DNA of 64,000 nucleotides, taken from Rhodospirillaceae bacterium SYSU D60007 (GTDB lineage: Bacteria; Pseudomonadota; Alphaproteobacteria; Reyranellales; Reyranellaceae). Shown in pieces: positions 1 through 64,000 of the stretch (position 1 is its first letter; each line of letters begins with the position of its first letter). A program made the translations under genes and the position numbers. The DNA is taken from the NCBI GenBank assembly GCA_003574685.1, contig QOCQ01000023.1:1-64000 (forward strand), given 5' to 3'. The notes beneath the pieces are model-generated. The model was given only the letters and a program-made list of their open reading frames with translations. It was not told the DNA's origin and made no database searches.

Positions 1-103
1 TCGGAACGGCATCGCAACCCTCCACCCGCAGGGCCGCAATGCTTGCCAAATCCGTCCACCATGTCTCCGTACACCCGTCCACCATGTCCCCCGTCAGCAC
101 ACC

Positions 104-158
104 TGTCGAACCATGAAGGCGTCGCAGCACCGACGGTACGTAGATTCATGGTTCGACA
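104..158. repeat. Inverted repeat upstream of the MocR gene
   Basis: A 14-nt arm (TGTCGAACCATGAA, 104-117) recurs as its exact reverse complement at 145-158, with a 27-nt loop. The sequence resembles the dispersed 'TTCATGGTTCGACAAGCT' type of intergenic repeat. It sits 30 nt before the regulator start. The first 100 nt hold no recognisable gene, only a short direct repeat (CGTCCACCATGTC, 54-66 and 76-88). Confidence 0.6.
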
Positions 159-188
159 AGCTCACCATGAAGCGGTTCTCTGACGCCC

Positions 189-1697
189 ATGCCGCGTGAC
201 CTGCCGGCCCGTAGCACCGCCGCCGCACGTGCCAACCTGTGGCTCGATCTGATTGACTTCACCGTCGATCCCGACGACGCGCAGCCGCTGTTCCAGCAGA
301 TCCATCTCGGGCTGCGGCGGTTGATCGTCTCGGGCGCCATTCCCGCCGGCGCACGCCTGCCGCCGACCCGGGCGCTTGCGGCGCGGCTGAAGGTGGCGCG
401 CACGACCACGGTCGCCGCCTACGAGCAACTGCACGCCGAGGGCGTGGTCGAGGGTCGGGTCGGCGCGGGCACCTGGGTTGTGCCGGGCCTGCGGCAGGAA
501 ACGCCCGGCCGGATGCGGCGCGGCGAAGCCGCACATAGCCCGGACGCCACAAGCCGCGCGCGGCGAAATCCCGGCGACGGCGACATTGCCAGCCAGAGCG
601 AGCTGGCGCGGCGGCCCTTTGCCACCGGCGTATGCGCCATGCCGGCGGCCTCGCAGCGCGCCTGGCGCCGGCTGGTCGTGCGGCGGCTGGGCACCATCGG
701 CAGCGCCCATCTTGGTTACGGCGATCCCTTCGGCTCGCTCGAGTTGCGGACGGCGCTGGCCGGCTATCTGCGCGTGGCGCGATCGGTCATCTGCGATCCG
801 GCGCAGATCGCCATCGTTTCCGGCACGCAGCATGGCATCGATCTGGCGCTGCGGGTGCTGTCGCGGCCAGGCGATGCCGCCTGGATCGAGGATCCCTGCT
901 ATCCCGGCGCGGCCGGCGCCTTCCGGCAGTACGGGCTGGACGTCGTGCCGGTGGCGGTGGACGAGAAGGGCCTGGACGTTGCCGCCGGCATGCGGCGCGC
1001 ACCGCACGCGAGGCTCGCCTATGTCACGCCCTCGCACCAATACCCGCTGGGCATGGCCATGCACATGTCGCGCCGGCTGGCGCTGCTGCGCTGGGCCAAA
1101 GAGACGGACGCGTGGATCATCGAGGACGACTACGACAGCGAATTCCGCTTCGAAGGCCGGCCGCAGTCTGCGCTGCAGGGCCTCGATACCGCAGGGCGTG
1201 TCATTCATATCGGCAGCCTGAGCAAGGTGCTGTTTCCCGGCTTGCGGCTGGGCTACGTGGTGATGCCGCCGGCGCTGATCGAGCGCTTTGCCCAGGCGCG
1301 GCACCTGTCCGACCGGTTCCCGGCCTCGCTCGTGCACGACGTCGTCACCGACTTCATCCTGGAGGGATCGTTCACGGCCCATATCCGCCGCACGCGGGCG
1401 CTCTACGCGCGCAGCCGCGATGCGCTCGCGGGGCTGGCAGACCGCCATCTGGCGTCCATCGGCAGCATCGCGCCGGCCGATCGGGGCATGCATCTGCTGC
1501 TTTGCCTGAAGCCGGGTCTGGACGACCGGCGCGCGGCGGAAGCAGCGGCATCCGCCGGCGTTGTCACGAAACCGCTGTCGCCGATGTATCTCGGCCGCAA
1601 GCCACGTCATGGCCTGTTGCTGGGATTCACCGGCTTCGCGCGCCCGGCCCTCGACGAAGCCGTACGCCGCCTGGCGCAGGCCTTGCGCCGGCTGTGA
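189..1697 (+). CDS. MocR/PdxR-family transcriptional regulator (GntR wHTH plus aminotransferase domain)
   Basis: This is a 502-residue chimeric regulator. Residues about 30-105 form a GntR-type winged helix (LFQQIHLGLRRLIVSGAIPAG followed by LPPTRALAARL and a wing ending GRVGAGTWVV). Residues about 150-500 form a fold-type I aminotransferase-like domain with the PLP-lysine motif SLSKVLFPG (Lys346). Family members bind DNA and sense PLP or an amino acid, often controlling vitamin B6, GABA or taurine genes. The length is normal for the family. MocR genes often control a divergent neighbour, but what lies upstream is outside the window, so the target is unknown. It is convergent with, and directly abuts, the next gene. 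Confidence 0.93.
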   Translation: MPRDLPARSTAAARANLWLDLIDFTVDPDDAQPLFQQIHLGLRRLIVSGAIPAGARLPPTRALAARLKVARTTTVAAYEQLHAEGVVEGRVGAGTWVVPGLRQETPGRMRRGEAAHSPDATSRARRNPGDGDIASQSELARRPFATGVCAMPAASQRAWRRLVVRRLGTIGSAHLGYGDPFGSLELRTALAGYLRVARSVICDPAQIAIVSGTQHGIDLALRVLSRPGDAAWIEDPCYPGAAGAFRQYGLDVVPVAVDEKGLDVAAGMRRAPHARLAYVTPSHQYPLGMAMHMSRRLALLRWAKETDAWIIEDDYDSEFRFEGRPQSALQGLDTAGRVIHIGSLSKVLFPGLRLGYVVMPPALIERFAQARHLSDRFPASLVHDVVTDFILEGSFTAHIRRTRALYARSRDALAGLADRHLASIGSIAPADRGMHLLLCLKPGLDDRRAAEAAASAGVVTKPLSPMYLGRKPRHGLLLGFTGFARPALDEAVRRLAQALRRL

Positions 1698-2321
1698 TCA
1701 GACGGACTGGACGTAGTGGTCGAAACCGTAGGCGCCTGTTGCGTCGTTCCAGGACCAGGCTTCGCCGACATGCAGGCCGCCGTCATTGAGGGCCGCGAGC
1801 CACGACAGCTCGGGCGCGTGCAGGTCAGGCGTCTGGAGGCCCACATGGGCAACATCGTCAACGACATGCACCGGCGCATCCTGCGCGGCGGACACGAACG
1901 ACACCGGCTCGCCCTCGATTGATCCCAGCATGACAAGCGGGTCAGGAAGAGTCGCCACCGGGATTGCGGTCTGCCTTGCCGCGGCGAACGCAGGCTGATC
2001 GGCGGCCAGATGCTCGGCACCGCCGACGCCGTCGAAAACCAGATCGAGGCCGGGCGCGATCGTCATCCCGTCCGGCCCGGTCCAGTCGACAGGCTCGTCG
2101 ATCGCACAAAACGCCGCCCCGGAACGCGGGATGATCTCGACCAGCGGCCGGGCGCGCAGCACCACGTCAACCGGCGCGTCATCAAGCGCCAGCGCCGCGG
2201 CCTGATCGAGCGCGGGGTCACCGGGGACCATCGACGGGTCCGCCGCGCCGGTTGTGACGGCACCGGTGGCGGCGGTGATGGCCGAGGAGGGGGTCTCGTT
2301 CATCACAGCACCAAGCGACAT
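1698..2321 (-). CDS. Hypothetical acidic protein, about 200 residues
   Basis: I do not recognise this family. The frame is clean for 207 codons and strongly acidic. The N-terminus is Ala/Thr/Pro-rich and low complexity (about residues 1-45), and the C-terminus is aromatic (WSWNDATGAYGFDHYVQSV). There is no signal peptide or membrane segment. The stop lies 1 nt from the MocR stop. Met7 (2303) is an alternative start, and neither candidate has a convincing ribosome-binding site. The acidic, modular look could fit a structural or tail-type protein, but that is a guess. Confidence 0.55.
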   Translation of the reverse strand: MSLGAVMNETPSSAITAATGAVTTGAADPSMVPGDPALDQAAALALDDAPVDVVLRARPLVEIIPRSGAAFCAIDEPVDWTGPDGMTIAPGLDLVFDGVGGAEHLAADQPAFAAARQTAIPVATLPDPLVMLGSIEGEPVSFVSAAQDAPVHVVDDVAHVGLQTPDLHAPELSWLAALNDGGLHVGEAWSWNDATGAYGFDHYVQSV

Positions 2322-2326
2322 CTCAG

Positions 2327-2401
2327 GGATATCGCCTATCTCATTGTTACAAGGACTATATCTCCAAGTTGGAACGCGCGATAGTCCTATCTATGCGATA
2401 G
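2327..2401. promoter_or_regulatory. GATAG-rich inverted-repeat region
   Basis: This stretch is AT-richer than its surroundings and carries several copies of GATAG/CTATC. It includes the 7-bp inverted repeat GGACTAT (2353-2359) / ATAGTCC (2381-2387) and CCTATCTATGCGATAG. It lies directly upstream of the leftward 207-residue gene, so it could hold that gene's promoter and an operator. No clean -35/-10 pair is visible. Confidence 0.3.
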
Positions 2402-2407
2402 CCCAAT

Positions 2408-2743
2408 CTAGAGGACACGGCCGTCGGGGAGCCATTCGCTCCGGCGGTCCTCGATCTCCAGCACCCACAGGTCGGGATCGCGTGAGACCTGGCGGGCGAT
2501 GTAGGCGTCGGCATCGGCTTCGGGCACAGGGTCCGGCCCTGTTGCGCGCAACCAGGTCGGTTCTTCATCCAGCGCATTCGCCGGCGCATAGACAACCGTG
2601 CCGGCGGCAAAGCGCATGACCTTGATCAGCACCGATCCGGCGTCCGGATCGCCGCGGCGCACGACATAGGCAGGAATGTTCCGCCGGTCGCAGAGCCGCA
2701 CCTGCGCCGAGATCCACAGCCGCGTGGTCAGACCCATTGCCAT
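2408..2743 (-). CDS. DUF1491 family protein
   Basis: A small alphaproteobacterial protein recognised as DUF1491 by its layout: TTRLWISAQVRLCDRRNIPAYVVRRGDPDAG, then VLIKV and a C-terminal YIARQVSRDPDLWVLEIEDR. Function is unknown. The frame stays open to 2809, but the upstream part is Arg-rich and not family-like, so I place the start at the ATG at 2743. ATG 2737 is equally possible. No strong ribosome-binding site is visible. The family is usually about 110 residues, matching the 111 here. Confidence 0.8.
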   Translation of the reverse strand: MAMGLTTRLWISAQVRLCDRRNIPAYVVRRGDPDAGSVLIKVMRFAAGTVVYAPANALDEEPTWLRATGPDPVPEADADAYIARQVSRDPDLWVLEIEDRRSEWLPDGRVL

Positions 2744-2818
2744 GGTGATGGTTATAGCGGCGCGCCGGCGTCGTCGGAAACCTTCGCCGGAACGGCGGTG
2801 CATCCGCATTCATGATTT

Positions 2819-2838
2819 TTCCCCCGGAGGGGGAAGGC
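2819..2838. repeat. Solo copy of the G/C-rich palindromic repeat core
   Basis: TTCCCCCGGAGGGGGAA is a short self-complementary core. It is also found as the outer arm of the larger elements at 6879-7018, 10083-10206 and 53652-53775. It sits just after the stop of the leftward P450 and, read leftward, is followed by an A run, so it may also act as a terminator. Confidence 0.6.
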
Positions 2839-2843
2839 ACATG

Positions 2844-3932
2844 TCAGCCGAACACGGGAATGCGGGTGTTCACCGATGGCTGGTACGTCAGGTCGTTCAC
2901 CAGCGATTGGCTTACGGCACCGTCGGCAATCAACTGCGCGACGCCTGCTTGCGCGATGGTTTGCGCGAGAAGCTCGCCCGGACAGGCATGCGCGCCAATG
3001 CCGAAGGTGAAGCAGCGCCTGTCCGGTCGCGCGATATCGAATCGCGATGGATCGGCGTTGGCGGCCGGGTCGCGGTTGGCGGTCGCCAGCACCACGAGGA
3101 TGGCATCGCCCGCGCGCATCGGCTGGCCGGCCACGACGCCATCGGCCGCAACGAAGCGACGCGTGTTCTGCACCGGCGGGTCGTACCGCGACACTTCCGC
3201 CAGGACATCGCGCAGAAGGGCGGGCTGCGATGCGACCGCCGCGCGCAAATCGGCATGGCGGGCCAGCGCCACCAGCGTGTTGCCGATCAGCCCGGCCGTC
3301 GCGTCGTAAGCCTGCGACAGCAGCCCTATGGCATTGCTGACGGCGGCTTCGTCGCGCCCCCGCATCGCCGGCAGGCCGCGGAACAGATCCAGCAGACTGG
3401 CAGCCGCCGACTGGCCGCGCAGGAGCGCATCGGCAGCGGCGCCGGGGGCAATGCAACGCACGAAATCGCGCGTCCATCCCGCAACGTCTGAAAGACGGTC
3501 TCCCGGCACGCCCAGCAGCGCGCCCACCACATGCGATGACAGCGCGGCAGGATGCTGTTTGAGATCGAGGTTTTGCGCCCAGCGCGCGGCCTGCAATTCG
3601 GCCTGCGCGGTGCTGATTGTTGAGAGTGTGGCCGATACCGCCTGCTTCAAGGGGCAATGGCGCTCGCCGTCATTCATCCGCACGAGGTGCCCGAAGATGT
3701 GTCCCGCCGGCGTATCAAGCAGCGCTGCAGGCACCGGCTCGCCGGGCGGCCGTACGCGGCACAGCGAGCTTCCCAGCACCGCACTCACGTCATCGGCGCT
3801 GGCGGCGATCCACAGGCCCAGCCGCGCGTCGCGATGAATGGGCCGTTGCACGAGTTCGGCATAGTACGGATACGGGTCGGGATGGGTGACGGCGGCGATC
3901 GGATCGGACGGCAGAAGCATCTTTCCCCTCAT
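2844..3932 (-). CDS. Cytochrome P450 (short, atypical I-helix)
   Basis: A 362-residue soluble bacterial P450, shorter than the usual 400-420. The haem loop FTFGIGAHACPG carries the thiolate Cys317. The K-helix EVSRYD (ExxR) and the NTRRF/ANRDPAANADPSRFDI segments are in order. The I-helix reads DATAGLIGNTL instead of the usual AGxDT(T/S), so the acid-alcohol pair used for O2 protonation is not evident. The start overlaps the upstream permease stop (ATGA, 3929-3932), indicating translational coupling. Met5 (3920) could instead be the start. Redox partners are not encoded nearby. The substrate is unknown; the enzyme could be a peroxygenase-like or otherwise specialised P450. Confidence 0.88.
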   Translation of the reverse strand: MRGKMLLPSDPIAAVTHPDPYPYYAELVQRPIHRDARLGLWIAASADDVSAVLGSSLCRVRPPGEPVPAALLDTPAGHIFGHLVRMNDGERHCPLKQAVSATLSTISTAQAELQAARWAQNLDLKQHPAALSSHVVGALLGVPGDRLSDVAGWTRDFVRCIAPGAAADALLRGQSAAASLLDLFRGLPAMRGRDEAAVSNAIGLLSQAYDATAGLIGNTLVALARHADLRAAVASQPALLRDVLAEVSRYDPPVQNTRRFVAADGVVAGQPMRAGDAILVVLATANRDPAANADPSRFDIARPDRRCFTFGIGAHACPGELLAQTIAQAGVAQLIADGAVSQSLVNDLTYQPSVNTRIPVFG

Positions 3933-4402
3933 GGCTGGCGCGTGCGCGCAGCCATAGTCTCTCCGACGCGATCGTCTTGTGGCGGACCATCGTTTCGGTC
4001 GGGATCGAAGTCCCCGTCGAACTCGGGCACGCCTTTCCTGCGGGCCAGCGTTGCCAGCCGGATGTAGCCCTGCCGGAACCGCTCGATCTCCTGGTCCGAC
4101 AGCTCTTCGAGATTGAGCAGCGAGTTGTGCGCCTCGGCGGTTGCGCGCAAAAGCTCGTCGATCTTGATCTGCAAGGCGGCGTTGTCGCGGTTCTGCGTGT
4201 TTTGGATCAGGAAGACGACCAGGAAGGTCACGATCGTCGTGCCCGTGTTGATCGTGAGCTGCCAGGCGTCGGAGAAGCCGACGAGTGGCCCTATGGCCGC
4301 CCAGACGACCACCATCACGCAGGCGCCGGCAAAGACCAGCGGTCTGCCGACTTCATGGGCGACGCGGGCGGCAAAGCGGGTGAACCGGCTCGCACCCTTC
4401 AT
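3929..4402 (-). CDS. Low-affinity iron permease family protein
   Basis: A 157-residue protein of the Fe_permease (low-affinity iron permease) type. Two N-terminal membrane helices (about 21-40 and 52-68) flank GFSDAWQLTINTGTTIVTFLVVFLIQ. The family-typical tail follows: QNTQNRDNAALQIKIDELLRA, then an acidic C-terminus ending RKGVPEFD. I chose the ATG at 4402 because the family signature begins there; the frame stays open to 5623 but that stretch is antisense to the serine hydrolase. It overlaps the P450 by 4 nt. Transport of iron is the family assumption; many bacterial members are untested. Confidence 0.85.
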   Translation of the reverse strand: MKGASRFTRFAARVAHEVGRPLVFAGACVMVVVWAAIGPLVGFSDAWQLTINTGTTIVTFLVVFLIQNTQNRDNAALQIKIDELLRATAEAHNSLLNLEELSDQEIERFRQGYIRLATLARRKGVPEFDGDFDPDRNDGPPQDDRVGETMAARTRQP

Positions 4403-4477
4403 GCTATATCTCCTTGTCCGGACACGGCCTGAACGGCGGCTGCGTACGACGGTTCCGCCTACGCTTGGGGGCTTCAC

Positions 4478-5536
4478 ATGAACGACAATGGCGGTTTCGC
4501 GGAAGCCGTTGCCTATGCCGAGGCGCATGACTCGTCGTGCCCGCGAAGCCTGTACCTGCCCGACGGCCGGTACTGGCCCACGGCCGAGGCGGGCGAGCAG
4601 CCGCCCTTCGACGCGGTGCTTGGGCCGGTCACGCCGCGCGGCGGGCCGGCCGGGCTGATCCTGCACCGCGGGCGCATCGCCGCCCAATGGGGCGATCCCG
4701 ACCGGCCCGACATGACCTTCAGCATCGCCAAGAGCTACCTTGCGCTGCTGGCAGGTCTTGCGGTGGGCGATGGACTGATCCGCAACCTCGATGACCGCGT
4801 GGCCGATGTTGTGCCGGACGAGGGCTTCACCAGCGCGCAGAACCGCGGCATCACCTGGCGCCATCTGCTGCAGCTCACCAGCGAATGGGAAGGCACGCTG
4901 TTCGACAAGCCCGACCTGGTCGATCGCAATCGCAGCGTCGGCGGCGCACAGGCCGCGGCACCCAAGGGAAGCTTCCGCGCGCTGCAGCCGCCCGGTACCT
5001 ACTGGGAATACAACGACGTTCGCGTCAACCGGCTCTCGCTGTCGCTGCTGCAGCTCTTCCGCGAGCCGCTGCCCGACGTGCTGAAGCGCCGCATCATGGA
5101 TCCGATCGGCGCCTCCGATACATGGCGGTGGGACGGCTACCGCAACGCCATGGTCGATATCGGTGGACGCAGGATGGTGTCGGTGCCGGGCGGCGGGCAT
5201 TGGGGCGGCGGCATCGTGATCAGCGCCCGCGATCATGCCCGTGTTGGCATGCTGGTGGCTTCGGATGGCCTCTGCGAGGGCAAGCGCATCCTGCCGGAAG
5301 GCTGGTGCGCCGCGCTGCGGCAGCCCTGCGCCATCGCGCCGTGGTACGGCCTCTTGTGGTGGCTGAATACGGAGCGCCGGCAATTCCCGGCAGCACCGGA
5401 GAGCAGCTACTTCGCCCTGGGCTGGGGTGCGCATATCCTCTGGATCGATCCCGAACACGATCTGGTCGTCGTGGTCCGCTGGATCGACCGCGCCCACGCC
5501 AACGGCTTCATCGAGCGCGTCCTTGCAAGCCTGTGA
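4478..5536 (+). CDS. Serine hydrolase, beta-lactamase (class C)/penicillin-binding fold
   Basis: A 352-residue member of the beta-lactamase/esterase superfamily. The nucleophile motif is SIAK (Ser82, Lys85) and the second motif is YND (Tyr178-Asn-Asp). A C-terminal GWGAHILWIDPEHDLVVVVR corresponds to the third (KTG/HxG) strand. There is no signal peptide, so it is probably cytoplasmic. Substrates in this family range from esters and lactones to D-peptides. It is divergent from the iron permease and 7 nt upstream of the CYP153-like gene, which suggests a two-gene operon, with the hydrolase perhaps acting on an ester or amide formed or released in P450 metabolism (inference). Confidence 0.85.
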   Translation: MNDNGGFAEAVAYAEAHDSSCPRSLYLPDGRYWPTAEAGEQPPFDAVLGPVTPRGGPAGLILHRGRIAAQWGDPDRPDMTFSIAKSYLALLAGLAVGDGLIRNLDDRVADVVPDEGFTSAQNRGITWRHLLQLTSEWEGTLFDKPDLVDRNRSVGGAQAAAPKGSFRALQPPGTYWEYNDVRVNRLSLSLLQLFREPLPDVLKRRIMDPIGASDTWRWDGYRNAMVDIGGRRMVSVPGGGHWGGGIVISARDHARVGMLVASDGLCEGKRILPEGWCAALRQPCAIAPWYGLLWWLNTERRQFPAAPESSYFALGWGAHILWIDPEHDLVVVVRWIDRAHANGFIERVLASL

Positions 5537-5543
5537 GGGTCCC

Positions 5544-6812
5544 ATGACCACATCCGCACAAGCCGCTATTGCGACGGACATTGATGCCGTTGACATCGAC
5601 GCGATGCCGCTGACGCGGATCAACGTCAGCGATCCGCAGCTCTACCAGGACGATACGTGGCGGCCCCTGTTCGCACGGTTGCGCCGCGAGGATCCGGTTC
5701 ACTACTGCCCGGACAGCCCGTACGGGCCGTACTGGTCGGTCACCCGCTACAAGGACATCATGGATGTCGAGCTGAACCACGCCGTCTATTCCTCCTCGGC
5801 GGAGCTGGGAGGGATTCAGATCACGGACGCGACTCTCGGCCGCGAGGTCGTGAGCTTCATCCGCATGGACCCGCCCGGCCATACGGTGCGGCGGCGCACA
5901 GTGGCGCCGATCGTTGGTCCGGCCAACCTCGCCAATCTGGAGGCAACGATCCGGCAACGCACGGCAGGCGTGCTCGATGGCCTGCCGCGCAACGAGACCT
6001 TCGACTGGGTGGACCGCGTGTCGATCGAGCTGACGACCATGATGCTGGCCACCTTGTTTGATTTTCCGTGGGAGGATCGCCGCAAACTTACCTGGTGGTC
6101 CGATGTCGCCATTGCCAATGTCAATGCACCCGATGCTCCAGTGAGGAGCGAGGACGAGCGCTTCGCCGAGCTCGGCCGCATGGCTGAATATTTCTCGCGG
6201 CTGTGGAACGAACGTGTCAATGCGGCGCCGAAATTCGACCTGATCTCGATGCTGGCGCACGGTGAATCCACGCGCAACATGACTCCGGCCGAGTTCGTCG
6301 GCACGCTGGCGCTGCTGATCGTGGGCGGCAATGATACGACACGCAATACGATGTCAGGCGGCCTGCTCGCGCTGCATCAGAATCCGGAGCAGTGGCGCAA
6401 GCTGCGCGCCAATGCCGCGCTGGTGCCGAGCCTGGTCGCCGAAACCATCCGCTACCAGACGCCGGTGATCCATATGCGCCGCACGGCCCTGGCCGACGCA
6501 GAGCTGGGCGGCAAGCACATCCGCAAGGGCGACAAGGTGGTGATGTGGTACATCTCGGGCAATCGCGATGAGACCGCCATCGACGCGCCCGAGGATTTCA
6601 TCGTCGACCGCGCCAAACCGCGCCAGCATCTTTCTTACGGCGCCGGCATCCACCGCTGCGTCGGTGATCGGCTGGCCGACCTCCAGTTGCGCATTCTGTG
6701 GGAGGAAATCCTGCGACGCGACCTTGACATCGAGGTCGCAGGACCGCCGAAGCGGCTCTATTCCAACTTCCTGCGCGGCTTTCGCGAGCTTCCCGTCCGG
6801 ATCAACGCCTGA
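5544..6812 (+). CDS. Cytochrome P450, CYP153-like
   Basis: A 422-residue P450 with complete motifs: I-helix LLIVGGNDTTRNTMSGG, K-helix ETIRYQ and haem loop HLSYGAGIHRCVG (Cys372). The GGNDTTRN(S/T)M segment, the YKDIMDVELNHAVYSS N-terminal stretch and the GIHRCVG loop match what I know of the CYP153 terminal alkane/fatty-acid hydroxylase group, so I call it CYP153-like; assignment to the subfamily needs alignment. Start ATG 5544 follows GAGGGT. No ferredoxin or ferredoxin reductase is seen nearby, unlike classical CYP153 operons. It sits 7 nt after the serine hydrolase. Confidence 0.9.
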   Translation: MTTSAQAAIATDIDAVDIDAMPLTRINVSDPQLYQDDTWRPLFARLRREDPVHYCPDSPYGPYWSVTRYKDIMDVELNHAVYSSSAELGGIQITDATLGREVVSFIRMDPPGHTVRRRTVAPIVGPANLANLEATIRQRTAGVLDGLPRNETFDWVDRVSIELTTMMLATLFDFPWEDRRKLTWWSDVAIANVNAPDAPVRSEDERFAELGRMAEYFSRLWNERVNAAPKFDLISMLAHGESTRNMTPAEFVGTLALLIVGGNDTTRNTMSGGLLALHQNPEQWRKLRANAALVPSLVAETIRYQTPVIHMRRTALADAELGGKHIRKGDKVVMWYISGNRDETAIDAPEDFIVDRAKPRQHLSYGAGIHRCVGDRLADLQLRILWEEILRRDLDIEVAGPPKRLYSNFLRGFRELPVRINA

Positions 6813-6878
6813 GGCATGCTGGTGCCTGTCCTTCCCCCGAAGGCGCTACGGCGTGGACATAGGCCAGGCATTCATGGG

Positions 6879-7018
6879 CCTTCCCCCGGAGGGGGAAGGT
6901 GGCGCGCCAGCGCCGGAAGGGGGATGCCGCCACAAGCGCAGCGTTCAAATACGACACTCCGCACGTGTTGAGACATCCCCCTTCCGCCCTTCGGGCACCT
7001 TCCCCCTCCGGGGGAAGG
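6879..7018. repeat. Palindromic intergenic repeat element, copy 1
   Basis: A 140-nt element with exactly complementary 21-nt ends built on TTCCCCCGGAGGGGGAA. Inside is a second inverted stem, CGGAAGGGGGATG versus CATCCCCCTTCCG. It lies between the converging CYP153-like gene and the alpha/beta hydrolase. Related full copies are at 10083-10206 (same orientation) and 53652-53775 (opposite orientation). It could act as a bidirectional terminator as well as being a dispersed repeat. Confidence 0.85.
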
Positions 7019-7021
7019 CAA

Positions 7022-7960
7022 TTACGTAGGGAGGCGGTCGAGCATTTGCGGCAGGAGGGCGTTGAAGGCGTCGGCGGCCTCGTAGGCCACCCAGTGGCCG
7101 GCGCCGGCGATATATTGCAGGTCGATGTCGGGCTGATGGGCACGCAGCACGGCTTCGCGCTGGTCCGTATATGGCCAGGCAGTGACGTCGAACTCGCCCC
7201 AGATCGCGCAAAGCCGCGTGCGGATCTTCGGCAGCACGTCGCTCAGCACGCCGGCCTTGGACATCCAGCGGCTCTTGGTACGGGCGCGCGTGGTGTTCAT
7301 GATCTGCATGTGGATCGCCACGCCGTCGATGGCGGCCGGATCGGCGAACATCAGCAGCTCCAGATTGCGCCGCGCCTCGGCCGCGAGTCTTTCGGCTGGC
7401 ATGTCGCGCGACAGGCGCGTCAGCTCGCCGCGCTGCTGGCGCGGCAGGCGCAGGCCGCCGGGACCGACAAGGGTGACGCTGCGCAGGCGTTCGTCGAGGA
7501 GCGTCGAGACGTGCCCGCCGATCATGCCGCCGAAGGAGAAGCCGCAGATGTCATAGCGCTGGTCGCGTGGCAGGATCTGGTCCATCGCGCCCTTGACCTC
7601 GCGCGTGACGGACCAGACATCGCGCACATCGTCGGGCGGGTCGCTGTCGCCCAGCCCCGGCAGATCGGCCGCGTAGACAGTGTAGCGCTGCGATAGCGGC
7701 ACCACGTTGCGGATCCAGTGGATCCACGAGCCGTAGCCGCCGTGGAACAGCACCAGCAGCGGCTTGCCCGAGCCGGCACCCCAGATGTGCCACATCATGC
7801 GTCCGTTATTGGGCATCGGCACCCGCACGGCCTCGGCCAGCGACTCGATATCGGCGATGTGTTCGGCGGCCGTGCGGCCATCGGGCATGCGCGGCACGGC
7901 GGAGAAATCCGGCATCAGACCTGCGACGTTCAACTCGGTTTCCTGTGGTTCGTTCGACAA
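7022..7960 (-). CDS. Alpha/beta hydrolase
   Basis: A 312-residue alpha/beta hydrolase. The oxyanion strand is LLVLFHGGYGSW, the nucleophile elbow is GFSFGG (Ser142), the acid is probably Asp in WGEFDVTAW, and the catalytic His is in GAGHWVAYE. There is no signal peptide. The N-terminal 50 residues precede the fold and carry family-specific AEHIADIESLAEAV. It resembles esterases or C-C bond hydrolases of aromatic and meta-cleavage pathways, but the substrate is not readable. It is divergent from the CoA transferase across a 162-nt gap, so the two may share a regulatory region. Confidence 0.88.
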   Translation of the reverse strand: MSNEPQETELNVAGLMPDFSAVPRMPDGRTAAEHIADIESLAEAVRVPMPNNGRMMWHIWGAGSGKPLLVLFHGGYGSWIHWIRNVVPLSQRYTVYAADLPGLGDSDPPDDVRDVWSVTREVKGAMDQILPRDQRYDICGFSFGGMIGGHVSTLLDERLRSVTLVGPGGLRLPRQQRGELTRLSRDMPAERLAAEARRNLELLMFADPAAIDGVAIHMQIMNTTRARTKSRWMSKAGVLSDVLPKIRTRLCAIWGEFDVTAWPYTDQREAVLRAHQPDIDLQYIAGAGHWVAYEAADAFNALLPQMLDRLPT

Positions 7961-8122
7961 TGTCGGACACTATGCATGGCGTCAGCGACCGGCTGGGACG
8001 GAAGGTGCATGCCTGGAATGCAAGGCACCTTTTCACGGATGGTCCGCGCTGCGATGCGCGCAGCGCAGCGGCGGAGGCTATAGGGATCGACCCGCTTCCC
8101 CCTGCGCCATGGAGATGATGGC

Positions 8123-9250
8123 ATGAACGCACCGCTGTCCGGCATTACGGTCGTCGAGATCGGGCAGGCATTCGCCGGCCCGCTCGCCGGCGCCATCCTC
8201 GCGGACATGGGCGCGGCGGTGATCAAGGTCGAGAAGCCCGATGGCGGCGACGATGCACGGCTGTGGGGCCCGCCCTTCGTGGGCGACGACAGCGCCATGT
8301 TCCGCGCCAACAACCGCAACAAGAAATCGGTCACGCTCGACATCAAGTCGGCGGCCGACATCGCGCGGCTGAAGACGCTGGTGCAGCGGGCCGACATCCT
8401 GATCCAGAACCTGCGCCCGGGCATCGTCGAGGAATGCGGCATCGGCCCCGATGCCCTGCTGGCGGTCAACCCGCGGCTGATCTACTGCTCGATCTGGGCT
8501 TTCGGCTACCAGGGCCCGATGCGTCTGGCGCCCGGCTTCGATCCCCTGTTGCAGGCCTATGCCGCCGTCATGACTCTCACCGGCCGGCCGGGCGATCCGC
8601 CGACATTCTGTGCGCCGGCGATCAATGACGCGGCCACCGGCATGTGGTGCGTGATCGGTGCGCTGGCGGCCTTGCAGCAGCGCCATGCCACCGGCCGCGG
8701 CTGCGTCATCGACACCTCGCTGTTCGAGACGGCAGTGAACTGGGTGTCGGGCGCGCTCGTGGGCTATCTGCTGGGCGGCAAGGTGCCCGAACGGCACGGC
8801 ACGGCCAGCGGCGTGCTGGCGCCCTATCAGCTCTTCGAAACCGCCGACCGGCCGATCTGCATTGCCGCCGGCAACGACAGGCTGTTCGTGAAGTGCGCTG
8901 CGGCCCTGGGCCATCCCGAATGGGCGCGCGATCCGCGCTTCGAGGATGGCCGCAAGCGCGTCGCTAACCGTCCCGCCCTCATCGCAACCATGGAGCCGGT
9001 GCTGCGCAGCAAGCCCCGCGACCACTGGCTGGCAGCGCTGGAGAAGGTGGGCGTACCTTGCGCACCGGTGAACGACATCGCCGAGCTGGCCGCCAGCGAA
9101 CAGCTCCGCGCCGTCGATCTGATGCGCACCCTGCCGCGCAGTGGCGCACCCGTTGTCGGCCTGCCGATCTCCTTCGACCGCCAGCGCCCGCAGCCGCATA
9201 GCGACTCCCCGAAGCTCGGTGAACACAACGCCGACCTTGATTTTTCATAA
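8123..9250 (+). CDS. CaiB/BaiF family CoA transferase (class III)
   Basis: A 375-residue class III CoA transferase. The N-terminal Rossmann-like part reads VVEIGQAFAGPLAGAILADMGAAVIKVEKP. The expected catalytic aspartate is Asp169 in INDAATGMW, aligned with the GDSNSG motif of formyl-CoA transferase. The C-terminal part (VPCAPVNDIAEL) completes the interlocked-dimer fold. Such enzymes move CoA between short or medium carboxylic acids, usually to activate an acid for degradation. It is divergent from the alpha/beta hydrolase. The substrate is unknown. Confidence 0.93.
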   Translation: MNAPLSGITVVEIGQAFAGPLAGAILADMGAAVIKVEKPDGGDDARLWGPPFVGDDSAMFRANNRNKKSVTLDIKSAADIARLKTLVQRADILIQNLRPGIVEECGIGPDALLAVNPRLIYCSIWAFGYQGPMRLAPGFDPLLQAYAAVMTLTGRPGDPPTFCAPAINDAATGMWCVIGALAALQQRHATGRGCVIDTSLFETAVNWVSGALVGYLLGGKVPERHGTASGVLAPYQLFETADRPICIAAGNDRLFVKCAAALGHPEWARDPRFEDGRKRVANRPALIATMEPVLRSKPRDHWLAALEKVGVPCAPVNDIAELAASEQLRAVDLMRTLPRSGAPVVGLPISFDRQRPQPHSDSPKLGEHNADLDFS

Positions 9251-9300
9251 GTCTTTGCTATACAATGGCCGCATCAGGACATAGAACAGGAGATGCGGCC

Positions 9301-10074
9301 ATGGGCTCGGACAAGGCGACGGCGCGCGGCCGGCGGCAGGCGTTCCTCGCGGCGCTGGAGAAGGGACTGTCGGTGACCGGCGCGGCGGCGGCCGCCGGCA
9401 TCAACCGCACGCTGGCCTACAAGTGGCGCGAGGCGCTGCCCGACTTTGCGGCGGCGTGGGATGAGGCGGTGCAGGAAGCGGCCGACCTGCTGGAGGACGA
9501 GGCGCTGCGGCGCGCGATGGAAGGGGTCGAGAAGCCGGTGTTCTGGCGCGGCCAGCAGATCGGCACGGTGAGGACCTATAACGACCGGCTGCTGGCGCTG
9601 CTGCTGCAGCGGCGCCGGCCGGCCCCGCCGGCGCCGCGGCCGCCGTCAAAGGCCGAGCTGGCCGCCGAGGAACGGCGGCGGCAAGAAGAGGAGTTGGCCG
9701 AGCGCAGGAGGAGGGGCGAGGCAGAACTGGCGGCCTGGCAGGCGGAACAGGCGGCGAAGAAGGCTGCCGCTCAATCCGCAACGCAGGCCTCGCCCGGCGT
9801 CCACGCCGCGCCGCCGGGGGTGGCGGCAGAAGACGACAATTCCGGCGGCACCGAGCCGCCTCCGTATGAGCCATCCCCGGCCGCGGACGACGACCCGCCG
9901 CGCGCCCCCACGCCCAAACCACCGCGCCGGCCCGACCTGCCGGCGGACATCTACGAGATTCCCATCTCGCAGCTCTCGCGCATGCGGGACCTGACCTCGT
10001 TCGAGGCGATGGAAGGGCTGAACTACGGCCCCGAGCGCTTCAGATTTCCCCCGCCCTGGGGCAAAGGCCGCTGA
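9301..10074 (+). CDS. Orphan terminase-small-subunit-like HTH protein with coiled coil and Pro-rich tail
   Basis: A 257-residue protein. Residues about 5-100 resemble phage terminase small-subunit DNA-binding domains: RRQAFLAALEKGLSVTGAAAAAGINRTLAYKWREALPDF, then EAADLLEDEALRRAMEGVEKPVFWRGQQIGTVRTYNDRLLALLLQ. After it come a charged, Glu/Arg-rich probable coiled coil (about 115-155) and a disordered Ala/Pro-rich tail. The C-terminus (LPADIYEIPISQLSRMRDLTSFEAMEGL) looks conserved. Start 9301 follows AGGAG at 9288-9292. No other phage genes are nearby, so this is an orphan or domesticated copy. A chromosomal regulator is the alternative. Confidence 0.7.
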   Translation: MGSDKATARGRRQAFLAALEKGLSVTGAAAAAGINRTLAYKWREALPDFAAAWDEAVQEAADLLEDEALRRAMEGVEKPVFWRGQQIGTVRTYNDRLLALLLQRRRPAPPAPRPPSKAELAAEERRRQEEELAERRRRGEAELAAWQAEQAAKKAAAQSATQASPGVHAAPPGVAAEDDNSGGTEPPPYEPSPAADDDPPRAPTPKPPRRPDLPADIYEIPISQLSRMRDLTSFEAMEGLNYGPERFRFPPPWGKGR

Positions 10075-10082
10075 CTCATGAT

Positions 10083-10206
10083 CCTTCCCCCGGAGGGGGA
10101 AGGTGGCGCGCAGCGCCGGAAGGGGGATGCCTCAACACGCACGGCGCCGCAGGCGTTGCACCATCCCCCTTCCGCCCTTCGGGCACCTTCCCCCTCCGGG
10201 GGAAGG
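10083..10206. repeat. Palindromic intergenic repeat element, copy 2
   Basis: A 124-nt element in the same orientation as the 6879-7018 copy, with the same complementary ends and the same inner CGGAAGGGGGATG / CATCCCCCTTCCG stem; the central loop differs. It lies just after the terminase-like gene and before the convergent dehydrogenase. Confidence 0.85.
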
Positions 10207-10291
10207 CTTTGATGAAGACGCGCACATGGCCCCGTCGCCTTTCACAAACACCGTGTTATCTGTCTCCGACTGTCTCCGTTGGCGGCGAGGC

Positions 10292-11251
10292 TCAGCCCAG
10301 TTCGGGGATTACCCACAAGGGGGTTTCGCCGCGGGCGACGCGCTGGACGTTGTCGAAGGCATTGCGCAGGCGGGCGGTGTTGCTCTCCCAGGTTGGGCCG
10401 GCGAGATGCGCGGTCAGCACGACGTTGTCGAGCCGGAACAGGGGATTGTCCGATGGCGGCGGCTCCTCGTCGAAGACGTCGAGCCCGGCTCCGGCAATGG
10501 CGCCAGCCGACAGCGCCTTGCACAGCGCCTGCTCATCCACCACCAGGCCGCGGCTGGTGTTGATCAGGATCGAGGTCGGCTTCATGAGCGCCAGCTCCGC
10601 CGCGCCCACCATGTGCCGCGTGGTATCGTTCAGCGGCACGTGCAGCGACACGACGTCCGAGGTGCGCAGGATCTCGCGGAACAGGCGGAAGCGCACGCCC
10701 AGCGCATCCTCGGCGTCCTCGCTCAGCCGCGCGATGTCGTAGTACTGCACGGGCATGCCGAAGGCGGCCGCCAGCCGGGCCGTCTTCTTGCCGATGGTCC
10801 CCAGTCCAACGATGCCCAGCGTCTTGCCGCGCAGCTCGTGCACGCGCGGCGTGTTGTTGCCGCGCCAGCGCCCGGCCGAGACGCTGGCGTGCTGCCAGAT
10901 CAGGCGCCGCGAGACGGCCAGCATCAGCAGGAGCGCATGCTCGGCCACGGCGACGGCATTGGCGCCCCCGTTATTGGCGATCGGCACGCCGGCGCGGCGC
11001 GCGGCGCCGATGTCGGCCCGATCGTAGCCGGCGCTCAGCAACTGGATGAGCTTCAGCCGCGGCGCTGCCTGGTAAAGCGTCTCCTTCACCAGCATGTCGA
11101 CAAAGCCTACGAGATATTCGGTCTCCGCCAGCGCCGCGGCATAGCCCGCACTGCCCGGCGTGGTGATGACCAGCTCGAAACCCGACGGCGTCATCTCGCG
11201 CGCCATCTCGTGCGCGTCTGGGGGTGTGATCAGTGCGATCCTGGGTGCCAT
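10292..11251 (-). CDS. D-2-hydroxyacid dehydrogenase (NAD-dependent)
   Basis: A 319-residue D-isomer-specific 2-hydroxyacid dehydrogenase. The nucleotide-binding motif is GIVGLGTIG (149-154). The catalytic Arg is in INTSRGLVVDEQAL, the Glu in AGLDVFDEEPPP, and the His in VLTAHLAGPTW. It would reduce a 2-keto acid or oxidise a D-hydroxyacid in the cytoplasm, and phosphoglycerate or glyoxylate-type substrates are possible. Start ATG 11251 is preceded by GGGATGGAAAC; the frame is open further upstream but that part is not family-like. It is divergent from the TRAP operon, whose substrate-binding protein may import a related acid (inference). Confidence 0.92.
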   Translation of the reverse strand: MAPRIALITPPDAHEMAREMTPSGFELVITTPGSAGYAAALAETEYLVGFVDMLVKETLYQAAPRLKLIQLLSAGYDRADIGAARRAGVPIANNGGANAVAVAEHALLLMLAVSRRLIWQHASVSAGRWRGNNTPRVHELRGKTLGIVGLGTIGKKTARLAAAFGMPVQYYDIARLSEDAEDALGVRFRLFREILRTSDVVSLHVPLNDTTRHMVGAAELALMKPTSILINTSRGLVVDEQALCKALSAGAIAGAGLDVFDEEPPPSDNPLFRLDNVVLTAHLAGPTWESNTARLRNAFDNVQRVARGETPLWVIPELG

Positions 11252-11445
11252 GTTTCCATCCCGGCGGCTTGTGACCGGCGCAAGATTGCAGGGCAAACCG
11301 CCGCTACGCACTCCCGAAAGCGCGGGCAATGGCAGGTCTGCGGCACGCGCATTCCGGTGGGTGGCATTTTCCTTGCGTCTATTGACGGGCGCGCCCGAAG
11401 GGACTTCGATCCCGTCCCGGAACGTCGTTGGGGAGGAACTCAGCC

Positions 11446-12495
11446 ATGCCGCGGAAATTGACCCTCGGTCTCGCGCTCGGCGCGACGGTCGCATTCGGCG
11501 CCAGCGCCCAGGATCTGCCGAAGACCCAGTTCAAGGTGGTGGGGCTGAACAGTCCGACCGTGGCATCCAGTGTCGACGAGTTGCCGTTCTGGCGCGAGAC
11601 GATACCCAAGGCCTCGAAGGGCGCCATCACCGCCGATATCACGCCGCTCGACCAGGCGGGCATTGACGACAAGACCATGTTGCGGCTGCTGAAGCTGGGC
11701 GTGATGGATTTCGCCAGCATGGACATTTCGAAGATGGCGGGCGATGACCCGCGCTTCGAGGGCTGCGACCTGGCTGGCCTGACGCTGGATGCCGACAAAG
11801 CCCGGGCGGCCTGCGACGCCTGGCGTGGCGTGATCGACCGGCAGATGCAGAAGAACTGGAACGCGAAGCTGCTGGCCTTCGGCGGCAATCCGCCCCAGGT
11901 CTTCTGGTGCCGCTCGGTGATCGGCGGGCTCGACGACCTCAAGGGCAAGAAGATCCGGGTGTTCAACAACACCATGCGCGACTTCCTGGGCGGCGTCGGC
12001 GCAACGGCGGTCAGCATGGCGTTTGCCGAAGTGGTGCCGGCGCTGAACAACGGCGTGGTCGATTGCGGCGTCACCGGCAGCCTGTCCGGCAATACCGCGG
12101 GCTGGCCCGAGGTGACCAAGTCGCTCTATCCGATGTCGCTGGGCTGGAGCATCAACGTGGTGGCCGTGAACCTCGGCACCTGGAAGCGGCTCGACCCCAA
12201 GGTCCAGACCTTCATGCTGGAGCAGATGAAGGCCTACGAGGACAAGATGTGGGCGACGCTGAAGAAGGCCGCCAGCGAGGCCGACAATTGCAACACCGGC
12301 AAGCAGCCCTGCACCATGGGCAAGCCGGCCAACATCACCATCGTGCCGGTGAAGCCGGCCGAGGCCGAGACGCACAAGAAGCTGGTCGAGGGCGCCGTGC
12401 TGGCGGGATGGGCCAAGCGTTGCGGCAAGGAGTGCGTGGCGGAGTGGAACGACACCGTCGGCAAGGCGCTGGGCCTGAAGGCGCCGACGCCCTAG
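11446..12495 (+). CDS. dctP: TRAP transporter substrate-binding protein (DctP type)
   Basis: A 349-residue periplasmic solute receptor. It has a cleavable signal peptide (MPRKLTLGLALGATVAFGASA, cut before QD) and a mature protein with the TRAP signature GGLDDLKGKKIRVFNNTMRDFLGGVGATAVSMAFAEVVPALNNGVVDCGVTG. ATG 11446 follows GGAGG at 11432-11436. The conserved Arg that clamps the carboxylate is probably in KIRVF. Together with the next two genes it forms a complete TRAP uptake system, normally powered by the Na+ or H+ gradient and moving carboxylates. Confidence 0.93.
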   Translation: MPRKLTLGLALGATVAFGASAQDLPKTQFKVVGLNSPTVASSVDELPFWRETIPKASKGAITADITPLDQAGIDDKTMLRLLKLGVMDFASMDISKMAGDDPRFEGCDLAGLTLDADKARAACDAWRGVIDRQMQKNWNAKLLAFGGNPPQVFWCRSVIGGLDDLKGKKIRVFNNTMRDFLGGVGATAVSMAFAEVVPALNNGVVDCGVTGSLSGNTAGWPEVTKSLYPMSLGWSINVVAVNLGTWKRLDPKVQTFMLEQMKAYEDKMWATLKKAASEADNCNTGKQPCTMGKPANITIVPVKPAEAETHKKLVEGAVLAGWAKRCGKECVAEWNDTVGKALGLKAPTP

Positions 12496-12505
12496 GTTCG
12501 ATGCC

Positions 12506-13084
12506 ATGCCGCTGCTGCGCCGCCTGGGCCAGATCGGGCTGTGGTTCGGCGGCGCACTGATTCTGCTCGCCGCGCTGCTGATCGGCGTCGATATCCTGCT
12601 GCGCAAGTTTCTCGCCATGTCGATCGGCGGCGCCGACGAGCTGGCGGGCTATGCGCTGGCCATCGGCACGGCGTGGGGACTGGCCGGGGCCCTGCTTGAT
12701 CGTGCGCACATCCGGATCGACTCGCTCTACATCCGCTTCCCGCAGCGCCTGCGGCTGGCGCTTGATGTGATCGGCGTGGTGCTGCTGGCCGGTTTCTTCG
12801 GGCTGGTGGCGTGGCATGGCTGGGGGGTGGTCGAGCAGTCCTGGGTTTCCGGCTCGCGCAGCCAGTCGGCTCTGGAGACGCCGACCGTCATTCCGCAGCT
12901 CGTCTGGATCATCGGGCTCGCCGGCTTCGTCGTTGTCAGTCTGTTCGTGCTGGCACGCGCGCTGCTGCTGATCTGGCGCGGTGATCCCGCCGGCGCCGGA
13001 CGGCTGATCGGTACCCGCTCGGCGCAGGAAGACGTCGCCGACGAAGTGCGCGATCTGCAGCAGCGGCAGGCGGACCTGCGATGA
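12506..13084 (+). CDS. dctQ: TRAP transporter small permease (DctQ)
   Basis: A 192-residue four-helix inner-membrane protein. Membrane segments lie near 12-32, 48-68, 85-108 and 132-153. The typical GGADELAGYALAIGTAWGLAGALLDRAHIRID segment is present. It ends in a charged cytoplasmic tail (AQEDVADEVRDLQQRQADLR). Its stop overlaps the dctM start by 4 nt (ATGA). It bridges the binding protein and the large permease. Confidence 0.92.
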   Translation: MPLLRRLGQIGLWFGGALILLAALLIGVDILLRKFLAMSIGGADELAGYALAIGTAWGLAGALLDRAHIRIDSLYIRFPQRLRLALDVIGVVLLAGFFGLVAWHGWGVVEQSWVSGSRSQSALETPTVIPQLVWIIGLAGFVVVSLFVLARALLLIWRGDPAGAGRLIGTRSAQEDVADEVRDLQQRQADLR

Positions 13085-14367
13085 TCTGGGTAACGCTCGC
13101 CATCCTGCTGTTCCTGCTGGCGCTGGCCATACCGATCGCCGCCAGCCTCGGCGTACTCGGGCTTGCCCTGTCGGAGCTCTACTCGCGCTTGCCGCTGGCG
13201 CTGGCCATGGGCGAGATGGCCTGGGGCACGTCCAACAATTTTTTGCTGGTGGCCATCCCCTTCTTCGTGCTGCTGGGCGAAGTGCTGCTGCGCTCGGGCA
13301 TGGCGGAGCGCATGTACGCGGCGCTGGTGCTGTGGGTCCCCTGGCTGCCGGGCGGGCTGATGCATTCCAACATCGCTGCCTGTGCCATGTTTGCCGCGAC
13401 CTCGGGCTCCAGCGTCGCGACCGCCGCCACGATCGGCACCGTGGCTATGGACGAGATCCAGAAGCGCGGCTACTCGGAGCGGCTGTTCCTCGGAACCATC
13501 GCCGCCGGCGGCACGCTCGGCATCCTGATCCCGCCGTCGATCAACATGATCGTCTATGGCGTGCTCACCGAATCCTCGATCCCGAAGCTCTACCTTGCCG
13601 GAATCGTGCCGGGCATCATCCTGGCCGGGCTGTTCAGCCTGACCGTCCTGGTCTTCTGCCTCGTCCGTCCTTCGCTCGGGGGCCAGCAGGTGCCCGCCAC
13701 CTGGCCGGCGCGGATGCGGGCCCTGCCCGACCTGCTGCCGCCGCTGGTGATCTTCCTTGCCGTGGTCGGCTCGATCTATGCCGGCTGGGCGACCGCCACC
13801 GAGTCGGCGGCGCTAGGCGTGATCGCGGCGCTGGGTGTGGCGGCGTGGCATCGCCGCCTGACCTTGCGCATGCTGCTGCACGCCTTCGAAGGTACCATGC
13901 GCACCACGGCGATGATCATGGCCATCCTGATCGCCGCCTACTTCCTGAATTTCGTCATCACGTCCATCGGACTTACCAGTCAGATCAACCGGTACATCAC
14001 CGCGCTGGGGCTGACTCCGGTCGAGTTGCTGATCGTGGTCGTCATCTTCTACGTCATCATCGGCATGTTCATGGAGACGCTGTCGATGATGGTGGCCACG
14101 GTGCCGATCATCGCGCCGATCATGTTCAATGCCGGCTTCGATCCCGTGTGGTTCGGCGTGCTGGTGGTGATCCTGATGGAGCTGGCGATGATCACACCGC
14201 CCGTCGGCATCAACCTCTATGTCGTGCAGGGCCTGCGCAAGCGCGGCCGGATCGACGACGTGATCATCGGCGCCGCCCCTTTCGCCATCACCATGCTGGT
14301 GATGATCGTGATCCTCTCGCTATGGCCAGACCTTGCCCTCACCCTGCCCCGCGCCCTCTCCAACTGA
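13081..14367 (+). CDS. dctM: TRAP transporter large permease (DctM)
   Basis: A 428-residue membrane protein with about 12 hydrophobic helices and the family motifs: PFFVLLGEVLLRSGMAERMY, AATSGSSVATAATIGTVAMDEIQKRGYSERLFLGTIAAGGTLGILIPPS and ELAMITPPVGINLYVVQGL. It is the ion-coupled transport channel of the system. It is translationally coupled to dctQ and ends 13 nt from the convergent hyuA stop. Confidence 0.94.
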   Translation: MIWVTLAILLFLLALAIPIAASLGVLGLALSELYSRLPLALAMGEMAWGTSNNFLLVAIPFFVLLGEVLLRSGMAERMYAALVLWVPWLPGGLMHSNIAACAMFAATSGSSVATAATIGTVAMDEIQKRGYSERLFLGTIAAGGTLGILIPPSINMIVYGVLTESSIPKLYLAGIVPGIILAGLFSLTVLVFCLVRPSLGGQQVPATWPARMRALPDLLPPLVIFLAVVGSIYAGWATATESAALGVIAALGVAAWHRRLTLRMLLHAFEGTMRTTAMIMAILIAAYFLNFVITSIGLTSQINRYITALGLTPVELLIVVVIFYVIIGMFMETLSMMVATVPIIAPIMFNAGFDPVWFGVLVVILMELAMITPPVGINLYVVQGLRKRGRIDDVIIGAAPFAITMLVMIVILSLWPDLALTLPRALSN

Positions 14368-14380
14368 CACCGCAAACGCG

Positions 14381-16471
14381 CTATTCGCCGAGCTCGATCA
14401 CGATGTTGCCGGACGAGTCGAGGCTGGCGCGGGCGCCAGGCGGCACGACGCAAGTGGCGTCGTATTCCTCCACAATCAGCGGGCCAGTGCGGGCCGTCGC
14501 CAGATCGGAGCGGCGCAGCACGGGCGTTTCAATCCAGCCATGATCGCTGCCGAAATAGGCCGCGCGGGCCGGTGATGCAGCAGGCTCGGGCCGGCTGTCG
14601 CGCACCCGCTGCGGGGCGCCGCCGTTGTCGCGCAGCCCCAGCCCGACGACCTGGATGGCGACCAGTTCGACAGGCTCTTCCGGCCCGGCGCGGTGGCCAT
14701 AGGTCTTCTCATGCTCCTGCCCGAAGGCTTCCTCCAGCCGGGCCACCATGGTGGCATCGAGGATACCATCCGGCACGGGAACGGTGAGATCGAAGCTCTG
14801 GCCGTGATAGTGCAGCGCCGCCGAACGCCGTACCTTCATGCGCGCACCGGTGAAGCCTTCCGCCGCGAGTTGCGCCGCAGCCTGGTCGGCGAGCGCATCC
14901 CATGCGCGCTGGACCTCGCCAAGGTCGGTCTTCCGCAACAGCCGGCGGAAGCTGCGCGCGTAGTGATGCTCGACATCGGCGTAGAGCAGTCCGAACGAGG
15001 AGAACAGCCCGGCCGAAGGCGGCACCACCACACGGCGAATGCCCAGCGCCTGCGCCATCCCGCAGGCGAAGACCGGTCCATTGCCGCCGAAGGCGAACAG
15101 CGCGAACTCGCGCGGATCGCGGCCGCGCTCGGTGGACACCGCCTTGATGGCGCGAATCATGTTGGAGGCCGCGATCAGATGAGCGCCATAGGCCGCTTGC
15201 TCGGGCGGCAGGCCCATCGGCGCCGCGATCTTTTCGGCAAACACCCGGCGCGCCTTGCCGGCGTTCAGCGGCACCGCGCCACCCACGAGGTGCGCCGGGT
15301 TGATGTAGCCCAGCAGCAGGTTCGCGTCGGTGATCGTTGGCGTTTCGCCACCCTTGTCGTAGCAGACCGGCCCGGGCACGGCGCCGGCGCTTTCGGGCCC
15401 AATCTGCAGCGAGCCCGCAGGGTCGATCCACACCAGCGAGCCGCCGCCGGCCCCGACCTCGGCCAGATCGATGGCTGGCACCTTCAGCGTGTAGCCCGCA
15501 CCGGTCAGCAGACGCGAGCCGATCATGATGCCGGCGCCAACAGAGTACTCCGCCGCACGCGTCACCGCGCCGTCCTCGACCATGGACGCCTTGGCGGTGG
15601 TGCCGCCCATGTCAAAGGTGATGATGCCCGGCAGCCCCGTCGCGCGCGCCAGCGCCTGGGCGCCGATCACGCCGCCGGCAGGGCCCGACTCGATGATGTT
15701 CATCGGCCGTTCGGCGGCGGCGGAATCGGTGGTCAGTCCGCCGTTGGATTGCATCAGCAGCAGGCGCGCCGGAATGCCCGCCGCATCGAGCCCCTTGCGC
15801 AAGGCGCGCAGATAGCGGGCGACCACCGGCATGACGTAGGCATTGACCACCGTGGTGGAGGTGCGCTCGTACTCCTTGATTTCGGGCAGCACCTCGCAGG
15901 AGACGCTGAGCGGCAGGTCCGGCGCCTTGCGCGTCACGATCTCCTTGATCGCCAGCTCGTGCACGGGGTTGGTGAAGGAGTGCAGCAGGCAAACCGCGAT
16001 TGCCTCGACCTTCTCCGCCAGCAACACATCGACGGCGCGTTCGGCCTCGGCGGGATCAAGCGGCCGGTCGATGTGGCCGAAGGCATCGATGCGCTCGTCG
16101 ACCGTCTGGCGCAGGTAGCGCTCGACCAGCGGCGGCGGCTTCTCCCACGCAAGGTCGTACAGCCGCGGCATCCGCAAGGTGCGGATCTCCAGCACGTCGC
16201 GGAAGCCGCGGGTAGTGATCAGGCCGACGCGGGCACCCTTGTGCTCGAGGATCGCGTTGGATGCCACCGTGGTGCCGTGCCGCAGCTCCTCGATGGCATC
16301 GCCAGCCAGCCCGGTTTCGCGGAACAGCGCCGCCAGTCCGTCGACGATGGCGTGGGCGTAGTTCTCCACGCTCGACGAAATCTTGCGGGTATGGATCGTG
16401 CCGTCATCGCCCAGCAGCACGATGTCCGTGAACGTGCCGCCGATGTCCACGCCCACACGGTACTGGACCAT
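14381..16471 (-). CDS. hyuA: Hydantoinase/5-oxoprolinase A subunit (HyuA-like), module 1
   Basis: A 696-residue member of the ATP-dependent HyuA family, with an N-terminal actin/Hsp70-like phosphate loop (VGVDIGGTFTDIVLLGDDG). Further conserved segments are HGTTVASNAILEHKGARVGLITTRGFRDVLEIRT, TFDMGGTTAKAS and ALFAFGGNGPVFACGMAQ. Family members open lactam or hydantoin rings or carboxylate ketones with ATP, always with a B subunit. The partner hyuB lies upstream in the same direction, 92 nt away with a hairpin between. Oxoprolinase, N-methylhydantoinase and acetone/acetophenone carboxylase activities cannot be told apart here. Confidence 0.93.
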   Translation of the reverse strand: MVQYRVGVDIGGTFTDIVLLGDDGTIHTRKISSSVENYAHAIVDGLAALFRETGLAGDAIEELRHGTTVASNAILEHKGARVGLITTRGFRDVLEIRTLRMPRLYDLAWEKPPPLVERYLRQTVDERIDAFGHIDRPLDPAEAERAVDVLLAEKVEAIAVCLLHSFTNPVHELAIKEIVTRKAPDLPLSVSCEVLPEIKEYERTSTTVVNAYVMPVVARYLRALRKGLDAAGIPARLLLMQSNGGLTTDSAAAERPMNIIESGPAGGVIGAQALARATGLPGIITFDMGGTTAKASMVEDGAVTRAAEYSVGAGIMIGSRLLTGAGYTLKVPAIDLAEVGAGGGSLVWIDPAGSLQIGPESAGAVPGPVCYDKGGETPTITDANLLLGYINPAHLVGGAVPLNAGKARRVFAEKIAAPMGLPPEQAAYGAHLIAASNMIRAIKAVSTERGRDPREFALFAFGGNGPVFACGMAQALGIRRVVVPPSAGLFSSFGLLYADVEHHYARSFRRLLRKTDLGEVQRAWDALADQAAAQLAAEGFTGARMKVRRSAALHYHGQSFDLTVPVPDGILDATMVARLEEAFGQEHEKTYGHRAGPEEPVELVAIQVVGLGLRDNGGAPQRVRDSRPEPAASPARAAYFGSDHGWIETPVLRRSDLATARTGPLIVEEYDATCVVPPGARASLDSSGNIVIELGE

Positions 16472-16496
16472 CAGCAGCTACTCCCTCGCCGCCTTT

Positions 16497-16524
16497 CCTT
16501 CTCCCCGCGAAGGCGGGGAGAAGG
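16497..16524. terminator. Perfect 12-bp hairpin between hyuB and hyuA
   Basis: CCTTCTCCCCGC (16497-16508), a GAAG loop and GCGGGGAGAAGG (16513-16524) form a perfect stem. It lies in the only gap of the leftward hyuB-hyuA pair. No U-tract follows on the minus strand. It may be an attenuating or mRNA-stabilising hairpin, or a REP-like repeat. Confidence 0.55.
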
Positions 16525-16563
16525 GAAGACGCATCGAAGACGTGGGTGTGTACTCATCGCACC

Positions 16564-18360
16564 CTACTCCGCGGCGCGGGCGAGAGGCTGCGGGTCGTGC
16601 CATTGCACCTTGGGCACTTCCTGCCAGCCGCGGGCGCGGCGCATGGCCTCGCGCCGTCGCGTCGTTGCGGACGCATCGACCGTCCAGCTTGCCGTATCGA
16701 TGACCACGCCGTAATCGGCCAGTGCCTTCGCGGGCGAGAGCAGCTCGTTGCGCACGTCGCGCAGCACCGCCGCGGGGTCGCGCTCCAGCGGATCGCCCCA
16801 GCCGCCGGCGCCGGCCAGCACATGGCGGAACACGTCGCCGCGCTTGATCGTCATGGTGAACTTGCCCGGCAGTGTGCGGTTCTCGCCGTCGGGGTTCAGG
16901 TAGTTCTCCGATGGCAGGCCGGGATTGCCGCCATAGAGGCCGAACGGCCGATGATCGCGGCGGTCGGAACGCACCTGCAACATCGCCTCCGACTCGAGGA
17001 ACCGGTAGTCGCGGCGGAACGGCACCCCGCCGCGGTACTTGCCGGCGCCGGCCTTGTCGGGGACGAACTCGTAGGCGAGGATCTGGATTGGCTGCTCCAC
17101 CTCGGTGACCTCGATCGAATGCGAGGCCATGTTGGCCATCATGTGGGAATTGCCGTCAAGCCCGTCCGCCCACGGCCGCGCGCCCCAGGCGCCGCAGGTG
17201 AAATCGACATAGATGAAAGGCGAACGGTCAGCGTAATACCCGCCGATGGTGATGCCCGTGTTGCCGCCGTCGCCGGCCGCCTTGACCCTGTCGGGCAGCA
17301 TCATGGCGAGCGCGCCGAACATGCAGTCGGTCATGCGGAAGCCGGTGAGCCCGCGCGCCGCGCAGGCCGCCGGCAGCACGCCATTGCCCACGGTGCCCGG
17401 CGGGCAGATCACCTCGATGGCACGGAACACACCCTCGTTGTTGGGAATGCCCGATGGCAACACCGAGCGCACGCCCGTATAGGAGGCCGCCTTGGTGAAG
17501 GAGAGCGTGTTGTTGATGGCGCCCTTCACCTGCGGATGCGTGCCCGTCCAGTCCACGACCATGTGGCCGCCGGTCTTGCGGATGGTGACGAACAGCCGGA
17601 TCGGCACGCCGTAATCGACGCCGTCATCGTCGATCCAGTCCTCGAAGCTCCATTCGCCGTCCGGCAGCCTTTCCAGCGCCGCGCGGGTCAGCCGTTCGGC
17701 ATAGTCCACCGTCTCGCGCATGAAGGCTGTGGTTTGCTCAGCGCCGTACTTCTTCACCAGTTCGGCGAACTGCGTTTCGGCGATGTGGCAGGCTGCGAGT
17801 TGTGCCCGCAGGTCGCCGAATACCCGCACCGGCAGGCGCACGTTCTTCTCGATGAAGGTCATCAGGGTCTTGTTGATCCGGCCTGCCTCGTAGAGTTTCA
17901 GCGGCGCGATCCGCAAACCCTCGGCGTAGATTTCGGTTGAGTCCGAGGCGTTGGAGCCGGCCACCCGGCCGCCGACATCGGTGTGGTGGCAGACCGTGCA
18001 GGCGAACGCGAGCCGCCTGCCCTCGTGGTACAGCGGCTTGAAGACGAAGATATCGGGCAGGTGCATGCCGCCGTCGAAGGGATCGTTCATGATGAACACG
18101 TCCCCCGGCGCCATGTCGTCGCGATAGTGGCGCATGATCGCCTCCATCGCGGTGGGCACGCTGCCCAGATGGCCGGGCAGGGTCAGGCCCTGCGCCACCA
18201 GCTTGCCGTCGGCATCGGCGAAGCCGGTCGAGAAATCCATGTTGTCCTTCAGCACGCCGGAATAGGTGGTGCGCACTACCGTCAGCGCCATTTCGTCGGC
18301 AATCGAGAAGATCGCGTTCTTGAACAGCTCGAAGGCGATGGGATCGTGCGTGGCGCTCAC
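16564..18360 (-). CDS. hyuB: Hydantoinase/5-oxoprolinase B subunit (HyuB-like), module 1
   Basis: A 598-residue HyuB-family subunit with the usual landmarks: DPIAFELFKNAIFSIADEMALTVVRTTYSG at the start, PGDVFIMNDPFDGGMHLPDI, VCHHTDVGGRVAGSNASDSTEIYAEGLRI, and the C-terminal GGWGDPLERDPAAVLRDVRNELLS. I use the GTG at 18360 because it follows AAGGGGAG at ideal spacing and homology starts there; the frame is open to 18417. It is the first gene of the leftward hyuB-hyuA operon and divergent from the aldo/keto reductase. Confidence 0.93.
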   Translation of the reverse strand: MSATHDPIAFELFKNAIFSIADEMALTVVRTTYSGVLKDNMDFSTGFADADGKLVAQGLTLPGHLGSVPTAMEAIMRHYRDDMAPGDVFIMNDPFDGGMHLPDIFVFKPLYHEGRRLAFACTVCHHTDVGGRVAGSNASDSTEIYAEGLRIAPLKLYEAGRINKTLMTFIEKNVRLPVRVFGDLRAQLAACHIAETQFAELVKKYGAEQTTAFMRETVDYAERLTRAALERLPDGEWSFEDWIDDDGVDYGVPIRLFVTIRKTGGHMVVDWTGTHPQVKGAINNTLSFTKAASYTGVRSVLPSGIPNNEGVFRAIEVICPPGTVGNGVLPAACAARGLTGFRMTDCMFGALAMMLPDRVKAAGDGGNTGITIGGYYADRSPFIYVDFTCGAWGARPWADGLDGNSHMMANMASHSIEVTEVEQPIQILAYEFVPDKAGAGKYRGGVPFRRDYRFLESEAMLQVRSDRRDHRPFGLYGGNPGLPSENYLNPDGENRTLPGKFTMTIKRGDVFRHVLAGAGGWGDPLERDPAAVLRDVRNELLSPAKALADYGVVIDTASWTVDASATTRRREAMRRARGWQEVPKVQWHDPQPLARAAE

Positions 18361-18547
18361 CGCGGGCTCCCCTTGTGGGCTCCGCGCAGTGTGGCGCCAG
18401 CGCATCGCCGCCGGCAAGGTACAAGCCCGCCTGCCCGGCCATGATCGGCGGGCATGACTTGCACCGGCTGAACGCTTGCTCGTTCGACTGGATCGCGATC
18501 CTGCTTCGTGTCACAGATTGAAGCATCCCTTTCACGGGAGGACATGC

Positions 18548-19579
18548 ATGCCGCCCCTGCCGCGCCGCCGTATCGGCCGCACGTCGCTCGAGGTCACCGA
18601 GCTCGGGCTCGGCGGCGCACCGATGGGCGGCTTCCGCGCGACCATACCCGACAGCGAGGCGGTGGCGCTGGTGAATGCCGCGTATGAAGCTGGCGTCCGG
18701 TTCTTCGATACCTCGCCGTTTTACGGCTATGGCCGCAGCGAACTGCGCATGGGGGCAGCCCTGCGCGAAAGGCCGCGGGACAGCTACGTACTCTCCACCA
18801 AGATCGGCCGCGTGATGCATGTGCTGCGGCCGGGCGAGGATCCGCCGGGCGACATGCGTCCCAACGGCTTGCCCGGCTTCGCGCCGGCATTCGACTATTC
18901 CTACGATGGTGTGATGCGATCGCTGGAGCAGTCACACCTGCGGCTGGGCATCGCGCGCATCGACGTGGTGCTGGTGCACGATGTCGATTTCTGGACGACC
19001 CGCGACCGTGCGGTACTCGACCAGCGCTTCGCGACCGTAATGGAGAGCGGCTTCCGCGCCCTCGACGAGTTGCGCCGCTGCGGCACGATCGGCGCCATTG
19101 GCGTCGGCATCAACGAATGGGACACCAGCCTGCGCTTTCTCCACGCCGGCGATTTCGACTGCATGCTGCTGGCCGGGCGCTACACGCTGCTGGAGCAGGG
19201 TGCGCTCGCCGCGTTCCTGCCCGAGTGCGTGAGACGCGGCACCTCGGTGATCCTCGGCGGTCCGTACAACTCGGGCATTCTCACCGGCAATGTGAAGCCG
19301 GGCGCGACCTACGACTACGCTGACGCGCCGGCGCATCTGATCGAACGCGCGCAGCGCATCGAGACGATCTGCCGCCGCCACGGCGTGCCGCTGGCCGCGG
19401 CGGCGCTGCAATTCCCGCTCGCCCACCCCGCTGTCTGTTCCGTGATCCCCGGCGCGCTGAGCGTCGCGGAGGTCGAGCAGAACGTGCAGCATATGCAGCG
19501 CAGCATCCCGCGCGAACTCTGGGCCGAGCTGGTCCACGAAGGCCTGCTCGACCCTGCCGCCCCGGTTCCAGCCGGCTGA
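18548..19579 (+). CDS. Aldo/keto reductase (D-threo-aldose 1-dehydrogenase/pyridoxal dehydrogenase type)
   Basis: A 343-residue NAD(P)-dependent aldo/keto reductase. Start ATG 18548 follows GGGAGG. The tetrad residues are visible: Asp in FFDTSPFYGYGRSE (with the Tyr), Lys in VLSTKIGR and His in DVVLVHDVD. A late segment (AAALQFPLAHPAVCSVIPGA) is typical of the L-fucose/D-threo-aldose 1-dehydrogenase and pyridoxal 4-dehydrogenase branch. It is divergent from hyuBA, so it may act on an aldehyde or aldose in the same route (inference). Confidence 0.9.
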   Translation: MPPLPRRRIGRTSLEVTELGLGGAPMGGFRATIPDSEAVALVNAAYEAGVRFFDTSPFYGYGRSELRMGAALRERPRDSYVLSTKIGRVMHVLRPGEDPPGDMRPNGLPGFAPAFDYSYDGVMRSLEQSHLRLGIARIDVVLVHDVDFWTTRDRAVLDQRFATVMESGFRALDELRRCGTIGAIGVGINEWDTSLRFLHAGDFDCMLLAGRYTLLEQGALAAFLPECVRRGTSVILGGPYNSGILTGNVKPGATYDYADAPAHLIERAQRIETICRRHGVPLAAAALQFPLAHPAVCSVIPGALSVAEVEQNVQHMQRSIPRELWAELVHEGLLDPAAPVPAG

Positions 19580-19590
19580 AGCGTTACGCC

Positions 19591-20553
19591 TCAGATCGTC
19601 TGGGCCTTGCGCAGGTCGCCCTGCAGGTCACCCAGCGTTTTCGCGAGCTTCCTGGCGTGCATCTGGAACGCGTTCATCCGCTCCATCAGCGTTTCATCCG
19701 AGGCGTCGGGCGACTGCAGCGCCTCGTTGAGACTGCCGTGCGCCCGGACCATCTCCTGGAACACGACATCAAGGCTGGTGTCCTTCATCAGGAAGGCATC
19801 GTAGGCTTCGGCCGCTGCGGCAACCTTGTCGAGGTTTTCCCGCGTGCTTCTCTTGCGGAACGCGGTACGGCGCGCGGCGACGGCCTTGGCCAGGTGCTCG
19901 CGCATTTCGTTGCCCACCTGCTCCATGACGCCCTTGTACTGCTCTGCCGCCTGCGCCAGCACAGGCTCGGCCTGTGCGACAACCGCCTTGAGCCCACGAT
20001 GCTTGGCCCAGCCCAGCGTGGTGAAGGCTGATCGCGAGTAGCCGGGCCCTTGGCTGGGGCCAGCACCCGGCACCAGTGCAGCAAGACTTGCCACCGACTC
20101 CTGGGCCTCTCGGACGTTCGCGTCGACGTTCTCGACTGCCTTTGACATTGCGATGGCCTTCAGGTCTTCGGCGTAGGCCGAGATTCCGGACATGAACTTC
20201 ACGAGTCCGGACGGTACCGCAGAAACCGCGGGCGGTGGCGGTTCTTCAGAACCGCCGTTGCCCTGATAGAGCGGCGCCGGATCACCCTGGGGCTGATAGA
20301 CGACCAGCCGGCAGCGCGTGGAGCTGGGACCGCAGTCGCCCGCCAGTGACCGCACGCGATACGGGGCCGCCAGCGCGGTGTTGCGGGTCTGGTCTTCGCG
20401 CACATCGGCCGCCGTCCTCGCGAAGCTGGCGATGGCAGTCTCGACGTCCGATGTCGCCGTAGCAAAGGTTCCCACCGGCTTTTCATACTGGGGTGCAGCG
20501 CAACCGGCAGTGGCAGAGATGACGCAGAGAATCGACGCCATCCGAATCGTCAT
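19591..20553 (-). CDS. Putative lipoprotein of unknown function
   Basis: A 320-residue exported protein. The signal peptide ends in a lipobox-like ATAGC (Cys about residue 18), so it is probably membrane-anchored. The mature protein is mostly predicted helix: long Ala/Glu/Lys-rich stretches (about 180-320) resemble a helical bundle or coiled coil. A short Pro/Gly-rich loop (GNGGSEEPPPPAVSAVPSG) lies near residue 105. The start at 20553 follows GGAGG. I do not recognise the family. It lies downstream of the kinase-TPR gene on the same strand, 219 nt away, and may belong to the same envelope-sensing unit. Confidence 0.75.
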   Translation of the reverse strand: MTIRMASILCVISATAGCAAPQYEKPVGTFATATSDVETAIASFARTAADVREDQTRNTALAAPYRVRSLAGDCGPSSTRCRLVVYQPQGDPAPLYQGNGGSEEPPPPAVSAVPSGLVKFMSGISAYAEDLKAIAMSKAVENVDANVREAQESVASLAALVPGAGPSQGPGYSRSAFTTLGWAKHRGLKAVVAQAEPVLAQAAEQYKGVMEQVGNEMREHLAKAVAARRTAFRKRSTRENLDKVAAAAEAYDAFLMKDTSLDVVFQEMVRAHGSLNEALQSPDASDETLMERMNAFQMHARKLAKTLGDLQGDLRKAQTI

Positions 20554-20772
20554 GGAACAATCCTCCAGCAAGTTGTTCAGATCCGGTCATGCGCTGGAAA
20601 CGGCAGGACTCTGCGCGCTCTGGCAGCACTCTTCGTCCCATCGACCTTCGCGGACAGCGAGATGGAGTCCGCAGCGCAGCGGCTCTCTTTCATCTGACAA
20701 TCGGCCTGACGGGAGTCAACCGTCGAACGGTTTCACCTGAAATGTTTCATGCAACTGCATTGCGACATGAAA

Positions 20773-23058
20773 CTACGGCTGGATACCGTATCGCTTCATC
20801 CTGCTCGCGATGGCGCGGTCGATCGCCGTCGCCGCATTGATGTCGGCCCTGCCGCCTGCCCTGTCGCCCTTGCGCAGGCGCGCAACGCCGCGGCTGAAGA
20901 GCGATACGGCTCTCTTGCCGTCGATGGCCAGTGCTCCATCATAATCGGCGATCGCCTCGTCGAGATGGCCGAGCTTCAACTGCACGAAACCGCGGCTGTC
21001 CAGCACGTTGGCATCGTTGGGGCGCAGGCGCAGGGATTCCGTGCAGTCCGCCAGCGCCTGTTCGAGCTGGCCGAGCAGGGCGCGTGCCGAGCAGAGTCCA
21101 TGCCAGGTGATGGCGTTTTTCGGATCCAGCCGGACGGCCTCGGCAAAGTCCTCGATCGCGCGGTCGTACCGGCCCTGGCTGTAGTGAACGTCGCCCCGGC
21201 TCTTGAACGCGATGGCCAGGTCCGGCGCGATCCGGATGGCTTCGTTGAAATCCTGGATGGCGCGCTCGACGTCACCCTTGCTGACATGGACGTCGCCGCG
21301 ATTCTTCAGGGCGATGGCAAATGCCGGATCGATCCTGACGGCCTGATCGTAATCCTCGATGGCGAGATCGTACTGGCCTCTGGCCCTGTAGAGATTGCCG
21401 CGGTTGTTGAACGCGGCAGCAAAATCCGGCTTCAGCCGGATCGCCTCGCTGTAGTCCTGCAGGGCGTGATCGTCGTCACCCTTGCGGCTGTGGGCAACCG
21501 CGCGATTGTAAAACGCCTCGGCGTAGTCCGGCTTGAGCCGGATCGCCGCCGTATAGTCTTCGATCGCGCTGCCGGTCTTCCCCTTGCCGTAATGGGCGAC
21601 GCCACGGGCGTTGAGGGCTTCGGCGAAGTCTGGCCGCAGGGCGATCGCCTGCGTGAAATCGGCAATGGCGCGGTCATGTGCACCTCGGGCGTTATAGGCT
21701 TCACCGCGCCCGAGCCAGGCCTCCGGCAGGTCCGGCTTGAGTTCGATCGCCTGGGTGAACGCCCGGACCGCCTGCTCGTGCTCGCCCTTGCGGGCATGCG
21801 CGGTGGCGCGCTCGAGGTGCTCTTCGGCCGAGTCCTGCTGCTTCGCGGATTGTTGCGCTGTGGCCTCTTCCGCCCGGCGCCGTGCTTCGAGTTCTGCCTG
21901 TGTCGGCTCCTGTGCCGCAACAAGGGCTGCCGATTCCTGTACGTCTGGTTGGCTGGTCTGCTGCCAGACAAAGAAACCGCCGCCCAGCACGAAGGCGGCA
22001 AGCCCTCCCGCGGCCACCCAGGGTAGCGACACAGGGCGTGCCCTTTGCCTTGCGCCAGCCTTCGCTACAGCGGCCGCCGCCACGACGGTGGTGGCAAGCG
22101 AACGGGCCGGCGCCGAACGGCGGGACACAACACGCCGCCACTCCGCCACCGACTGCGGCCGGTCGGCTGCCTTCACCTTCAGGGCCGCATCGATCGCTGC
22201 CAGCACGGCCGCATCATGGCGACCCTTGCCGGCCACCGTGGCCCGTACCAGCGTATCCTCGATCATGCGGTCGCTGGCTACCGGCGGCTGCTTGCCCGTG
22301 ACGCAATGATAGAGGGTCGCACCCAGTGCATAGATGTCCGTCCACGGCCCCAGGCGTGCGGAGGTGAACTGCTCGAACGCGGCGTAACCCGGTGTGTAGA
22401 GCGCCGTCATGGCGCGGGTGCGATCCTGCAAGGCAGCGCGCGAGGCACCGAAATCGATCAATGTTGGGCGGCCGGCGCGGTCGAGAATGATGTTGGCCGG
22501 CTTGATGTCGCGATGCAGGAAGCCGGCATCGTGTACATGCTCCAGACCATCCTGCAGCGCGCGCAGGAGCTGTTCGACGGCCGCCGGCGGCAATTGCCGC
22601 TCGCGCTTCAGGCGTGCCTCGAGCGTCTCGCCGCTCACCAGCTCCATGACCGTATAGGCGGTGCCGTAGATCTCGAGGAAGTCGTAGACGTTGACCACGC
22701 CCGCCGCCTTCTCGAGCTGGGCCAGCGTTCTTGCCTCGTCGAGAAAGCGCTCGCGGCCCCAGCGGAAGTCTTCGGCAAGCTGCGTCGAGCGCGGCAGGAC
22801 AGACCGGTCGCTCTGCCGCGTGGCAAAGTACACCGGCATGTATTCCTTGATCGCGACCTCGCGGCCAAGCTGGCTGTCATACGCGCGGTAGGTGATGCCG
22901 AAAGCACCCTGCCCCAGCACGGAAGCGATCTGGTATTTGCCGATGCAGGTACCCGAAGCCAGCGGCGCAAGGCCGTTTGCCGGCTCACTTTCTGCGATCA
23001 CCGTGCGCCGCTGCGACTCCGAAGATTGCACATCCCGTATCACGCCCCGCGTCTCCAT
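20773..23058 (-). CDS. Ser/Thr protein kinase with membrane anchor and C-terminal TPR array
   Basis: A 761-residue Hanks-type kinase. Residues about 42-310 form the catalytic domain: glycine loop LGQGAFGITYRAYD, VAIK (Lys71), HRDIKPANIILD (Asp184) and IDFG (Asp202). All catalytic residues are present. A single membrane helix (about 345-366, AAGGLAAFVLGGGFFVW) follows, then an Ala/Glu-rich linker. About ten TPR units fill residues 405-755 and repeat the pattern RGVAHYGKGKTGSAIEDYTAAIRLKPDYAEAF; they are probably periplasmic and act as a protein-interaction sensor. The downstream lipoprotein is a plausible partner (inference). Confidence 0.93.
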   Translation of the reverse strand: METRGVIRDVQSSESQRRTVIAESEPANGLAPLASGTCIGKYQIASVLGQGAFGITYRAYDSQLGREVAIKEYMPVYFATRQSDRSVLPRSTQLAEDFRWGRERFLDEARTLAQLEKAAGVVNVYDFLEIYGTAYTVMELVSGETLEARLKRERQLPPAAVEQLLRALQDGLEHVHDAGFLHRDIKPANIILDRAGRPTLIDFGASRAALQDRTRAMTALYTPGYAAFEQFTSARLGPWTDIYALGATLYHCVTGKQPPVASDRMIEDTLVRATVAGKGRHDAAVLAAIDAALKVKAADRPQSVAEWRRVVSRRSAPARSLATTVVAAAAVAKAGARQRARPVSLPWVAAGGLAAFVLGGGFFVWQQTSQPDVQESAALVAAQEPTQAELEARRRAEEATAQQSAKQQDSAEEHLERATAHARKGEHEQAVRAFTQAIELKPDLPEAWLGRGEAYNARGAHDRAIADFTQAIALRPDFAEALNARGVAHYGKGKTGSAIEDYTAAIRLKPDYAEAFYNRAVAHSRKGDDDHALQDYSEAIRLKPDFAAAFNNRGNLYRARGQYDLAIEDYDQAVRIDPAFAIALKNRGDVHVSKGDVERAIQDFNEAIRIAPDLAIAFKSRGDVHYSQGRYDRAIEDFAEAVRLDPKNAITWHGLCSARALLGQLEQALADCTESLRLRPNDANVLDSRGFVQLKLGHLDEAIADYDGALAIDGKRAVSLFSRGVARLRKGDRAGGRADINAATAIDRAIASRMKRYGIQP

Positions 23059-23206
23059 CCGTGGTGACCGGCTTGTCGTGGGGTCAGTCGTGGCGAAAAT
23101 CTATGTCGATCAACACGCCAACTCCACGCGCGCTCCGTCGCGGGTTTCAGATGTAACCCGATTGGCCGGCACGTGATAATCGCAGCGGAACGCAACCAGA
23201 CATTTC

Positions 23207-23273
23207 TGTCATCCCGAGCGAAGCGAGGGATCTTTCAACGACGGAAAGATCCCTCGCTTCGCTCGGGATGACA
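23207..23273. repeat. Perfect 30-bp inverted repeat (dispersed-repeat type hairpin)
   Basis: The 30-nt arm 23207-23236 (starting TGTCATCCCGAGCGAAGCGA) is exactly complementary to 23244-23273, with a 7-nt loop (AACGACG). This sequence type recurs in many unrelated bacterial genomes as an intergenic repeat. It lies 13 nt downstream of the leftward aldolase gene's stop, so it can also serve as that gene's terminator. Confidence 0.9.
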
Positions 23274-23286
23274 CGTGGGGAACGGG

Positions 23287-24069
23287 CTATGCGGCGGCGA
23301 TTTCGCCGGCGGCCTTGCGCGTGGCCTGCACCGCCTCGCGCGCGGCCTTGGCCATCAGTCCGCTGTCGTTGGCGATGGTGACGAAGCGGAAGCCCTTCTC
23401 GATCATGCGCGCGGCATAGGCCGGCGTGCCGTTGTGCAGGCCGGCGAACAGGCCGCGCTTCTTCGTGGCCGCCAGCAGCTTGTCGTAGATGGCCAGCACC
23501 TGCGGCTCCTCGCGGTCGAGCATCGGCTTCAGCCCCAGCGACAGGCCAAGATCGCTCGGACCGATATAGATGCCGCTGATGCCGGGTACATCCAGGATGG
23601 CATCGATATTGTCGATCGCTTCCTGGGTTTCGATCATCGGGATCACCAGCACCTCATCATTGGCGGTGGCCTGGTAAGGCGTCGCCTCGCCATAGGCGCC
23701 GGCGCGGATGGGGCCGTTGCTGCGCTTGCCCTTGGGCGGGTACAGGCAATAGGAAACCAGCGCCTTCGCCTCGGCAGGCGTATTGATCATCGGGCAGATC
23801 ACGCCCCAGGCGCCGCCGTCGAGCACGCGCCCGACAATGCCCGGCTCGTTCCACGGCACGCGCACCAGCGGCGTTACCGGATGGCGGTCCATCGCCTGGA
23901 AGCAATGCACCATCGACAGGTAGTCCTGCACGCCATGCTGCATGTCGACCGTGACGCTGTCCCAGCCGCACTGCGCCATGGTCTCGGCGGAAAAGCCGTT
24001 GGGGATCGCCAGCCAGCCATTGACGCAGGCCTTGCCGGCCTGCAGCCGCCGCTTGAGCATGTTGGGCAT
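23287..24069 (-). CDS. HpcH/HpaI aldolase/citrate lyase family protein
   Basis: A 260-residue class II (metal-dependent) aldolase of the HpaI/RhmA type. Conserved segments are GWDSVTVDMQHG, PLVRVPWNEPG, GAWGVICPMINTPAEAKALV, the metal-binding VIPMIETQEAI and GIYIGPSDLGLSLG. It would cleave or form a 2-keto-3-deoxy acid or 4-hydroxy-2-oxo acid, releasing pyruvate. Start ATG 24069 follows AAGGCGG; an upstream extension of the frame is not family-like. It is monocistronic, with a strong hairpin after its stop. Confidence 0.92.
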   Translation of the reverse strand: MPNMLKRRLQAGKACVNGWLAIPNGFSAETMAQCGWDSVTVDMQHGVQDYLSMVHCFQAMDRHPVTPLVRVPWNEPGIVGRVLDGGAWGVICPMINTPAEAKALVSYCLYPPKGKRSNGPIRAGAYGEATPYQATANDEVLVIPMIETQEAIDNIDAILDVPGISGIYIGPSDLGLSLGLKPMLDREEPQVLAIYDKLLAATKKRGLFAGLHNGTPAYAARMIEKGFRFVTIANDSGLMAKAAREAVQATRKAAGEIAAA

Positions 24070-24280
24070 CGTGATTTCCGCCTTATGAATGCAGGGACGA
24101 CGGATCATAGACGCACGCGAAAACGGCGCAATGCGCCAGGCGTCCACACATCTGCATGGATGCCTTGTGCCGCGCTGTGCCGGTCCGGACGGCAGCTTCG
24201 CGTGGCTCGCATCGTGCGTTAGACTGGCCCCGACGAGAGCAGGCCGGCCGGGCGTTTGCCCGGATGGCCAGGAGTCTCCG

Positions 24281-24586
24281 ATGAGTGAGATCGTCACCAG
24301 CCCGCGCACGAAAGCCAAGGCGAAGACGGAGAAGCCGCGCCTCTACAAAGTCATCCTGCTGAACGACGACTACACGCCGCGCGAGTTCGTGGTGAAGGTC
24401 CTGATGGCGGTGTTCCACATGTCCGAGGACGAGGCGTATCGCGTCATGATGGCCGCGCATCAGCTCGGCGCCTGCGTGGTGGCGGTGTTCACCCGCGACG
24501 TGGCCGAAACCAAGGCCACGGAGGCCACCGAGGAGGGCCGCCGCAAGGGCTACCCGCTGATGTTCACCACCGAGCCGGAACAGTAG
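24281..24586 (+). CDS. clpS: ATP-dependent Clp protease adaptor ClpS
   Basis: A 101-residue adaptor that hands N-degron substrates to ClpA. The core is complete: LYKVILLNDDYTPREFVVKVL, AYRVMMAAHQLGACVVAVFTRDVAETK. The NDDYTP pocket is the N-terminal-residue-binding site. A basic N-terminal extension (RTKAKAKTEKPR) corresponds to the mobile tail that engages ClpA. ATG 24281 follows AGGAG. clpA is not the next gene; tRNA-Ser is, so this is either a second alphaproteobacterial ClpS or a ClpS separated from clpA. Confidence 0.93.
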   Translation: MSEIVTSPRTKAKAKTEKPRLYKVILLNDDYTPREFVVKVLMAVFHMSEDEAYRVMMAAHQLGACVVAVFTRDVAETKATEATEEGRRKGYPLMFTTEPEQ

Positions 24587-24664
24587 CGCCGGGCCGCCGA
24601 TTCCAGCCATTGGCAACGGCCCGGCCGGGGTATATTACCTGCCTCGCCGTGGGGAGCGGCGATC

Positions 24665-24754
<90 letters not shown>

Positions 24755-24820
24755 TTCCGGGGCAACCAATGTTTTAGTCAGTGTTCGGAACGTCCTGCTA
24801 CCCAGGCAAGGGAGGCTGCG

Positions 24821-25255
24821 ATGCATGAGATCGACCGGCGATCCACTCTGATGTTTGGCTTCGCGACAGCAGGAGCCGCTCTTCTTACTGAAGGAGCAGC
24901 GGCCCAACCGTACAGGCCCGATGAGGGCAGGGAAATCGCGCCCGGCGCCAGGGTCGTGAACGTGAGCGAGCGTGCTTCGATGCCCGGCCGTGAGAACGTG
25001 CTTCCCGCTTACAAGCGCATTGTCGTCCGCGACATCGTGTACCAGCCTGGCGTAACTCATAAGAGCAACAGCATGATGAATGACATGGTCTGCCAATGCA
25101 TTGATGGAGAGATGCGGATCGACCATCGAGTAGGCGATGCCTTCACCGTCAAAAAGGGCGATGTCTGGACCTGTGTCAAAGACCAGCCAGAGGATGTCGT
25201 GAATACCGGCAGCGGCGCCGCAATCATGCGAGTCATCAACTTGCTGCCCACGTAA
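24821..25255 (+). CDS. Exported cupin-domain protein
   Basis: A 144-residue protein. Its N-terminus (DRRSTLMFGFATAGAALLTEGAAAQ) looks like a Tat-type signal with twin arginine, followed by a signal-peptidase site near AAAQ. The rest is a small single-domain cupin: VYQPGVTHKSNSMMNDMVCQCIDGEMRI, then GDAFTVKKGDVWTCVKDQPEDVVNTG. A His near the first cupin motif could bind a metal. It follows GGGAGG and sits between tRNA-Ser and a pseudogene. The substrate is unknown; such proteins are often dioxygenase-like or sugar-binding. Confidence 0.75.
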   Translation: MHEIDRRSTLMFGFATAGAALLTEGAAAQPYRPDEGREIAPGARVVNVSERASMPGRENVLPAYKRIVVRDIVYQPGVTHKSNSMMNDMVCQCIDGEMRIDHRVGDAFTVKKGDVWTCVKDQPEDVVNTGSGAAIMRVINLLPT

Positions 25256-25271
25256 GGCCGCGGGCTTTTGC

Positions 25272-25779
25272 TTATTGCCACCTTCGTTTGGCGAAGCCCA
25301 TCGAAATAGCTCTGCCACATCTCGGGTGCAGAGTAGGGATAGCGGCGGACAAAGCCGCCAACTGTGAAGGCTGGATTGAGCACCATGAGGTGCTCCGCCG
25401 CCTGCCTGGCCACGATGGCCTGTCCGAGCTGTGCCGCTGCTGCGAGGCTGCGCCATCCCGGGAGGTAGTTCGGATTGTGTCGAACGGCTCGCTTTGCCGC
25501 CGCAAGAGCCTCCCCCAGATCGCCGCGCAGGTGGTGCGCCTCCGCTTGCGCCGCGAAGACGATGAAACTGCGTAAATCGCGCGGGCTGAGTCGGAGGGCA
25601 CGATCAAGCTGCTCCAGAGCCCGGTCAACCTGTCCGGCGCGCAATCGAACGATGCCGCTAGCCCACAAGGCATGGGTATGGTTGGTGTTCACGGTGGTCG
25701 CCTCGTCGAGATAGGCGAGCCCCTCGCATGATTCCCGGTAGGGCCATGGCGTAGGCATGGTGCCCACGATTGTCGGCAT
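25272..25779 (-). pseudogene. C-terminal remnant of a TPR-type adenylate/guanylate cyclase or winged-helix TPR protein
   Basis: Only the last ~170 residues of a large regulator remain. The frame ALWASGIVRLRAGQVDRALEQLDRALRLSPRD, LPGWRSLAAAAQLG and FVRRYPYSAPEMWQSYFDGLRQ is the typical C-terminal TPR region of rhizobial class III cyclases or winged-helix-TPR regulators. No cyclase or DNA-binding domain lies upstream, so the gene is truncated on its 5' side near 25779, and the end is abnormal. It is probably non-functional. Confidence 0.65.
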
Positions 25780-25860
25780 GGCCCGCCCAGTTTACGGCGG
25801 CGCCGGGACGAAAGGCGCCGCGCACTGGCTAGCCCCAACCACAAGCGGCACGAAGCCGCC

Positions 25861-26238
25861 TCAACCTGCCCTTCGCGACAGCGTGAGCGGCAGGTCCAGT
25901 TCCACACGATCGTGCATCACCTTCGGTGTGATGCGGCCCCGCTCGCCCCGTTCAAGGTGGACCAAGCCATAGCCTTCCATCGTGCGCAGCGTGCGCGAGA
26001 GGTTGGATTTTGCCTTGCCGGTAATGCGGGCCAGTTCGTCGAGCGAGCCGGGCGCTTTCTCGGCGATGACGCGCAGCAGCTCGCGATTGCCGGCAGAGAG
26101 GACCTTGGCGAACGACTCGGTCGAGGTGAACCAGACCTTCGGCTCGTTGGCTGCGATGCGACGCTTGCCGCGCGCCACCGCCATGGTGCGCGCCTTCATC
26201 TCCTCGTAGCTGGCGATGCCCACTTTCAGCGTGGTCAT
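25861..26238 (-). CDS. HTH transcriptional regulator, probable antitoxin partner of a TumE-like toxin
   Basis: A 125-residue MarR-like winged-helix protein (SAGNRELLRVIAEKAPGSLDELARITGKAKSNLSRTLRTMEGYGLVHLERGERGRITPKV). Its N-terminal helix (IASYEEMKARTMAVARGKR) is typical of the HVO_A0114-type regulators paired with DUF6516/TumE proteins. The start overlaps the stop of the upstream TumE-like frame by 4 nt (ATGA, 26235-26238), which fits a toxin-antitoxin operon with autoregulation. The regulator is intact while the toxin frame is broken. Confidence 0.8.
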   Translation of the reverse strand: MTTLKVGIASYEEMKARTMAVARGKRRIAANEPKVWFTSTESFAKVLSAGNRELLRVIAEKAPGSLDELARITGKAKSNLSRTLRTMEGYGLVHLERGERGRITPKVMHDRVELDLPLTLSRRAG

Positions 26239-26590
26239 GGGATCACTCCTCTCTCGCGCAACACTGCGTCCACCGTCGTCCAAAAGTCCGCGAGCAAGGT
26301 CGCGGCATCCCGGTACTTGTAAGCCCTGATCGTCCGCAGCCGGTGCCGGTGATCCTGCGGCTCGCCACGCTTCTGCCTGGTAACCGGATGGGCATTGTCG
26401 AACCCGACCAGCCGTTCGCCATCTGGCCCATGCAGCGTAAGCGAGTAGTCGATGCCATGCGGCTTCTCCCGCGACACCGGCACCAGCGTCACGACGACCG
26501 AACCCAGTGCGCGCCGTCCGGGTCCACCACGAGGACCTGCCCGTCGAGGTCCAGAAGCACATCGAGAGTTGGGTCACGCGGCTCCGCCAC
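26235..26590 (-). pseudogene. TumE/DUF6516-like toxin, split by a frameshift
   Basis: Two overlapping leftward frames together make one protein. The first, from GTG 26590 to a stop at 26489, reads AEPRDPTLDVLLDLDGQVLVVDPDGAHWVR. The second, 26492-26235, reads TLVPVSREKPHGIDYSLTLHGPDGERLVGFDNAHPV and DHRHRLRTIRAYKYRDAATLLADFW, the DUF6516/TumE pattern. Adding one nucleotide near 26495 would join them as WVRFVVTLVPV. No slippery heptamer is visible, so a 1-nt deletion (or a sequencing error) is more likely than programmed frameshifting. TATGAT lies 11 nt before the GTG, as in a leaderless transcript. Confidence 0.7.
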
Positions 26591-26859
26591 GGGATACAGT
26601 TATCATACTGAAGCAACTAAAGCAAGGGAGGGGTTCTCGGAACCACAGCGGGCGGCTGCTGTCGCTCGAGGCGAGGGATCACTTGCGGTGTGCTGGCAAT
26701 CAATTCGTTGACAGTTGGTCACCAATACTGAGTGGTTACATACTCATAATTAATTCGAAAGCAGCAGCCCCAAGGCTATCCATCTCACGGGCGCGCCCAC
26801 GGCGCGGCTCGCCGCGCGGGCGATGCGCGACCGCATTCGGGAGGGGGAGACCAGATGTC

Positions 26860-27017
26860 CGGGAGCAGCGCTGCGCAGGATCAGGCCCGCTGTCGCCGCT
26901 GGCGGGCGAAACGACAACCTTCGGCCGTCATGCGCACGGTGTGCACGTCGGGCCTGCCAATGACCGCGATCCAGCCATTTTCGGCGGCCCGCCGCGCCGC
27001 CGCTTGGCAGGCGTCGT
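26860..27017. repeat. 158-bp direct repeat, left copy (truncated gene copy)
   Basis: This block matches 30877-31034 at all but about three positions, in the same orientation (offset 4,017 nt). In the right copy it is the 3' part of an intact 83-residue leftward gene. Here the same reading frame (stop at 26881-26883; GWIAVIGRPDVHTVRMT) is cut off at 27017, so it is a gene fragment. The two copies bracket the ligase remnant and both RTX-like genes. Confidence 0.9.
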
Positions 27018-27170
27018 ATTGGCTGGAGCCAGCGGAGTATGAGCAGGCGTCATATCGCGAAGCGTGGGAGCGGATCGGCCACGGCGGGACGTGAGGATGA
27101 AGAGCGAGCGCACCAATACAATGACGCCTTCAAGCAAGAGAGTAGCGTAAGGTTAATGCGCCCAAATCAC

Positions 27171-27860
27171 CTACCGACATGGGCGGCGGGTCGCTGGAAC
27201 CGCCGCCGCAGGCCGCTCCTTACGCACAGCGTCCGCGCTCTTGTCCTCGCGGATGCCGCGATAGGATGGATGGCGTGCCGTCGCTGGTGAACTCCGTGAA
27301 TGCCGCCTGTAGGACAGTCGCGGATCCAGCCACGCCGTTGAACCTCCGAGGGCAGCTTGCCCTTCAGAGAGGACGTAGCCCGTTCCAGGGGCGTCATCAC
27401 CGCCCGCAGTCGTCGTAGCTCCTGATGGGAGAACCCCGTTCCGACATGACCCGCGTAACGCAACCCGTCCGCGTCGTTCAACGCCAGGATCAGCGATGAG
27501 AACGGGCGCGCGACAACATCGGATCTGGTGTAGCCGGCGACCACGAACTCCTGCTCCTGAAGGCATTTCACCTTCACCCAGTCGCCGCTGCGTTTGGAGC
27601 GATAGGGTCGGTCGCCGCGCTTGGCAATGATGCCTTCGTAGTTGCGCTGGCACAGGGACCGGAACAGCTCCGCGCCGCGCTCGGCGATGTGGGCGCCGTA
27701 GATCAGCGTCGGATCCGGCTTGGCAAGGATCTTCGCCAAGCGCTCCTTGCGTTCCAGAAGCGGGATCTGCCGAAGGTCGACCCTGTCGAGGTACAACAGG
27801 TCGAAGGCAACGAAGCGAATGCCGGCACCGCCACGGGTCAGGGTAAAGTCAGTTAGAGAG
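27171..27860 (-). pseudogene. Decayed ATP-dependent DNA ligase (LigD-type) fragment
   Basis: Leftward remnants of an NHEJ-type ATP-dependent ligase. One frame holds FVAFDLLYLDRVDLRQIPLLERKERLAKIL, YEGIIAKRGDRPYRSKRSGDWVKVKCLQEQEFVVAGYT and a GYAGHVGTGFS-like OB-fold region. Near 27370 the coding moves to a second frame (QAAFTEFTSDGT), then to a third (RHPSYRGIREDKSADAVRKE), so at least two frameshifts are present. The catalytic KxDG part and everything upstream are missing. Non-functional. Confidence 0.85.
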
Positions 27861-28116
27861 CCGATAATACACGCTTGGCGAATGATTTTAGTCGCCGTGC
27901 CTGTGGCTTTGCGGGCACCGAGCTTTGCCGAAGTAGCGGCAATCTTGTTGGCATTTCCCGGTCGATGTACCTGGCGTGAACGACACCCGAGCGCGAACGA
28001 GAAAGTAGTAGTGGCCGCTGCTACCGGCGGCCCCTGCTTGGGAGGCGACGATGGCGCTCAACGTGGGCGCGTAGGCTCGCGTGCGTAAGGCCAAGAAATT
28101 CGTGGGAGGTGACTCC

Positions 28117-29568
28117 ATGACTGACATCATCGGCGACCTCAAGAACAACACGCTGATCGGAACCCCCGACTTCGACACTATCATCGGCGACCGCATGGGC
28201 GACCTCATTGGCAGCGAGCGCGGCGGTAACGACCTGATCTTTGGCCTCGAAGGGAACGACCGCCTTTTCGGCGATGTCGGCGGTGATTTCGGCGACGCCG
28301 CCTCCATCGTCGGCCATGCCCGCGGCGGCAACGACCGGCTGGACGGTGGCGACGGGGCCGACGTCCTGGTCGGTGATGCCGGCCAGTCATTGTTCGACCA
28401 AGCCCGCGGCGGCAACGACGTTCTCATCGGCGCAGCGGGGCAAGATTTCCTGGTTGGCGATGCAGGGTTTTTCATGGCAGGCAGCGCGCGAGGTGGCAAC
28501 GACCGGCTCGATGGCGGCGACGGCGACGATCGGCTGTTCGGCGACGGCGGCGACCTTCGCGGCAACGCACGCGGTGGCGCCGATCTGCTGGTCGGCGGGA
28601 GCGGATCAGATTCCCTCGTCGGCGACGGGTCGGCTCTGTCCGACAATGCCCGTGGTGGTAATGACCGGCTCGACGGTGGCGAGGGTGACGACCGGCTGGC
28701 GGGCGATGCGGACTTCTTGATGCGGGGCAACGCCCGAGGCGGTGACGACGTGCTGGAGGGTGGCGGTGGGTTCGATGTTCTGTTCGGTGATGTCAGCAGC
28801 AATATGTTCGGCAATTCACGTGGCGGGGATGACGTCTTGATCGTCGGGGATGGCGGCGCCAACCTCTACGGCGACGCCGGAGACAGCTTTCTGTTTGGCG
28901 CCATGTTCGACAATACAAGCGGCGGCAACGACGTTCTGATGGGGGGAGCCGCGGCGGATGTCCTTTATGGTGAAGGCTTCCGCATGTCCGGTAACGCCCG
29001 CGGCGGCAATGACGTCCTCATCGCGGGTGCCGGGGGAGATACCCTGATCGGCGATGCCGTCCTTATCGGCGACAATGTGCAGGCCGGCGATGACCACCTG
29101 TCCGGCGGCGCGGGCGACGACATCCTCGAGGGCGATGGCTCGGTGATGTCGGGCGCGGCGCGGGGTGGCGATGACCGCCTCTTCGGCGGCGACGGCAATG
29201 ACTCCCTGGTGGGTGATGGCGGCGAAACCGCGCAGGGCGGTGACGACTGGCTGTTCGGCGGTGACGGCAACGACTCGCTGATCGGCGACGGCGTGCTGTT
29301 CCTTGGCACCCGGCTGGGCGGCGATGACCGCCTGTCCGGGTGCGCGGGCGATGACTCCCTCTCTGGCGGACCCGGCAGCGACCGGATCGACGGCGGGATC
29401 GGCACCGACACCGCGGCCTTCGACGGCGTGCTTGCCGGCTTCGAGATCGCGTCGCAGGGCGACCGGATCCTGGTTACCGAGATCGCCACGGACGACACGG
29501 ACACCATTACCGGCGTCGAGTTCCTGGCCTTCAACGACGTGGTCGTGGAGACAGGATTGTTCAGCTAA
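28117..29568 (+). CDS. RTX-like calcium-binding repeat protein A
   Basis: A 483-residue protein made almost wholly of glycine/aspartate repeats. About 14 units of roughly 25-30 residues follow the pattern xARGGNDRLDGGDGDDRLFGDxxxxxxGN. Each contains RTX-like GG(N/D)D and GGxGxDxLxG halves separated by a hydrophobic spacer, unlike the simple 9-residue RTX array. The last ~60 residues (GSDRIDGGxGTDTAAFDG, then ITGVEFLAFNDVV) match the C-terminal end of type I-secreted calcium-binding proteins. There is no N-terminal signal. Start 28117 follows GGAGGT. No ABC/HlyD secretion genes are nearby. It is paralogous to the next gene. Confidence 0.85.
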   Translation: MTDIIGDLKNNTLIGTPDFDTIIGDRMGDLIGSERGGNDLIFGLEGNDRLFGDVGGDFGDAASIVGHARGGNDRLDGGDGADVLVGDAGQSLFDQARGGNDVLIGAAGQDFLVGDAGFFMAGSARGGNDRLDGGDGDDRLFGDGGDLRGNARGGADLLVGGSGSDSLVGDGSALSDNARGGNDRLDGGEGDDRLAGDADFLMRGNARGGDDVLEGGGGFDVLFGDVSSNMFGNSRGGDDVLIVGDGGANLYGDAGDSFLFGAMFDNTSGGNDVLMGGAAADVLYGEGFRMSGNARGGNDVLIAGAGGDTLIGDAVLIGDNVQAGDDHLSGGAGDDILEGDGSVMSGAARGGDDRLFGGDGNDSLVGDGGETAQGGDDWLFGGDGNDSLIGDGVLFLGTRLGGDDRLSGCAGDDSLSGGPGSDRIDGGIGTDTAAFDGVLAGFEIASQGDRILVTEIATDDTDTITGVEFLAFNDVVVETGLFS

Positions 29569-29764
29569 GAGCAGCCGCAGGTCGGAACAGGCCGTCGTCG
29601 GCGCTGCTGAGCGCAGGCTTCAATGGCGCACGACCGGGTGCGATACGGCGCGCCGCAGCCGGATCGCCGCCCACCGAGAGCGACGGCAAGCCCGATGAGC
29701 GCGACGACGAAGCCCCGGCAAATAAGACTGCGGGCTTTCACCCGCCTCTCCAGGGAGGAGCGAA

Positions 29765-30697
29765 ATGGCAGACATTATCGGCGACTTCGCCAACAACACG
29801 CTCACCGGCACCGCCTTCTCCGATCGCGTTGTCGGCGACGTGGATACCCACCTCAGCGGCGATGACCGCGGCGGCAACGACCGGATCTTTGGCCTGCAGG
29901 GAGACGACTTCATCATCGGCGATGCCTTTGGCATCCTGCTCGACGAATCTCGCGGCGGCAACGACCGGCTGTTCGGCGGGGACGGTGACGACACTCTGTC
30001 CGGTGATGCCTTGGCCATGGAGGGCAACGGCCAGGGCGGCGACGACCGGATCTTTGGTATGCAGGGAAACGACGATATTTTTGGCGATGTCTCCGGCGAC
30101 CTGTTCGCCGAATCCCGCGGCGGCAACGACAAGCTGTTCGCTGGCGACGGGGAATTCGGACTCGTGGCCGGCGACGCTTCCGCAATGCATGACAACACTC
30201 GCGGCGGCGATGACCGGCTGTTCGGCGAGGGCGGCGTCGATAGCTTCGTCGGCGATGCCGTGGTCATGGACGGCAACGCCCAGGGCGGCAACGACCGGCT
30301 GTTCGGCGAGGGCGCCGACGATGTCCTGGTCGGCGATGCCCCCTTCATGTCCGACAACGCCCAGGGCGGCAACGACCGGCTGTTCGGCGGGGACGGTAAC
30401 GACACTCTGTTCGGTGATGCCGTCTCCCTGGAAGGCAGCGCGCAAGGCGGGGACGATCGTCTGTTCGGTGGGGCGGGTGACGACATCCTCTGGGGCGGCC
30501 CCGGCAGCGATCGGATCGACGGTGGTCCCGGCACCGACACCGCGGCGTTCGACGGCGCCCAGGCCGACTTCGAGATCACCGCGCAGGGCGACCGCGTCCT
30601 GGTTACCGAGATCGCCACGGACGATACTGACACCATCATCGATGTCGAGTTCCTGGCCTTCAACGACGTGGTCGGGGAGACGGGATTGTTCAGCTAG
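29765..30697 (+). CDS. RTX-like calcium-binding repeat protein B
   Basis: A 310-residue paralogue of the preceding protein. The N-terminus is nearly the same (MADIIGDFANNTLTGT) and so is the C-terminal module (RVLVTEIATDDTDTI, VEFLAFNDVVxETGLFS). It has about 8 repeat units of the same long type (NAQGGNDRLFGGDGNDTLFGDA). It is preceded by GGGAGGAG. The 196-nt gap to protein A and the shared ends indicate a tandem duplication followed by change in repeat number. It is probably exported by a type I system encoded elsewhere and folds on Ca2+ outside the cell. Confidence 0.85.
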   Translation: MADIIGDFANNTLTGTAFSDRVVGDVDTHLSGDDRGGNDRIFGLQGDDFIIGDAFGILLDESRGGNDRLFGGDGDDTLSGDALAMEGNGQGGDDRIFGMQGNDDIFGDVSGDLFAESRGGNDKLFAGDGEFGLVAGDASAMHDNTRGGDDRLFGEGGVDSFVGDAVVMDGNAQGGNDRLFGEGADDVLVGDAPFMSDNAQGGNDRLFGGDGNDTLFGDAVSLEGSAQGGDDRLFGGAGDDILWGGPGSDRIDGGPGTDTAAFDGAQADFEITAQGDRVLVTEIATDDTDTIIDVEFLAFNDVVGETGLFS

Positions 30698-30876
30698 CTG
30701 GAAGGTGGTCAGGGTCGCGACCTGTTTGCCCCTGCGATCGGTGGGCGAACGGGGGCAATGAGCAGACCCGCATCCTGGCTAGGTCACGTAGCAGGCGGCA
30801 GTCGCAAGAATGGGTGGGCAGCGTCCAACTGCCCCCCAGCTGGTCACGCATGTAACTATGTATCAGTCTGCATAGG

Positions 30877-31034
30877 CGGGAGCAGCGCTGCGCAGGATCA
30901 GGCCCGCTGTCGCCGCTGGCGGGCGAGGCGACAACCTTCGGCCGTCATGCGCACGGTGTGCACGTCGGGCCTGCCGATGACCGCGATCCAGCCATTTTCG
31001 GCGGCCCGCCGCGCCGCCGCTTGGCAGGCGTCGT
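30877..31034. repeat. 158-bp direct repeat, right copy
   Basis: The partner of 26860-27017, differing at about three positions. It covers the 3' two-thirds of the intact 83-residue leftward gene plus about 20 nt beyond its stop. Confidence 0.9.
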
Positions 31035-31149
31035 CAGTCATCGTCGCCCAGCGCTGCACGTACTCCAGGTGCACCCAGAGCCGCACGTTCCCCGCCGTGG
31101 CGGCGTAGAGCAGATTGCGCAAGCGAACCGCGTCGCGATCGGCCGGCAT
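30898..31149 (-). CDS. Small conserved protein, 'VHxVRMTxEGCRxAR' family, copy 1
   Basis: An 83-residue soluble basic protein of unknown function. The N-terminal half (RDAVRLRNLLYAATAGNVRLWVHLEYVQ) is helical. The C-terminal half (DDACQAAARRAAENGWIAVIGRPDVHTVRMTAEGCRLAR) looks like a winged-helix arrangement: a helix-turn-helix, then GWI and a wing. Start ATG 31149 follows GGAG; ATG 31185 is an alternative. A paralogue is at 32337-32594 and a fragment at 26881-27017. A small DNA-binding protein is the most natural reading but is not proven. Confidence 0.7.
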   Translation of the reverse strand: MPADRDAVRLRNLLYAATAGNVRLWVHLEYVQRWATMTDDACQAAARRAAENGWIAVIGRPDVHTVRMTAEGCRLARQRRQRA

Positions 31150-31336
31150 GCCCTTGCTCCGGCGCGCGCCCAAATGGGAAACCATAGTTGTCGATCACCT
31201 GCCCGCTTTTTCCGGCGGCTATAACGCGCAGCGAAGCTTGCGGTGCAGTGACAAAAGAGAGGCAGGGTCCGGTATAACGAAAATAATGGCCGCTCGTGCG
31301 CGTAGCGGACCGCAAACGCATCATCGCTGCCTTTAG

Positions 31337-31543
31337 GCACTTCGCGAGGCGGAGCGTATCGCCGATGAGTTTGAGCAATGGCTGAGTGGCCCCGTTGTGG
31401 AAGCCCTGAAGCTGCAACGACCCTTGCCAGAGGGCATTCTCAGGTCCTTCGTCGAAATGCCCGTCCACATTTCCGCAGCACGGCCCAAAGCAGAAAATGC
31501 AAAGCGCGGAACCCGGTCAGCACCACGGCGTTCGCAGCGCTAG
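31337..31543 (+). pseudogene. Possible C-terminal remnant of an SRAP/YedK (HMCES) protein
   Basis: An in-frame, start-less stretch reads ALREAERIADEFEQWLSGPVV, then EALKLQRPLPEGILRSF. The FxxWLxGxxxEALxLQRPLPxGxLR pattern resembles the C-terminal end of SOS-response-associated peptidases, which cap abasic DNA. The frame is closed just upstream (TAG at 31334), so nothing functional is expected. The rest of the 413-nt gap before 31563 shows no gene. Confidence 0.4.
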
Positions 31544-31562
31544 CAGCAAGGGAGCCCCACCA

Positions 31563-31739
31563 ATGGCCGACGACACCCGCAAGACAGGCAAAACCGATCG
31601 CGACCGCATCAACATCAGCCAGGACTACGAGCTTGACGATTGGGCGCGGAAATTCGGTGTTTCCCGAGAAGAGCTGCGCAAAGCCGTTGAGACGGTCGGC
31701 CCAATGGCGGACGACGTGCGCCGTCATCTGGGCAAGTGA
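31563..31739 (+). CDS. DUF3606 family small protein
   Basis: A 58-residue soluble, highly charged protein with the DUF3606 pattern DRxRINISQDYELDDWARKFGVSREELRKAVETVGPMADDVRRHL. Function is unknown. Such proteins are common in stress-related and accessory loci of alphaproteobacteria. It follows AGGGAG. Confidence 0.85.
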   Translation: MADDTRKTGKTDRDRINISQDYELDDWARKFGVSREELRKAVETVGPMADDVRRHLGK

Positions 31740-31785
31740 TCTGCCAAGCGCCCGGAGGTAGCCTCGGCCACGGGAGAGGCGATCC

Positions 31786-32214
31786 ATGAACATCAAGATC
31801 CCCGATACACTGGATGCCTGGAATGCGATTGGCACCGATTACCTGCCCGGCCTTCTCGGAATGCGTTTCCGCAAAGTCGAAGCCGATGAAGTGGTCGCCA
31901 CGCTCGAAGTGCGTCGTGCCCTTGCCGCCTGGAACGGGTACCTGCACGCTGGCAGCGTTACATCGCTCGCTGACACCTGCTGCGGCTACGGGACTGTGCG
32001 CGGCCTGCCGACTGGCGCCAGCGGCTTCACCACCGTGGAGCTCAAAAGCAACCTAATCGGTACCGCCCGCGAGGGTATCGTGACCTGTACGGCGCGGCCG
32101 ATCCACAAGGGGCGCACCACGCAAGTCTGGGATGCCGAGGTCCGCCGTGAGAGTGACGGCGCGGCGATCGCCTATTTCCGCAACACGCAATTGATTCTGT
32201 GGTCTAAAGCGTGA
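31786..32214 (+). CDS. PaaI-type hotdog-fold thioesterase
   Basis: A 142-residue hotdog-fold protein. The catalytic-helix region is AAWNGYLHAGSVTSLADTCCGYGT, where LHAGSV replaces the usual LHGG of PaaI enzymes, followed by TTVELKSNLIGTAREGIVTCTARPIHKGRTTQVWDAEVRRE. It would hydrolyse acyl-CoA thioesters in the cytoplasm. The length is normal. It lies 46 nt after the DUF3606 gene. Confidence 0.88.
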   Translation: MNIKIPDTLDAWNAIGTDYLPGLLGMRFRKVEADEVVATLEVRRALAAWNGYLHAGSVTSLADTCCGYGTVRGLPTGASGFTTVELKSNLIGTAREGIVTCTARPIHKGRTTQVWDAEVRRESDGAAIAYFRNTQLILWSKA

Positions 32215-32336
32215 TCTCACGCAGCTCCAAGTGGAGATAATCAGCCAGGAAGTGCGCCGCAAGTCGGCGTAAGCGCCACTGCGATCGCGCACCTGGGCCG
32301 CCGTCGAGAGTTCAGTCTGTTGATTGACCCACTGCG

Positions 32337-32594
32337 CTAACGAGCCCGCGGCCGGCGCGCGACCCGACAGCCTTCCGGGGTCATTCGCACGCTATGCACC
32401 TCGCGTCCGCCGGCGGTGGCGATCCATCCCATGTCGGCGGCCCGGAGCGCGGCAGACTGGCACGCGGCATGATCGTGCAGGCCGGCGCGCTGGCGGATTT
32501 CGTCCAGCATGACCCAGCGCTGAACGTCACCGGCGACCGCATCGTTGAGGTGGTCGCGCAGGTTGGTTGCGAGACGATCGACAGCGCTTGGCAT
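32337..32594 (-). CDS. Small conserved protein, 'VHxVRMTxEGCRxAR' family, copy 2
   Basis: An 85-residue paralogue of 30898-31149, with the shared C-terminal half CQSAALRAADMGWIATAGGREVHSVRMTPEGCRVAR and a similar helical N-terminus (DHLNDAVAGDVQRWVMLDEI). Its start is 2 nt from the stop of the upstream 140-residue gene, so the two are co-transcribed. A winged-helix DNA-binding role is plausible only. Confidence 0.75.
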   Translation of the reverse strand: MPSAVDRLATNLRDHLNDAVAGDVQRWVMLDEIRQRAGLHDHAACQSAALRAADMGWIATAGGREVHSVRMTPEGCRVARRPRAR

Positions 32595-32596
32595 GG

Positions 32597-33019
32597 CTAT
32601 GGTCCAGGTGCCAACACCAGCTCGTAACCTTCGCTGTCCAACACCTGCCCATCCTCTACGATCGGTACGTAGACTGCGCTGCGCATCTCAGGGTCGGTGA
32701 CACTGATCTTCATTGGCATGCTATCCGGGCCGTGTGCCTGCGGCTGATACCGCAGGGTCCGGCGGTTCAGCGGCTGGTCCTGTGGCCGCTGATCGGGGCA
32801 GACCTCCTGGATCGCCACATAGACTGCGCAGCGACCCTGGGCGTCGGTCACGCGGATCGCCAGGGGCATGCAGTCGGGATATTCCCCGCCATGCTCCAGC
32901 GTCTCATAGCGCAGCGTGCGCCCGTCCAGAGTTGGGTCCTGTGGTCGGCCATCAGGCGGAAGGGGCCGATAGCGATGGATCGTGCGGCTGCCGTCGGGGT
33001 GGACTGTGATCTTCTCCAT
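32597..33019 (-). CDS. Hypothetical protein with internal tandem duplication
   Basis: A 140-residue unrecognised protein built of two similar halves. The first reads RPQDPTLDGRTLRYETLEHGG, then AIRVTDAQGRCAVYVAIQ. The second reads RPQDQPLNRRTLRYQPQAHGP, then KISVTDPEMRSAVYVPIV. Both look like beta-rich units. I chose ATG 33019 (MEKITVHPDG), where the protein-like sequence begins. It is divergent from the tandem-HTH regulator, with only 53 nt between starts, and forms an operon with the following 85-residue protein. Confidence 0.65.
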   Translation of the reverse strand: MEKITVHPDGSRTIHRYRPLPPDGRPQDPTLDGRTLRYETLEHGGEYPDCMPLAIRVTDAQGRCAVYVAIQEVCPDQRPQDQPLNRRTLRYQPQAHGPDSMPMKISVTDPEMRSAVYVPIVEDGQVLDSEGYELVLAPGP

Positions 33020-33072
33020 GCCTAGAACAACGCACGTGAGTACCGACGGTGCCACGCAAAGCGACTGTACCT

Positions 33073-33636
33073 ATGAAACGGTTTAAGCATTCAACGACTG
33101 ACGGGCGCATCTGGCGCGGCCAGAGAACCAAAAATCGGATCATTGCGGCAGCTCAGGACTTCGCCGCGGCGGGTGTCCTTGAACCAACGGGAGTACAGCT
33201 CGCCGAGCGCGCAGGGGTGCCGCTGCGCACGATCTACCAACACTTCGCCAGGATGTCTCTGCTGCGAAAGGAGGCGCTACGGCCAAAAGGGGCGGTGCGA
33301 CCCGAAGCGTCTCCTGTGTCTGTGAAGCGGTCGAAACATCCGAATATTGACGGACGCCTCCTGCGCAGCGAGAAAACCCGCAAGCGCATCATCGCGGCAT
33401 TTCAGGGCTTCGTTGCCCAGGGAATCCTTGAACCTAAGGGAGGCGAGCTCGCTAAGCGAGCAAAGGTGTCGCTGCGGGCTATCTACCAACATTTCCACAC
33501 GGCGGCCGTGCTACGACAGGAGTCACTCACTGAGGAGCAATGGCGGGCGGAAGCCTCGCGTCTGCGGGCGCTTTCAGATCGCGAGCTGGTCGAGGCGACC
33601 CTTGCTGGCCCGTTGAGTCGGAAGGCACGGCGATAA
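33073..33636 (+). CDS. Tandem TetR-type HTH protein without ligand domain
   Basis: A 187-residue protein carrying two copies of a TetR N-terminal DNA-binding domain: residues about 8-65 (TKNRIIAAAQDFAAAGVLEPTGVQLAERAGVPLRTIYQHFARMSLLRKEAL) and 90-150 (TRKRIIAAFQGFVAQGILEPKGGELAKRAKVSLRAIYQHFHTAAVLRQESL). No C-terminal ligand-binding or dimerisation domain follows, only about 35 charged residues. A normal TetR dimer has one HTH per chain, so this may act as a covalent pseudo-dimer. I prefer ATG 33073; GTG 33049 is possible. It is divergent from the duplicated-domain gene. Confidence 0.75.
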   Translation: MKRFKHSTTDGRIWRGQRTKNRIIAAAQDFAAAGVLEPTGVQLAERAGVPLRTIYQHFARMSLLRKEALRPKGAVRPEASPVSVKRSKHPNIDGRLLRSEKTRKRIIAAFQGFVAQGILEPKGGELAKRAKVSLRAIYQHFHTAAVLRQESLTEEQWRAEASRLRALSDRELVEATLAGPLSRKARR

Positions 33637-33789
33637 TGTGAGCGCACCCCGAAAAATAGGTAGGCACCCCGATGCGCGACGGCGTGGCTGAACGATAATA
33701 TCCCCGTCCGGCCGCAGTGGCAGTACCGGGCTTTACGGCGGCACTGTCCAGGCGCTTCGGATGCGCTGGCACAATAACGGGGGAATACC

Positions 33790-34605
33790 ATGTTTTTCGT
33801 TACCGAGGACGTGAAGCAGGGGGAGTCGCTTGGCGCCGTGATGAGCCGCTTCGGTCTGGACGAAGCCAAGCAGCGCGATACGCTGCTCCACAAGCACAAT
33901 GCTCACCTCCGGGCGGGTGCCGACGCACCGCAAGGCATTATTCCTGAGTTCATGTGGCGCATGTTGTTGACGATGCCGGTCGTCCAGAACGTGAAGATCG
34001 TCATCCCGATCGACATCAAACTGTCCGTGGTCGAATTCCAGCCGGTCATTGACCTGAAGAACGGGCTTCGACCGCGGCAAATGGGTGCCCTCGGGCCGCC
34101 GACGCTCACGCACGGCGTGAATGTGAAGATCAAGCACAATCTGCCTGCCAGCACAGGGCTGAACTGGATCCAGACAGTCAAGAAGATGAACAACCCGGAC
34201 CGCTCGGCGCCCGTCGAGTTCGTCGATGTCGGTCACAACAATCTGCCGTTTTTCATCCAGCCCGTGAACGGCGGGGCGCCGCCTGCGCTCGTCGACGATA
34301 CGCCCGTCGGCCCCGTCGCGCCGCGGCCGGGCGCCGGCGTGGACTTCACGGCGATGACGACAATCGCCGTCCTTGCGCGAGGTCACATCATTCTCGCAGC
34401 GGGCATGGTGTGGAGCTTCGTTATCGGTACGGCGAACAAGCTCCCGGAGGGGATCATGGTTCGCCAGCGACCACGGGACGCCACAGACATGGACTTCCGC
34501 AATCAGTTGCGCATCCTGAAGCTCGGTCTGAACCAGTATCGCGGCTCGACTGGACCAAACCTGGACTACGTTCTGCCGCCCTCGCCTGACAGCGTCGTAC
34601 CGTAA
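33790..34605 (+). CDS. Hypothetical protein, 271 residues
   Basis: I do not recognise this family. It follows GGGGGAA. The N-terminal VKQGESLGAVMSRFGLDEAKQRDTLLHKHN is weakly LysM-like (a 'QGESL' opening and an N-rich end). The middle has alternating beta-like stretches (VKIVIPIDIKLSVVEFQPVI), and a Pro/Ala-rich linker (GPVAPRPGAGVD) is near residue 180. No signal peptide or confident membrane helix is present. It could be an envelope or phage-type structural protein. It is monocistronic. Confidence 0.6.
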   Translation: MFFVTEDVKQGESLGAVMSRFGLDEAKQRDTLLHKHNAHLRAGADAPQGIIPEFMWRMLLTMPVVQNVKIVIPIDIKLSVVEFQPVIDLKNGLRPRQMGALGPPTLTHGVNVKIKHNLPASTGLNWIQTVKKMNNPDRSAPVEFVDVGHNNLPFFIQPVNGGAPPALVDDTPVGPVAPRPGAGVDFTAMTTIAVLARGHIILAAGMVWSFVIGTANKLPEGIMVRQRPRDATDMDFRNQLRILKLGLNQYRGSTGPNLDYVLPPSPDSVVP

Positions 34606-34687
34606 CTTCGCGACCTGAGGCGGCACGGCAAAGGTCGAGCCTGGGAGTCAGCACCACCTTCCTCTGGTACTTTCTCCGAAAGCAGAA

Positions 34688-34974
34688 CTACCCCGCCAAC
34701 CGCGGATGCGGTTCGTCTCGAACCGCGATTCCGATCATCGCCACGTATGCTTCCTCGGCGCACTCCTGGCGCGTCATGGTATCGGGGTTCATCGCACCTG
34801 CGCCGCGCTCGATCATTTCCTCGTCCGGGATCGCAAGGCATTCCAGGGCGGACTGGGCCAGATGCAAGGAAACGTCCTTGTCCAGCTTCAGGCCGACTTC
34901 CAGCGCGCCGGCGCGCAGAAACAGGGCCAGCTTTTCATGAAGGTTGCGGACGGCGGTTCGATCTCAAATGGCAT
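34688..34974 (-). pseudogene. Unrecognised small gene, apparently frameshifted near its 5' end
   Basis: A leftward frame of convincing codon pattern reads HEKLALFLRAGALEVGLKLDKDVSLHLAQSALECLAIP, then MIERGAGAMNPDTMTRQECAEEAYVAMIGIAVRDE and stops at 34688. It has no start codon of its own. The neighbouring frame supplies MPFEIEPPSATF from ATG 34974, and a 1-nt change near 34936 would join them into about 95 residues. The family is unknown. A frameshifted accessory gene is the best reading. Confidence 0.5.
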
Positions 34975-35217
34975 GGCGTTGCGGTTTGCTTCCAGGTTGT
35001 TCGCACCGGGTTAGCGCGCATCTTCAGCGGTTCGTTCCCGCTGATAACCAACACGCGCACGGCACTCAATCCGCCCCATCGCCTCAGTGATGTCAGCCGA
35101 ATTTTGCGCCACTCTGGACCAAGTTCGCTGGCGGATGCGTCAATCGCCCATGTGATCCGGGTAGAAACGTTTCCAGCAGTCTTACGCACAACCAAATGTT
35201 CCCTCCCCTGAAACTCC

Positions 35218-35541
35218 GACGCGCCGTGCGCAATCGCCTATCCAGGACCGAACATCATCACGATGTTCAAGCAGGGCAGCACGAAGGTTCCGCTCAATAG
35301 AATCGGCCCCCTGGCGCGCATTCTCGATGTCGATGCAGTTTGGCTGTTGCGGCGGGCGTTGTGGGAGTACCAGCCGGAGCTTTGGGAGGCGCTGGAGGGC
35401 ACCCTCGGTCCGCGCGTGACCAGCAATGAGCTGGAGATCCTCGGGGCGCTGCGGACGGCAACGGACGACATGGATCCGAGGCTGAATGGGTCGATGGGGA
35501 GGAAAAAAATCGAGGAGCTGGCGGTGGTGTTGACGCGGTAA
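35218..35541 (+). pseudogene. N-terminally truncated XRE-type DNA-binding protein
   Basis: The frame reads YPGPNIITMFKQGSTKVPLN, then RIGPLARILDVDAVWLLRRALWEYQPELWEALEGTL and VTSNELEILGALR. This is the C-terminal part of an alphaproteobacterial XRE-like protein, which normally begins with about 45 more residues containing the first HTH helices. Here a stop (TGA near 35211) closes the frame upstream. Internal ATG 35263 could give a 92-residue product that lacks half the HTH. Confidence 0.55.
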
Positions 35542-36088
35542 TCCCTGCCTCCCATCGCAGTTGCGGTACTCACTCTGCGGACCGATGCCGCCTCGCTGCA
35601 CTGTTTGCCGAAGTACCGGGCCGCCATGACGAGCGGGAGTTGATCTGGCCGGAGTCTTGGCGGCCTCATTCGCGGTGGCTCCAGCCGGGTTCAGGTGGAC
35701 CGGGACGATGAGGGTGACGCGGCCAAGGAAGTGCGTGGCATTGAGCCGATGCCGGCTTCGCGCGCGACTAGTCCGGGGCGCTCGCCTGGTCGCGACCAGA
35801 CATCTCGAAAGCTCTCCAGGCATGCCGGTCTGCGGCCTCACCCTTCCGTCCGTGGTTTGAGGTGGGCCAGAAGGTCATCGGTAACACCATCCGTGAATCT
35901 GACCAAGTGGAAGTCTCGCTCGTAGGAAAGGCCAAGAAGGCGGCGATCTGAAGACGAGGTCAGCCCGCCGCGCGCCTGCGGTTGAAATACAGACCGCCCA
36001 CGTCGTTGGTCTGTCTCGCAAGAAGGAGCGCCAGGGACACGCGCAGGCTGCTACCCTGTCGGCCGTCAGGTTTCAGGACAACGGCCCT
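35542..36088. other. 547-nt stretch without an intact gene
   Basis: No complete gene is visible. One start-less rightward tail with good codon pattern (35853-35951) reads WFEVGQKVIGNTIRESDQVE, then VSLVGKAKKAAI and a stop. It may be the end of a lost gene. Otherwise I see nothing supportable here. Confidence 0.4.
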
Positions 36089-37018
36089 ATGACCCATCGC
36101 CGCCCCCGTATCGGACTCGCACTGGGCAGTGGATCTGCGCGGGGATGGGCGCATATCGGCGTGATCGAGGCGCTGCTCGAGGCTGGCATCGAGCCTGACA
36201 TCATCTGCGGCACGTCAATGGGCTCGCTGGTCGGCGCGGCTTATGTCGCCGGACGTCTGACCGAACTGCGCCAGTGGGCGGAGAAGGCGAAGTGGCGTGA
36301 GATTGTCGGGCTGATGGACGTGCGGCTATCGGGCGGCGGTTTGATCCAGGGAAAACTGATCGGGGCATTCCTCCGCAGGCTCGGCATCGCCGAACCGATC
36401 GAGAGCTACGCCAAGCAGTACGCAGCGGTTGCCACCGACCTGGTATCCGGGCGCGAGATCTGGCTCCAGTCGGGGCCGATCCATGAGGCCGTGCTCGCCT
36501 CGATCGCGCTGCCCGGGATTTTCAGCCCGGCCAGGATTGACGACCGATGGCTTTTGGACGGCGGTCTGTCCAATCCGGTGCCGGTCTCTGTCTGCCGTGC
36601 CCTGGGCGCGGACGTGATCATCGCGGTCAATCTCAACGGCGATCTGCTGGGCCGGCGGTTTGAGAGCAAGCCTGAGGCACCGGCGGCGGCGGTCGCTGCG
36701 CCCGTTCCGAGGGAGTTCCTCGGCCGTGTATTGCGCCGCCTGCCCGGAGCCTTGCGCGAGCCGGCAGAGTCGGCCGCCACGAAGCCGTCACCGCAGGGAT
36801 CATTGTCGCCCGGCTATTTCGACGTGCTTGCGACCGCCCTCAACATCATGCAGGACCACATCACCCGCACGCGCCTTGCCGGCGAGCCGCCGCATGTGAT
36901 GCTTATCCCGCGCCTGCGCAATATGGGCTTGATGGAGTTCAATCGGGCCAACGAGGCGGTCGCCGAAGGCCGCGCCTGCGTCGAACAGGCGCTGCCGATG
37001 CTGCAACGGTACATATAG
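36089..37018 (+). CDS. Patatin-like phospholipase (RssA type)
   Basis: A 309-residue patatin-family serine lipase. The oxyanion loop is GSGSARGWAHIG, the nucleophile is GTSMG (Ser43), and the dyad Asp is D157 in WLLDGGLSNPVP. The C-terminal extension (about 190-309) contains a Pro/Ala-rich linker and a VLATALNIMQDHITRTRLA helix as in RssA homologues. It would deacylate phospholipids or lysophospholipids at the inner membrane. It is monocistronic and marks the return to intact genes after the decayed zone. Confidence 0.92.
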   Translation: MTHRRPRIGLALGSGSARGWAHIGVIEALLEAGIEPDIICGTSMGSLVGAAYVAGRLTELRQWAEKAKWREIVGLMDVRLSGGGLIQGKLIGAFLRRLGIAEPIESYAKQYAAVATDLVSGREIWLQSGPIHEAVLASIALPGIFSPARIDDRWLLDGGLSNPVPVSVCRALGADVIIAVNLNGDLLGRRFESKPEAPAAAVAAPVPREFLGRVLRRLPGALREPAESAATKPSPQGSLSPGYFDVLATALNIMQDHITRTRLAGEPPHVMLIPRLRNMGLMEFNRANEAVAEGRACVEQALPMLQRYI

Positions 37019-37083
37019 AGGTCAGCAATTCTGTCGCCGGATCACGGTCCGTGTTGCCGCGGCACCAGACCGCCACCGAATGA

Positions 37084-38094
37084 TCAATACGCCTCGATCC
37101 GGACGCCGTCAGCGGAATCACGGGCGGAGCTGGCGTCCTGGTAGGCGCCCATATACTCGGCATAGGTGAAGCGCGGGTACTTCGCCGGGCGTTGGGCGCT
37201 GGTGCAGGTCGGCAGGCATTCCATCGGCCAGTCAATGTTGCAATCCACGAAGAAGGGGATGGCATAGCGCTCCCTGCCGGACCGATTGCTGGCCCGGTGC
37301 GGCGTCGCAAGAAAGCGATCGTTTGTCCAACGACGCAGCATATCCCCGCCGTTCACCAGGAAGTGCCCGTCCAGTGCCGGAGCGTCGATCCACCGCCCGT
37401 CACGGGTGCGAAGGGACAAACCCGGCACCTTGTTCTGGGCGAGCAGGGTCAGGAAGCTGGTATCGCTATGCGGCGCGATGCCAAACTCGTTTTCTCCCAG
37501 CACCTCGATGAACGGGTAGTGCGTCATGCGCAGCGTGTACTGTGGCTCGGCGAACGCCTCGTCGAAATAGCCGGCTGGCAGGTCGAGCGCGACGGCGTAA
37601 AGCGGCACCAGCCTTTTCACCAACGCCTCAAGCGCGTCGCAATAGGCGACGACAGTCTCCCGGAAGCCCGGAAGGTCATCGGGCCACAAATTGGTTCCGC
37701 GAAAACGCTTATGCGCCAGCACATCGGGATGGTCGGCCGGCAAATCACGCTTGAGAAAGAACGCCTCATTCACGTTCGGCTTGATCCCAGCCTCAGAGCC
37801 ACTGCCGCGCGACATGGGGAGATAGCCGACATTGTCCCGATTGCGCCGCAACCTCATCTTGCGATCCAATGGCTGGGCGTGGAAGCGCTCGGCCTCGGCG
37901 AACGCGGCATCAATCAGCGGCTGAGGAACGCCGTGCCCCTTGATGAAGTAGAAACCGATGTTTTCAAGAGCATGGCAGAGTCGCCTTCCCAGCTTCTCGC
38001 GCGCGCCCGGTTTTCCCGACAGGTACGGCGCCAGGTCCAACACCGGGATTTCGGTGTCATCGGGACGAGGCACTGCGGAGAAGGCGGAGCTCAT
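37084..38094 (-). CDS. 2-oxoglutarate/Fe(II)-dependent oxygenase (isopenicillin N synthase-like)
   Basis: A 336-residue non-haem iron oxygenase. An N-terminal DIOX_N domain (PVLDLAPYLSG, ENIGFYFIKGHGVP) precedes the jelly-roll core. The iron ligands are His209 and Asp211 (APHSD) and His266 (ATPHRASN). The 2OG-binding RxS motif reads RYA (276-278), with Ser replaced. It could hydroxylate or desaturate a small molecule. ATG 38094 follows GAGGAG. An 18-bp palindrome and a TTGACA box lie upstream, pointing to repressor control. Confidence 0.9.
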   Translation of the reverse strand: MSSAFSAVPRPDDTEIPVLDLAPYLSGKPGAREKLGRRLCHALENIGFYFIKGHGVPQPLIDAAFAEAERFHAQPLDRKMRLRRNRDNVGYLPMSRGSGSEAGIKPNVNEAFFLKRDLPADHPDVLAHKRFRGTNLWPDDLPGFRETVVAYCDALEALVKRLVPLYAVALDLPAGYFDEAFAEPQYTLRMTHYPFIEVLGENEFGIAPHSDTSFLTLLAQNKVPGLSLRTRDGRWIDAPALDGHFLVNGGDMLRRWTNDRFLATPHRASNRSGRERYAIPFFVDCNIDWPMECLPTCTSAQRPAKYPRFTYAEYMGAYQDASSARDSADGVRIEAY

Positions 38095-38157
38095 GCTGGC
38101 ACTCCTCAGTCATGAGACGACGGTTGGCCGATCAGGTAGGGCGCAGTCCGTGACGTC

Positions 38158-38188
38158 ATGATCTGATCAGATCATATTTTGATGTCAA
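38158..38188 (-). promoter_or_regulatory. Promoter -35 box and 18-bp palindromic operator
   Basis: ATGATCTGATCAGATCAT (38158-38175) is a perfect 18-bp palindrome. A consensus -35 TTGACA reads leftward at 38188-38183, only 7 nt before the palindrome, so the palindrome fills the spacer and -10 region of the promoter for the 2OG oxygenase. This geometry fits a repressor operator. The cognate regulator is not identified. Confidence 0.7.
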
Positions 38189-38270
38189 TGGTTCTGGTAC
38201 CGGTAGTACCCCGGCCAGCCGGTGCGCCCTCCTTGCGCAGGGTACTCACACCTTGAACTGCACAATGTAT

Positions 38271-39269
38271 TCACGAGCCCAGGAGGGTTCGCAGGAGACC
38301 CGTGCGTTCCTCTGGCTCGAACGCCAGCGGGCGGCACACCTCGATGGCGCGCATGCCGAGCCGCAGGGCGCGCCAGCCAACGATCGAGCCCTCGACAACC
38401 TTGCCGGCCAGCTTGTCGGCGAGGCCGCCGCCCAGCGTCTCTGCGAGCGCATCCCCGGCGGGATCAGCCGCCATGGCCGTAGCAACGCCAATCACCGCCG
38501 TGCGCGTAAGCCGCATCGCAGAGAGACCACTCGGGCGCAGACCATAAATCTCGGCGACACGCCGGACCATCGCCACGCTGCGCCATGCGACGACAACGAC
38601 ATCGAGTGCCGGATGCGGGCTGACGGCGGCTGCCGTCAGGGTGGCAAGCGCCTCGCGCCGGACTGCCTGTCGGGCCTCCCGGTCGAGCGGCAGCAGCACG
38701 GCGGCACGGAACTGGCGGATCATTGCCGCCCCGTCGCTCTGGCCGTCAACGCGATGATGGAACTGCCGCACCAGGTCTGGGCGCCGCGCTGCCACCATCT
38801 CCAGCACGGGCGCGAGAGCCGCGCTGATTTCCCCGGCGGAGTCGTGTTCCAGGGCGGTATAGAGGGCGGTACGAAAGCGCGCCGCCTTGCGCAAGCGGCG
38901 GATGGCGCGAAGCTCACGGCCAGCCGCGACCGCCACTGCGGCGAGGAAGGCCAACAGCAAGGCACCGAGCGCCGTGGCGCCAATCCAGTCGCGCTGCCAG
39001 GTTTCCAGCAGCCAGCCCCCGAGACTGTAGCCGCAGAAGCCCACGACCGTCCCTGCCAGAAGCCAGAGGACGAGTCCCCAGCGCGAACGGCGGGCAGGCG
39101 CGAGGGCAGGCTGTGTCGCGTCGGCAGCCTCGTCGAGCGGCTCGACTGCGACCTCCACCTTGCCCGGAACAACGGCTGTCCGGCGCGATACCGGGCGGTC
39201 ATCGGCAGGCATCACCAGGGCGGGGTCCACGCGCCCCGGCACGGTCACAGACTCGCGCCGGTCACTCAT
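38271..39269 (-). CDS. ycjF: YcjF-like membrane protein (DUF697/TIGR01620)
   Basis: A 332-residue inner-membrane protein: charged N-terminal tail (1-60), two hydrophobic helices (about 67-87 and 95-117, WGLVLWLLAGTVVGFCGYSL and ATALGALLLAFLAAVAVAAG), then a helical DUF697 domain ending with AVIGVATAMAADPAGDALAETLGGG. Its start overlaps the ycjX stop by 4 nt (ATGA, 39266-39269). In proteobacteria ycjX-ycjF is a heat-shock/envelope-stress pair; its biochemical role is not settled. Confidence 0.88.
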   Translation of the reverse strand: MSDRRESVTVPGRVDPALVMPADDRPVSRRTAVVPGKVEVAVEPLDEAADATQPALAPARRSRWGLVLWLLAGTVVGFCGYSLGGWLLETWQRDWIGATALGALLLAFLAAVAVAAGRELRAIRRLRKAARFRTALYTALEHDSAGEISAALAPVLEMVAARRPDLVRQFHHRVDGQSDGAAMIRQFRAAVLLPLDREARQAVRREALATLTAAAVSPHPALDVVVVAWRSVAMVRRVAEIYGLRPSGLSAMRLTRTAVIGVATAMAADPAGDALAETLGGGLADKLAGKVVEGSIVGWRALRLGMRAIEVCRPLAFEPEERTGLLRTLLGS

Positions 39270-40644
39270 GAGAGGCGATCGCCCAGCAGATAGTTCAGCG
39301 CGTCGGGCAGACCGATATTCGGGAAGCCGCCGAACCGCCACGCCGGGTCGGGGCGCGGCTGGAAATCCCAGAAGCGGTACTGGAATTCATCCCATGGCGG
39401 CGGGAAGTCGAGGGGGATGGCGCCGGGCTCAAATGCGGTCGCCGCCTTCTCGCCGGCGGCAGCCCCTTGCAGGATCTCCCGTCCGGTATCGCTGCGCTTC
39501 ACATCGGCGGTGCATCGGATGGCAGCGATGGCCGCAACCTCGATCCCTGCCTGGGCCTTGATGCGATTGCTTTCGTCGAGCACGTTCAGCATGTGACGCA
39601 GCAGGTTCGCCAGATGAAGGCGATCAGAGCGTACCACGTGATCGGCCTTGCTGGCAGCGAACAGCACGCGATCGATCTTGCGTCCCGTCAGCCAGTCCAG
39701 CAGGCCATTTCCGCCGTAGTGGAAACTCTGGAGGATGGCAGCAAGCGCCGCGCACATATCGTCGAAGGCCTCCGGTCCGTCATTCAGGGCTTTCAGCACA
39801 TCGACCAGCACCACCTGGCGATCGATCCCGGCGAAATGCCGGCGATAGAAGGCCCGGACGACCTTCTCCTGGTACTCGCGATACTTTGCGGCAAACACGG
39901 CATGCAGGCTTTCCCGTGTCGACGTTCCGCCGGGCCTGGGCAGCGGGCAAAAGCGCAATACCGGGGCGCCGCGCAACTCACCCGGCGTCAGCAGTCGGCC
40001 CGGCTGAAGGAAGCGCAGACCTGCATCGGCGCAACGCTGCAGGTAATCGGCGTAGAGCATCGCCGCCTGACCAGCCCACTCTTCGTCATGCGGTCCGTCA
40101 ACCTTTCGGCCCTGGACATGGCTGAGCCAGTTCTGTGCCAGGGCGCGGCGTTGCCCGGTTCCCGCTTGCTGAATCATGGCAGAGGACCATGCCTCGAAAC
40201 TCTGGTTCAGCATGGGCAGGTCGACCAGCCACTCGCCGGGATAGTCCACGATTTCAAGCTGGAGAACAGCGTCCCCCAGACCGAGCATTCGCGCGGCAGC
40301 ACCCATAATGCCCGGACCACGGGGTAGTGGATGTCGAGGCGAATGCGGGAGATACCCTCGGTTGGCGCCGGCCAGTGTGGATCCTCGCCGGTCAGCACCT
40401 TCACCGCCTGGGTATAGGGGAACTGGGGAATGATGGGATTGCTGTCGTGACGCAGCATGGCGGCCACCAGCCGCCCCTGATCGAATGGATCGAAGTTGCG
40501 CAAGGGGCTGCGCGGCGCGCTGTCGTCGGCCTTCAGCAGGTTGTGGATCAGCGAGGTGATGAAGACGGTCTTCCCGGCTCGGCGCAGGCCGGTGACGCCG
40601 AGGTTCACGCGCCGGATAAACAGATCGTCGATGCCGGGGATCAT
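39266..40644 (-). pseudogene. ycjX: YcjX-like P-loop ATPase (DUF463), interrupted by a frameshift
   Basis: The N-terminal part (from ATG 40644) has the P-loop GLRRAGKT (19-26), FITSLIHNLL and FPYTQAVKVLTGEDPHWP, then RIRLDIHYPV. The rest of the protein continues in a second frame: IMGAAARMLGLGDAVLQLEIVDYPGEWLVDLPML through to PDALNYLLGDRLS at 39266. The switch falls at a G4 run (40321-40324); one extra base there would restore YPRGPGIMG and a roughly 460-residue protein of normal length. Everything else is well conserved, so this is either a recent 1-nt deletion or a sequencing error. Confidence 0.85.
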
Positions 40645-40687
40645 CTGGCTCCATGTTTCTCCGGGCGCGCCATGCCGTCTGGCGACC

Positions 40688-42625
40688 TCAGCTCGCCGCT
40701 TGCCTGCGGTTGAACCACAATCCGCCGAGGATCAGGACGAGGGTTATCACCTGCAGCGCGAGACCCTGCGCGGTGGGGTGGATGCCCAGCAACGGCAGCG
40801 AGATAAAGTGCACCAGGGTGGCATCCACCGCGCCAGCCTCCTGCAGCGCCGCCACGCCGTTGCCGACAAACACCACGGCCAGCAGCGCCAGCAGGCCCGA
40901 GGTGACCGCGAAGAACGGCCCGATCGGCAGCCGCACGCTGTAGCGCAGGATCGCGCCGCCGATCAGCACCAGCAGCAGCGCGCCCGCCGCCATGCCGCCC
41001 AGCACCGCGCCATGGCCGCCGCTTCCCGCCTGGGCCCACAGGCTCTCGTAGAACAGGATCACCTCGAACAGCTCGCGATAGACGGCCAGAAAGGAGACGC
41101 CCGCCATGGCCCACAGGGTCCGCTTGCCGAGCGCCGCGTCCACCTGCTCGCGGATGAAGCGGTTCCAGGCGTGTGCATTCGAGCGACGGTGCAGCCACCA
41201 GCCGACATAGAGCAGCATGGCTGCGGCCAGCAGCGCGGTGATGCCTTCCGTCAGTTCGCGGTCGGCGCCCGAGATGCCGAGCATGGTGCGCGCCACAGCC
41301 CATGTGATGGCGCCCAGCACCACCGCGCCGATCCAGCCGGCGTGGATGTAAGGCAGGGCATCGCGACGGCCCGTCTTCACGACGAAGGCCACGATGGCCG
41401 ACAGCACCAGAATGGCCTCGAGGCCTTCGCGCAGCAGGATCAGCAGCGAACTGACGAAGGCCGTCGTCGCTGACAGGCTTCCGCCGCCGAGCGTCGCGTC
41501 GGCGCGATCGAGCAACGCGTTGATCTTCTCGACCTGTGCTGTCACCGCCGCAGCCGGCTGGCCTTCGCCGATGGCGGAACGCAGGGCCATCATCTCGCGT
41601 TCGATCTCGGCGCGCAGTGATGCGTCGACATTGTCCAGCGCCGCTTCGACCAGCTCGAAGCCTTCGAGGTAGGCCGCGATCGCCAGCCGGCGTGCGCCTT
41701 CGCGATCCCCGCGCGTGTACGCCTGCGCCGCCTCGTCGAGCTTCGTGCGCGAGATGTCCATCGGCGCCGGTGCCGCGGCCTGCACCGCCTGGGGCTGCTG
41801 CGTCAGGTACGCGCGCACCGCGTCGAGTTCCGAGCCGGCAGGCGCCAGCTCTGCCGGTACACCGGTCACCAGCGGACGCAGGCTGTTGAAGACGGCACGG
41901 CCCTCGCCGCGCTTCCATGCCGCCTCGCCCCTGGCAATGGTTTCGGAATCGGCGCGCAGGCTGGCGGCGTAGAAGGCGAGCGCCCAGCGCTCGGCCTCGG
42001 AAAGCTCGGTGAAGGCGCGCATCGACGTGCCGTCCACGCCCAGCGTGATGGTGTTGTAGAGGCCATAGAGGCTGCGCTGCTGCATGCGCGCCGCGTCGTG
42101 GAAGTTGCTGGGGGGCGGTTCCATGCCCTTGGCCAATTGCCCGTCGCCGCGTCCCTGGGCGCCGTGGCAAGCAGCGCAGTGCTCCGCGAACAGCCGCGCG
42201 CCCTGCGCCAGATCGGGCGCCTGGCGGGGTGCCACGCTCAGCCGCCAAGCCTGCATCACCCCGTTGCGCAGCGCCGTGGCGAGCGTCGACACCTCGCCAC
42301 CCGGCGCCTTCGCCTCGATGCGCGCCAGCAGGGACTTCGCCTGTTCCAGCAACGCGGCTTGCTGAGGAACAGCGGGGAGCTGGCCGAGCAGCGCGATCAC
42401 CTGGGTCGCGAACTCGAGCTGCTCCTGGTATTCCTCGGCGTTGAGGACCTGGCCGTCCTGCACGAACTCGGGATAGTCGACACCCACGTAGTCGAGCATG
42501 TGGACGATGGTCTGCGCCTTCTCCTGGTCCGCCGGCGCTGCAAAGGCGGGCCCGTGCGAGCCTGACGCCAGCATCACACAGAGCCACCACGCGACAATCG
42601 ACAGCCTGAGAGCACGATACATCAT
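40688..42625 (-). CDS. FTR1-family iron permease with N-terminal cytochrome c domain
   Basis: A 645-residue fusion. It has a signal peptide (1-30, cut near AFAAPAD), a periplasmic helical region, then a c-type haem domain with CAACH (150-154), QGRGDGQLAKGMEPPPSNFHD and an axial Met region. A helical linker (about 280-385) precedes an FTR1 permease of seven helices with both iron-translocating motifs: REGLEAILVLSAI and YRELFEVILFYESL. The fused cytochrome suggests haem-mediated Fe2+ oxidation coupled to uptake. ATG 42622 is an alternative start. It lies 43 nt downstream of nothing related (SDR upstream, ycjX downstream). Confidence 0.93.
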   Translation of the reverse strand: MMYRALRLSIVAWWLCVMLASGSHGPAFAAPADQEKAQTIVHMLDYVGVDYPEFVQDGQVLNAEEYQEQLEFATQVIALLGQLPAVPQQAALLEQAKSLLARIEAKAPGGEVSTLATALRNGVMQAWRLSVAPRQAPDLAQGARLFAEHCAACHGAQGRGDGQLAKGMEPPPSNFHDAARMQQRSLYGLYNTITLGVDGTSMRAFTELSEAERWALAFYAASLRADSETIARGEAAWKRGEGRAVFNSLRPLVTGVPAELAPAGSELDAVRAYLTQQPQAVQAAAPAPMDISRTKLDEAAQAYTRGDREGARRLAIAAYLEGFELVEAALDNVDASLRAEIEREMMALRSAIGEGQPAAAVTAQVEKINALLDRADATLGGGSLSATTAFVSSLLILLREGLEAILVLSAIVAFVVKTGRRDALPYIHAGWIGAVVLGAITWAVARTMLGISGADRELTEGITALLAAAMLLYVGWWLHRRSNAHAWNRFIREQVDAALGKRTLWAMAGVSFLAVYRELFEVILFYESLWAQAGSGGHGAVLGGMAAGALLLVLIGGAILRYSVRLPIGPFFAVTSGLLALLAVVFVGNGVAALQEAGAVDATLVHFISLPLLGIHPTAQGLALQVITLVLILGGLWFNRRQAAS

Positions 42626-42673
42626 TGTCCGGCCTTCTACGCCTCGCGCCCCCTCTCGATCTGCCGTTCTGGC

Positions 42674-43438
42674 TCAGCGCATCGCCAATGGCAAGCCGCC
42701 GTCGATGGCCATCACCTGGCCGGATATCGAGGTGGAGGTAACGAAGGCCAGGACCTGCCCCGCGATATCGTCGATCTGTCCGGCACGTCCGAGCACGGCC
42801 TGCTGCTGCGCCATGCGCGCGACCGCGTCCGGCAAGCGGTTGGCCATGCGGGTGCCCTTGACAAGGCCTGGTGCGATGCAGTTCACGGCAACCTCGGGCG
42901 CCATCGCCACGGCAAGGCAGCGTGTCAGGTGGATGAGACCGGCCTTGCTCGCGGAATAGGCGATGCTGCTGCTCGCCGGCGCGATGCCGCCGGTGGAGGC
43001 AATGTTCACGATATGGCCGGCGCCACTCGCTTTCAGCAGCGGGGCAAAGCCTCGTGCCAGCAGGAACGGTCCGCGCAGATTGGTTTCGAGCACGCGATCC
43101 CACGTATGCGCATCGAGACGGTCGAGATCGGCGAAGGGAATGCCGATGTTCCAGGCCGCGTTGTTGACGAGGATATCCAGCCGCCCCACCTCGCGTGTCA
43201 GCTTCTCGACGCAGGCGTCGATGGAGGCGGGATCGCGCTGGTCGAGCTGAACCAGCAGGCCGCGCCGGCCGCAGGCCTCGATCGCCTGGAGCGTGGCGTC
43301 TGCTCCCTGGGAATGTCCCAGGTACGTGATCGCGACGTCGGCACCGGCACTGGCGAGCGCACGTGCGACGCCGCTGCCGATATCGCCCGAGCCGCCGGTT
43401 ACAAGGGCCATGCGCCCCGTCAGCGGGAGTGCGTCCAT
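42674..43438 (-). CDS. Short-chain dehydrogenase/reductase (SDR)
   Basis: A 254-residue classical SDR. The cofactor motif is TGGSGDIG (14-21). NNAAWNIG follows, and the catalytic residues are Ser148, Tyr161 and Lys165 (YSASKAG). The absence of an acidic residue after the second strand (TYLGHSQ) hints at NADP use. The substrate could be a 3-oxoacyl chain or a secondary alcohol. It lies 121 nt downstream of livF on the same strand and may be the last gene of the Liv operon. Confidence 0.92.
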   Translation of the reverse strand: MDALPLTGRMALVTGGSGDIGSGVARALASAGADVAITYLGHSQGADATLQAIEACGRRGLLVQLDQRDPASIDACVEKLTREVGRLDILVNNAAWNIGIPFADLDRLDAHTWDRVLETNLRGPFLLARGFAPLLKASGAGHIVNIASTGGIAPASSSIAYSASKAGLIHLTRCLAVAMAPEVAVNCIAPGLVKGTRMANRLPDAVARMAQQQAVLGRAGQIDDIAGQVLAFVTSTSISGQVMAIDGGLPLAMR

Positions 43439-43559
43439 ATCATCCTCATTCGTTCATCGTTGTCGCGAGCGGACACCAGGCGCGCAGACAATGGCGGGCC
43501 AAAGAGCGGCAGTGCCCAGAGCTGCGCGCGTGAGGCTGCGCGGTTGCGCCATCCCTGTC

Positions 43560-44261
43560 TCACATCCCGAGATAAGCGCGGCGCAGATCGGTGTTGGCGG
43601 CGAGGCCGGCGGCAGTGCCGCTCATCGCCAGCACGCCGGCCTCCAGCACACAGGCGCGATGGGCGATGGCCAGCGACTGCACGACATTCTGCTCGACCAG
43701 CAGGATCGCGAGCCCCTCGGCGTTGAGCCGCTGGATAAGAGCGAACATCTCCTCAACGAGCAATGGCGAAAGGCCCAGCGACGGCTCGTCGAGGATCAGC
43801 AATTTGGGTTCCGCCATCAGGCCGCGGCCGATCGCCAGCATCTGCTGCTCGCCGCCTGACAGTGTGCCCGCTTTCTGGACAAGGCGCTCCCTGAGGCGGG
43901 GAAACGTCGTGACGACGCGTTCGAGATTGGCCGCGCGATGCGGCTTGCCTCGGCAATAGCTGCCGAGTTCCAGGTTCTCGCGCACTGACAGGTTGGGGAA
44001 CACGCGCCGGCCTTCAGGGACCTGGATCAGCCCGCGTGCGACGATCGCCTCTGGCCGTGCGCCGGTGAGTTCCTCGCCCTCGAACAGGATGCGGCCAGCG
44101 AACGGGCGGTAAAGGCCGCAGATGTTGTTGTTCAGCGTAGATTTGCCAACGCCGTTGCTGCCCAGCAGCGCCACGATCTCGCCGGCGCCGACCTGCATGT
44201 CGATGCCGCGCAGGATCTCGATCTGGCCGTAGCCGGCGCGCAGGCCGCGTACCTCAAGCAT
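43560..44261 (-). CDS. livF: Branched-chain amino acid-type ABC transporter ATPase LivF
   Basis: A 233-residue ABC ATPase: Walker A GSNGVGKST, LivF-type QVPEGRRVFPNLSVRENL, signature LSGGEQQMLAIGRGL, Walker B LLILDEPSLGL and the H-loop region LLVEQNV (Gln/Asn in place of the usual His, as in LivF). Start ATG 44261 lies 8 nt inside the livG end. It pairs with LivG to power the importer. Confidence 0.93.
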   Translation of the reverse strand: MLEVRGLRAGYGQIEILRGIDMQVGAGEIVALLGSNGVGKSTLNNNICGLYRPFAGRILFEGEELTGARPEAIVARGLIQVPEGRRVFPNLSVRENLELGSYCRGKPHRAANLERVVTTFPRLRERLVQKAGTLSGGEQQMLAIGRGLMAEPKLLILDEPSLGLSPLLVEEMFALIQRLNAEGLAILLVEQNVVQSLAIAHRACVLEAGVLAMSGTAAGLAANTDLRRAYLGM

Positions 44262-44997
44262 GCGCGGTATCCCCCAGCAGGCGTTCGGCGGCACCGCGGC
44301 CGAGATACGCCTCCATGACGCCGCGATCCGAGGCGATCGCGGCGGGCGGACCGTGCGCGATGATGCGCCCGTCATTCAGCACGAAGACGTCCTCGGCGAG
44401 ACTCATCACCGCCTGCATCACGTGCTCGATCAGCAGAATCGTAACGCCGCCCGCCCGGATGGCGCGCACCACATCGACGATGCCGGCGATCTCTGTCGGG
44501 TTCAGGCCAGCCATGACCTCGTCGAGCAGCAGCAGCCGGGGTTCGGTCGCCAGCGCCCGCGCCAGCTCCAGGCGCTTGCAGCCGGCCACCGTCAGCTCGG
44601 AGGCCATGTCATCGAGGCGGTCGCTCAAGCCGACGCGGCGGGCGATTTCTGTGGCCCGCTGTTGGCACGCGTGCCGGTCGTCAGTGCGCAGCCAGGCGCC
44701 GACCATGATGTTCTCCAGCACCGAGAGCTTCGCGAAGGGCTGGGTGTTCTGGAACGTCCTGACCATGCCGCGCGCACAGATGCGGTCGGGCGGCAGGCCG
44801 GTGATATCCTCACCCCGGAAGAGCACCCGGCCGCCATCCGGTTTGTGAAAGCCGGCGATGGTCGCGAACAGGGTGGTCTTGCCCGCGCCGTTGGGTCCGA
44901 TCAGCGCGACGATCGCGCCTTGCGGCACTTCGAGAGACGCCCCGTCGACAGCCGTCAGCCCGCCGAAGCGCTTCGTAAGATCGTGCACCTCAAGCAT
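44254..44997 (-). CDS. livG: Branched-chain amino acid-type ABC transporter ATPase LivG
   Basis: A 247-residue ABC ATPase: Walker A GPNGAGKTT, GMVRTFQNTQPFAKLSVLENI (LivG-type), Walker B LLLLDEVMAGLNPTEI and H-loop LLIEHVMQ. The signature helix is degenerate (ELTVAGCKRLELARAL, with VAGCKR instead of LSGGQ/LPYGRQRR), which may weaken one ATP site. It overlaps livM and livF by 8 nt each. Confidence 0.92.
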   Translation of the reverse strand: MLEVHDLTKRFGGLTAVDGASLEVPQGAIVALIGPNGAGKTTLFATIAGFHKPDGGRVLFRGEDITGLPPDRICARGMVRTFQNTQPFAKLSVLENIMVGAWLRTDDRHACQQRATEIARRVGLSDRLDDMASELTVAGCKRLELARALATEPRLLLLDEVMAGLNPTEIAGIVDVVRAIRAGGVTILLIEHVMQAVMSLAEDVFVLNDGRIIAHGPPAAIASDRGVMEAYLGRGAAERLLGDTAHA

Positions 44998-45979
44998 GGC
45001 CCTGTCCTTGGGGCAGAGCCCTACGCCGGCGGAACAATCCCATCGATCCGTCGGGCAGGTAGCCCACGATGATCACGAGGATCACGCCGTAGACGATCAG
45101 TGCCAGCGGCTGCGCGTTCTTGATGGCCGGCAGGGCGCCGCCGAGCTCGCGGGTCACCTCGCTGACGAAATGCAGCACGCCGGCACCGATCAGGGGTCCG
45201 AAGATGGTGCCGGCGCCGCCGATCATGCTAACCAGCAGCATCTCGATCGACTTGTCGACGCCGAAGGCGATCGAGGGATCGATGTAGAGATATTTCTGCG
45301 CGTAGAGCGTGCCGCCGGCTGCGCACAGCGCGCCCGACAGGGCAAGCACGCGCACCTTCTCGCGGAAGGTGTTGATGCCCAGCGCCCGGGCGGCGTCCTC
45401 ATTCTCGCGGATGGCCGCCAGCCGCGCGCCGAAACGCGAGCGGGTCAGCCACCACGCCAGCGCCAGCGACAGCACGCACAGCACCAGCGCCAGATAGTAG
45501 AACCAGATCGGGTCGCGGAACTGCAGGTTGGCCGGGTGGGGATCGCTCTTGATCAGCATGCCCAGCCCGCCGCGGGTGAACGGCACGGAATTGGCGAGGA
45601 TGCGGAAAGCCTCCGCGAAGGCCAGCGTGACCAGCGCGAAGTAGGATCCGCGCAGGCCGGCCCGGAAGCTCAGCGTACCGATACCCGCACCCACCGCCGC
45701 GCCGGCGGCAATCGCGACCGGCCAGGCCAGCCAGGGATTCCAGCCGTGACTGACGTGCAGGATCGTCGAGGCGTAGGCGCCCGTGCCGAAAAAGACGGCA
45801 TGCCCGAAGGACATTTGCCCGGCAAAGCCGCCAGCAATGTTCCAGCTCTGGCCGAGAAAGGCCGCGAACAGCACCAAAAATCCAAGATTGACGGCGTAGT
45901 TCGAACCGCCGAACAGCAGCGGATAAAGCGCTGCCGCGATCAGGCCGCCGCCACAGGCCAATAGCGCCGTGCGCGACAT
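44990..45979 (-). CDS. livM: Branched-chain amino acid-type ABC permease LivM
   Basis: A 329-residue inner-membrane permease with about 9 helices and family signatures GFAGQMSFGHAVFFGTGAYAS, GSYFALVTLAFAEAFRIL, RLAAIRENEDAARALGIN (EAA-like loop to the ATPase) and MIGGAGTIFGPLIGAGVL. Start ATG 45979 shares one base with the livH stop (TAATG). It ends within livG. Confidence 0.93.
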   Translation of the reverse strand: MSRTALLACGGGLIAAALYPLLFGGSNYAVNLGFLVLFAAFLGQSWNIAGGFAGQMSFGHAVFFGTGAYASTILHVSHGWNPWLAWPVAIAAGAAVGAGIGTLSFRAGLRGSYFALVTLAFAEAFRILANSVPFTRGGLGMLIKSDPHPANLQFRDPIWFYYLALVLCVLSLALAWWLTRSRFGARLAAIRENEDAARALGINTFREKVRVLALSGALCAAGGTLYAQKYLYIDPSIAFGVDKSIEMLLVSMIGGAGTIFGPLIGAGVLHFVSEVTRELGGALPAIKNAQPLALIVYGVILVIIVGYLPDGSMGLFRRRRALPQGQGHA

Positions 45980-46848
45980 TACTGCCGTCCGAACAGGCCC
46001 GTGGGCCGCAGCAGCAGGATCAGGATGAAGACCAGCGGAATGCCGAGTTGACCCAACTGCTCGCCGAATTGCAGGCCGGCCAGCGACTCGACGACGCCGA
46101 TGATCAGGCCGCCCGCCAGCGCGCCGCCGAAGCTGCCCATGCCGCCCAGCACGACCGTCGTGAAGGCAATCAGGACAAAGACGTGACCCGACGAGGGGCT
46201 GACGTAGAAGAACGGCATCAGCAGACAGGCGGCCGCGCCCAGGCACGCGATGCCGATGCCGTACGACACCGCAAAGATGTTCTCGACGTCGATGCCGACC
46301 AGACGCGCGCCCTGGCGCTCCTTCGCAACGGCGCGGATCGCCTTGCCCATGTCGGTCTGCGACATGAACAGACCCAGCAGGGCGCAGATCAGCATCGAGG
46401 CGCCGAAGGAAATCAGCTTCGGCAACGGCACCAGCGCCGGCCCCAGGCTGATGTAGTTGCCAGCGTAGGCCACGCCGATCGTTTGCGTGTCGCCCGTGAA
46501 CAGGAACAGGGCGACATTGTCGGCGACGATCGACAGGCCCAGCGTGATCAGCAGGATGTTCTCGTCGCGGCCGTGGCTGAGCCGGCCGATCACGCCGCGA
46601 TAGAGTACGTAGCCCATCAGGAAGGCGCCTGCGGTCACCAGCGGCAAGGCAAGATAGGGATCGAGCCCCAGCGGCGGGCGAAACAGAAAGAACACCGCGT
46701 ACATCGCCAGCATCAGCAGGCTGCCGTGTGCGAAGTTGATGATGTGAAGGACGCCGTAGATCAACGTCAGCCCGGTGGCGACCAGCACGTAGATGCCGCC
46801 TGCCATCAGGCCGTTGACGACACCCGCAAAGATGATGTCGGGGCTCAC
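45979..46848 (-). CDS. livH: Branched-chain amino acid-type ABC permease LivH
   Basis: A 289-residue permease with about 8 helices: AGGIYVLVATGLTLIYGVLHIINFAHGSLLML, the coupling loop MGKAIRAVAKERQGARLVGI and VVLGGMGSFGGALAGGLIIG. It uses a GTG start at 46848. It lies 31 nt after the binding-protein gene and is directly coupled to livM. Confidence 0.92.
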   Translation of the reverse strand: MSPDIIFAGVVNGLMAGGIYVLVATGLTLIYGVLHIINFAHGSLLMLAMYAVFFLFRPPLGLDPYLALPLVTAGAFLMGYVLYRGVIGRLSHGRDENILLITLGLSIVADNVALFLFTGDTQTIGVAYAGNYISLGPALVPLPKLISFGASMLICALLGLFMSQTDMGKAIRAVAKERQGARLVGIDVENIFAVSYGIGIACLGAAACLLMPFFYVSPSSGHVFVLIAFTTVVLGGMGSFGGALAGGLIIGVVESLAGLQFGEQLGQLGIPLVFILILLLRPTGLFGRQ

Positions 46849-46879
46849 GGCCTGATCGCGGGCCGCGTGGTGCGATGCG

Positions 46880-48112
46880 TCACGTGAACTTCGGCCGCGG
46901 GAAGACCGCCTGTGCCGATGCGAACTCGGCCGGCGCGATGACCTCGATGTCGCCTTTCAGCACCTGCATCACGCCCGGGCGGCCGCCTTCGTTCTGTCCG
47001 TTCGTGAACTTCGTGGGGCCATAGGGCAGCAATTCGGCCTTGAACGTCGAGCTGGCCAGCGCCGCGGTCAGCTTCTCCTTGTCCGCCGATCCGGCGCGTT
47101 CCAGCGCATCGGCCAGCAGCATCACGTTGGAATAGGAAAGATAGACTTCGAAGGTGAACAGCGCGCCGCCGGCCTCCACCCGCTTCTTCAATGCCTGGGC
47201 CGCGGCGCTGCGCGGATTGAACCAGTGATTCGTGTCCATCATGAACTGCGCGACGTCGGGCATCTCCTTGACGAACTTGTAGTTGAAGCCGCCGCCCAGC
47301 ACCGAGAACATGCCGGCCACGTTGATCTTCTGCTGGAAGAGCGTGCGCGCCAGCAGCATGTATTCGTTGCCGTAGTTCGACATCATCACAATGTCCGGCG
47401 CCATCGAGCGGATGCGCAGCGCGATATTGTCGAAGTTGCGCGTCGGGTTGTCGTGCGCGATCAGCTCCTTGGCCTCGATGCCGATGGACGGCAGCTTGCC
47501 GGCCAGCAGCTTGGCTGTGCCGGTGCCGAATTCGCCGCTCTCATGGACCAGGACCGCCGACTTCGCCGCGCCTCCGGCAGCCTTGTTGAGGGCGCCCAGC
47601 GCTGCGATGCCATCATCGACACACTTGCCGAAGCCGGGCTTCAGCCGGAAGATGTTCTTCAGGCCGCGGCTGACGAGCAGGTCGGACGCGCCGACATCGA
47701 TCAGGAACGGCGTATTGTACTTCGCCGCCGCTTGCGTGGCGGCAATACCAACCGGGCTCTGGAAGCAGCCGATATAGGCCGCCACCCCGGCCTCGTTCAT
47801 CTTTTCGACTTCACTGACGCCGACTTCGACCTTGGACTGGCTGTCGCCCAGCACGGCCTCCAGTCTGGCGCCGCCCATCGACTTGATACCGCCCGCCTTG
47901 TTGACATCCTCGATCGCCATCGTGGCGCCGAGCCGGCTCTGCTGGCCGTTGTAGGCGACAAAGCCCGTCACCGGATGGATCAGACCGACGCGTATCGGCC
48001 CCGCTTGCGCGCGCAACGGCAAGGGAGAGGCGACGGACGATACCGCCAACGCACCGGTCCCGATCGCAAACGCACGACGGGTCACGCCTGGACGATGATC
48101 CCGCTTGGACAT
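46880..48112 (-). CDS. ABC transporter substrate-binding protein (LivK/Leu-Ile-Val type)
   Basis: A 410-residue periplasmic receptor. The N-terminus has a Tat-like signal (VTRRAFAIGTGALAVSSVASPLPLRAQA), followed by the type I periplasmic fold: IRVGLIHPVTGFVAYNGQQSRLGATMAIEDVNKAGGI, AYIGCFQSPVGIAATQAAAKYNTPFLIDVGAS. ATG 48112 follows GGGGAGA. It is the first gene of the leftward Liv operon and divergent from the aminotransferase. The ligand could be an amino acid, amide or aromatic acid. Confidence 0.92.
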   Translation of the reverse strand: MSKRDHRPGVTRRAFAIGTGALAVSSVASPLPLRAQAGPIRVGLIHPVTGFVAYNGQQSRLGATMAIEDVNKAGGIKSMGGARLEAVLGDSQSKVEVGVSEVEKMNEAGVAAYIGCFQSPVGIAATQAAAKYNTPFLIDVGASDLLVSRGLKNIFRLKPGFGKCVDDGIAALGALNKAAGGAAKSAVLVHESGEFGTGTAKLLAGKLPSIGIEAKELIAHDNPTRNFDNIALRIRSMAPDIVMMSNYGNEYMLLARTLFQQKINVAGMFSVLGGGFNYKFVKEMPDVAQFMMDTNHWFNPRSAAAQALKKRVEAGGALFTFEVYLSYSNVMLLADALERAGSADKEKLTAALASSTFKAELLPYGPTKFTNGQNEGGRPGVMQVLKGDIEVIAPAEFASAQAVFPRPKFT

Positions 48113-48195
48113 GTTTCGTCTCCCCATCTTCGAGGGTTCTGGCGGACGTCCACCCGGACGATGCTTCCTCGAAGTATTCTGGCCGTGAAGCGCAA

Positions 48196-48208
48196 AGCTT
48201 GACAAGCT
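48196..48208. promoter_or_regulatory. 13-bp palindrome overlapping a TTGACA box
   Basis: AGCTTGACAAGCT is a palindrome around a central A in the divergent liv/aminotransferase intergenic region (48113-48321). It contains TTGACA (48199-48204), pointing rightward. It may be an operator controlling both units, but no clear -10 is seen. Confidence 0.35.
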
Positions 48209-48321
48209 GATGCGCTCGATCCCGCCGGGTCGATCGCGCAGATCAGACTCGACGGATTGGGGATCGCTGGCCAGACTTTCGGCCACGCGGGCGAGGTACG
48301 GAAGGCCCACGGTGGAGGACG

Positions 48322-49632
48322 ATGCCGCAAAGAACATATGCGCGCTCGATCGCGCTATACGAGGAGGCGAAGCGCCATCTGGCTGGCGGTGTCAGCAGCA
48401 ACGTGCGCTATGCCAGCGCGCCGGTGCCCCTGTTCTTCGAGTGCGCCCAGGGCGCGCGCATGACCGACGTCGATGGCAACAGCTACATCGACTATATCCT
48501 CGGCAACGGCCCCGCGATCCTCGGCCACGCTCCGCCGACAGTCCTGCGCGCCGTCGCTGAGAGTCTGGCGCTGGGTCAGACCTATGCGGCCCAGCATGAG
48601 CGTGAGGTCCTGCTCGCGCGCCGCCTCACCGAGCTGTTGCCAGGTCTGGAGGTTGTGCGCTTTACCACCTCGGGCACGGAGGCGGTGCAGGCCGCAATGC
48701 GCATCGCGCGTGCTTTCACCGGCCGGCAAAAGATCGTCAAGTTCGAAGGCCACTATCACGGCTGGACAGACTCCGTATATGTCAGTGTGCGGCCCTCGCC
48801 CAATGAAGCCGGCCCGGTTTCCGCGCCGACTCCCGTCGCCGAGTCAGCCGGTCAGTCGCTGAACGTGCTCGCTGACCTCATCGTTCTGGGCTGGAACGAT
48901 CTCGACGCGCTGGCCGAGACGTTCAGGCGTGAAGGCAGCCAGATTGGGGGCGTGCTGATGGAACCGGTCATGGTCAACGGCGGCGTGGCGGCACCCCAAC
49001 CGGGCTACCTTCAGGGTGTCAGCCAGCTCTGCCGGAACCACGGCGCGCTGTTCCTGTGCGACGAGGTCATCACCGGTTTCCGCCTCGGCCTGCAAGGCGC
49101 CCAAGGCCTGTTCGGCGTAACACCGGACATCACGATCTTCGCGAAGGCCGTGGCGGCGGGCTTTCCACTGGCGGTGGTCGGCGGCCGGCGCGACGTGATG
49201 GACCGCCTGCTGAACGGCAATGTGATGCATGGGGGAACGTACAACGGAAACGTCCAGAGCGCGGCGGCGGCCCTGGCTGCCCTCGATGAGCTGTCGCGGG
49301 ACGGCGGTGCCGTCTACCGGGAGATGGAACGGCAGGGCACCCGCCTGATGGAGGGCCTGCGTGCGCTGGCGCGCAAGCACCGGGTGCCGATGCTGGTGCA
49401 GGGCTATCCGCAGATCTTTCAGACATTCTTCATGGAGGGCGCGCCGCCCGGCAACTACCGCGATGTCGCCGCGCGAAACGACCGCGACCGGGCGCTTGCC
49501 TTCAGCCGTGCATTGCAGGAGGAGGGTGTACGCGTCAACCAGCGCTGCGCGTGGTTCCTGTCGGCGGCGCATGATAGCGGCGCGATCGAAGAAACCCTCG
49601 CGGCAGCCGACCGGGCGCTGGCGGCGATCTGA
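48322..49632 (+). CDS. Class III aminotransferase, glutamate-1-semialdehyde aminomutase-like
   Basis: A 436-residue PLP enzyme. Landmarks are GGVSSNVRYASAPVPLFFECAQGARM, FTTSGTEAVQAAMRIARAFTGRQKIVKFEGHYHGWTD, CDEVITGFRLG and the Schiff-base Lys275 (TIFAKAVAAGFPLAVVGG). The HGGTYNGNV segment is of GSAM type. Given its catabolic neighbours it is more likely an amine or amino-acid transaminase, or a 2,1-aminomutase, than the haem-pathway HemL. ATG 48322 follows GGAGG. It lies 1 nt before hyuA. Confidence 0.9.
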   Translation: MPQRTYARSIALYEEAKRHLAGGVSSNVRYASAPVPLFFECAQGARMTDVDGNSYIDYILGNGPAILGHAPPTVLRAVAESLALGQTYAAQHEREVLLARRLTELLPGLEVVRFTTSGTEAVQAAMRIARAFTGRQKIVKFEGHYHGWTDSVYVSVRPSPNEAGPVSAPTPVAESAGQSLNVLADLIVLGWNDLDALAETFRREGSQIGGVLMEPVMVNGGVAAPQPGYLQGVSQLCRNHGALFLCDEVITGFRLGLQGAQGLFGVTPDITIFAKAVAAGFPLAVVGGRRDVMDRLLNGNVMHGGTYNGNVQSAAAALAALDELSRDGGAVYREMERQGTRLMEGLRALARKHRVPMLVQGYPQIFQTFFMEGAPPGNYRDVAARNDRDRALAFSRALQEEGVRVNQRCAWFLSAAHDSGAIEETLAAADRALAAI

Positions 49633-49633
49633 T

Positions 49634-51712
49634 ATGGCATATGAGGTCAAAGTGAAATTGCGTGCGCCATGGCGCGTCGGTGTCGATGTCGGCGGCACGT
49701 TCACGGACCTGGTGGCGCAGGATGCCGATGGACGCATGGTGGTCGCCAAGGTGCCGTCCGTACCGACGGACCCGAGCCAGGGCGTGCTGGATGCGGTGAC
49801 CGCCGCCGCCGGCCAGGCAGGGCTCTCTGTCCAGAGCTTCCTCCAGGGTTGCGACGGGTTCGTCCACGGCTCGACCATCGCCACCAATACGCTGCTCGAA
49901 GGCAAGGGGGCGCGGGTCGGCCTGCTGACGACCGAGGGCTTTCGCGACAGCGTGGAGATCCGTCGCGGGTTGCGCGAGAACCAGTGGGATCATCGCACGC
50001 CATTCCCGCCCGTGTTGGTGCCGCGATACCTGCGCCTGCCGGTGCGCGGCCGCATTGCTGCCGATGGCACCGAAGTCGCGCCGGTCGAGCTCGACGATGT
50101 TGCTTCTGCCGTTGATGTCTTCCGCGCGGAAGGGGTCGAAGCAGTCGCCATCTGCCTGATCAACAGCTTCGCCAATCCCGCACACGAGCGGGCCGTCGCG
50201 CAAGCAGTGCGGGCGGCAAACGACGCCTGGCCCCTGTCGGTCTCCAGCGACGTCATGCCGATCGTTGGCGAGTACGAGCGTGGCTCCACCACGGTCGTGA
50301 ACGCCTATGTCGCGCCGCGGGTCATACCCTATCTGCGCGCGCTTGACGCCACTCTCCGGGACCTTGGCCTGCCCGGCGGCCTGCTGCTGGTGCAGAGCAA
50401 TGGCGGTATTGCTTCCGTGGCACAACTGGAGGGCCGGCCCGTCAACCTGGCGTTGTCGGGACCGGCCGGCGGCGTCGGGGCCCTGAAGCTGTTCGGCCGT
50501 GCGACAGGCAGCACGGATCTGCTCTCGATGGAGATCGGCGGCACCTCCTGCGACGTGATGCTGATGAGCGACGGGGAGGTGGCGACCACCGACAGCCTCA
50601 TGGTTGCGGGCTACCACCTTTCGACGCCGGCGACCGACATCCACACCGTAGGTGCCGGCGGCGGCACGATCGCCGGCGTCGATCGCGGCGGCATGCTGTT
50701 TGTCGGCCCGGGGGGTGCTGGTGCCCGACCGGGGCCGGCCTGCTACGGCTTCGGCAATCCTGAGCCGACGGTGACCGATGCGCTGTTGGTGCTCGGCCGG
50801 TTGCGGCCGGGGCCGTATGCCGGCGGTGCCGTGTCCCTGAATCTCAACCTGGCGCGCGCCGCCTTGAAGAGCGCTATCGGCGACAAGCTCGGCCTGTCGG
50901 AAGAGCAGTCAGCGGTCGGGATCATCCGTCTGCTGGAGCGGAATTTGCTGAACGCCGTCGAGCGCATTTCGATCGAGCGCGGCATCGATCCGCGCCGCTT
51001 CACCCTCCTCGCCGCCGGTGGCGCCGGTCCCATGCACGGGGCCTCGGTGGGCCGGGCGCTGGGCTGCCGGCGTGTCTATGTGCCGCGCGCTGCCGGCGCC
51101 TTTTGCGCCCTGGGCATGCTGCATACCGACGTGCGGCAGGACTGGGTGCGCGTATTTGCCGGCGAGATGGAAACCACTTCAGCCGAAACGCTCGCGCAGT
51201 CGTTTGACGAAATGGAAGCCGGGGCGCGGCGGATGTTGCACGCGGAAGGATTTCCGCCGGCGCGCCAGCGCCTGATGCGCGCACTCGATTTGCGCTACCC
51301 CGGTCAGCAATCGTCGCTGCGCGTCGAGATCGAGAGGACCTTCGACGCCGCTGCCGTGCGCAGCCGGTTTGAAGCACAGCACCAGCGCCTGTTCGGCCAT
51401 ATCCAGCCGGGCGGCCGCATCGTCATCGTCGGGCTGCGGGTCGCGGGCATCGGCCAGGTCGAGGCGCGCGATCCGCAGACGCCTGCGCCGCGGGCGGGCA
51501 CGCCGGCGTCGCTCGGCACGCGCCGCACCTACATCGACGAGGCGTCCGGCTGGATGGACACCCAGGTTTACAAGGGTGTCGATCTTGGCCCCGGCCATCG
51601 CGTGGCAGGACCGGCGATCATCGAGGAGATGACCACGACGGTCTTCGTCGGCGCGGGCGATACGCTTACGGTCGACGCGGCCGGCAATTTCGATATTGCC
51701 CTGGCACCATGA
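49634..51712 (+). CDS. hyuA: Hydantoinase/5-oxoprolinase A subunit (HyuA-like), module 2
   Basis: A 692-residue HyuA-family ATP-dependent subunit: VGVDVGGTFTDLVAQDADG, HGSTIATNTLLEGKGARVGLLTTEGFRDSVEIRRG, LSMEIGGTSCDVMLM and LLAAGGAGPMHGASVGRALG. It differs clearly from module 1 (for example MEIGGTSCD versus FDMGGTTAK), so the two copies are old paralogues. It starts 1 nt after the aminotransferase and is followed by its B subunit 34 nt on. Confidence 0.93.
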   Translation: MAYEVKVKLRAPWRVGVDVGGTFTDLVAQDADGRMVVAKVPSVPTDPSQGVLDAVTAAAGQAGLSVQSFLQGCDGFVHGSTIATNTLLEGKGARVGLLTTEGFRDSVEIRRGLRENQWDHRTPFPPVLVPRYLRLPVRGRIAADGTEVAPVELDDVASAVDVFRAEGVEAVAICLINSFANPAHERAVAQAVRAANDAWPLSVSSDVMPIVGEYERGSTTVVNAYVAPRVIPYLRALDATLRDLGLPGGLLLVQSNGGIASVAQLEGRPVNLALSGPAGGVGALKLFGRATGSTDLLSMEIGGTSCDVMLMSDGEVATTDSLMVAGYHLSTPATDIHTVGAGGGTIAGVDRGGMLFVGPGGAGARPGPACYGFGNPEPTVTDALLVLGRLRPGPYAGGAVSLNLNLARAALKSAIGDKLGLSEEQSAVGIIRLLERNLLNAVERISIERGIDPRRFTLLAAGGAGPMHGASVGRALGCRRVYVPRAAGAFCALGMLHTDVRQDWVRVFAGEMETTSAETLAQSFDEMEAGARRMLHAEGFPPARQRLMRALDLRYPGQQSSLRVEIERTFDAAAVRSRFEAQHQRLFGHIQPGGRIVIVGLRVAGIGQVEARDPQTPAPRAGTPASLGTRRTYIDEASGWMDTQVYKGVDLGPGHRVAGPAIIEEMTTTVFVGAGDTLTVDAAGNFDIALAP

Positions 51713-51746
51713 GTGAGCAGCACATGCCGTCGAGCGGAGGAGGTTG

Positions 51747-53489
51747 ATGGCACTCGATCCGATCGCGCTGGCCCTGGTGCAGAACAGGCTGGACCACATC
51801 TCCCGCCAGATGGGCTGGGTGATGACGCGCACCGCGCGCAGTCCGATCTTCAATCAGAGCCACGATTTCTCCTGCTTTCTCACCGACGCCGGAGGCACCC
51901 TGATCAGCCAGGCCGATGGAATTCCGATCCATACCGGCGGCGGTGGCTTCGCGGTGCGTGCCTTGCTCGCCGCGTGGGGTAGCGACATCCATCCGGAAGA
52001 TGCGTTCCTGCTCAACGATCCCTATGTCGCGGGCGGCAACCATTTGCCGGATTGGGTGATCGCACGGCCTGTCTTCGTTGATGGAACCCTGGCCGCGTTC
52101 GCATGCAATCGCGCACACCAGTCGGATATCGGCGGCGGCGCGGCGGGCACCTACAACGCGGAGGCGACCGAAATCTACCATGAGGGTATCCGGCTGCCGC
52201 CGCTCAAGCTGATCGAGCGCGGCCGGCTGCGCGAGGATCTCTGGCAGCTCCTCAAGCTCAACAGCCGAACGCCCGAGGCGCTCGACGGCGACGTCCGCGC
52301 CATGATGGGCTCGACCAGGATCGGCGCCGAGCGGCTGAAGGCGCTGCTCGAGGATTATGGCCTGGCGAACGGGCTTGAGCTGGTCGAGGGCGTGCTGGCA
52401 CATGCTGACCGCAGTTTCCGTGCCGCATTGGCCGGTCTGCCGCAGGGCATCTGGCGCGCCGAGGAAAAGACCGACAACGACTGCTTCGATCTTCGCGACG
52501 TCTGGATCCGTGTCGCGCTGGACCTGCGCGCTGACGGCCTTACCGTCGATTTTACCGGTACCGATCCACAGATCCGCGGCTTCAAGAACAGCTCGATCGC
52601 CAACACCTGGTCCGCGGTCTACATGGCACTGGCCTCTTTCTTTGAGCCCAGCCTGCCGCGCAACGAAGGCACGTTCCGCTGCGTGCGTATCGTGGCACCG
52701 GAAGGTACCATCGTGAACGCCCGGCCGCCGGCGCCGATGACGATGTGCACGGTCTTCATCGCACACGAGATCGTGCATGCGATCTGGAAGGCCCTGGGCC
52801 TGGCCGATCCGTCGCGGGCCTGTGCCGGCTGGGGCAAGAGCATCCATAACGGTTCGGCGGGCCGCGTCGGTACCGACCGGCCGTTCGTCGCCTATCACTG
52901 GCACTGCATGCCCGGCGGCGGTGCTGTCGATGGCCGTGACGGCTTCAATCAGATAGGCCATCTGATCGCGCTGGGTGGCCTCACGATTCCCAATGTCGAG
53001 GGCTACGAGCAGGCATACCCGCTGCGGATCCTGAGGCACGAGTTGCGCTGCGATGGCGGCGGCCCGGGCAAGTTCCGTGGCGGAACCGGCGTCGAGTATG
53101 AGGTCGATGTACTGGAGCCGGCGGAATACTCGTTCCGCGGCGAAGGCGTTGGCTATGCCACGGGCTTCGGGGCGCAGGGCGGCCTGGAGGGACAGGTGGG
53201 GCACATGAGGCTGGTCCTCAGCGATGGTACCAGCATCGAGCCGCCCAAGTACCGGGTATGCCGCTACGAGTTACCCCTGCGCGAGTACGCCTCTTCGCCG
53301 GGCGGGGGCGGATGGGGTTCGCCGCTGGACCGCGATCCGATGGCCGTGTTGCGCGACGTGCGTGACGGTACGGTCAGCCGCCACGCAGCCAGCAACATCT
53401 ACGGCGTCGTCATTTCGGCTGATGGACGCAGCCTCGACGACGCTGCGACCCAACGGCAACGCGCGCTGCTCCGCCAGCCAGGGTCGTGA
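51747..53489 (+). CDS. hyuB: Hydantoinase/5-oxoprolinase B subunit (HyuB-like), module 2
   Basis: A 580-residue HyuB-family subunit. ATG 51747 follows GGAGGAGG. Conserved segments are DPIALALVQNRLDHISRQMGWVMTRTARSPIF, EDAFLLNDPYVAGGNHLPD, ACNRAHQSDIGGGAAGTYNAEATEIYHEGIRL and the C-terminal GGGGWGSPLDRDPMAVLRDVRDG. With HyuA it should form the heteromeric ring-opening enzyme or carboxylase. Confidence 0.93.
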   Translation: MALDPIALALVQNRLDHISRQMGWVMTRTARSPIFNQSHDFSCFLTDAGGTLISQADGIPIHTGGGGFAVRALLAAWGSDIHPEDAFLLNDPYVAGGNHLPDWVIARPVFVDGTLAAFACNRAHQSDIGGGAAGTYNAEATEIYHEGIRLPPLKLIERGRLREDLWQLLKLNSRTPEALDGDVRAMMGSTRIGAERLKALLEDYGLANGLELVEGVLAHADRSFRAALAGLPQGIWRAEEKTDNDCFDLRDVWIRVALDLRADGLTVDFTGTDPQIRGFKNSSIANTWSAVYMALASFFEPSLPRNEGTFRCVRIVAPEGTIVNARPPAPMTMCTVFIAHEIVHAIWKALGLADPSRACAGWGKSIHNGSAGRVGTDRPFVAYHWHCMPGGGAVDGRDGFNQIGHLIALGGLTIPNVEGYEQAYPLRILRHELRCDGGGPGKFRGGTGVEYEVDVLEPAEYSFRGEGVGYATGFGAQGGLEGQVGHMRLVLSDGTSIEPPKYRVCRYELPLREYASSPGGGGWGSPLDRDPMAVLRDVRDGTVSRHAASNIYGVVISADGRSLDDAATQRQRALLRQPGS

Positions 53490-53502
53490 GCGGTTCCCTG
53501 CC

Positions 53503-53626
53503 GGGAGCGCGCCACTCCAGTGGCGCCTCGCCCGCAGCGGTGCGGAGGGTGACCAGCGTCGTGTGCGCAAGGCTGCATGATGGCGGCGTTGGCACGCCGC
53601 CAGCGCCACTGGAGTGGCGCGCTCCC
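53503..53626. repeat. Long inverted repeat with perfect 24-nt arms
   Basis: GGGAGCGCGCCACTCCAGTGG plus three more bases (53503-53526) is the exact reverse complement of 53603-53626. The arms contain the smaller palindrome GCCACT/AGTGGC and enclose 76 nt. It lies between the convergent hyuB and deacetylase genes, right before a copy of the other palindromic repeat family. The rest of this 312-nt gap shows no gene. Confidence 0.85.
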
Positions 53627-53651
53627 AGCATCTTTGGAGCGCCTGACTTCG

Positions 53652-53775
53652 CCTTGCCCCGGAGGGGGAAGGTGCCCGAAGGGCGGAAGGGGGACGGTGC
53701 AACCCCTGCGGCGTCGTGCTGGTTGAGGCATCCCCCTTCCGGCGCTGCGCGCCACCTTTCCCCTCCGGAAGAAGG
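53652..53775. repeat. Palindromic intergenic repeat element, copy 3 (inverted)
   Basis: The same family as 6879-7018 and 10083-10206 but in the opposite orientation: the GGTGCCCGAAGGGCGGAAG side comes first and the GGCGCTGCGCGCCACC side last. The outer stem is slightly degraded (TTGCCCC; TCCGGAAGAAGG). Confidence 0.8.
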
Positions 53776-53801
53776 GAAACGCCTGGCAGCTTGAATGCGG
53801 G

Positions 53802-54731
53802 CTACGGTGCTGCCTGTTGCCGCCAGGCATCCAGGATTTCAGCGCCCGTGGCGTTCCACACGCCCGCATACCCTGTGATCTGCGACAAGGCCGCATCGAG
53901 CGCCTTGATCCGATGCGGCTGGCCGATGATCCACGGGTGCAAGGCGATCGACAGGATGCGCCCGCCATGCCGGCCCGCCTCGTCGTAGAGCACGCGGAAG
54001 GCTTCGACGACCTGGCTGGTAAACTCGGCGCTGGACTGGTGGTATTGCCACAGCAGCATGCGGTCGGACCATTCGTGCGTCAGCGGCATGGCGTGGATCG
54101 TGCCGCTTTTCGTGTTCAGCGGATAGGGCATGTCGTCGTTGATCCAGTCCGCCACATAGGTGACGCCTTCGGCCGCCACCAGATCGAGCGTGTTGTCCGA
54201 CTCCGAGTGGGCCGGCGAGTGCCAGCCCCGGACTGCTGCGCCGGAAATCCTGCGCAGGGTGGACAGTGATTCGGTGACAAGTGCCCTCTCGGCCTCAACC
54301 GGCAAGCCGCCGACGTGCAGCTTCGCCATGTTGACGCCGCTGGCCATGACCTCCCAGCGACGATCGGTGACAGCGCGCACCAGCTCGGGATAGCGTTGCG
54401 CCACATCGGAATTGAAGGCTGCCGTGGCTCGCAACCCATACCGGTCAAGCAGCCGCATCACGCGCCAGACGCCGACGCGATTGCCGTAGTCGCGCAGCGT
54501 GTAGTTCCAGTAGTCGGGGTAGCCGCGTTCCATGCCGCCCAGCACCCGGAACGGCAGATTGGCCATATCGAGCGGAAAAAACTCGAGGTGCACGGTAATC
54601 CAGAGCGCGACCCGCGCCCCGTCCGGCCACTGCACCGGCCGGCGCGTGAACAGCGTTTGGTGGCGATAGCGCTCGTGGTCGAGCCGTTCGCCGCGATAGG
54701 GATAATCGAAATAGCTCTCGGGCAGGGGCAT
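53802..54731 (-). CDS. Polysaccharide-deacetylase-fold protein, PuuE-like, copy A
   Basis: A 309-residue NodB-homology protein without the classic TFDDG motif; the equivalent strand is ARVALWITVHLEFFPL. Conserved segments are GYPDYWNYTLRDYGNRVGVWRVMRLLDRYGLRATAAFNS, EVMASGVN, RGWHSPAHSESDNTLDLVAAEGVTYVADW and ILSIALHPWIIGQPHRIKALDAAL. This is the allantoinase PuuE type, which acts on cyclic ureides or amides. It starts 1 nt inside the copy B stop (TGATG), so the two are co-translated. Confidence 0.88.
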   Translation of the reverse strand: MPLPESYFDYPYRGERLDHERYRHQTLFTRRPVQWPDGARVALWITVHLEFFPLDMANLPFRVLGGMERGYPDYWNYTLRDYGNRVGVWRVMRLLDRYGLRATAAFNSDVAQRYPELVRAVTDRRWEVMASGVNMAKLHVGGLPVEAERALVTESLSTLRRISGAAVRGWHSPAHSESDNTLDLVAAEGVTYVADWINDDMPYPLNTKSGTIHAMPLTHEWSDRMLLWQYHQSSAEFTSQVVEAFRVLYDEAGRHGGRILSIALHPWIIGQPHRIKALDAALSQITGYAGVWNATGAEILDAWRQQAAP

Positions 54732-55645
54732 CACGCGGCCCTCCGTCTTGCGGCCAGCGCCGCCGCGACCGTGTCGTAGTGGTGCTGATAGTACCAGGCC
54801 GCAATCTCGCGGGCCGTCGCCAGCCAGACTCCGTCGTGTGACGTGACGTACCGCAGGATCTCGTCCAGCGCCCGGATGCGGTGCGGCTGGCCCACGAGGA
54901 AGGGATGCAGCGGCATGCACATGACCATGCCGTTGTCGGCGCCCTCCGCATAAAGCTGGTCGAACTGGGCCTTGCAGATCTCGGCGTAGCGCTCCGGCGA
55001 AGCGTTGCGCATGGTCAGCAGCGGCACGTCGTTGATCTCAAGCGAATAAGGCACGCTGATCAGCCGGCCGCTCCTGACCCTGAGCGGCGTGGGCTGGTCG
55101 TCATGCATGAGATCGAGCGTGTACTGGATGCCGGCTTCGGCCAGCAGGTCGATGGTTTCGTCGGTATTGGTCAGCGCCGGCGACAGCCAACCGCTCATCT
55201 CCTGGCCGGCCTTGTCGCGGATCGTGTCGATCGAGTCACGAATGATTCGGATCTGCTGCGCCTCGGACATGCCGTAGAGGTAACGCGTGTTGTAGACGCC
55301 GTGGCTAAAGAACTCCCAGCCCAGCTCGTTGCAGGCCTTGATGATATCGGGAAAGTGGTCGCACAGGGCCACGTTCAGCGACACGCTGCCGCGCACCCCG
55401 TTTCGCGCCATCACGTCGATCATCCGCCAGACGCCGACGCGATTGCCGTAGTCGCGATACGAGTAGCCCAGCACATCGGGGAATGGCCGCGGCCAGGGAA
55501 CGCGGCCGGGACCCAGCGGCGGGTGAAGCTCATAGAACTCGATGTTGGGCGCCACCCAGAATGCCAGACGCGCGTCGTTCGGCCATGTAATACGCGGGCG
55601 GTCGTGCAGCGGGAAATAGTCGTAGCGATCCGGATCGCTGAGCAT
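54731..55645 (-). CDS. Polysaccharide-deacetylase-fold protein, PuuE-like, copy B
   Basis: A 304-residue paralogue of copy A: ARLAFWVAPNIEFYELHPP, YSYRDYGNRVGVWRMIDVMARNGVRGSVSLNVALCDHFPDI, MSGWLSPALTNTDETIDLLAEAGIQYTLDLMHDDQP and MCMPLHPFLVGQPHRIRALDEIL. The HSPAH pair of copy A is LSPAL here, so a potential metal or acid/base site is lost, and the two copies may form a heteromer or act on different substrates. It is divergent from the Pot-type transporter. Confidence 0.88.
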   Translation of the reverse strand: MLSDPDRYDYFPLHDRPRITWPNDARLAFWVAPNIEFYELHPPLGPGRVPWPRPFPDVLGYSYRDYGNRVGVWRMIDVMARNGVRGSVSLNVALCDHFPDIIKACNELGWEFFSHGVYNTRYLYGMSEAQQIRIIRDSIDTIRDKAGQEMSGWLSPALTNTDETIDLLAEAGIQYTLDLMHDDQPTPLRVRSGRLISVPYSLEINDVPLLTMRNASPERYAEICKAQFDQLYAEGADNGMVMCMPLHPFLVGQPHRIRALDEILRYVTSHDGVWLATAREIAAWYYQHHYDTVAAALAARRRAA

Positions 55646-55811
55646 GCCGGCTTCTCCTCCGCGTCAGCCCATGAGAGGCTGCGGCAACTGTCCACCCGCA
55701 GCGCGACCGACGCAATGCGGACCTTCGATCCGGGCAGGGCGGCTTGACTGGCCACGTCCGCGACGGTGTGCAAGGATCGATGACACAAGTAACCGATACC
55801 GGGGGGAATGC

Positions 55812-56873
55812 ATGCCACTACGCAGGATGAAACGTCGCGATGCGCTGATCGGCGCTGGCGCGGCCGCACTGGCCGTCCGTCCGGCATTTGGCCAGGCGGA
55901 ACCGCAGAGGCCGGGACAGATCGTGGTCAACGCCTCGGGCGGCTCGATGAACCGGGCCATGCGCAAGGCCTACTTCGACGCTTTCGAAAAAGACACCGGC
56001 ATCCGGGTAGTGGAAACCTCGCCGGTGGATCTCGGCAAGCTCAAGGCGATGGTTGCCTCCGGCAATGTCGAGTGGAACCTGACGGAGATCGGCGGGCAGG
56101 ACGGCGCACTGGTGCAGCGCCTCGGGCTCGTCGACAAGATTGATCCCAAGGTGGTGGATCGCTCCGGCTATCCCAAGGAAGCGCAGAACGAGTATCTCTT
56201 CGCCTCGTCTGTGTACTCCACTGTTCTTGCCTACCGCACCGACGCGTTTGCGCCTGGCAAGCAGCCGACGGGCTGGGCCGAGTTCTGGGACGTGAAGCGC
56301 TTCCCGGGACCGCGCAGCATGCGCAACCATCCGGTTGACAATCTGGAGTTTGCGCTCCTCGCGGATGGCGTTCCCGCCGACAAGCTCTATCCCATCGACA
56401 TGGACCGGGCCTTCAAGAAGCTCGACGAGATCAAGCCACACGTGAATGTGTGGTGGACGACCGGCCAGCAGCCGGCGCAGCTCCTGCTGGACAAGGAAGT
56501 CGTTCTGGCCACCGGATGGAACGGCCGCTTCTATGACCTGATGAAGAAGGAAGCGCCGATTGCGGTCGAGTGGAAGGAAGGCAGCCTTAAGCAAGGAACG
56601 TTCGTGATCCCCAAGGGAGCGAAGGACCCGTACTGGTCCAACAAGATGCTCGCCTACATGAGCGATCCGAAACGGCAGGCGATCTATGCCAACGAGCTTG
56701 GCTATCCGGGCCTCAACCTGGCCAGCATCAAGTATATCGATCCCAAGGCTGCACCACACATGCCGACCCATCCGGACAATTTGCCGAAGCAGTTCTGGCT
56801 CAGCGCCGCCTGGTGGGACGAGAACATGGAAAAGAGCCTGGATCGCTGGAAGCAGTGGCTGCTCAGGAAGTGA
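55812..56873 (+). CDS. Polyamine/opine-type ABC transporter substrate-binding protein (PotD family)
   Basis: A 353-residue exported receptor with a Tat-like signal (MKRRDALIGAGAAALAVRPAFGQ). The mature type II periplasmic fold includes IVVNASGGSMNRAMRKAYFDAFEKDTGIRVVETS, WNLTEIGGQDGALVQRLGLVDKID, GWAEFWDVKRFPGPRSMR and VLATGWNGRFYDLMKK. ATG 55812 follows GGGGGGAA. It is the first of four coupled transporter genes. Confidence 0.92.
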   Translation: MPLRRMKRRDALIGAGAAALAVRPAFGQAEPQRPGQIVVNASGGSMNRAMRKAYFDAFEKDTGIRVVETSPVDLGKLKAMVASGNVEWNLTEIGGQDGALVQRLGLVDKIDPKVVDRSGYPKEAQNEYLFASSVYSTVLAYRTDAFAPGKQPTGWAEFWDVKRFPGPRSMRNHPVDNLEFALLADGVPADKLYPIDMDRAFKKLDEIKPHVNVWWTTGQQPAQLLLDKEVVLATGWNGRFYDLMKKEAPIAVEWKEGSLKQGTFVIPKGAKDPYWSNKMLAYMSDPKRQAIYANELGYPGLNLASIKYIDPKAAPHMPTHPDNLPKQFWLSAAWWDENMEKSLDRWKQWLLRK

Positions 56874-57910
56874 AGGGCGTCGATCTTCGCATCGACAGCG
56901 TTGCCAAACACTACGGCCCTGTCGTTGCGCTCGGTGGCGTTTCGCTGACAGTTGCCGCCGGCGAGTTCCTGACGATCCTCGGCCCCAGCGGCTCGGGCAA
57001 GACGACGCTGCTCAAGGTCATCGCCGGATTCGAATATCCGGATGCCGGGCATATCGTTGTCGGCGGCGCGGACATCACCGATGTCTCGCCCGCGAAGCGC
57101 AACGTCGGCATGGTGTTCCAGAACTACGCGCTGTTTCCTCACATGACGGTGGCGCGCAACGTCGGCTTCCCGTTGCAGATGCGTGGGGTGCCGAAGCCGG
57201 AACTTCGGGATCGTGTGTTCCGTGCCTTGGCACTGGTGGAACTGCAGGGCTATGAGGAGCGTCTACCGGCGCAACTTTCTGGCGGCCAGCAGCAACGCGT
57301 GGCGCTGGCGCGGGCCGTCGTCTTTGATCCGACGCTGCTGTTGCTCGACGAGCCCTTTGGCGCCTTGGATCGCAAGCTGCGCGAATCGATGCAACTGGAG
57401 GTCCGCCGCCTGCAGCGCCGGCTTGGCTTGACAACCGTCTTCATCACGCACGACCAGGAAGAGGCGCTGGTGTTGTCGGACCGCATCGCCGTGATGGATG
57501 GCGGGGTTGTTCGGCAGGTTGGTACACCGGACGAGGTCTACGAGCGGCCGGCCGACGACTTCGTGGCGGCATTCATCGGCGAGTCCAACCTGCTTGCGGG
57601 CCAGGTGGCCGGCCCCGACCGCGTCCTCCTGGACGGCGGTGCAAGCGTGACCGTGACGGACCTCGATGGTGGCAAGGGCCGTGTCCGCCTGCTGGTGCGA
57701 CCCGAGAAAATGGTGATTGGCCCGGCCACCAACAGCTTTTCTGGCACCGTTGTAGAGGCTGTGTATCTCGGTCAGGCGCACAAGCTGCGGGTCAGGGCTG
57801 CCGGCGGCATCGAATTGCTGGTGCGCGGGGACCGCCCTATGGAGGCGGGTGAAGAGGTAACGGTCGGGTTCGCGCCGCAGGATGCCCACGTACTTCGGGG
57901 CTCGGCGTGA
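56870..57910 (+). CDS. Spermidine/putrescine-type ABC transporter ATPase (PotA family)
   Basis: A 346-residue ABC ATPase with a C-terminal TOBE regulatory domain. Walker A is GPSGSGKTT, followed by GMVFQNYALFPHMTVARNVGFPL, LSGGQQQRVALARAV, LLLLDEPFGALDRKLRE and VFITHDQEEAL. GTG 56870 overlaps the receptor stop by 4 nt. The frame is open upstream but that part is the receptor's own end. Confidence 0.94.
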   Translation: MKGVDLRIDSVAKHYGPVVALGGVSLTVAAGEFLTILGPSGSGKTTLLKVIAGFEYPDAGHIVVGGADITDVSPAKRNVGMVFQNYALFPHMTVARNVGFPLQMRGVPKPELRDRVFRALALVELQGYEERLPAQLSGGQQQRVALARAVVFDPTLLLLDEPFGALDRKLRESMQLEVRRLQRRLGLTTVFITHDQEEALVLSDRIAVMDGGVVRQVGTPDEVYERPADDFVAAFIGESNLLAGQVAGPDRVLLDGGASVTVTDLDGGKGRVRLLVRPEKMVIGPATNSFSGTVVEAVYLGQAHKLRVRAAGGIELLVRGDRPMEAGEEVTVGFAPQDAHVLRGSA

Positions 57911-58743
57911 CCCGCGCCAGGCAGGTGCATCGCCGCGCCGTGGGCAGCGCGCTCGCCCTGTCGGTGCCGGCCATGATCCTGTTGCTGTTGATCTTTGCCG
58001 TTCCCCTGCTGCGGCTGCTGGCGCTGAGCATCGAAGGAGGCAGTCTCGCCGCCTACGAGAAGGCCCTGGGCAGCGAACTCTACGTGCAGGTGTTCCTGGG
58101 TACCTTCAAGATCGCAACCCTGGTCACGCTGCTCACGCTGGCGATGGGCTATCCGGTCGCCTACCTGATGGCGACCAGCGGCCGCGCATGGCAATTCCTC
58201 GGAATCGCTTTCGTGTTGCTGCCGTTCTGGACCTCGATCCTCGTTCGAACCTATGCCTGGATGGTGCTGTTGGGCCGCAACGGCGTGATCAACCGCACGC
58301 TGGTTTCCTGGGGCGTCATCGATACCCCGTTGCCGCTGCTCAACAACGAAGCCGCCGTGCTGATCGGCATGGTCCATGTCCTGCTGCCGTACATGATCCT
58401 GCCCATCTTCAGCGCGGTCAGGAAAGTCGATCCGACTCTCGTGCTTGCAGCCGAGGGGCTTGGGGCCTCCCGACTGCAGGCCTTCCTGCGGGTGACCTTA
58501 CCGCTGACCATGAACGGTGTGGTCGCAGGCATCACGCTGGTCTTCACCCTGTCACTTGGGTTCTTCATCACGCCAGCGCTGCTGGGCGGCGGGCGCGTCG
58601 TGATGATCGCCAATCTGATCGAGGAGCAGGTGCGGGAACTGCTCAACTGGGCTTTCGCCGGCGCCTTGTCGACAATCCTGCTGGTGCTGACCCTGGCGGC
58701 ATTCTGGGGCATCTCACGTCTGGCGCGAACGAGGCCGGCATGA
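57907..58743 (+). CDS. ABC transporter permease (PotB family)
   Basis: A 278-residue permease with six helices, a GTG start overlapping the ATPase stop (GTGA), the PotB-type segment LPFWTSILVRTYAWMVLLGRNGVINRTL and the EAA loop AAEGLGASRLQAFLRVTLPLTMNGV. It ends overlapping the next permease (ATGA). Confidence 0.93.
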   Translation: MTRARQVHRRAVGSALALSVPAMILLLLIFAVPLLRLLALSIEGGSLAAYEKALGSELYVQVFLGTFKIATLVTLLTLAMGYPVAYLMATSGRAWQFLGIAFVLLPFWTSILVRTYAWMVLLGRNGVINRTLVSWGVIDTPLPLLNNEAAVLIGMVHVLLPYMILPIFSAVRKVDPTLVLAAEGLGASRLQAFLRVTLPLTMNGVVAGITLVFTLSLGFFITPALLGGGRVVMIANLIEEQVRELLNWAFAGALSTILLVLTLAAFWGISRLARTRPA

Positions 58744-59534
58744 GGCGCCTTCGTGTGAGCCGTCTGCTCCTCGCCGGCTTCGCGGCGGTGGTCTATGCCT
58801 TTCTGCTGCTGCCGCTGCTGATCGTCTTCCCGATCTCGTTCAGTTCGGCGCAATACCTGCAGTTTCCGCCGCCCGGCTGGTCGCTGCAATGGTACGAGCG
58901 CTACGTGGACAGCCCGAACTGGCTGGAGCCGACCTGGCTGAGCCTGAAGGTTGCCGTCGCGACCATGGTGCTGTCGCTGCTGGTGGGCGTGCCGCTGGCC
59001 TTCGGCCTGACACGGGCGCGCTTCTGGGGACGTGACGCCTTCGAAAAACTGACGGCGGCACCGATCATCGTGCCGACCATCGTCACGTCAATTGCGCTCT
59101 ATGGCCTGTTCGCACAGCTCAGGCTGATCGGCGCGTGGTACGGCATCGCGCTCGCCCATACCGTCCTGGCCCTGCCTTTCGTCATTGTGCTTGTCGTTGC
59201 AGGTTTGCGCGACTTCGACCTGAACCAGGAACTGGCGGCGCGTGGCCTTGGCGCCAGCCGCTGGCAGGCGGTGTGGCATGTCACGCTGCCGCAGATCCGG
59301 CCGAGCCTGGTTTCAGCCGCCTTTCTGGCATTCATCTCGTCCTTCGACGAGCTGGTCGTGGCGATGTTTCTGGGTGGCGCCAACATGACTCTGCCCAAGA
59401 AGATGTTCGACAATATCCGCATGGAGATCGACCCGACGATTGCAGCCATTTCGTCGCTGCAGATCGTGCTGGTCTGCGCATTGCTGGCGCTGGCAACCCG
59501 TTTCGGCAGGGGCGCGGGAATGACGGATCGCTAG
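58740..59534 (+). CDS. ABC transporter permease (PotC family)
   Basis: A 264-residue permease with six helices. Landmarks are IVFPISFSSAQYLQFPPPGWSLQWYERYVDSPNWLEPTWLSLKVA, an EAA loop RGLGASRWQAVWHVTLPQIRPSLV and FISSFDELVVAMFL. It is coupled to PotB by a 4-nt overlap and followed 32 nt later by the FAD oxidase. Confidence 0.93.
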   Translation: MRRLRVSRLLLAGFAAVVYAFLLLPLLIVFPISFSSAQYLQFPPPGWSLQWYERYVDSPNWLEPTWLSLKVAVATMVLSLLVGVPLAFGLTRARFWGRDAFEKLTAAPIIVPTIVTSIALYGLFAQLRLIGAWYGIALAHTVLALPFVIVLVVAGLRDFDLNQELAARGLGASRWQAVWHVTLPQIRPSLVSAAFLAFISSFDELVVAMFLGGANMTLPKKMFDNIRMEIDPTIAAISSLQIVLVCALLALATRFGRGAGMTDR

Positions 59535-59566
59535 CTGTCCGGCGGGAGAAACGAACGAGGATCGCG

Positions 59567-60898
59567 ATGAGCAAAGGCGGCATCTTTCATCCCGACTTCA
59601 AGGCCATGCCGTGGTGGTGGGAGGCCTGGCAGCCGAAAGCGGAACCGCCGGTCGATTTGCCCGCCAGAACCACTGTCGCGATCATGGGTGGAGGCTATGC
59701 CGGACTGAACGCTGCCATTGAGCTGGCGCGCGGCGGCGTCGACTGCACGGTGATGGAGGCCAACGATTTCGGCTTCGGGGCCTCGACGCGCAACGGCGGC
59801 GCCGTGTCGGGGGGCGTCAGCCTCGGCAAGGGGCTGGGCGGCAAGCGCCGGCTGGGCGATGACGGCGCCGAGACACTGGCCGACCGGCTGCTGAACGACA
59901 GCTCCGATTCGCTGAGCCTGGTCGAGGACATCATCCGGCGGGAGAACATCGACTGCTTCTGGGAGCGCAGCGGCCGCTTCGCGGGCGCGGTGACCCGCAA
60001 GCACTACGACATGCTCGCCGCCAAGGTCGACCAGTTCAACCAGCATGCCAATGCGCAGTGCATGATGTTGCCGAAATCACTGCAGCACCAGGAGATAGAC
60101 AGCGATTTCTACCAGGGCGGCATGCTCGTCCAGCGCTCTGGCAAGCTGCATCCGGCCCTCTACTACAAGGGCCTTCTCGATGCCGCCCGGCGCCATGCGG
60201 TCAGGCTGGTCTCGCGGACGCGCGTGGAGGCGGTTTCGGGCAGGCGCGGCGCGTTCCGGCTGCGGACCTCGCGCGGGGAAATCGCTGCCGACGAGGTGAT
60301 CGTGGCAACAAATGGCTACACCAGTGATGCCACGCCGCAGCTCAAGCGCAAGGTCATTCCGGTGGCGAGCCACATCATCGCGACGGAGGAGCTGCCGGAC
60401 GGTCTGGCAAAGAGCCTGATCCCGCAGGGACGCACCATCAGCGATACGCCGCGCGTCCTTTGCTACTACCGCATATCGCCCGACGGCAAGCGCATGTTGT
60501 TCGGCGGCCGCGCGCGATTTACGGCCGTCAGTCCCGAAGTCTCGGCGCCAGCGCTGCACCGCTTCATGTCCGCCCGCTTCCCGCAATTGCGCGAAGCAAG
60601 GGTGACTCATGCCTGGACCGGCAACATCGCCTTCACGTTCGACTTTCTGCCGCACATGGGACAAGTGCAGGACGGCATGCACTACTGCCTGGGCTGCAAT
60701 GGTTCGGGCGTCGCGATGATGACCTATCTCGGCCATCAGACGGCGCGCAAGATTCTGGGTGGTGGCAACCGGGTCAGCGCCTTCGAGGAACTGGAGCTCC
60801 CAGGACAGTTCGGCTACGGCGGAACGCCGTGGTTCCTGCCCCTGGTCGGCACGTATTACCGCTTCCGCGACCGGCTGGATCGTTTCCTCGATCGCTGA
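59567..60898 (+). CDS. FAD-dependent amine/amino-acid oxidoreductase (DAO family)
   Basis: A 443-residue DAO-family flavoprotein. The FAD Rossmann motif is AIMGGGYAGLNAAIELARGG, ASTRNGGAVSGG is the flavin-binding stretch, and the C-terminal YCLGCNGSGVAMMTYLG closes the FAD site. It resembles gamma-glutamylputrescine oxidase/PuuB and DadA-like enzymes. Its place behind a polyamine/opine-type importer suggests it oxidises the imported amine or N-alkyl amino acid to an aldehyde or keto acid. Confidence 0.91.
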   Translation: MSKGGIFHPDFKAMPWWWEAWQPKAEPPVDLPARTTVAIMGGGYAGLNAAIELARGGVDCTVMEANDFGFGASTRNGGAVSGGVSLGKGLGGKRRLGDDGAETLADRLLNDSSDSLSLVEDIIRRENIDCFWERSGRFAGAVTRKHYDMLAAKVDQFNQHANAQCMMLPKSLQHQEIDSDFYQGGMLVQRSGKLHPALYYKGLLDAARRHAVRLVSRTRVEAVSGRRGAFRLRTSRGEIAADEVIVATNGYTSDATPQLKRKVIPVASHIIATEELPDGLAKSLIPQGRTISDTPRVLCYYRISPDGKRMLFGGRARFTAVSPEVSAPALHRFMSARFPQLREARVTHAWTGNIAFTFDFLPHMGQVQDGMHYCLGCNGSGVAMMTYLGHQTARKILGGGNRVSAFEELELPGQFGYGGTPWFLPLVGTYYRFRDRLDRFLDR

Positions 60899-60903
60899 CC
60901 GTG

Positions 60904-62070
60904 TCAGCCGGGGGCGAGTGCCGGCTTGAACGCCGGCATGACCTCTTCGGCCACCCACTGGAACTGCTCCAGCATCACCGCCCTTGGTGTGCCGAGGCTG
61001 GTGCTGAGATTGATGTGCTCCATACCGGGGAAGCGCGCTTCCAGGCTCTTGATGTGCTCGATGAGCTGCGCCGGTGTGCCGGCAAACCAGGCGCCGAGCT
61101 TCATGTAGTGCTCCACCGTCGGTACGCCGGCGGCGCTCCAGCCGCCGCGGCGCGCGGCCGCCGCGACCGCATCCGGCGTGATGCCAGGCACGAAGCCCAG
61201 CGGCGCGAACATCTTCACGTGCTCCTCATAGAACGGCGTGATCTCGCGGATCGCCTGCTCGCGCGTTCTGGCGAGGTGGAAAAAGATGCCGATCTGCAGA
61301 TCCTGCCCCAGCTTCAGCTCCTTGCCGGCGCGCGCCGCGGCGTCGCGATAGGCCTTGATCGGGCCCTCCTGCATGGTGGCCGCGCCACCGCCGACCGACC
61401 CCTTGATGCCGTGCTTGACCATGAAATCGAGGCCGCGCGGGCTGGCGCTGACGATCGGCTGCCAGCACTCCAGCGAGTGCACCGGCCGCGGCACCAGCGT
61501 CAGCTCCTTGAGCTGATAGCCGCGGTAGGGCACCTCGGGCGGCAGCGTGTAATGCTTGCCCTTGTGACTGAAACGCTCATTGCGGAAGGCCTTGAAGATG
61601 ATCTCGACCTGTTCCTCGAAGAGCTCGCGGTTGGCGTCCTGGTCCTGCATCGGCGCGCCGAAGGTCTCGACCTCGCGCGTGTGATAGCCCCGGCCGACGC
61701 CGAACACGGTGCGGCCCTTCGTGAGGATATCAGCGACGGCGTAGTCTTCGGCCAGCCGCAGCGGATGCCACATCGGCGTTATGTTGAAGCCGCAACCGAT
61801 GCGCAGGTTCTTCGTGGCGTGCGCCAGATGCACCGCCATCATCAGCAGATTGGGGATGCACTCGTAGCCTTCGTGCTGGAAATGGTGCTCGGCCAGCCAG
61901 AGCGTATGCCAGCCCATGGCGTCCATCTTGCGGGCCACGGCCTCGGTCTTCTCAAAGACGCTGGCGAGCTGCTCGTTGGAGTAGCGCCGTTCGTTGGCGG
62001 GCGTCGCATCCTGGCCCATGTCGCCGAGATCGATATGGCCTGGATAGACGGTCGTGAACTTGTCGATCAT
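60904..62070 (-). CDS. LLM class flavin-dependent oxidoreductase (luciferase-like)
   Basis: A 388-residue bacterial-luciferase-fold enzyme: KMDAMGWHTLWLAEHHFQHEGYECIPNLLMMAVHLAHATKNLRIGCGFNI, HPLRLAEDYAVADILTKGRTVFGVGRGYHTREVETFG. It uses F420 or, more likely in a proteobacterium, FMNH2 plus O2 from a reductase encoded elsewhere. It is convergent with the FAD oxidase (5-nt gap) and may act on the same or a related heterocycle. Confidence 0.92.
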   Translation of the reverse strand: MIDKFTTVYPGHIDLGDMGQDATPANERRYSNEQLASVFEKTEAVARKMDAMGWHTLWLAEHHFQHEGYECIPNLLMMAVHLAHATKNLRIGCGFNITPMWHPLRLAEDYAVADILTKGRTVFGVGRGYHTREVETFGAPMQDQDANRELFEEQVEIIFKAFRNERFSHKGKHYTLPPEVPYRGYQLKELTLVPRPVHSLECWQPIVSASPRGLDFMVKHGIKGSVGGGAATMQEGPIKAYRDAAARAGKELKLGQDLQIGIFFHLARTREQAIREITPFYEEHVKMFAPLGFVPGITPDAVAAAARRGGWSAAGVPTVEHYMKLGAWFAGTPAQLIEHIKSLEARFPGMEHINLSTSLGTPRAVMLEQFQWVAEEVMPAFKPALAPG

Positions 62071-62112
62071 GGCGCCTGCTCCTCAATGCTCCAGCCTTGA
62101 ACCAGCGGGACA

Positions 62113-62826
62113 CTAGAACGTTTCGACGGGCGCCGCGAAGATATAGCCGCTGCCGCGCTCGGTCCTGATGAGGCGGGGCTGGGTCGGATTGGCTTCCAGC
62201 TTGCGGCGCAGGCGAAGTATCTGCACGTCAATGCTACGGTCAAAAACCTCCTGGTCATGCAGGCGGCTGGCGGTCAGCAATTGCTCGCGGCTCAGCACAC
62301 GCTGCGGGGCCTTCAGGAACACCGTCAGCAGGTTGAACTCGCCCTTGGTCAGCGGTATGAGGTCGCCGCCCGGCGAGGTCAGGCGGCGCGTTCGCAGGCT
62401 GAGTTCCCAGCCGGCAAAACGGTATCGGGTGCGCTTGTCCGCGGATGAATCCTGCGGTGTACGTTCCATCCGGCGCAGCGCCGCACGAATGCGGGCGAGC
62501 AACTCGCGCAGCGACACCGGCTTGGTCAGATAGTCGTCGGCGCCGAACTCCAGTCCGATCACCCGGTCGGCCTCGTCGCGACGGTGACCGCTGAGAATGA
62601 TGATCGGCAGGGCGGAATGGGCCCGCAGGTCGCGCAGCAGTTCCAGTCCGTCCTCGTTGGCAAGCTGGAGATCAAGGATGACCAGATCAACGGGCTGTCG
62701 GTCAAGCGCGCGGACCATCTCCTGCCCGCTGCCAGCCGTCGTGACGCGGAAGTTATGCTCGGCAAGATAGTCGGCGATCATTGCGCGGATCGCCGGATCA
62801 TCATCAACGGCAAGAACGTGCTTCAC
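62113..62826 (-). CDS. OmpR-family response regulator
   Basis: A 237-residue two-component regulator. The receiver domain (1-120) has the acidic pocket DDD (8-10), phospho-acceptor Asp52 (LVILDLQL), switch Ser79 and Lys102 (DYLTKP). The winged-helix domain (about 135-232) ends in ILRLRRKLEANPTQPRLIRTERGSGYIFAAPV. It is divergent from the peroxidase operon, with starts only about 24 nt apart, so it probably controls that operon. A cognate kinase may be the truncated gene at the window end. Confidence 0.94.
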   Translation of the reverse strand: MKHVLAVDDDPAIRAMIADYLAEHNFRVTTAGSGQEMVRALDRQPVDLVILDLQLANEDGLELLRDLRAHSALPIIILSGHRRDEADRVIGLEFGADDYLTKPVSLRELLARIRAALRRMERTPQDSSADKRTRYRFAGWELSLRTRRLTSPGGDLIPLTKGEFNLLTVFLKAPQRVLSREQLLTASRLHDQEVFDRSIDVQILRLRRKLEANPTQPRLIRTERGSGYIFAAPVETF

Positions 62827-62850
62827 AGGGCGAAAATCAGCATATGCGCG

Positions 62851-63864
62851 GTGCTGACCGCGCCATCAGATGCTAACGCCAACCGCCGCCGCGCGGTTCC
62901 CGCACCAGTACTGCGGGCAATGCTCGCCGGTGTCCTGCTGGCAATGCCGTACATGGCATTCGCGCAGCAATCCGGCGAGGCAGCACCCATAACCCCAATT
63001 CCGCTTGTGGCGCCATTGGACCCGGCCAAGGTCCGTATCGGGGAGAAACTGTTCAGCGATCGAAGACTGTCCCGCGGCAACATCCGGGCATGTACATCGT
63101 GCCATCAGCTTGAGCGCGGGGGCGACGACAACCGGATCTTGTCACCGGGCGCCGATGGCCAGCCGCTGGATTTCAATACGCCGACAATCTTCAACGTCTC
63201 GCTCAACTGGCGCTTCAACTGGCGCGGCAATTTCCGCGCGATCGAGGCGCAGAACGAATCCGCCCTGCTCGACCCACGGCTGATGAACACGTCATGGGAT
63301 GAATTGCTGGGAAAGCTGCGCGCGGACCCCACCTATGTTGCCGCGTTTACGGAGAGCTACGGCGGCGTCCCTGATCGCGCGCACGTGCTCGATGCACTGG
63401 CTGCCTTCCAGCGCTCGCTGCTGACACCCAATGCCCGCTTTGATCGCTATCTTCGCGGCGAGCACGACGCGATCTCGGCCGACGAGAAGCGTGGTTATGA
63501 GATGTTCCAGGCCTATGGCTGCATCGCCTGCCACCAGGGTGTGAACATCGGCGGCAACCTGTTCCAGAAGTTCGGAATCTTCGAGGACCCGTTCGTCCGG
63601 CGCAGCCGGCAGACCGTCGCCGATCTCGGCCGCTTCACCATTACCGGCCAGCACCGGGATCGCCATGTCTTTCGGGTACCGAGCCTGCGCAACGTGGCGC
63701 TGACGGCACCCTATTTCCACGACGGCAGCACCGACTCCCTGGCAGAGGCGGTGGAGATCATGGCGCGCAACCAGCTCGGGCGCACGCTGACACCGGAAGA
63801 GATCAGGCTGATCGTCAGCTTCCTCGATTCATTGACGGGGGACATCAAGGGCCAACGCCCATGA
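62851..63864 (+). CDS. Di-heme cytochrome c peroxidase (MauG/CcpA family)
   Basis: An approximately 337-residue exported protein with an n-region RRR, a hydrophobic core MLAGVLLAMPYMAFA and a cleavage site before QQ. It has two c-type haem sites, CTSCH (about 81-85) and CIACH (about 224-228), in the order typical of bacterial cytochrome c peroxidases and MauG-like enzymes, plus the LRNVALTAPYFHDGS segment. I place the start at GTG 62851 because the only in-frame ATG (62920) would remove the positive n-region; this is uncertain. It would reduce H2O2 in the periplasm or oxidise a protein or small-molecule partner. Confidence 0.9.
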   Translation: MLTAPSDANANRRRAVPAPVLRAMLAGVLLAMPYMAFAQQSGEAAPITPIPLVAPLDPAKVRIGEKLFSDRRLSRGNIRACTSCHQLERGGDDNRILSPGADGQPLDFNTPTIFNVSLNWRFNWRGNFRAIEAQNESALLDPRLMNTSWDELLGKLRADPTYVAAFTESYGGVPDRAHVLDALAAFQRSLLTPNARFDRYLRGEHDAISADEKRGYEMFQAYGCIACHQGVNIGGNLFQKFGIFEDPFVRRSRQTVADLGRFTITGQHRDRHVFRVPSLRNVALTAPYFHDGSTDSLAEAVEIMARNQLGRTLTPEEIRLIVSFLDSLTGDIKGQRP

Positions 63865-64000
63865 TGAGCGCCGCCAGCCGGATTCTGCCGCTTGTCGCTG
63901 CCCTGCTGCTGGCGCTGACCTGGCTGCTGGTCCGCAGCGCCAGTCCTGACGCGGCGCTGCACGAACGCGTGCAGGAGGCGTTGCGCATGGTGCTGCTTAA
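63861..64000 (+). CDS. N-terminus of a membrane protein, possibly a sensor histidine kinase (cut by window end)
   Basis: Only 46 residues are inside the window. The start overlaps the peroxidase stop (ATGA). The sequence is MMSAASRILPLVAALLLALT and continues as one hydrophobic helix, then SPDAALHERVQEALRMVLL, which looks like the start of a periplasmic helical sensor region. The nearby response regulator makes a histidine kinase plausible, but nothing in the visible part proves it. Confidence 0.5.
   Translation, partial: MMSAASRILPLVAALLLALTWLLVRSASPDAALHERVQEALRMVLL

Follow-up and report, generated by a model that had tools for sequence, protein, structure and literature searches.

A rare gene in Rhodospirillaceae bacterium SYSU D60007 encodes two tandem TetR-type DNA-binding heads without a ligand-binding domain

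The gene described here, W, lies at 33049..33636 (+) of the window, the 64,000-nucleotide stretch of DNA that was analyzed, and encodes a tandem TetR-HTH protein, as judged from open reading frame, Pfam, unit alignment and charge computation. The gene is real, well-formed and rare. Its best reading, a purely anatomical one drawn from sequence and model, is that of a covalent pseudo-dimer that would bind DNA without an effector switch and that would have originated when an HTH-only TetR unit was duplicated in tandem; we consider the case for this reading to be evenly balanced. TetR proteins are textbook ligand switches, in which the C-terminal domain pairs two chains through its helices and sets the spacing of the two HTH heads on DNA. 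W resembles TetR family regulators in the HTH unit, both in sequence (TetR_N, PF00440) and in predicted fold, but differs in having two HTH units per chain and in missing the C-terminal ligand-binding and dimerization domain.

The open reading frame spans 33073-33636 (+) and gives 187 aa from ATG 33073; an in-frame GTG at 33049, eight codons upstream, gives 195 aa. Since the homology between the repeats extends by eye back to GTG 33049 (MPRKATVP-MKRFKH / VRPEASPVSVKRSKH), the longer start is plausible, and the gene perhaps begins there. Unit 1 (33097..33276, +) consists of TetR HTH helices 1-3 (model residues 17-65) and a short helix 4 (69-76), and unit 2 (33352..33525, +) of HTH helices 1-3 (102-148) and a short helix 4 (152-159). 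They are joined by a basic linker of residues 77-101 (33277..33351, +), partly predicted to be disordered (pLDDT below 50 at 85-99). Unit 2 is followed by a C-terminal tail with short predicted helices (162-174 and 177-185; 33526..33633, +), delimited by paralogue comparison and the model, and the chain stops about 35 residues past unit 2. Pfam TetR_N was found to match two stretches of W with a total score of 32.4 bits, above the cut-off of 24. In a genome-wide TetR_N search, the units individually scored about 19 bits each, below the cut-off, and the six NCBIfam models that match W are all TetR-type and all far below their cut-offs. The two units are about 55% identical over 80 columns, with an alignment score of 191 against a maximum of 54 in 2000 shuffles of unit 2; at the DNA level they match at 71% over 214 nt with a spacing of 249 nt. 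These shuffles, and the random drafts described below, are null controls, not designs. The computed pI of the protein is 11.6 and its net charge about +24.

An AlphaFold model was made from a seven-row alignment, the other six rows of which cover unit 2 alone. The model has a mean pLDDT of 75.8 and contains two three-helix heads, each with a short fourth helix. Ten-residue block means are 78-95 for residues 21-70 and 80-95 for residues 101-150, are low in the linker, and drop from 80 to 58 over the short tail helices. The pTM is 0.40, so the mutual placing of the two units is not predicted. A single-sequence model reached a pLDDT of 48 and was left unused. With VIA-align, unit 1 was superposed onto TetR DNA-binding domains (rows 1 and 2 both at Z 10.7, rmsd 1.9 and 1.7 Å, 67 and 66 residues); a note supplied with the tool warns that helical bundles may reach a Z near 10 by chance, and unit 2 was barely covered. 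We take all of the best 50 rows to be TetR-family proteins, partly by title. A whole-model Foldseek search returned nothing under E 0.001 in PDB or BFVD; all but two of its best 50 PDB rows are presumably, again partly by title, TetR-type or unnamed transcriptional regulators.

The layout is found a second time in the same genome (G000; 5.34 Mb, 58 contigs). Paralogue P, at C1:397281-397928, has two units and a similar tail, and W and P are 45% identical over 174 aa. The frame of P continues into the beginning of the SRAP gene that follows, which makes the final ~40 residues of P doubtful. Because another intact gene shares this layout, tail included, the layout of W is not a frame error. An error hiding a TetR C-terminus was also ruled out from the downstream side, where the DNA is a separate gene with its own paralogue: it encodes a 271-aa protein (33790..34605, +; no Pfam match at 0.5), the paralogue of which at C1:357 kb shows 92% aa identity and a dN/dS of 0.06. 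The DNA from 33642 onward has a homologous counterpart elsewhere in the genome (82% over 966 nt). No ligand-binding or dimerization domain was found in W, by sequence or model, or in P.

These results bear on the sequence-only reading made earlier of this DNA. Its central claim, a single chain that carries two homologous TetR HTH units and lacks a ligand-binding domain, is borne out by Pfam, the unit alignment, the paralogue and the model. The structure prediction that it had proposed as a check gave a TetR-like head for each unit, with a disordered linker between them. Of the observations that it had named as counting against it, neither a cryptic third domain nor a frame error was found, and as for HTH helices unfit for DNA binding, both units retain the TetR core, though individually they score weakly. 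The statement that the chain holds nothing else stands as regards a ligand-binding domain but not as regards the tail: about 35 residues, with the motif LTExQWxAEAxRLRALxDRELVEA common to W and P, are conserved in P and partly in a one-unit provirus relative, which makes W more than two HTH domains alone. A role as an anti-repressor, which had also been suggested, gains no support, because the C-terminal helices by which TetR proteins pair are missing from W.

How rare is the tandem layout? A TetR_N scan of the genome gave 31 matches at E up to 0.01, two of them falling in one frame only in W and P. A profile of the tandem layout was then built from W and P and run on draws of genomes from the family, class and phylum, which overlap; in the class and phylum draws, up to seven candidates per genome were scored. 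In 75 family genomes (E up to 1e-8), W and P were both recovered and no other tandem gene appeared among the matches listed, the next best of which was a one-unit protein of G001 (80.5 bits). Only W and P were found in 385 class genomes (E up to 1e-15) and in 398 phylum genomes (E up to 1e-14). The domain-architecture search for TetR_N-TetR_N proteins that had been proposed earlier thus confines the layout to this genome in the draws searched. Several family matches span both halves of the profile, and none of the seven examined is a tandem gene. Four of them (L013, L014, L016 and L017) each contain a single TetR_N stretch within a full-length TetR protein; one of these was inspected in full. 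The places in G006, G015 and G084 show either a single unit (L112) or two that lie about 500-700 nt apart in different frames (L113 and L114). The remaining family matches were judged from the match list, among the matches listed.

Searches outside these draws were likewise negative for the tandem form. No match to W was found by tblastn in phage records (E 1e-3) or plasmid records (E 1e-4), in genome contigs, or in PDB sequences at 0.001, and none to the tandem alignment in viral contigs. A search of genome contigs with the unit alignment A3 gave seven loci, namely one known provirus protein and six TetR heads of other proteins. In the open-licence literature searched with guessed phrases, no description of a tandem HTH-only TetR protein was found among the matches listed. 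A related arrangement, pairs of TetR units in separate frames about 500-900 nt apart, was observed at C1:265.6-266.8 kb of the same genome (L009) and in several family genomes (L039, L113 and L114); such neighbors are perhaps regulators working in pairs.

Comparison of W with P gives a dN of 0.46, a dS of 1.06 and a dN/dS of 0.43, suggesting moderate constraint, although this ratio averages over the time before any decay. Their protein identity is 0.467, whereas the same number of random substitutions gave a mean of 0.332 and a maximum of 0.408 in 2000 drafts, 99.3% of which contained a stop codon. Since the identity is above that of all drafts, both genes were maintained as protein-coding during some or all of their history. 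The R and [YF]xHF of the recognition-helix region are retained by all four units of W and P.

The first alternative to be weighed against the pseudo-dimer is that W is a decaying relic, the leftover open copy of a once repeated module that no longer does anything, to which we assign a minor but real chance. The constraint is only moderate, the third-position GC of W (0.65) is lower than that of most window genes picked by a codon score for which the window served as training set (mostly 0.76-0.92), W itself was not picked by that score, and the region contains SRAP and LigD-type ligase scraps and, probably, a scrap of a third TetR unit. On the other hand, W is open over 195 codons, both heads retain the HTH core, and W and P differ less as proteins than any draft, nearly all of which acquired stops.

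The scraps belong to a series that is intact at the P locus, where P, SRAP and a LigD-type ligase follow one another on the same strand; scraps of the same series lie at C1:357 kb and in the window. At 31310..31444 (+) is a probable scar, a TetR helix-1 scrap followed by a SRAP scrap in the order of the intact paralogue locus. The helix-1 scrap (31310-31344), with 80% match to unit 2 DNA, is 35 nt long and short enough to doubt alone, and the SRAP scrap (31364-31444) matches C1:396740-396820 at 90%. A broken LigD-type DNA ligase with a frame change near its end lies at 27210-27841 (-) and is 63% identical over 174 aa to the intact copy at C1:395-397 kb. More broadly, four loci (C1:352-359 kb, C1:391-400 kb, C18:62-69 kb and window 27-35 kb) carry pieces of one module in differing decay, namely SRAP, LigD-type ligase, DUF3606, TetR units, the 140-aa family and the 271-aa family, not all of them in each. 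The SRAP/LigD operon was considered as a clue to function and is a weak one: SRAP (E up to 1e-20) was found in 3 of 13 genomes, this one included, and no TetR unit stands beside SRAP among the ORFs of at least 60 aa in 3.6 kb at two outside loci and at the second SRAP locus of this genome.

Upstream of W is a divergent gene (32600..33019, -), encoding 140 aa from its assumed start, with no Pfam match at 0.5. By eye, its product looks like an internal duplication (GRPQDPTLDGRTLRYE / QRPQDQPLNRRTLRYQ). Partial relatives were found in three places, all in its own genome, in a search of 75 family genomes. The gap between its assumed start (ATG 33019) and GTG 33049 is 33020..33048, and the distance from the start of W to that assumed start is 30 to 54 nt. 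The divergent frame is open back to GTG 33055, so the gap to W may be smaller or absent. In 32980-33110, no operator palindrome was found with exact arms of at least 5 (or at least 8 with one mismatch) and a loop of up to 12; the operator may lie elsewhere or be non-palindromic.

Several other features of the window were noted. At 25864-26492 (-), a TumE toxin match (PF20126, 26238-26492) lies beside a PF25212 HTH protein (25864-26241), the two genes probably forming a toxin-antitoxin pair. A 158-nt stretch occurs in three copies (26860-27017, 30877-31034 and 32313-32470, the latter two at 98% and 61% to the first) in small genes without a clear family. Matches to the protein encoded at 32340-32594 (E up to 0.001) were found in 23 of the 75 family genomes, one of which is its own. 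In two glycine/aspartate-rich repeat genes at 28081-30697, a 72-nt unit is present 20 times at 60% or more, and we take these genes to resemble RTX-type proteins.

One-unit HTH-only TetR proteins are found in relatives: one in G001, which is of the same genus as the window genome (L042, 123 aa), three in G003 (L019, L040 and L041) and one in G016 (L043, 107 aa). Like W, they consist of TetR head and short tail (107-138 aa). Unlike W, they have a single head, and those in proviruses lie upstream of a DnaA_C-type gene. One of these five passes the TetR_N cut-off in Pfam (28.5 bits); the other four fall short of it. The pair L040/L041 shows a dN of 0.074, a dS of 0.64 and a ratio of 0.12 over 75 codons, indicating that HTH-only TetR proteins can be maintained genes.

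Some such one-unit proteins lie in predicted proviruses. The G001 protein (L042, 8063-8431, -), which has part of the unit 2 tail pattern, is encoded inside a predicted provirus of IMG/VR, with a Peptidase_S24 repressor, a replication initiation protein and a weak CII-like match (25.9 bits, cut-off 26) as neighbors and a Bac_DnaA_C protein two genes downstream. The G016 protein is identical to a viral-contig protein (L110, 6001-6324), directly after which comes a Bac_DnaA_C gene. A further one-unit protein (L111, about 5974-6306) is 58% identical to the latter, with a weak TetR unit (16.5 bits); there the order is S24 repressor, YdaS, TetR unit and then a weak DnaA_C match (17.1 bits, cut-off 31.5). 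A DnaA_C-type gene hence lies at most two genes downstream of the one-unit TetR gene in all three distinct provirus loci, in one of them weakly. No phage genes were seen by eye in the translations at the G003 loci of the three one-unit proteins, two one-unit relatives gave no match in phage records, and no phage genes were recognized near W (10 neighbors by Pfam, 4 by PHROGs).

The TetR unit of L111, just after YdaS, presumably occupies the place of YdaT. The position between a Cro/YdaS gene and replication genes, a feature of CII/YdaT, is that of this one-unit relative and not that of W. In lambda-like prophages, YdaT belongs to the POU-domain family, unlike W (PMC9986795). From these loci, a wider proposal can be framed, to which we would grant a smallish chance: HTH-only TetR proteins may form a small unrecognized class of provirus regulators doing the CII/YdaT job between repressor/YdaS and a DnaA_C-type initiator. 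Two chromosomal descendants of this class would here each have become two-headed through a tandem duplication of its own, yielding single-chain TetR regulators that work without a ligand.

The tail raises a second alternative to the pseudo-dimer, in which it would pair chains and the resulting four heads would bridge or coat DNA as an oligomeric or architectural protein, as opposed to one chain per operator. The strong conservation of the tail between W and P, the similar tail residues in the one-unit provirus relative, where something must replace the missing pairing domain, and the high positive charge of W are consistent with this, but tail helices so short, and modeled with such falling confidence, argue against it, and we consider it improbable.

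The history of the units was examined in trees resting on 66 aa or 198 nt and having long branches. In a DNA tree of 12 HTH cores, unit 1 of W groups with unit 2 of W (95/94), and trees constrained to join unit 1 of W with unit 1 of P, or unit 2 with unit 2, were rejected (p 0.033 and 0.016). In the protein tree, the same tendency falls short of significance (p 0.080 and 0.091), and neither tree firmly pairs the two P units. The trees fit separate tandem duplications in W and P, or homogenization of the units within each gene, which look alike in such trees. That the heads act singly, the duplication being a neutral accident kept because one head suffices, would agree with this DNA tree and with the existence of one-unit relatives, one pair of them conserved, but is very improbable given that W and P both retain two heads with intact cores.

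The pseudo-dimer reading may be set out as follows. An HTH-only TetR unit would have been duplicated in tandem to give W, and the flexible 25-residue linker would tie the two heads into one chain. Held together in this way, the heads could grip two neighboring major grooves without a pairing domain or a ligand switch, leaving the cellular amount of W as the only control. We further infer that W would bind DNA with both heads jointly and act as a repressor, controlling the divergent gene and W itself. The maximum span of the linker, computed over 26 steps, is about 88 Å, exceeding the 32-38 Å between HTH heads on DNA (quoted in PMC11667970, as excerpted). The high positive charge of W also speaks for this reading. 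Points against it are that no inverted repeat was found near the gene, that the units score weakly for TetR_N one by one, that the model leaves their mutual placing unpredicted, that constraint is moderate and third-position GC low, that gene scraps lie around W, and that one genome alone shows the design in the draws searched.

Known systems offer partial parallels, each described here from excerpts of the papers cited. In a normal TetR pair, the C-terminal halves hold the two heads together, and ligand binding releases the DNA (PMC11667970). Mce3R of M. tuberculosis, like W, has two TetR heads in one chain, which bind one nonpalindromic operator, and 204 putative double-TFRs in actinomycetes are cited in the same source (PMC11667970). 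However, Mce3R has 406 aa and consists of two distinct full TFRs fused around a ligand-binding four-helix bundle (PMC11667970), whereas W has 187-195 aa, comprises two close head copies only, and shows no four-helix core in sequence or model. Engineered single-chain Tet regulators work and fold intramolecularly, and like W have two TetR parts on a flexible linker; unlike W, they are man-made and have full TetR parts with effector-binding pockets (PMC1797012). GplR1 has been called unusual, yet has one HTH (PMC12455991).

What would W mean for the TetR family? If the pseudo-dimer reading is true, W would be a natural case of TetR heads that function as a linked pair with no sensor, and would offer a minimal system from nature in which to ask how far TetR action depends on head geometry. 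The one-headed provirus relatives point to a type of regulator that the libraries searched name only as TetR_N, mostly below cut-off.
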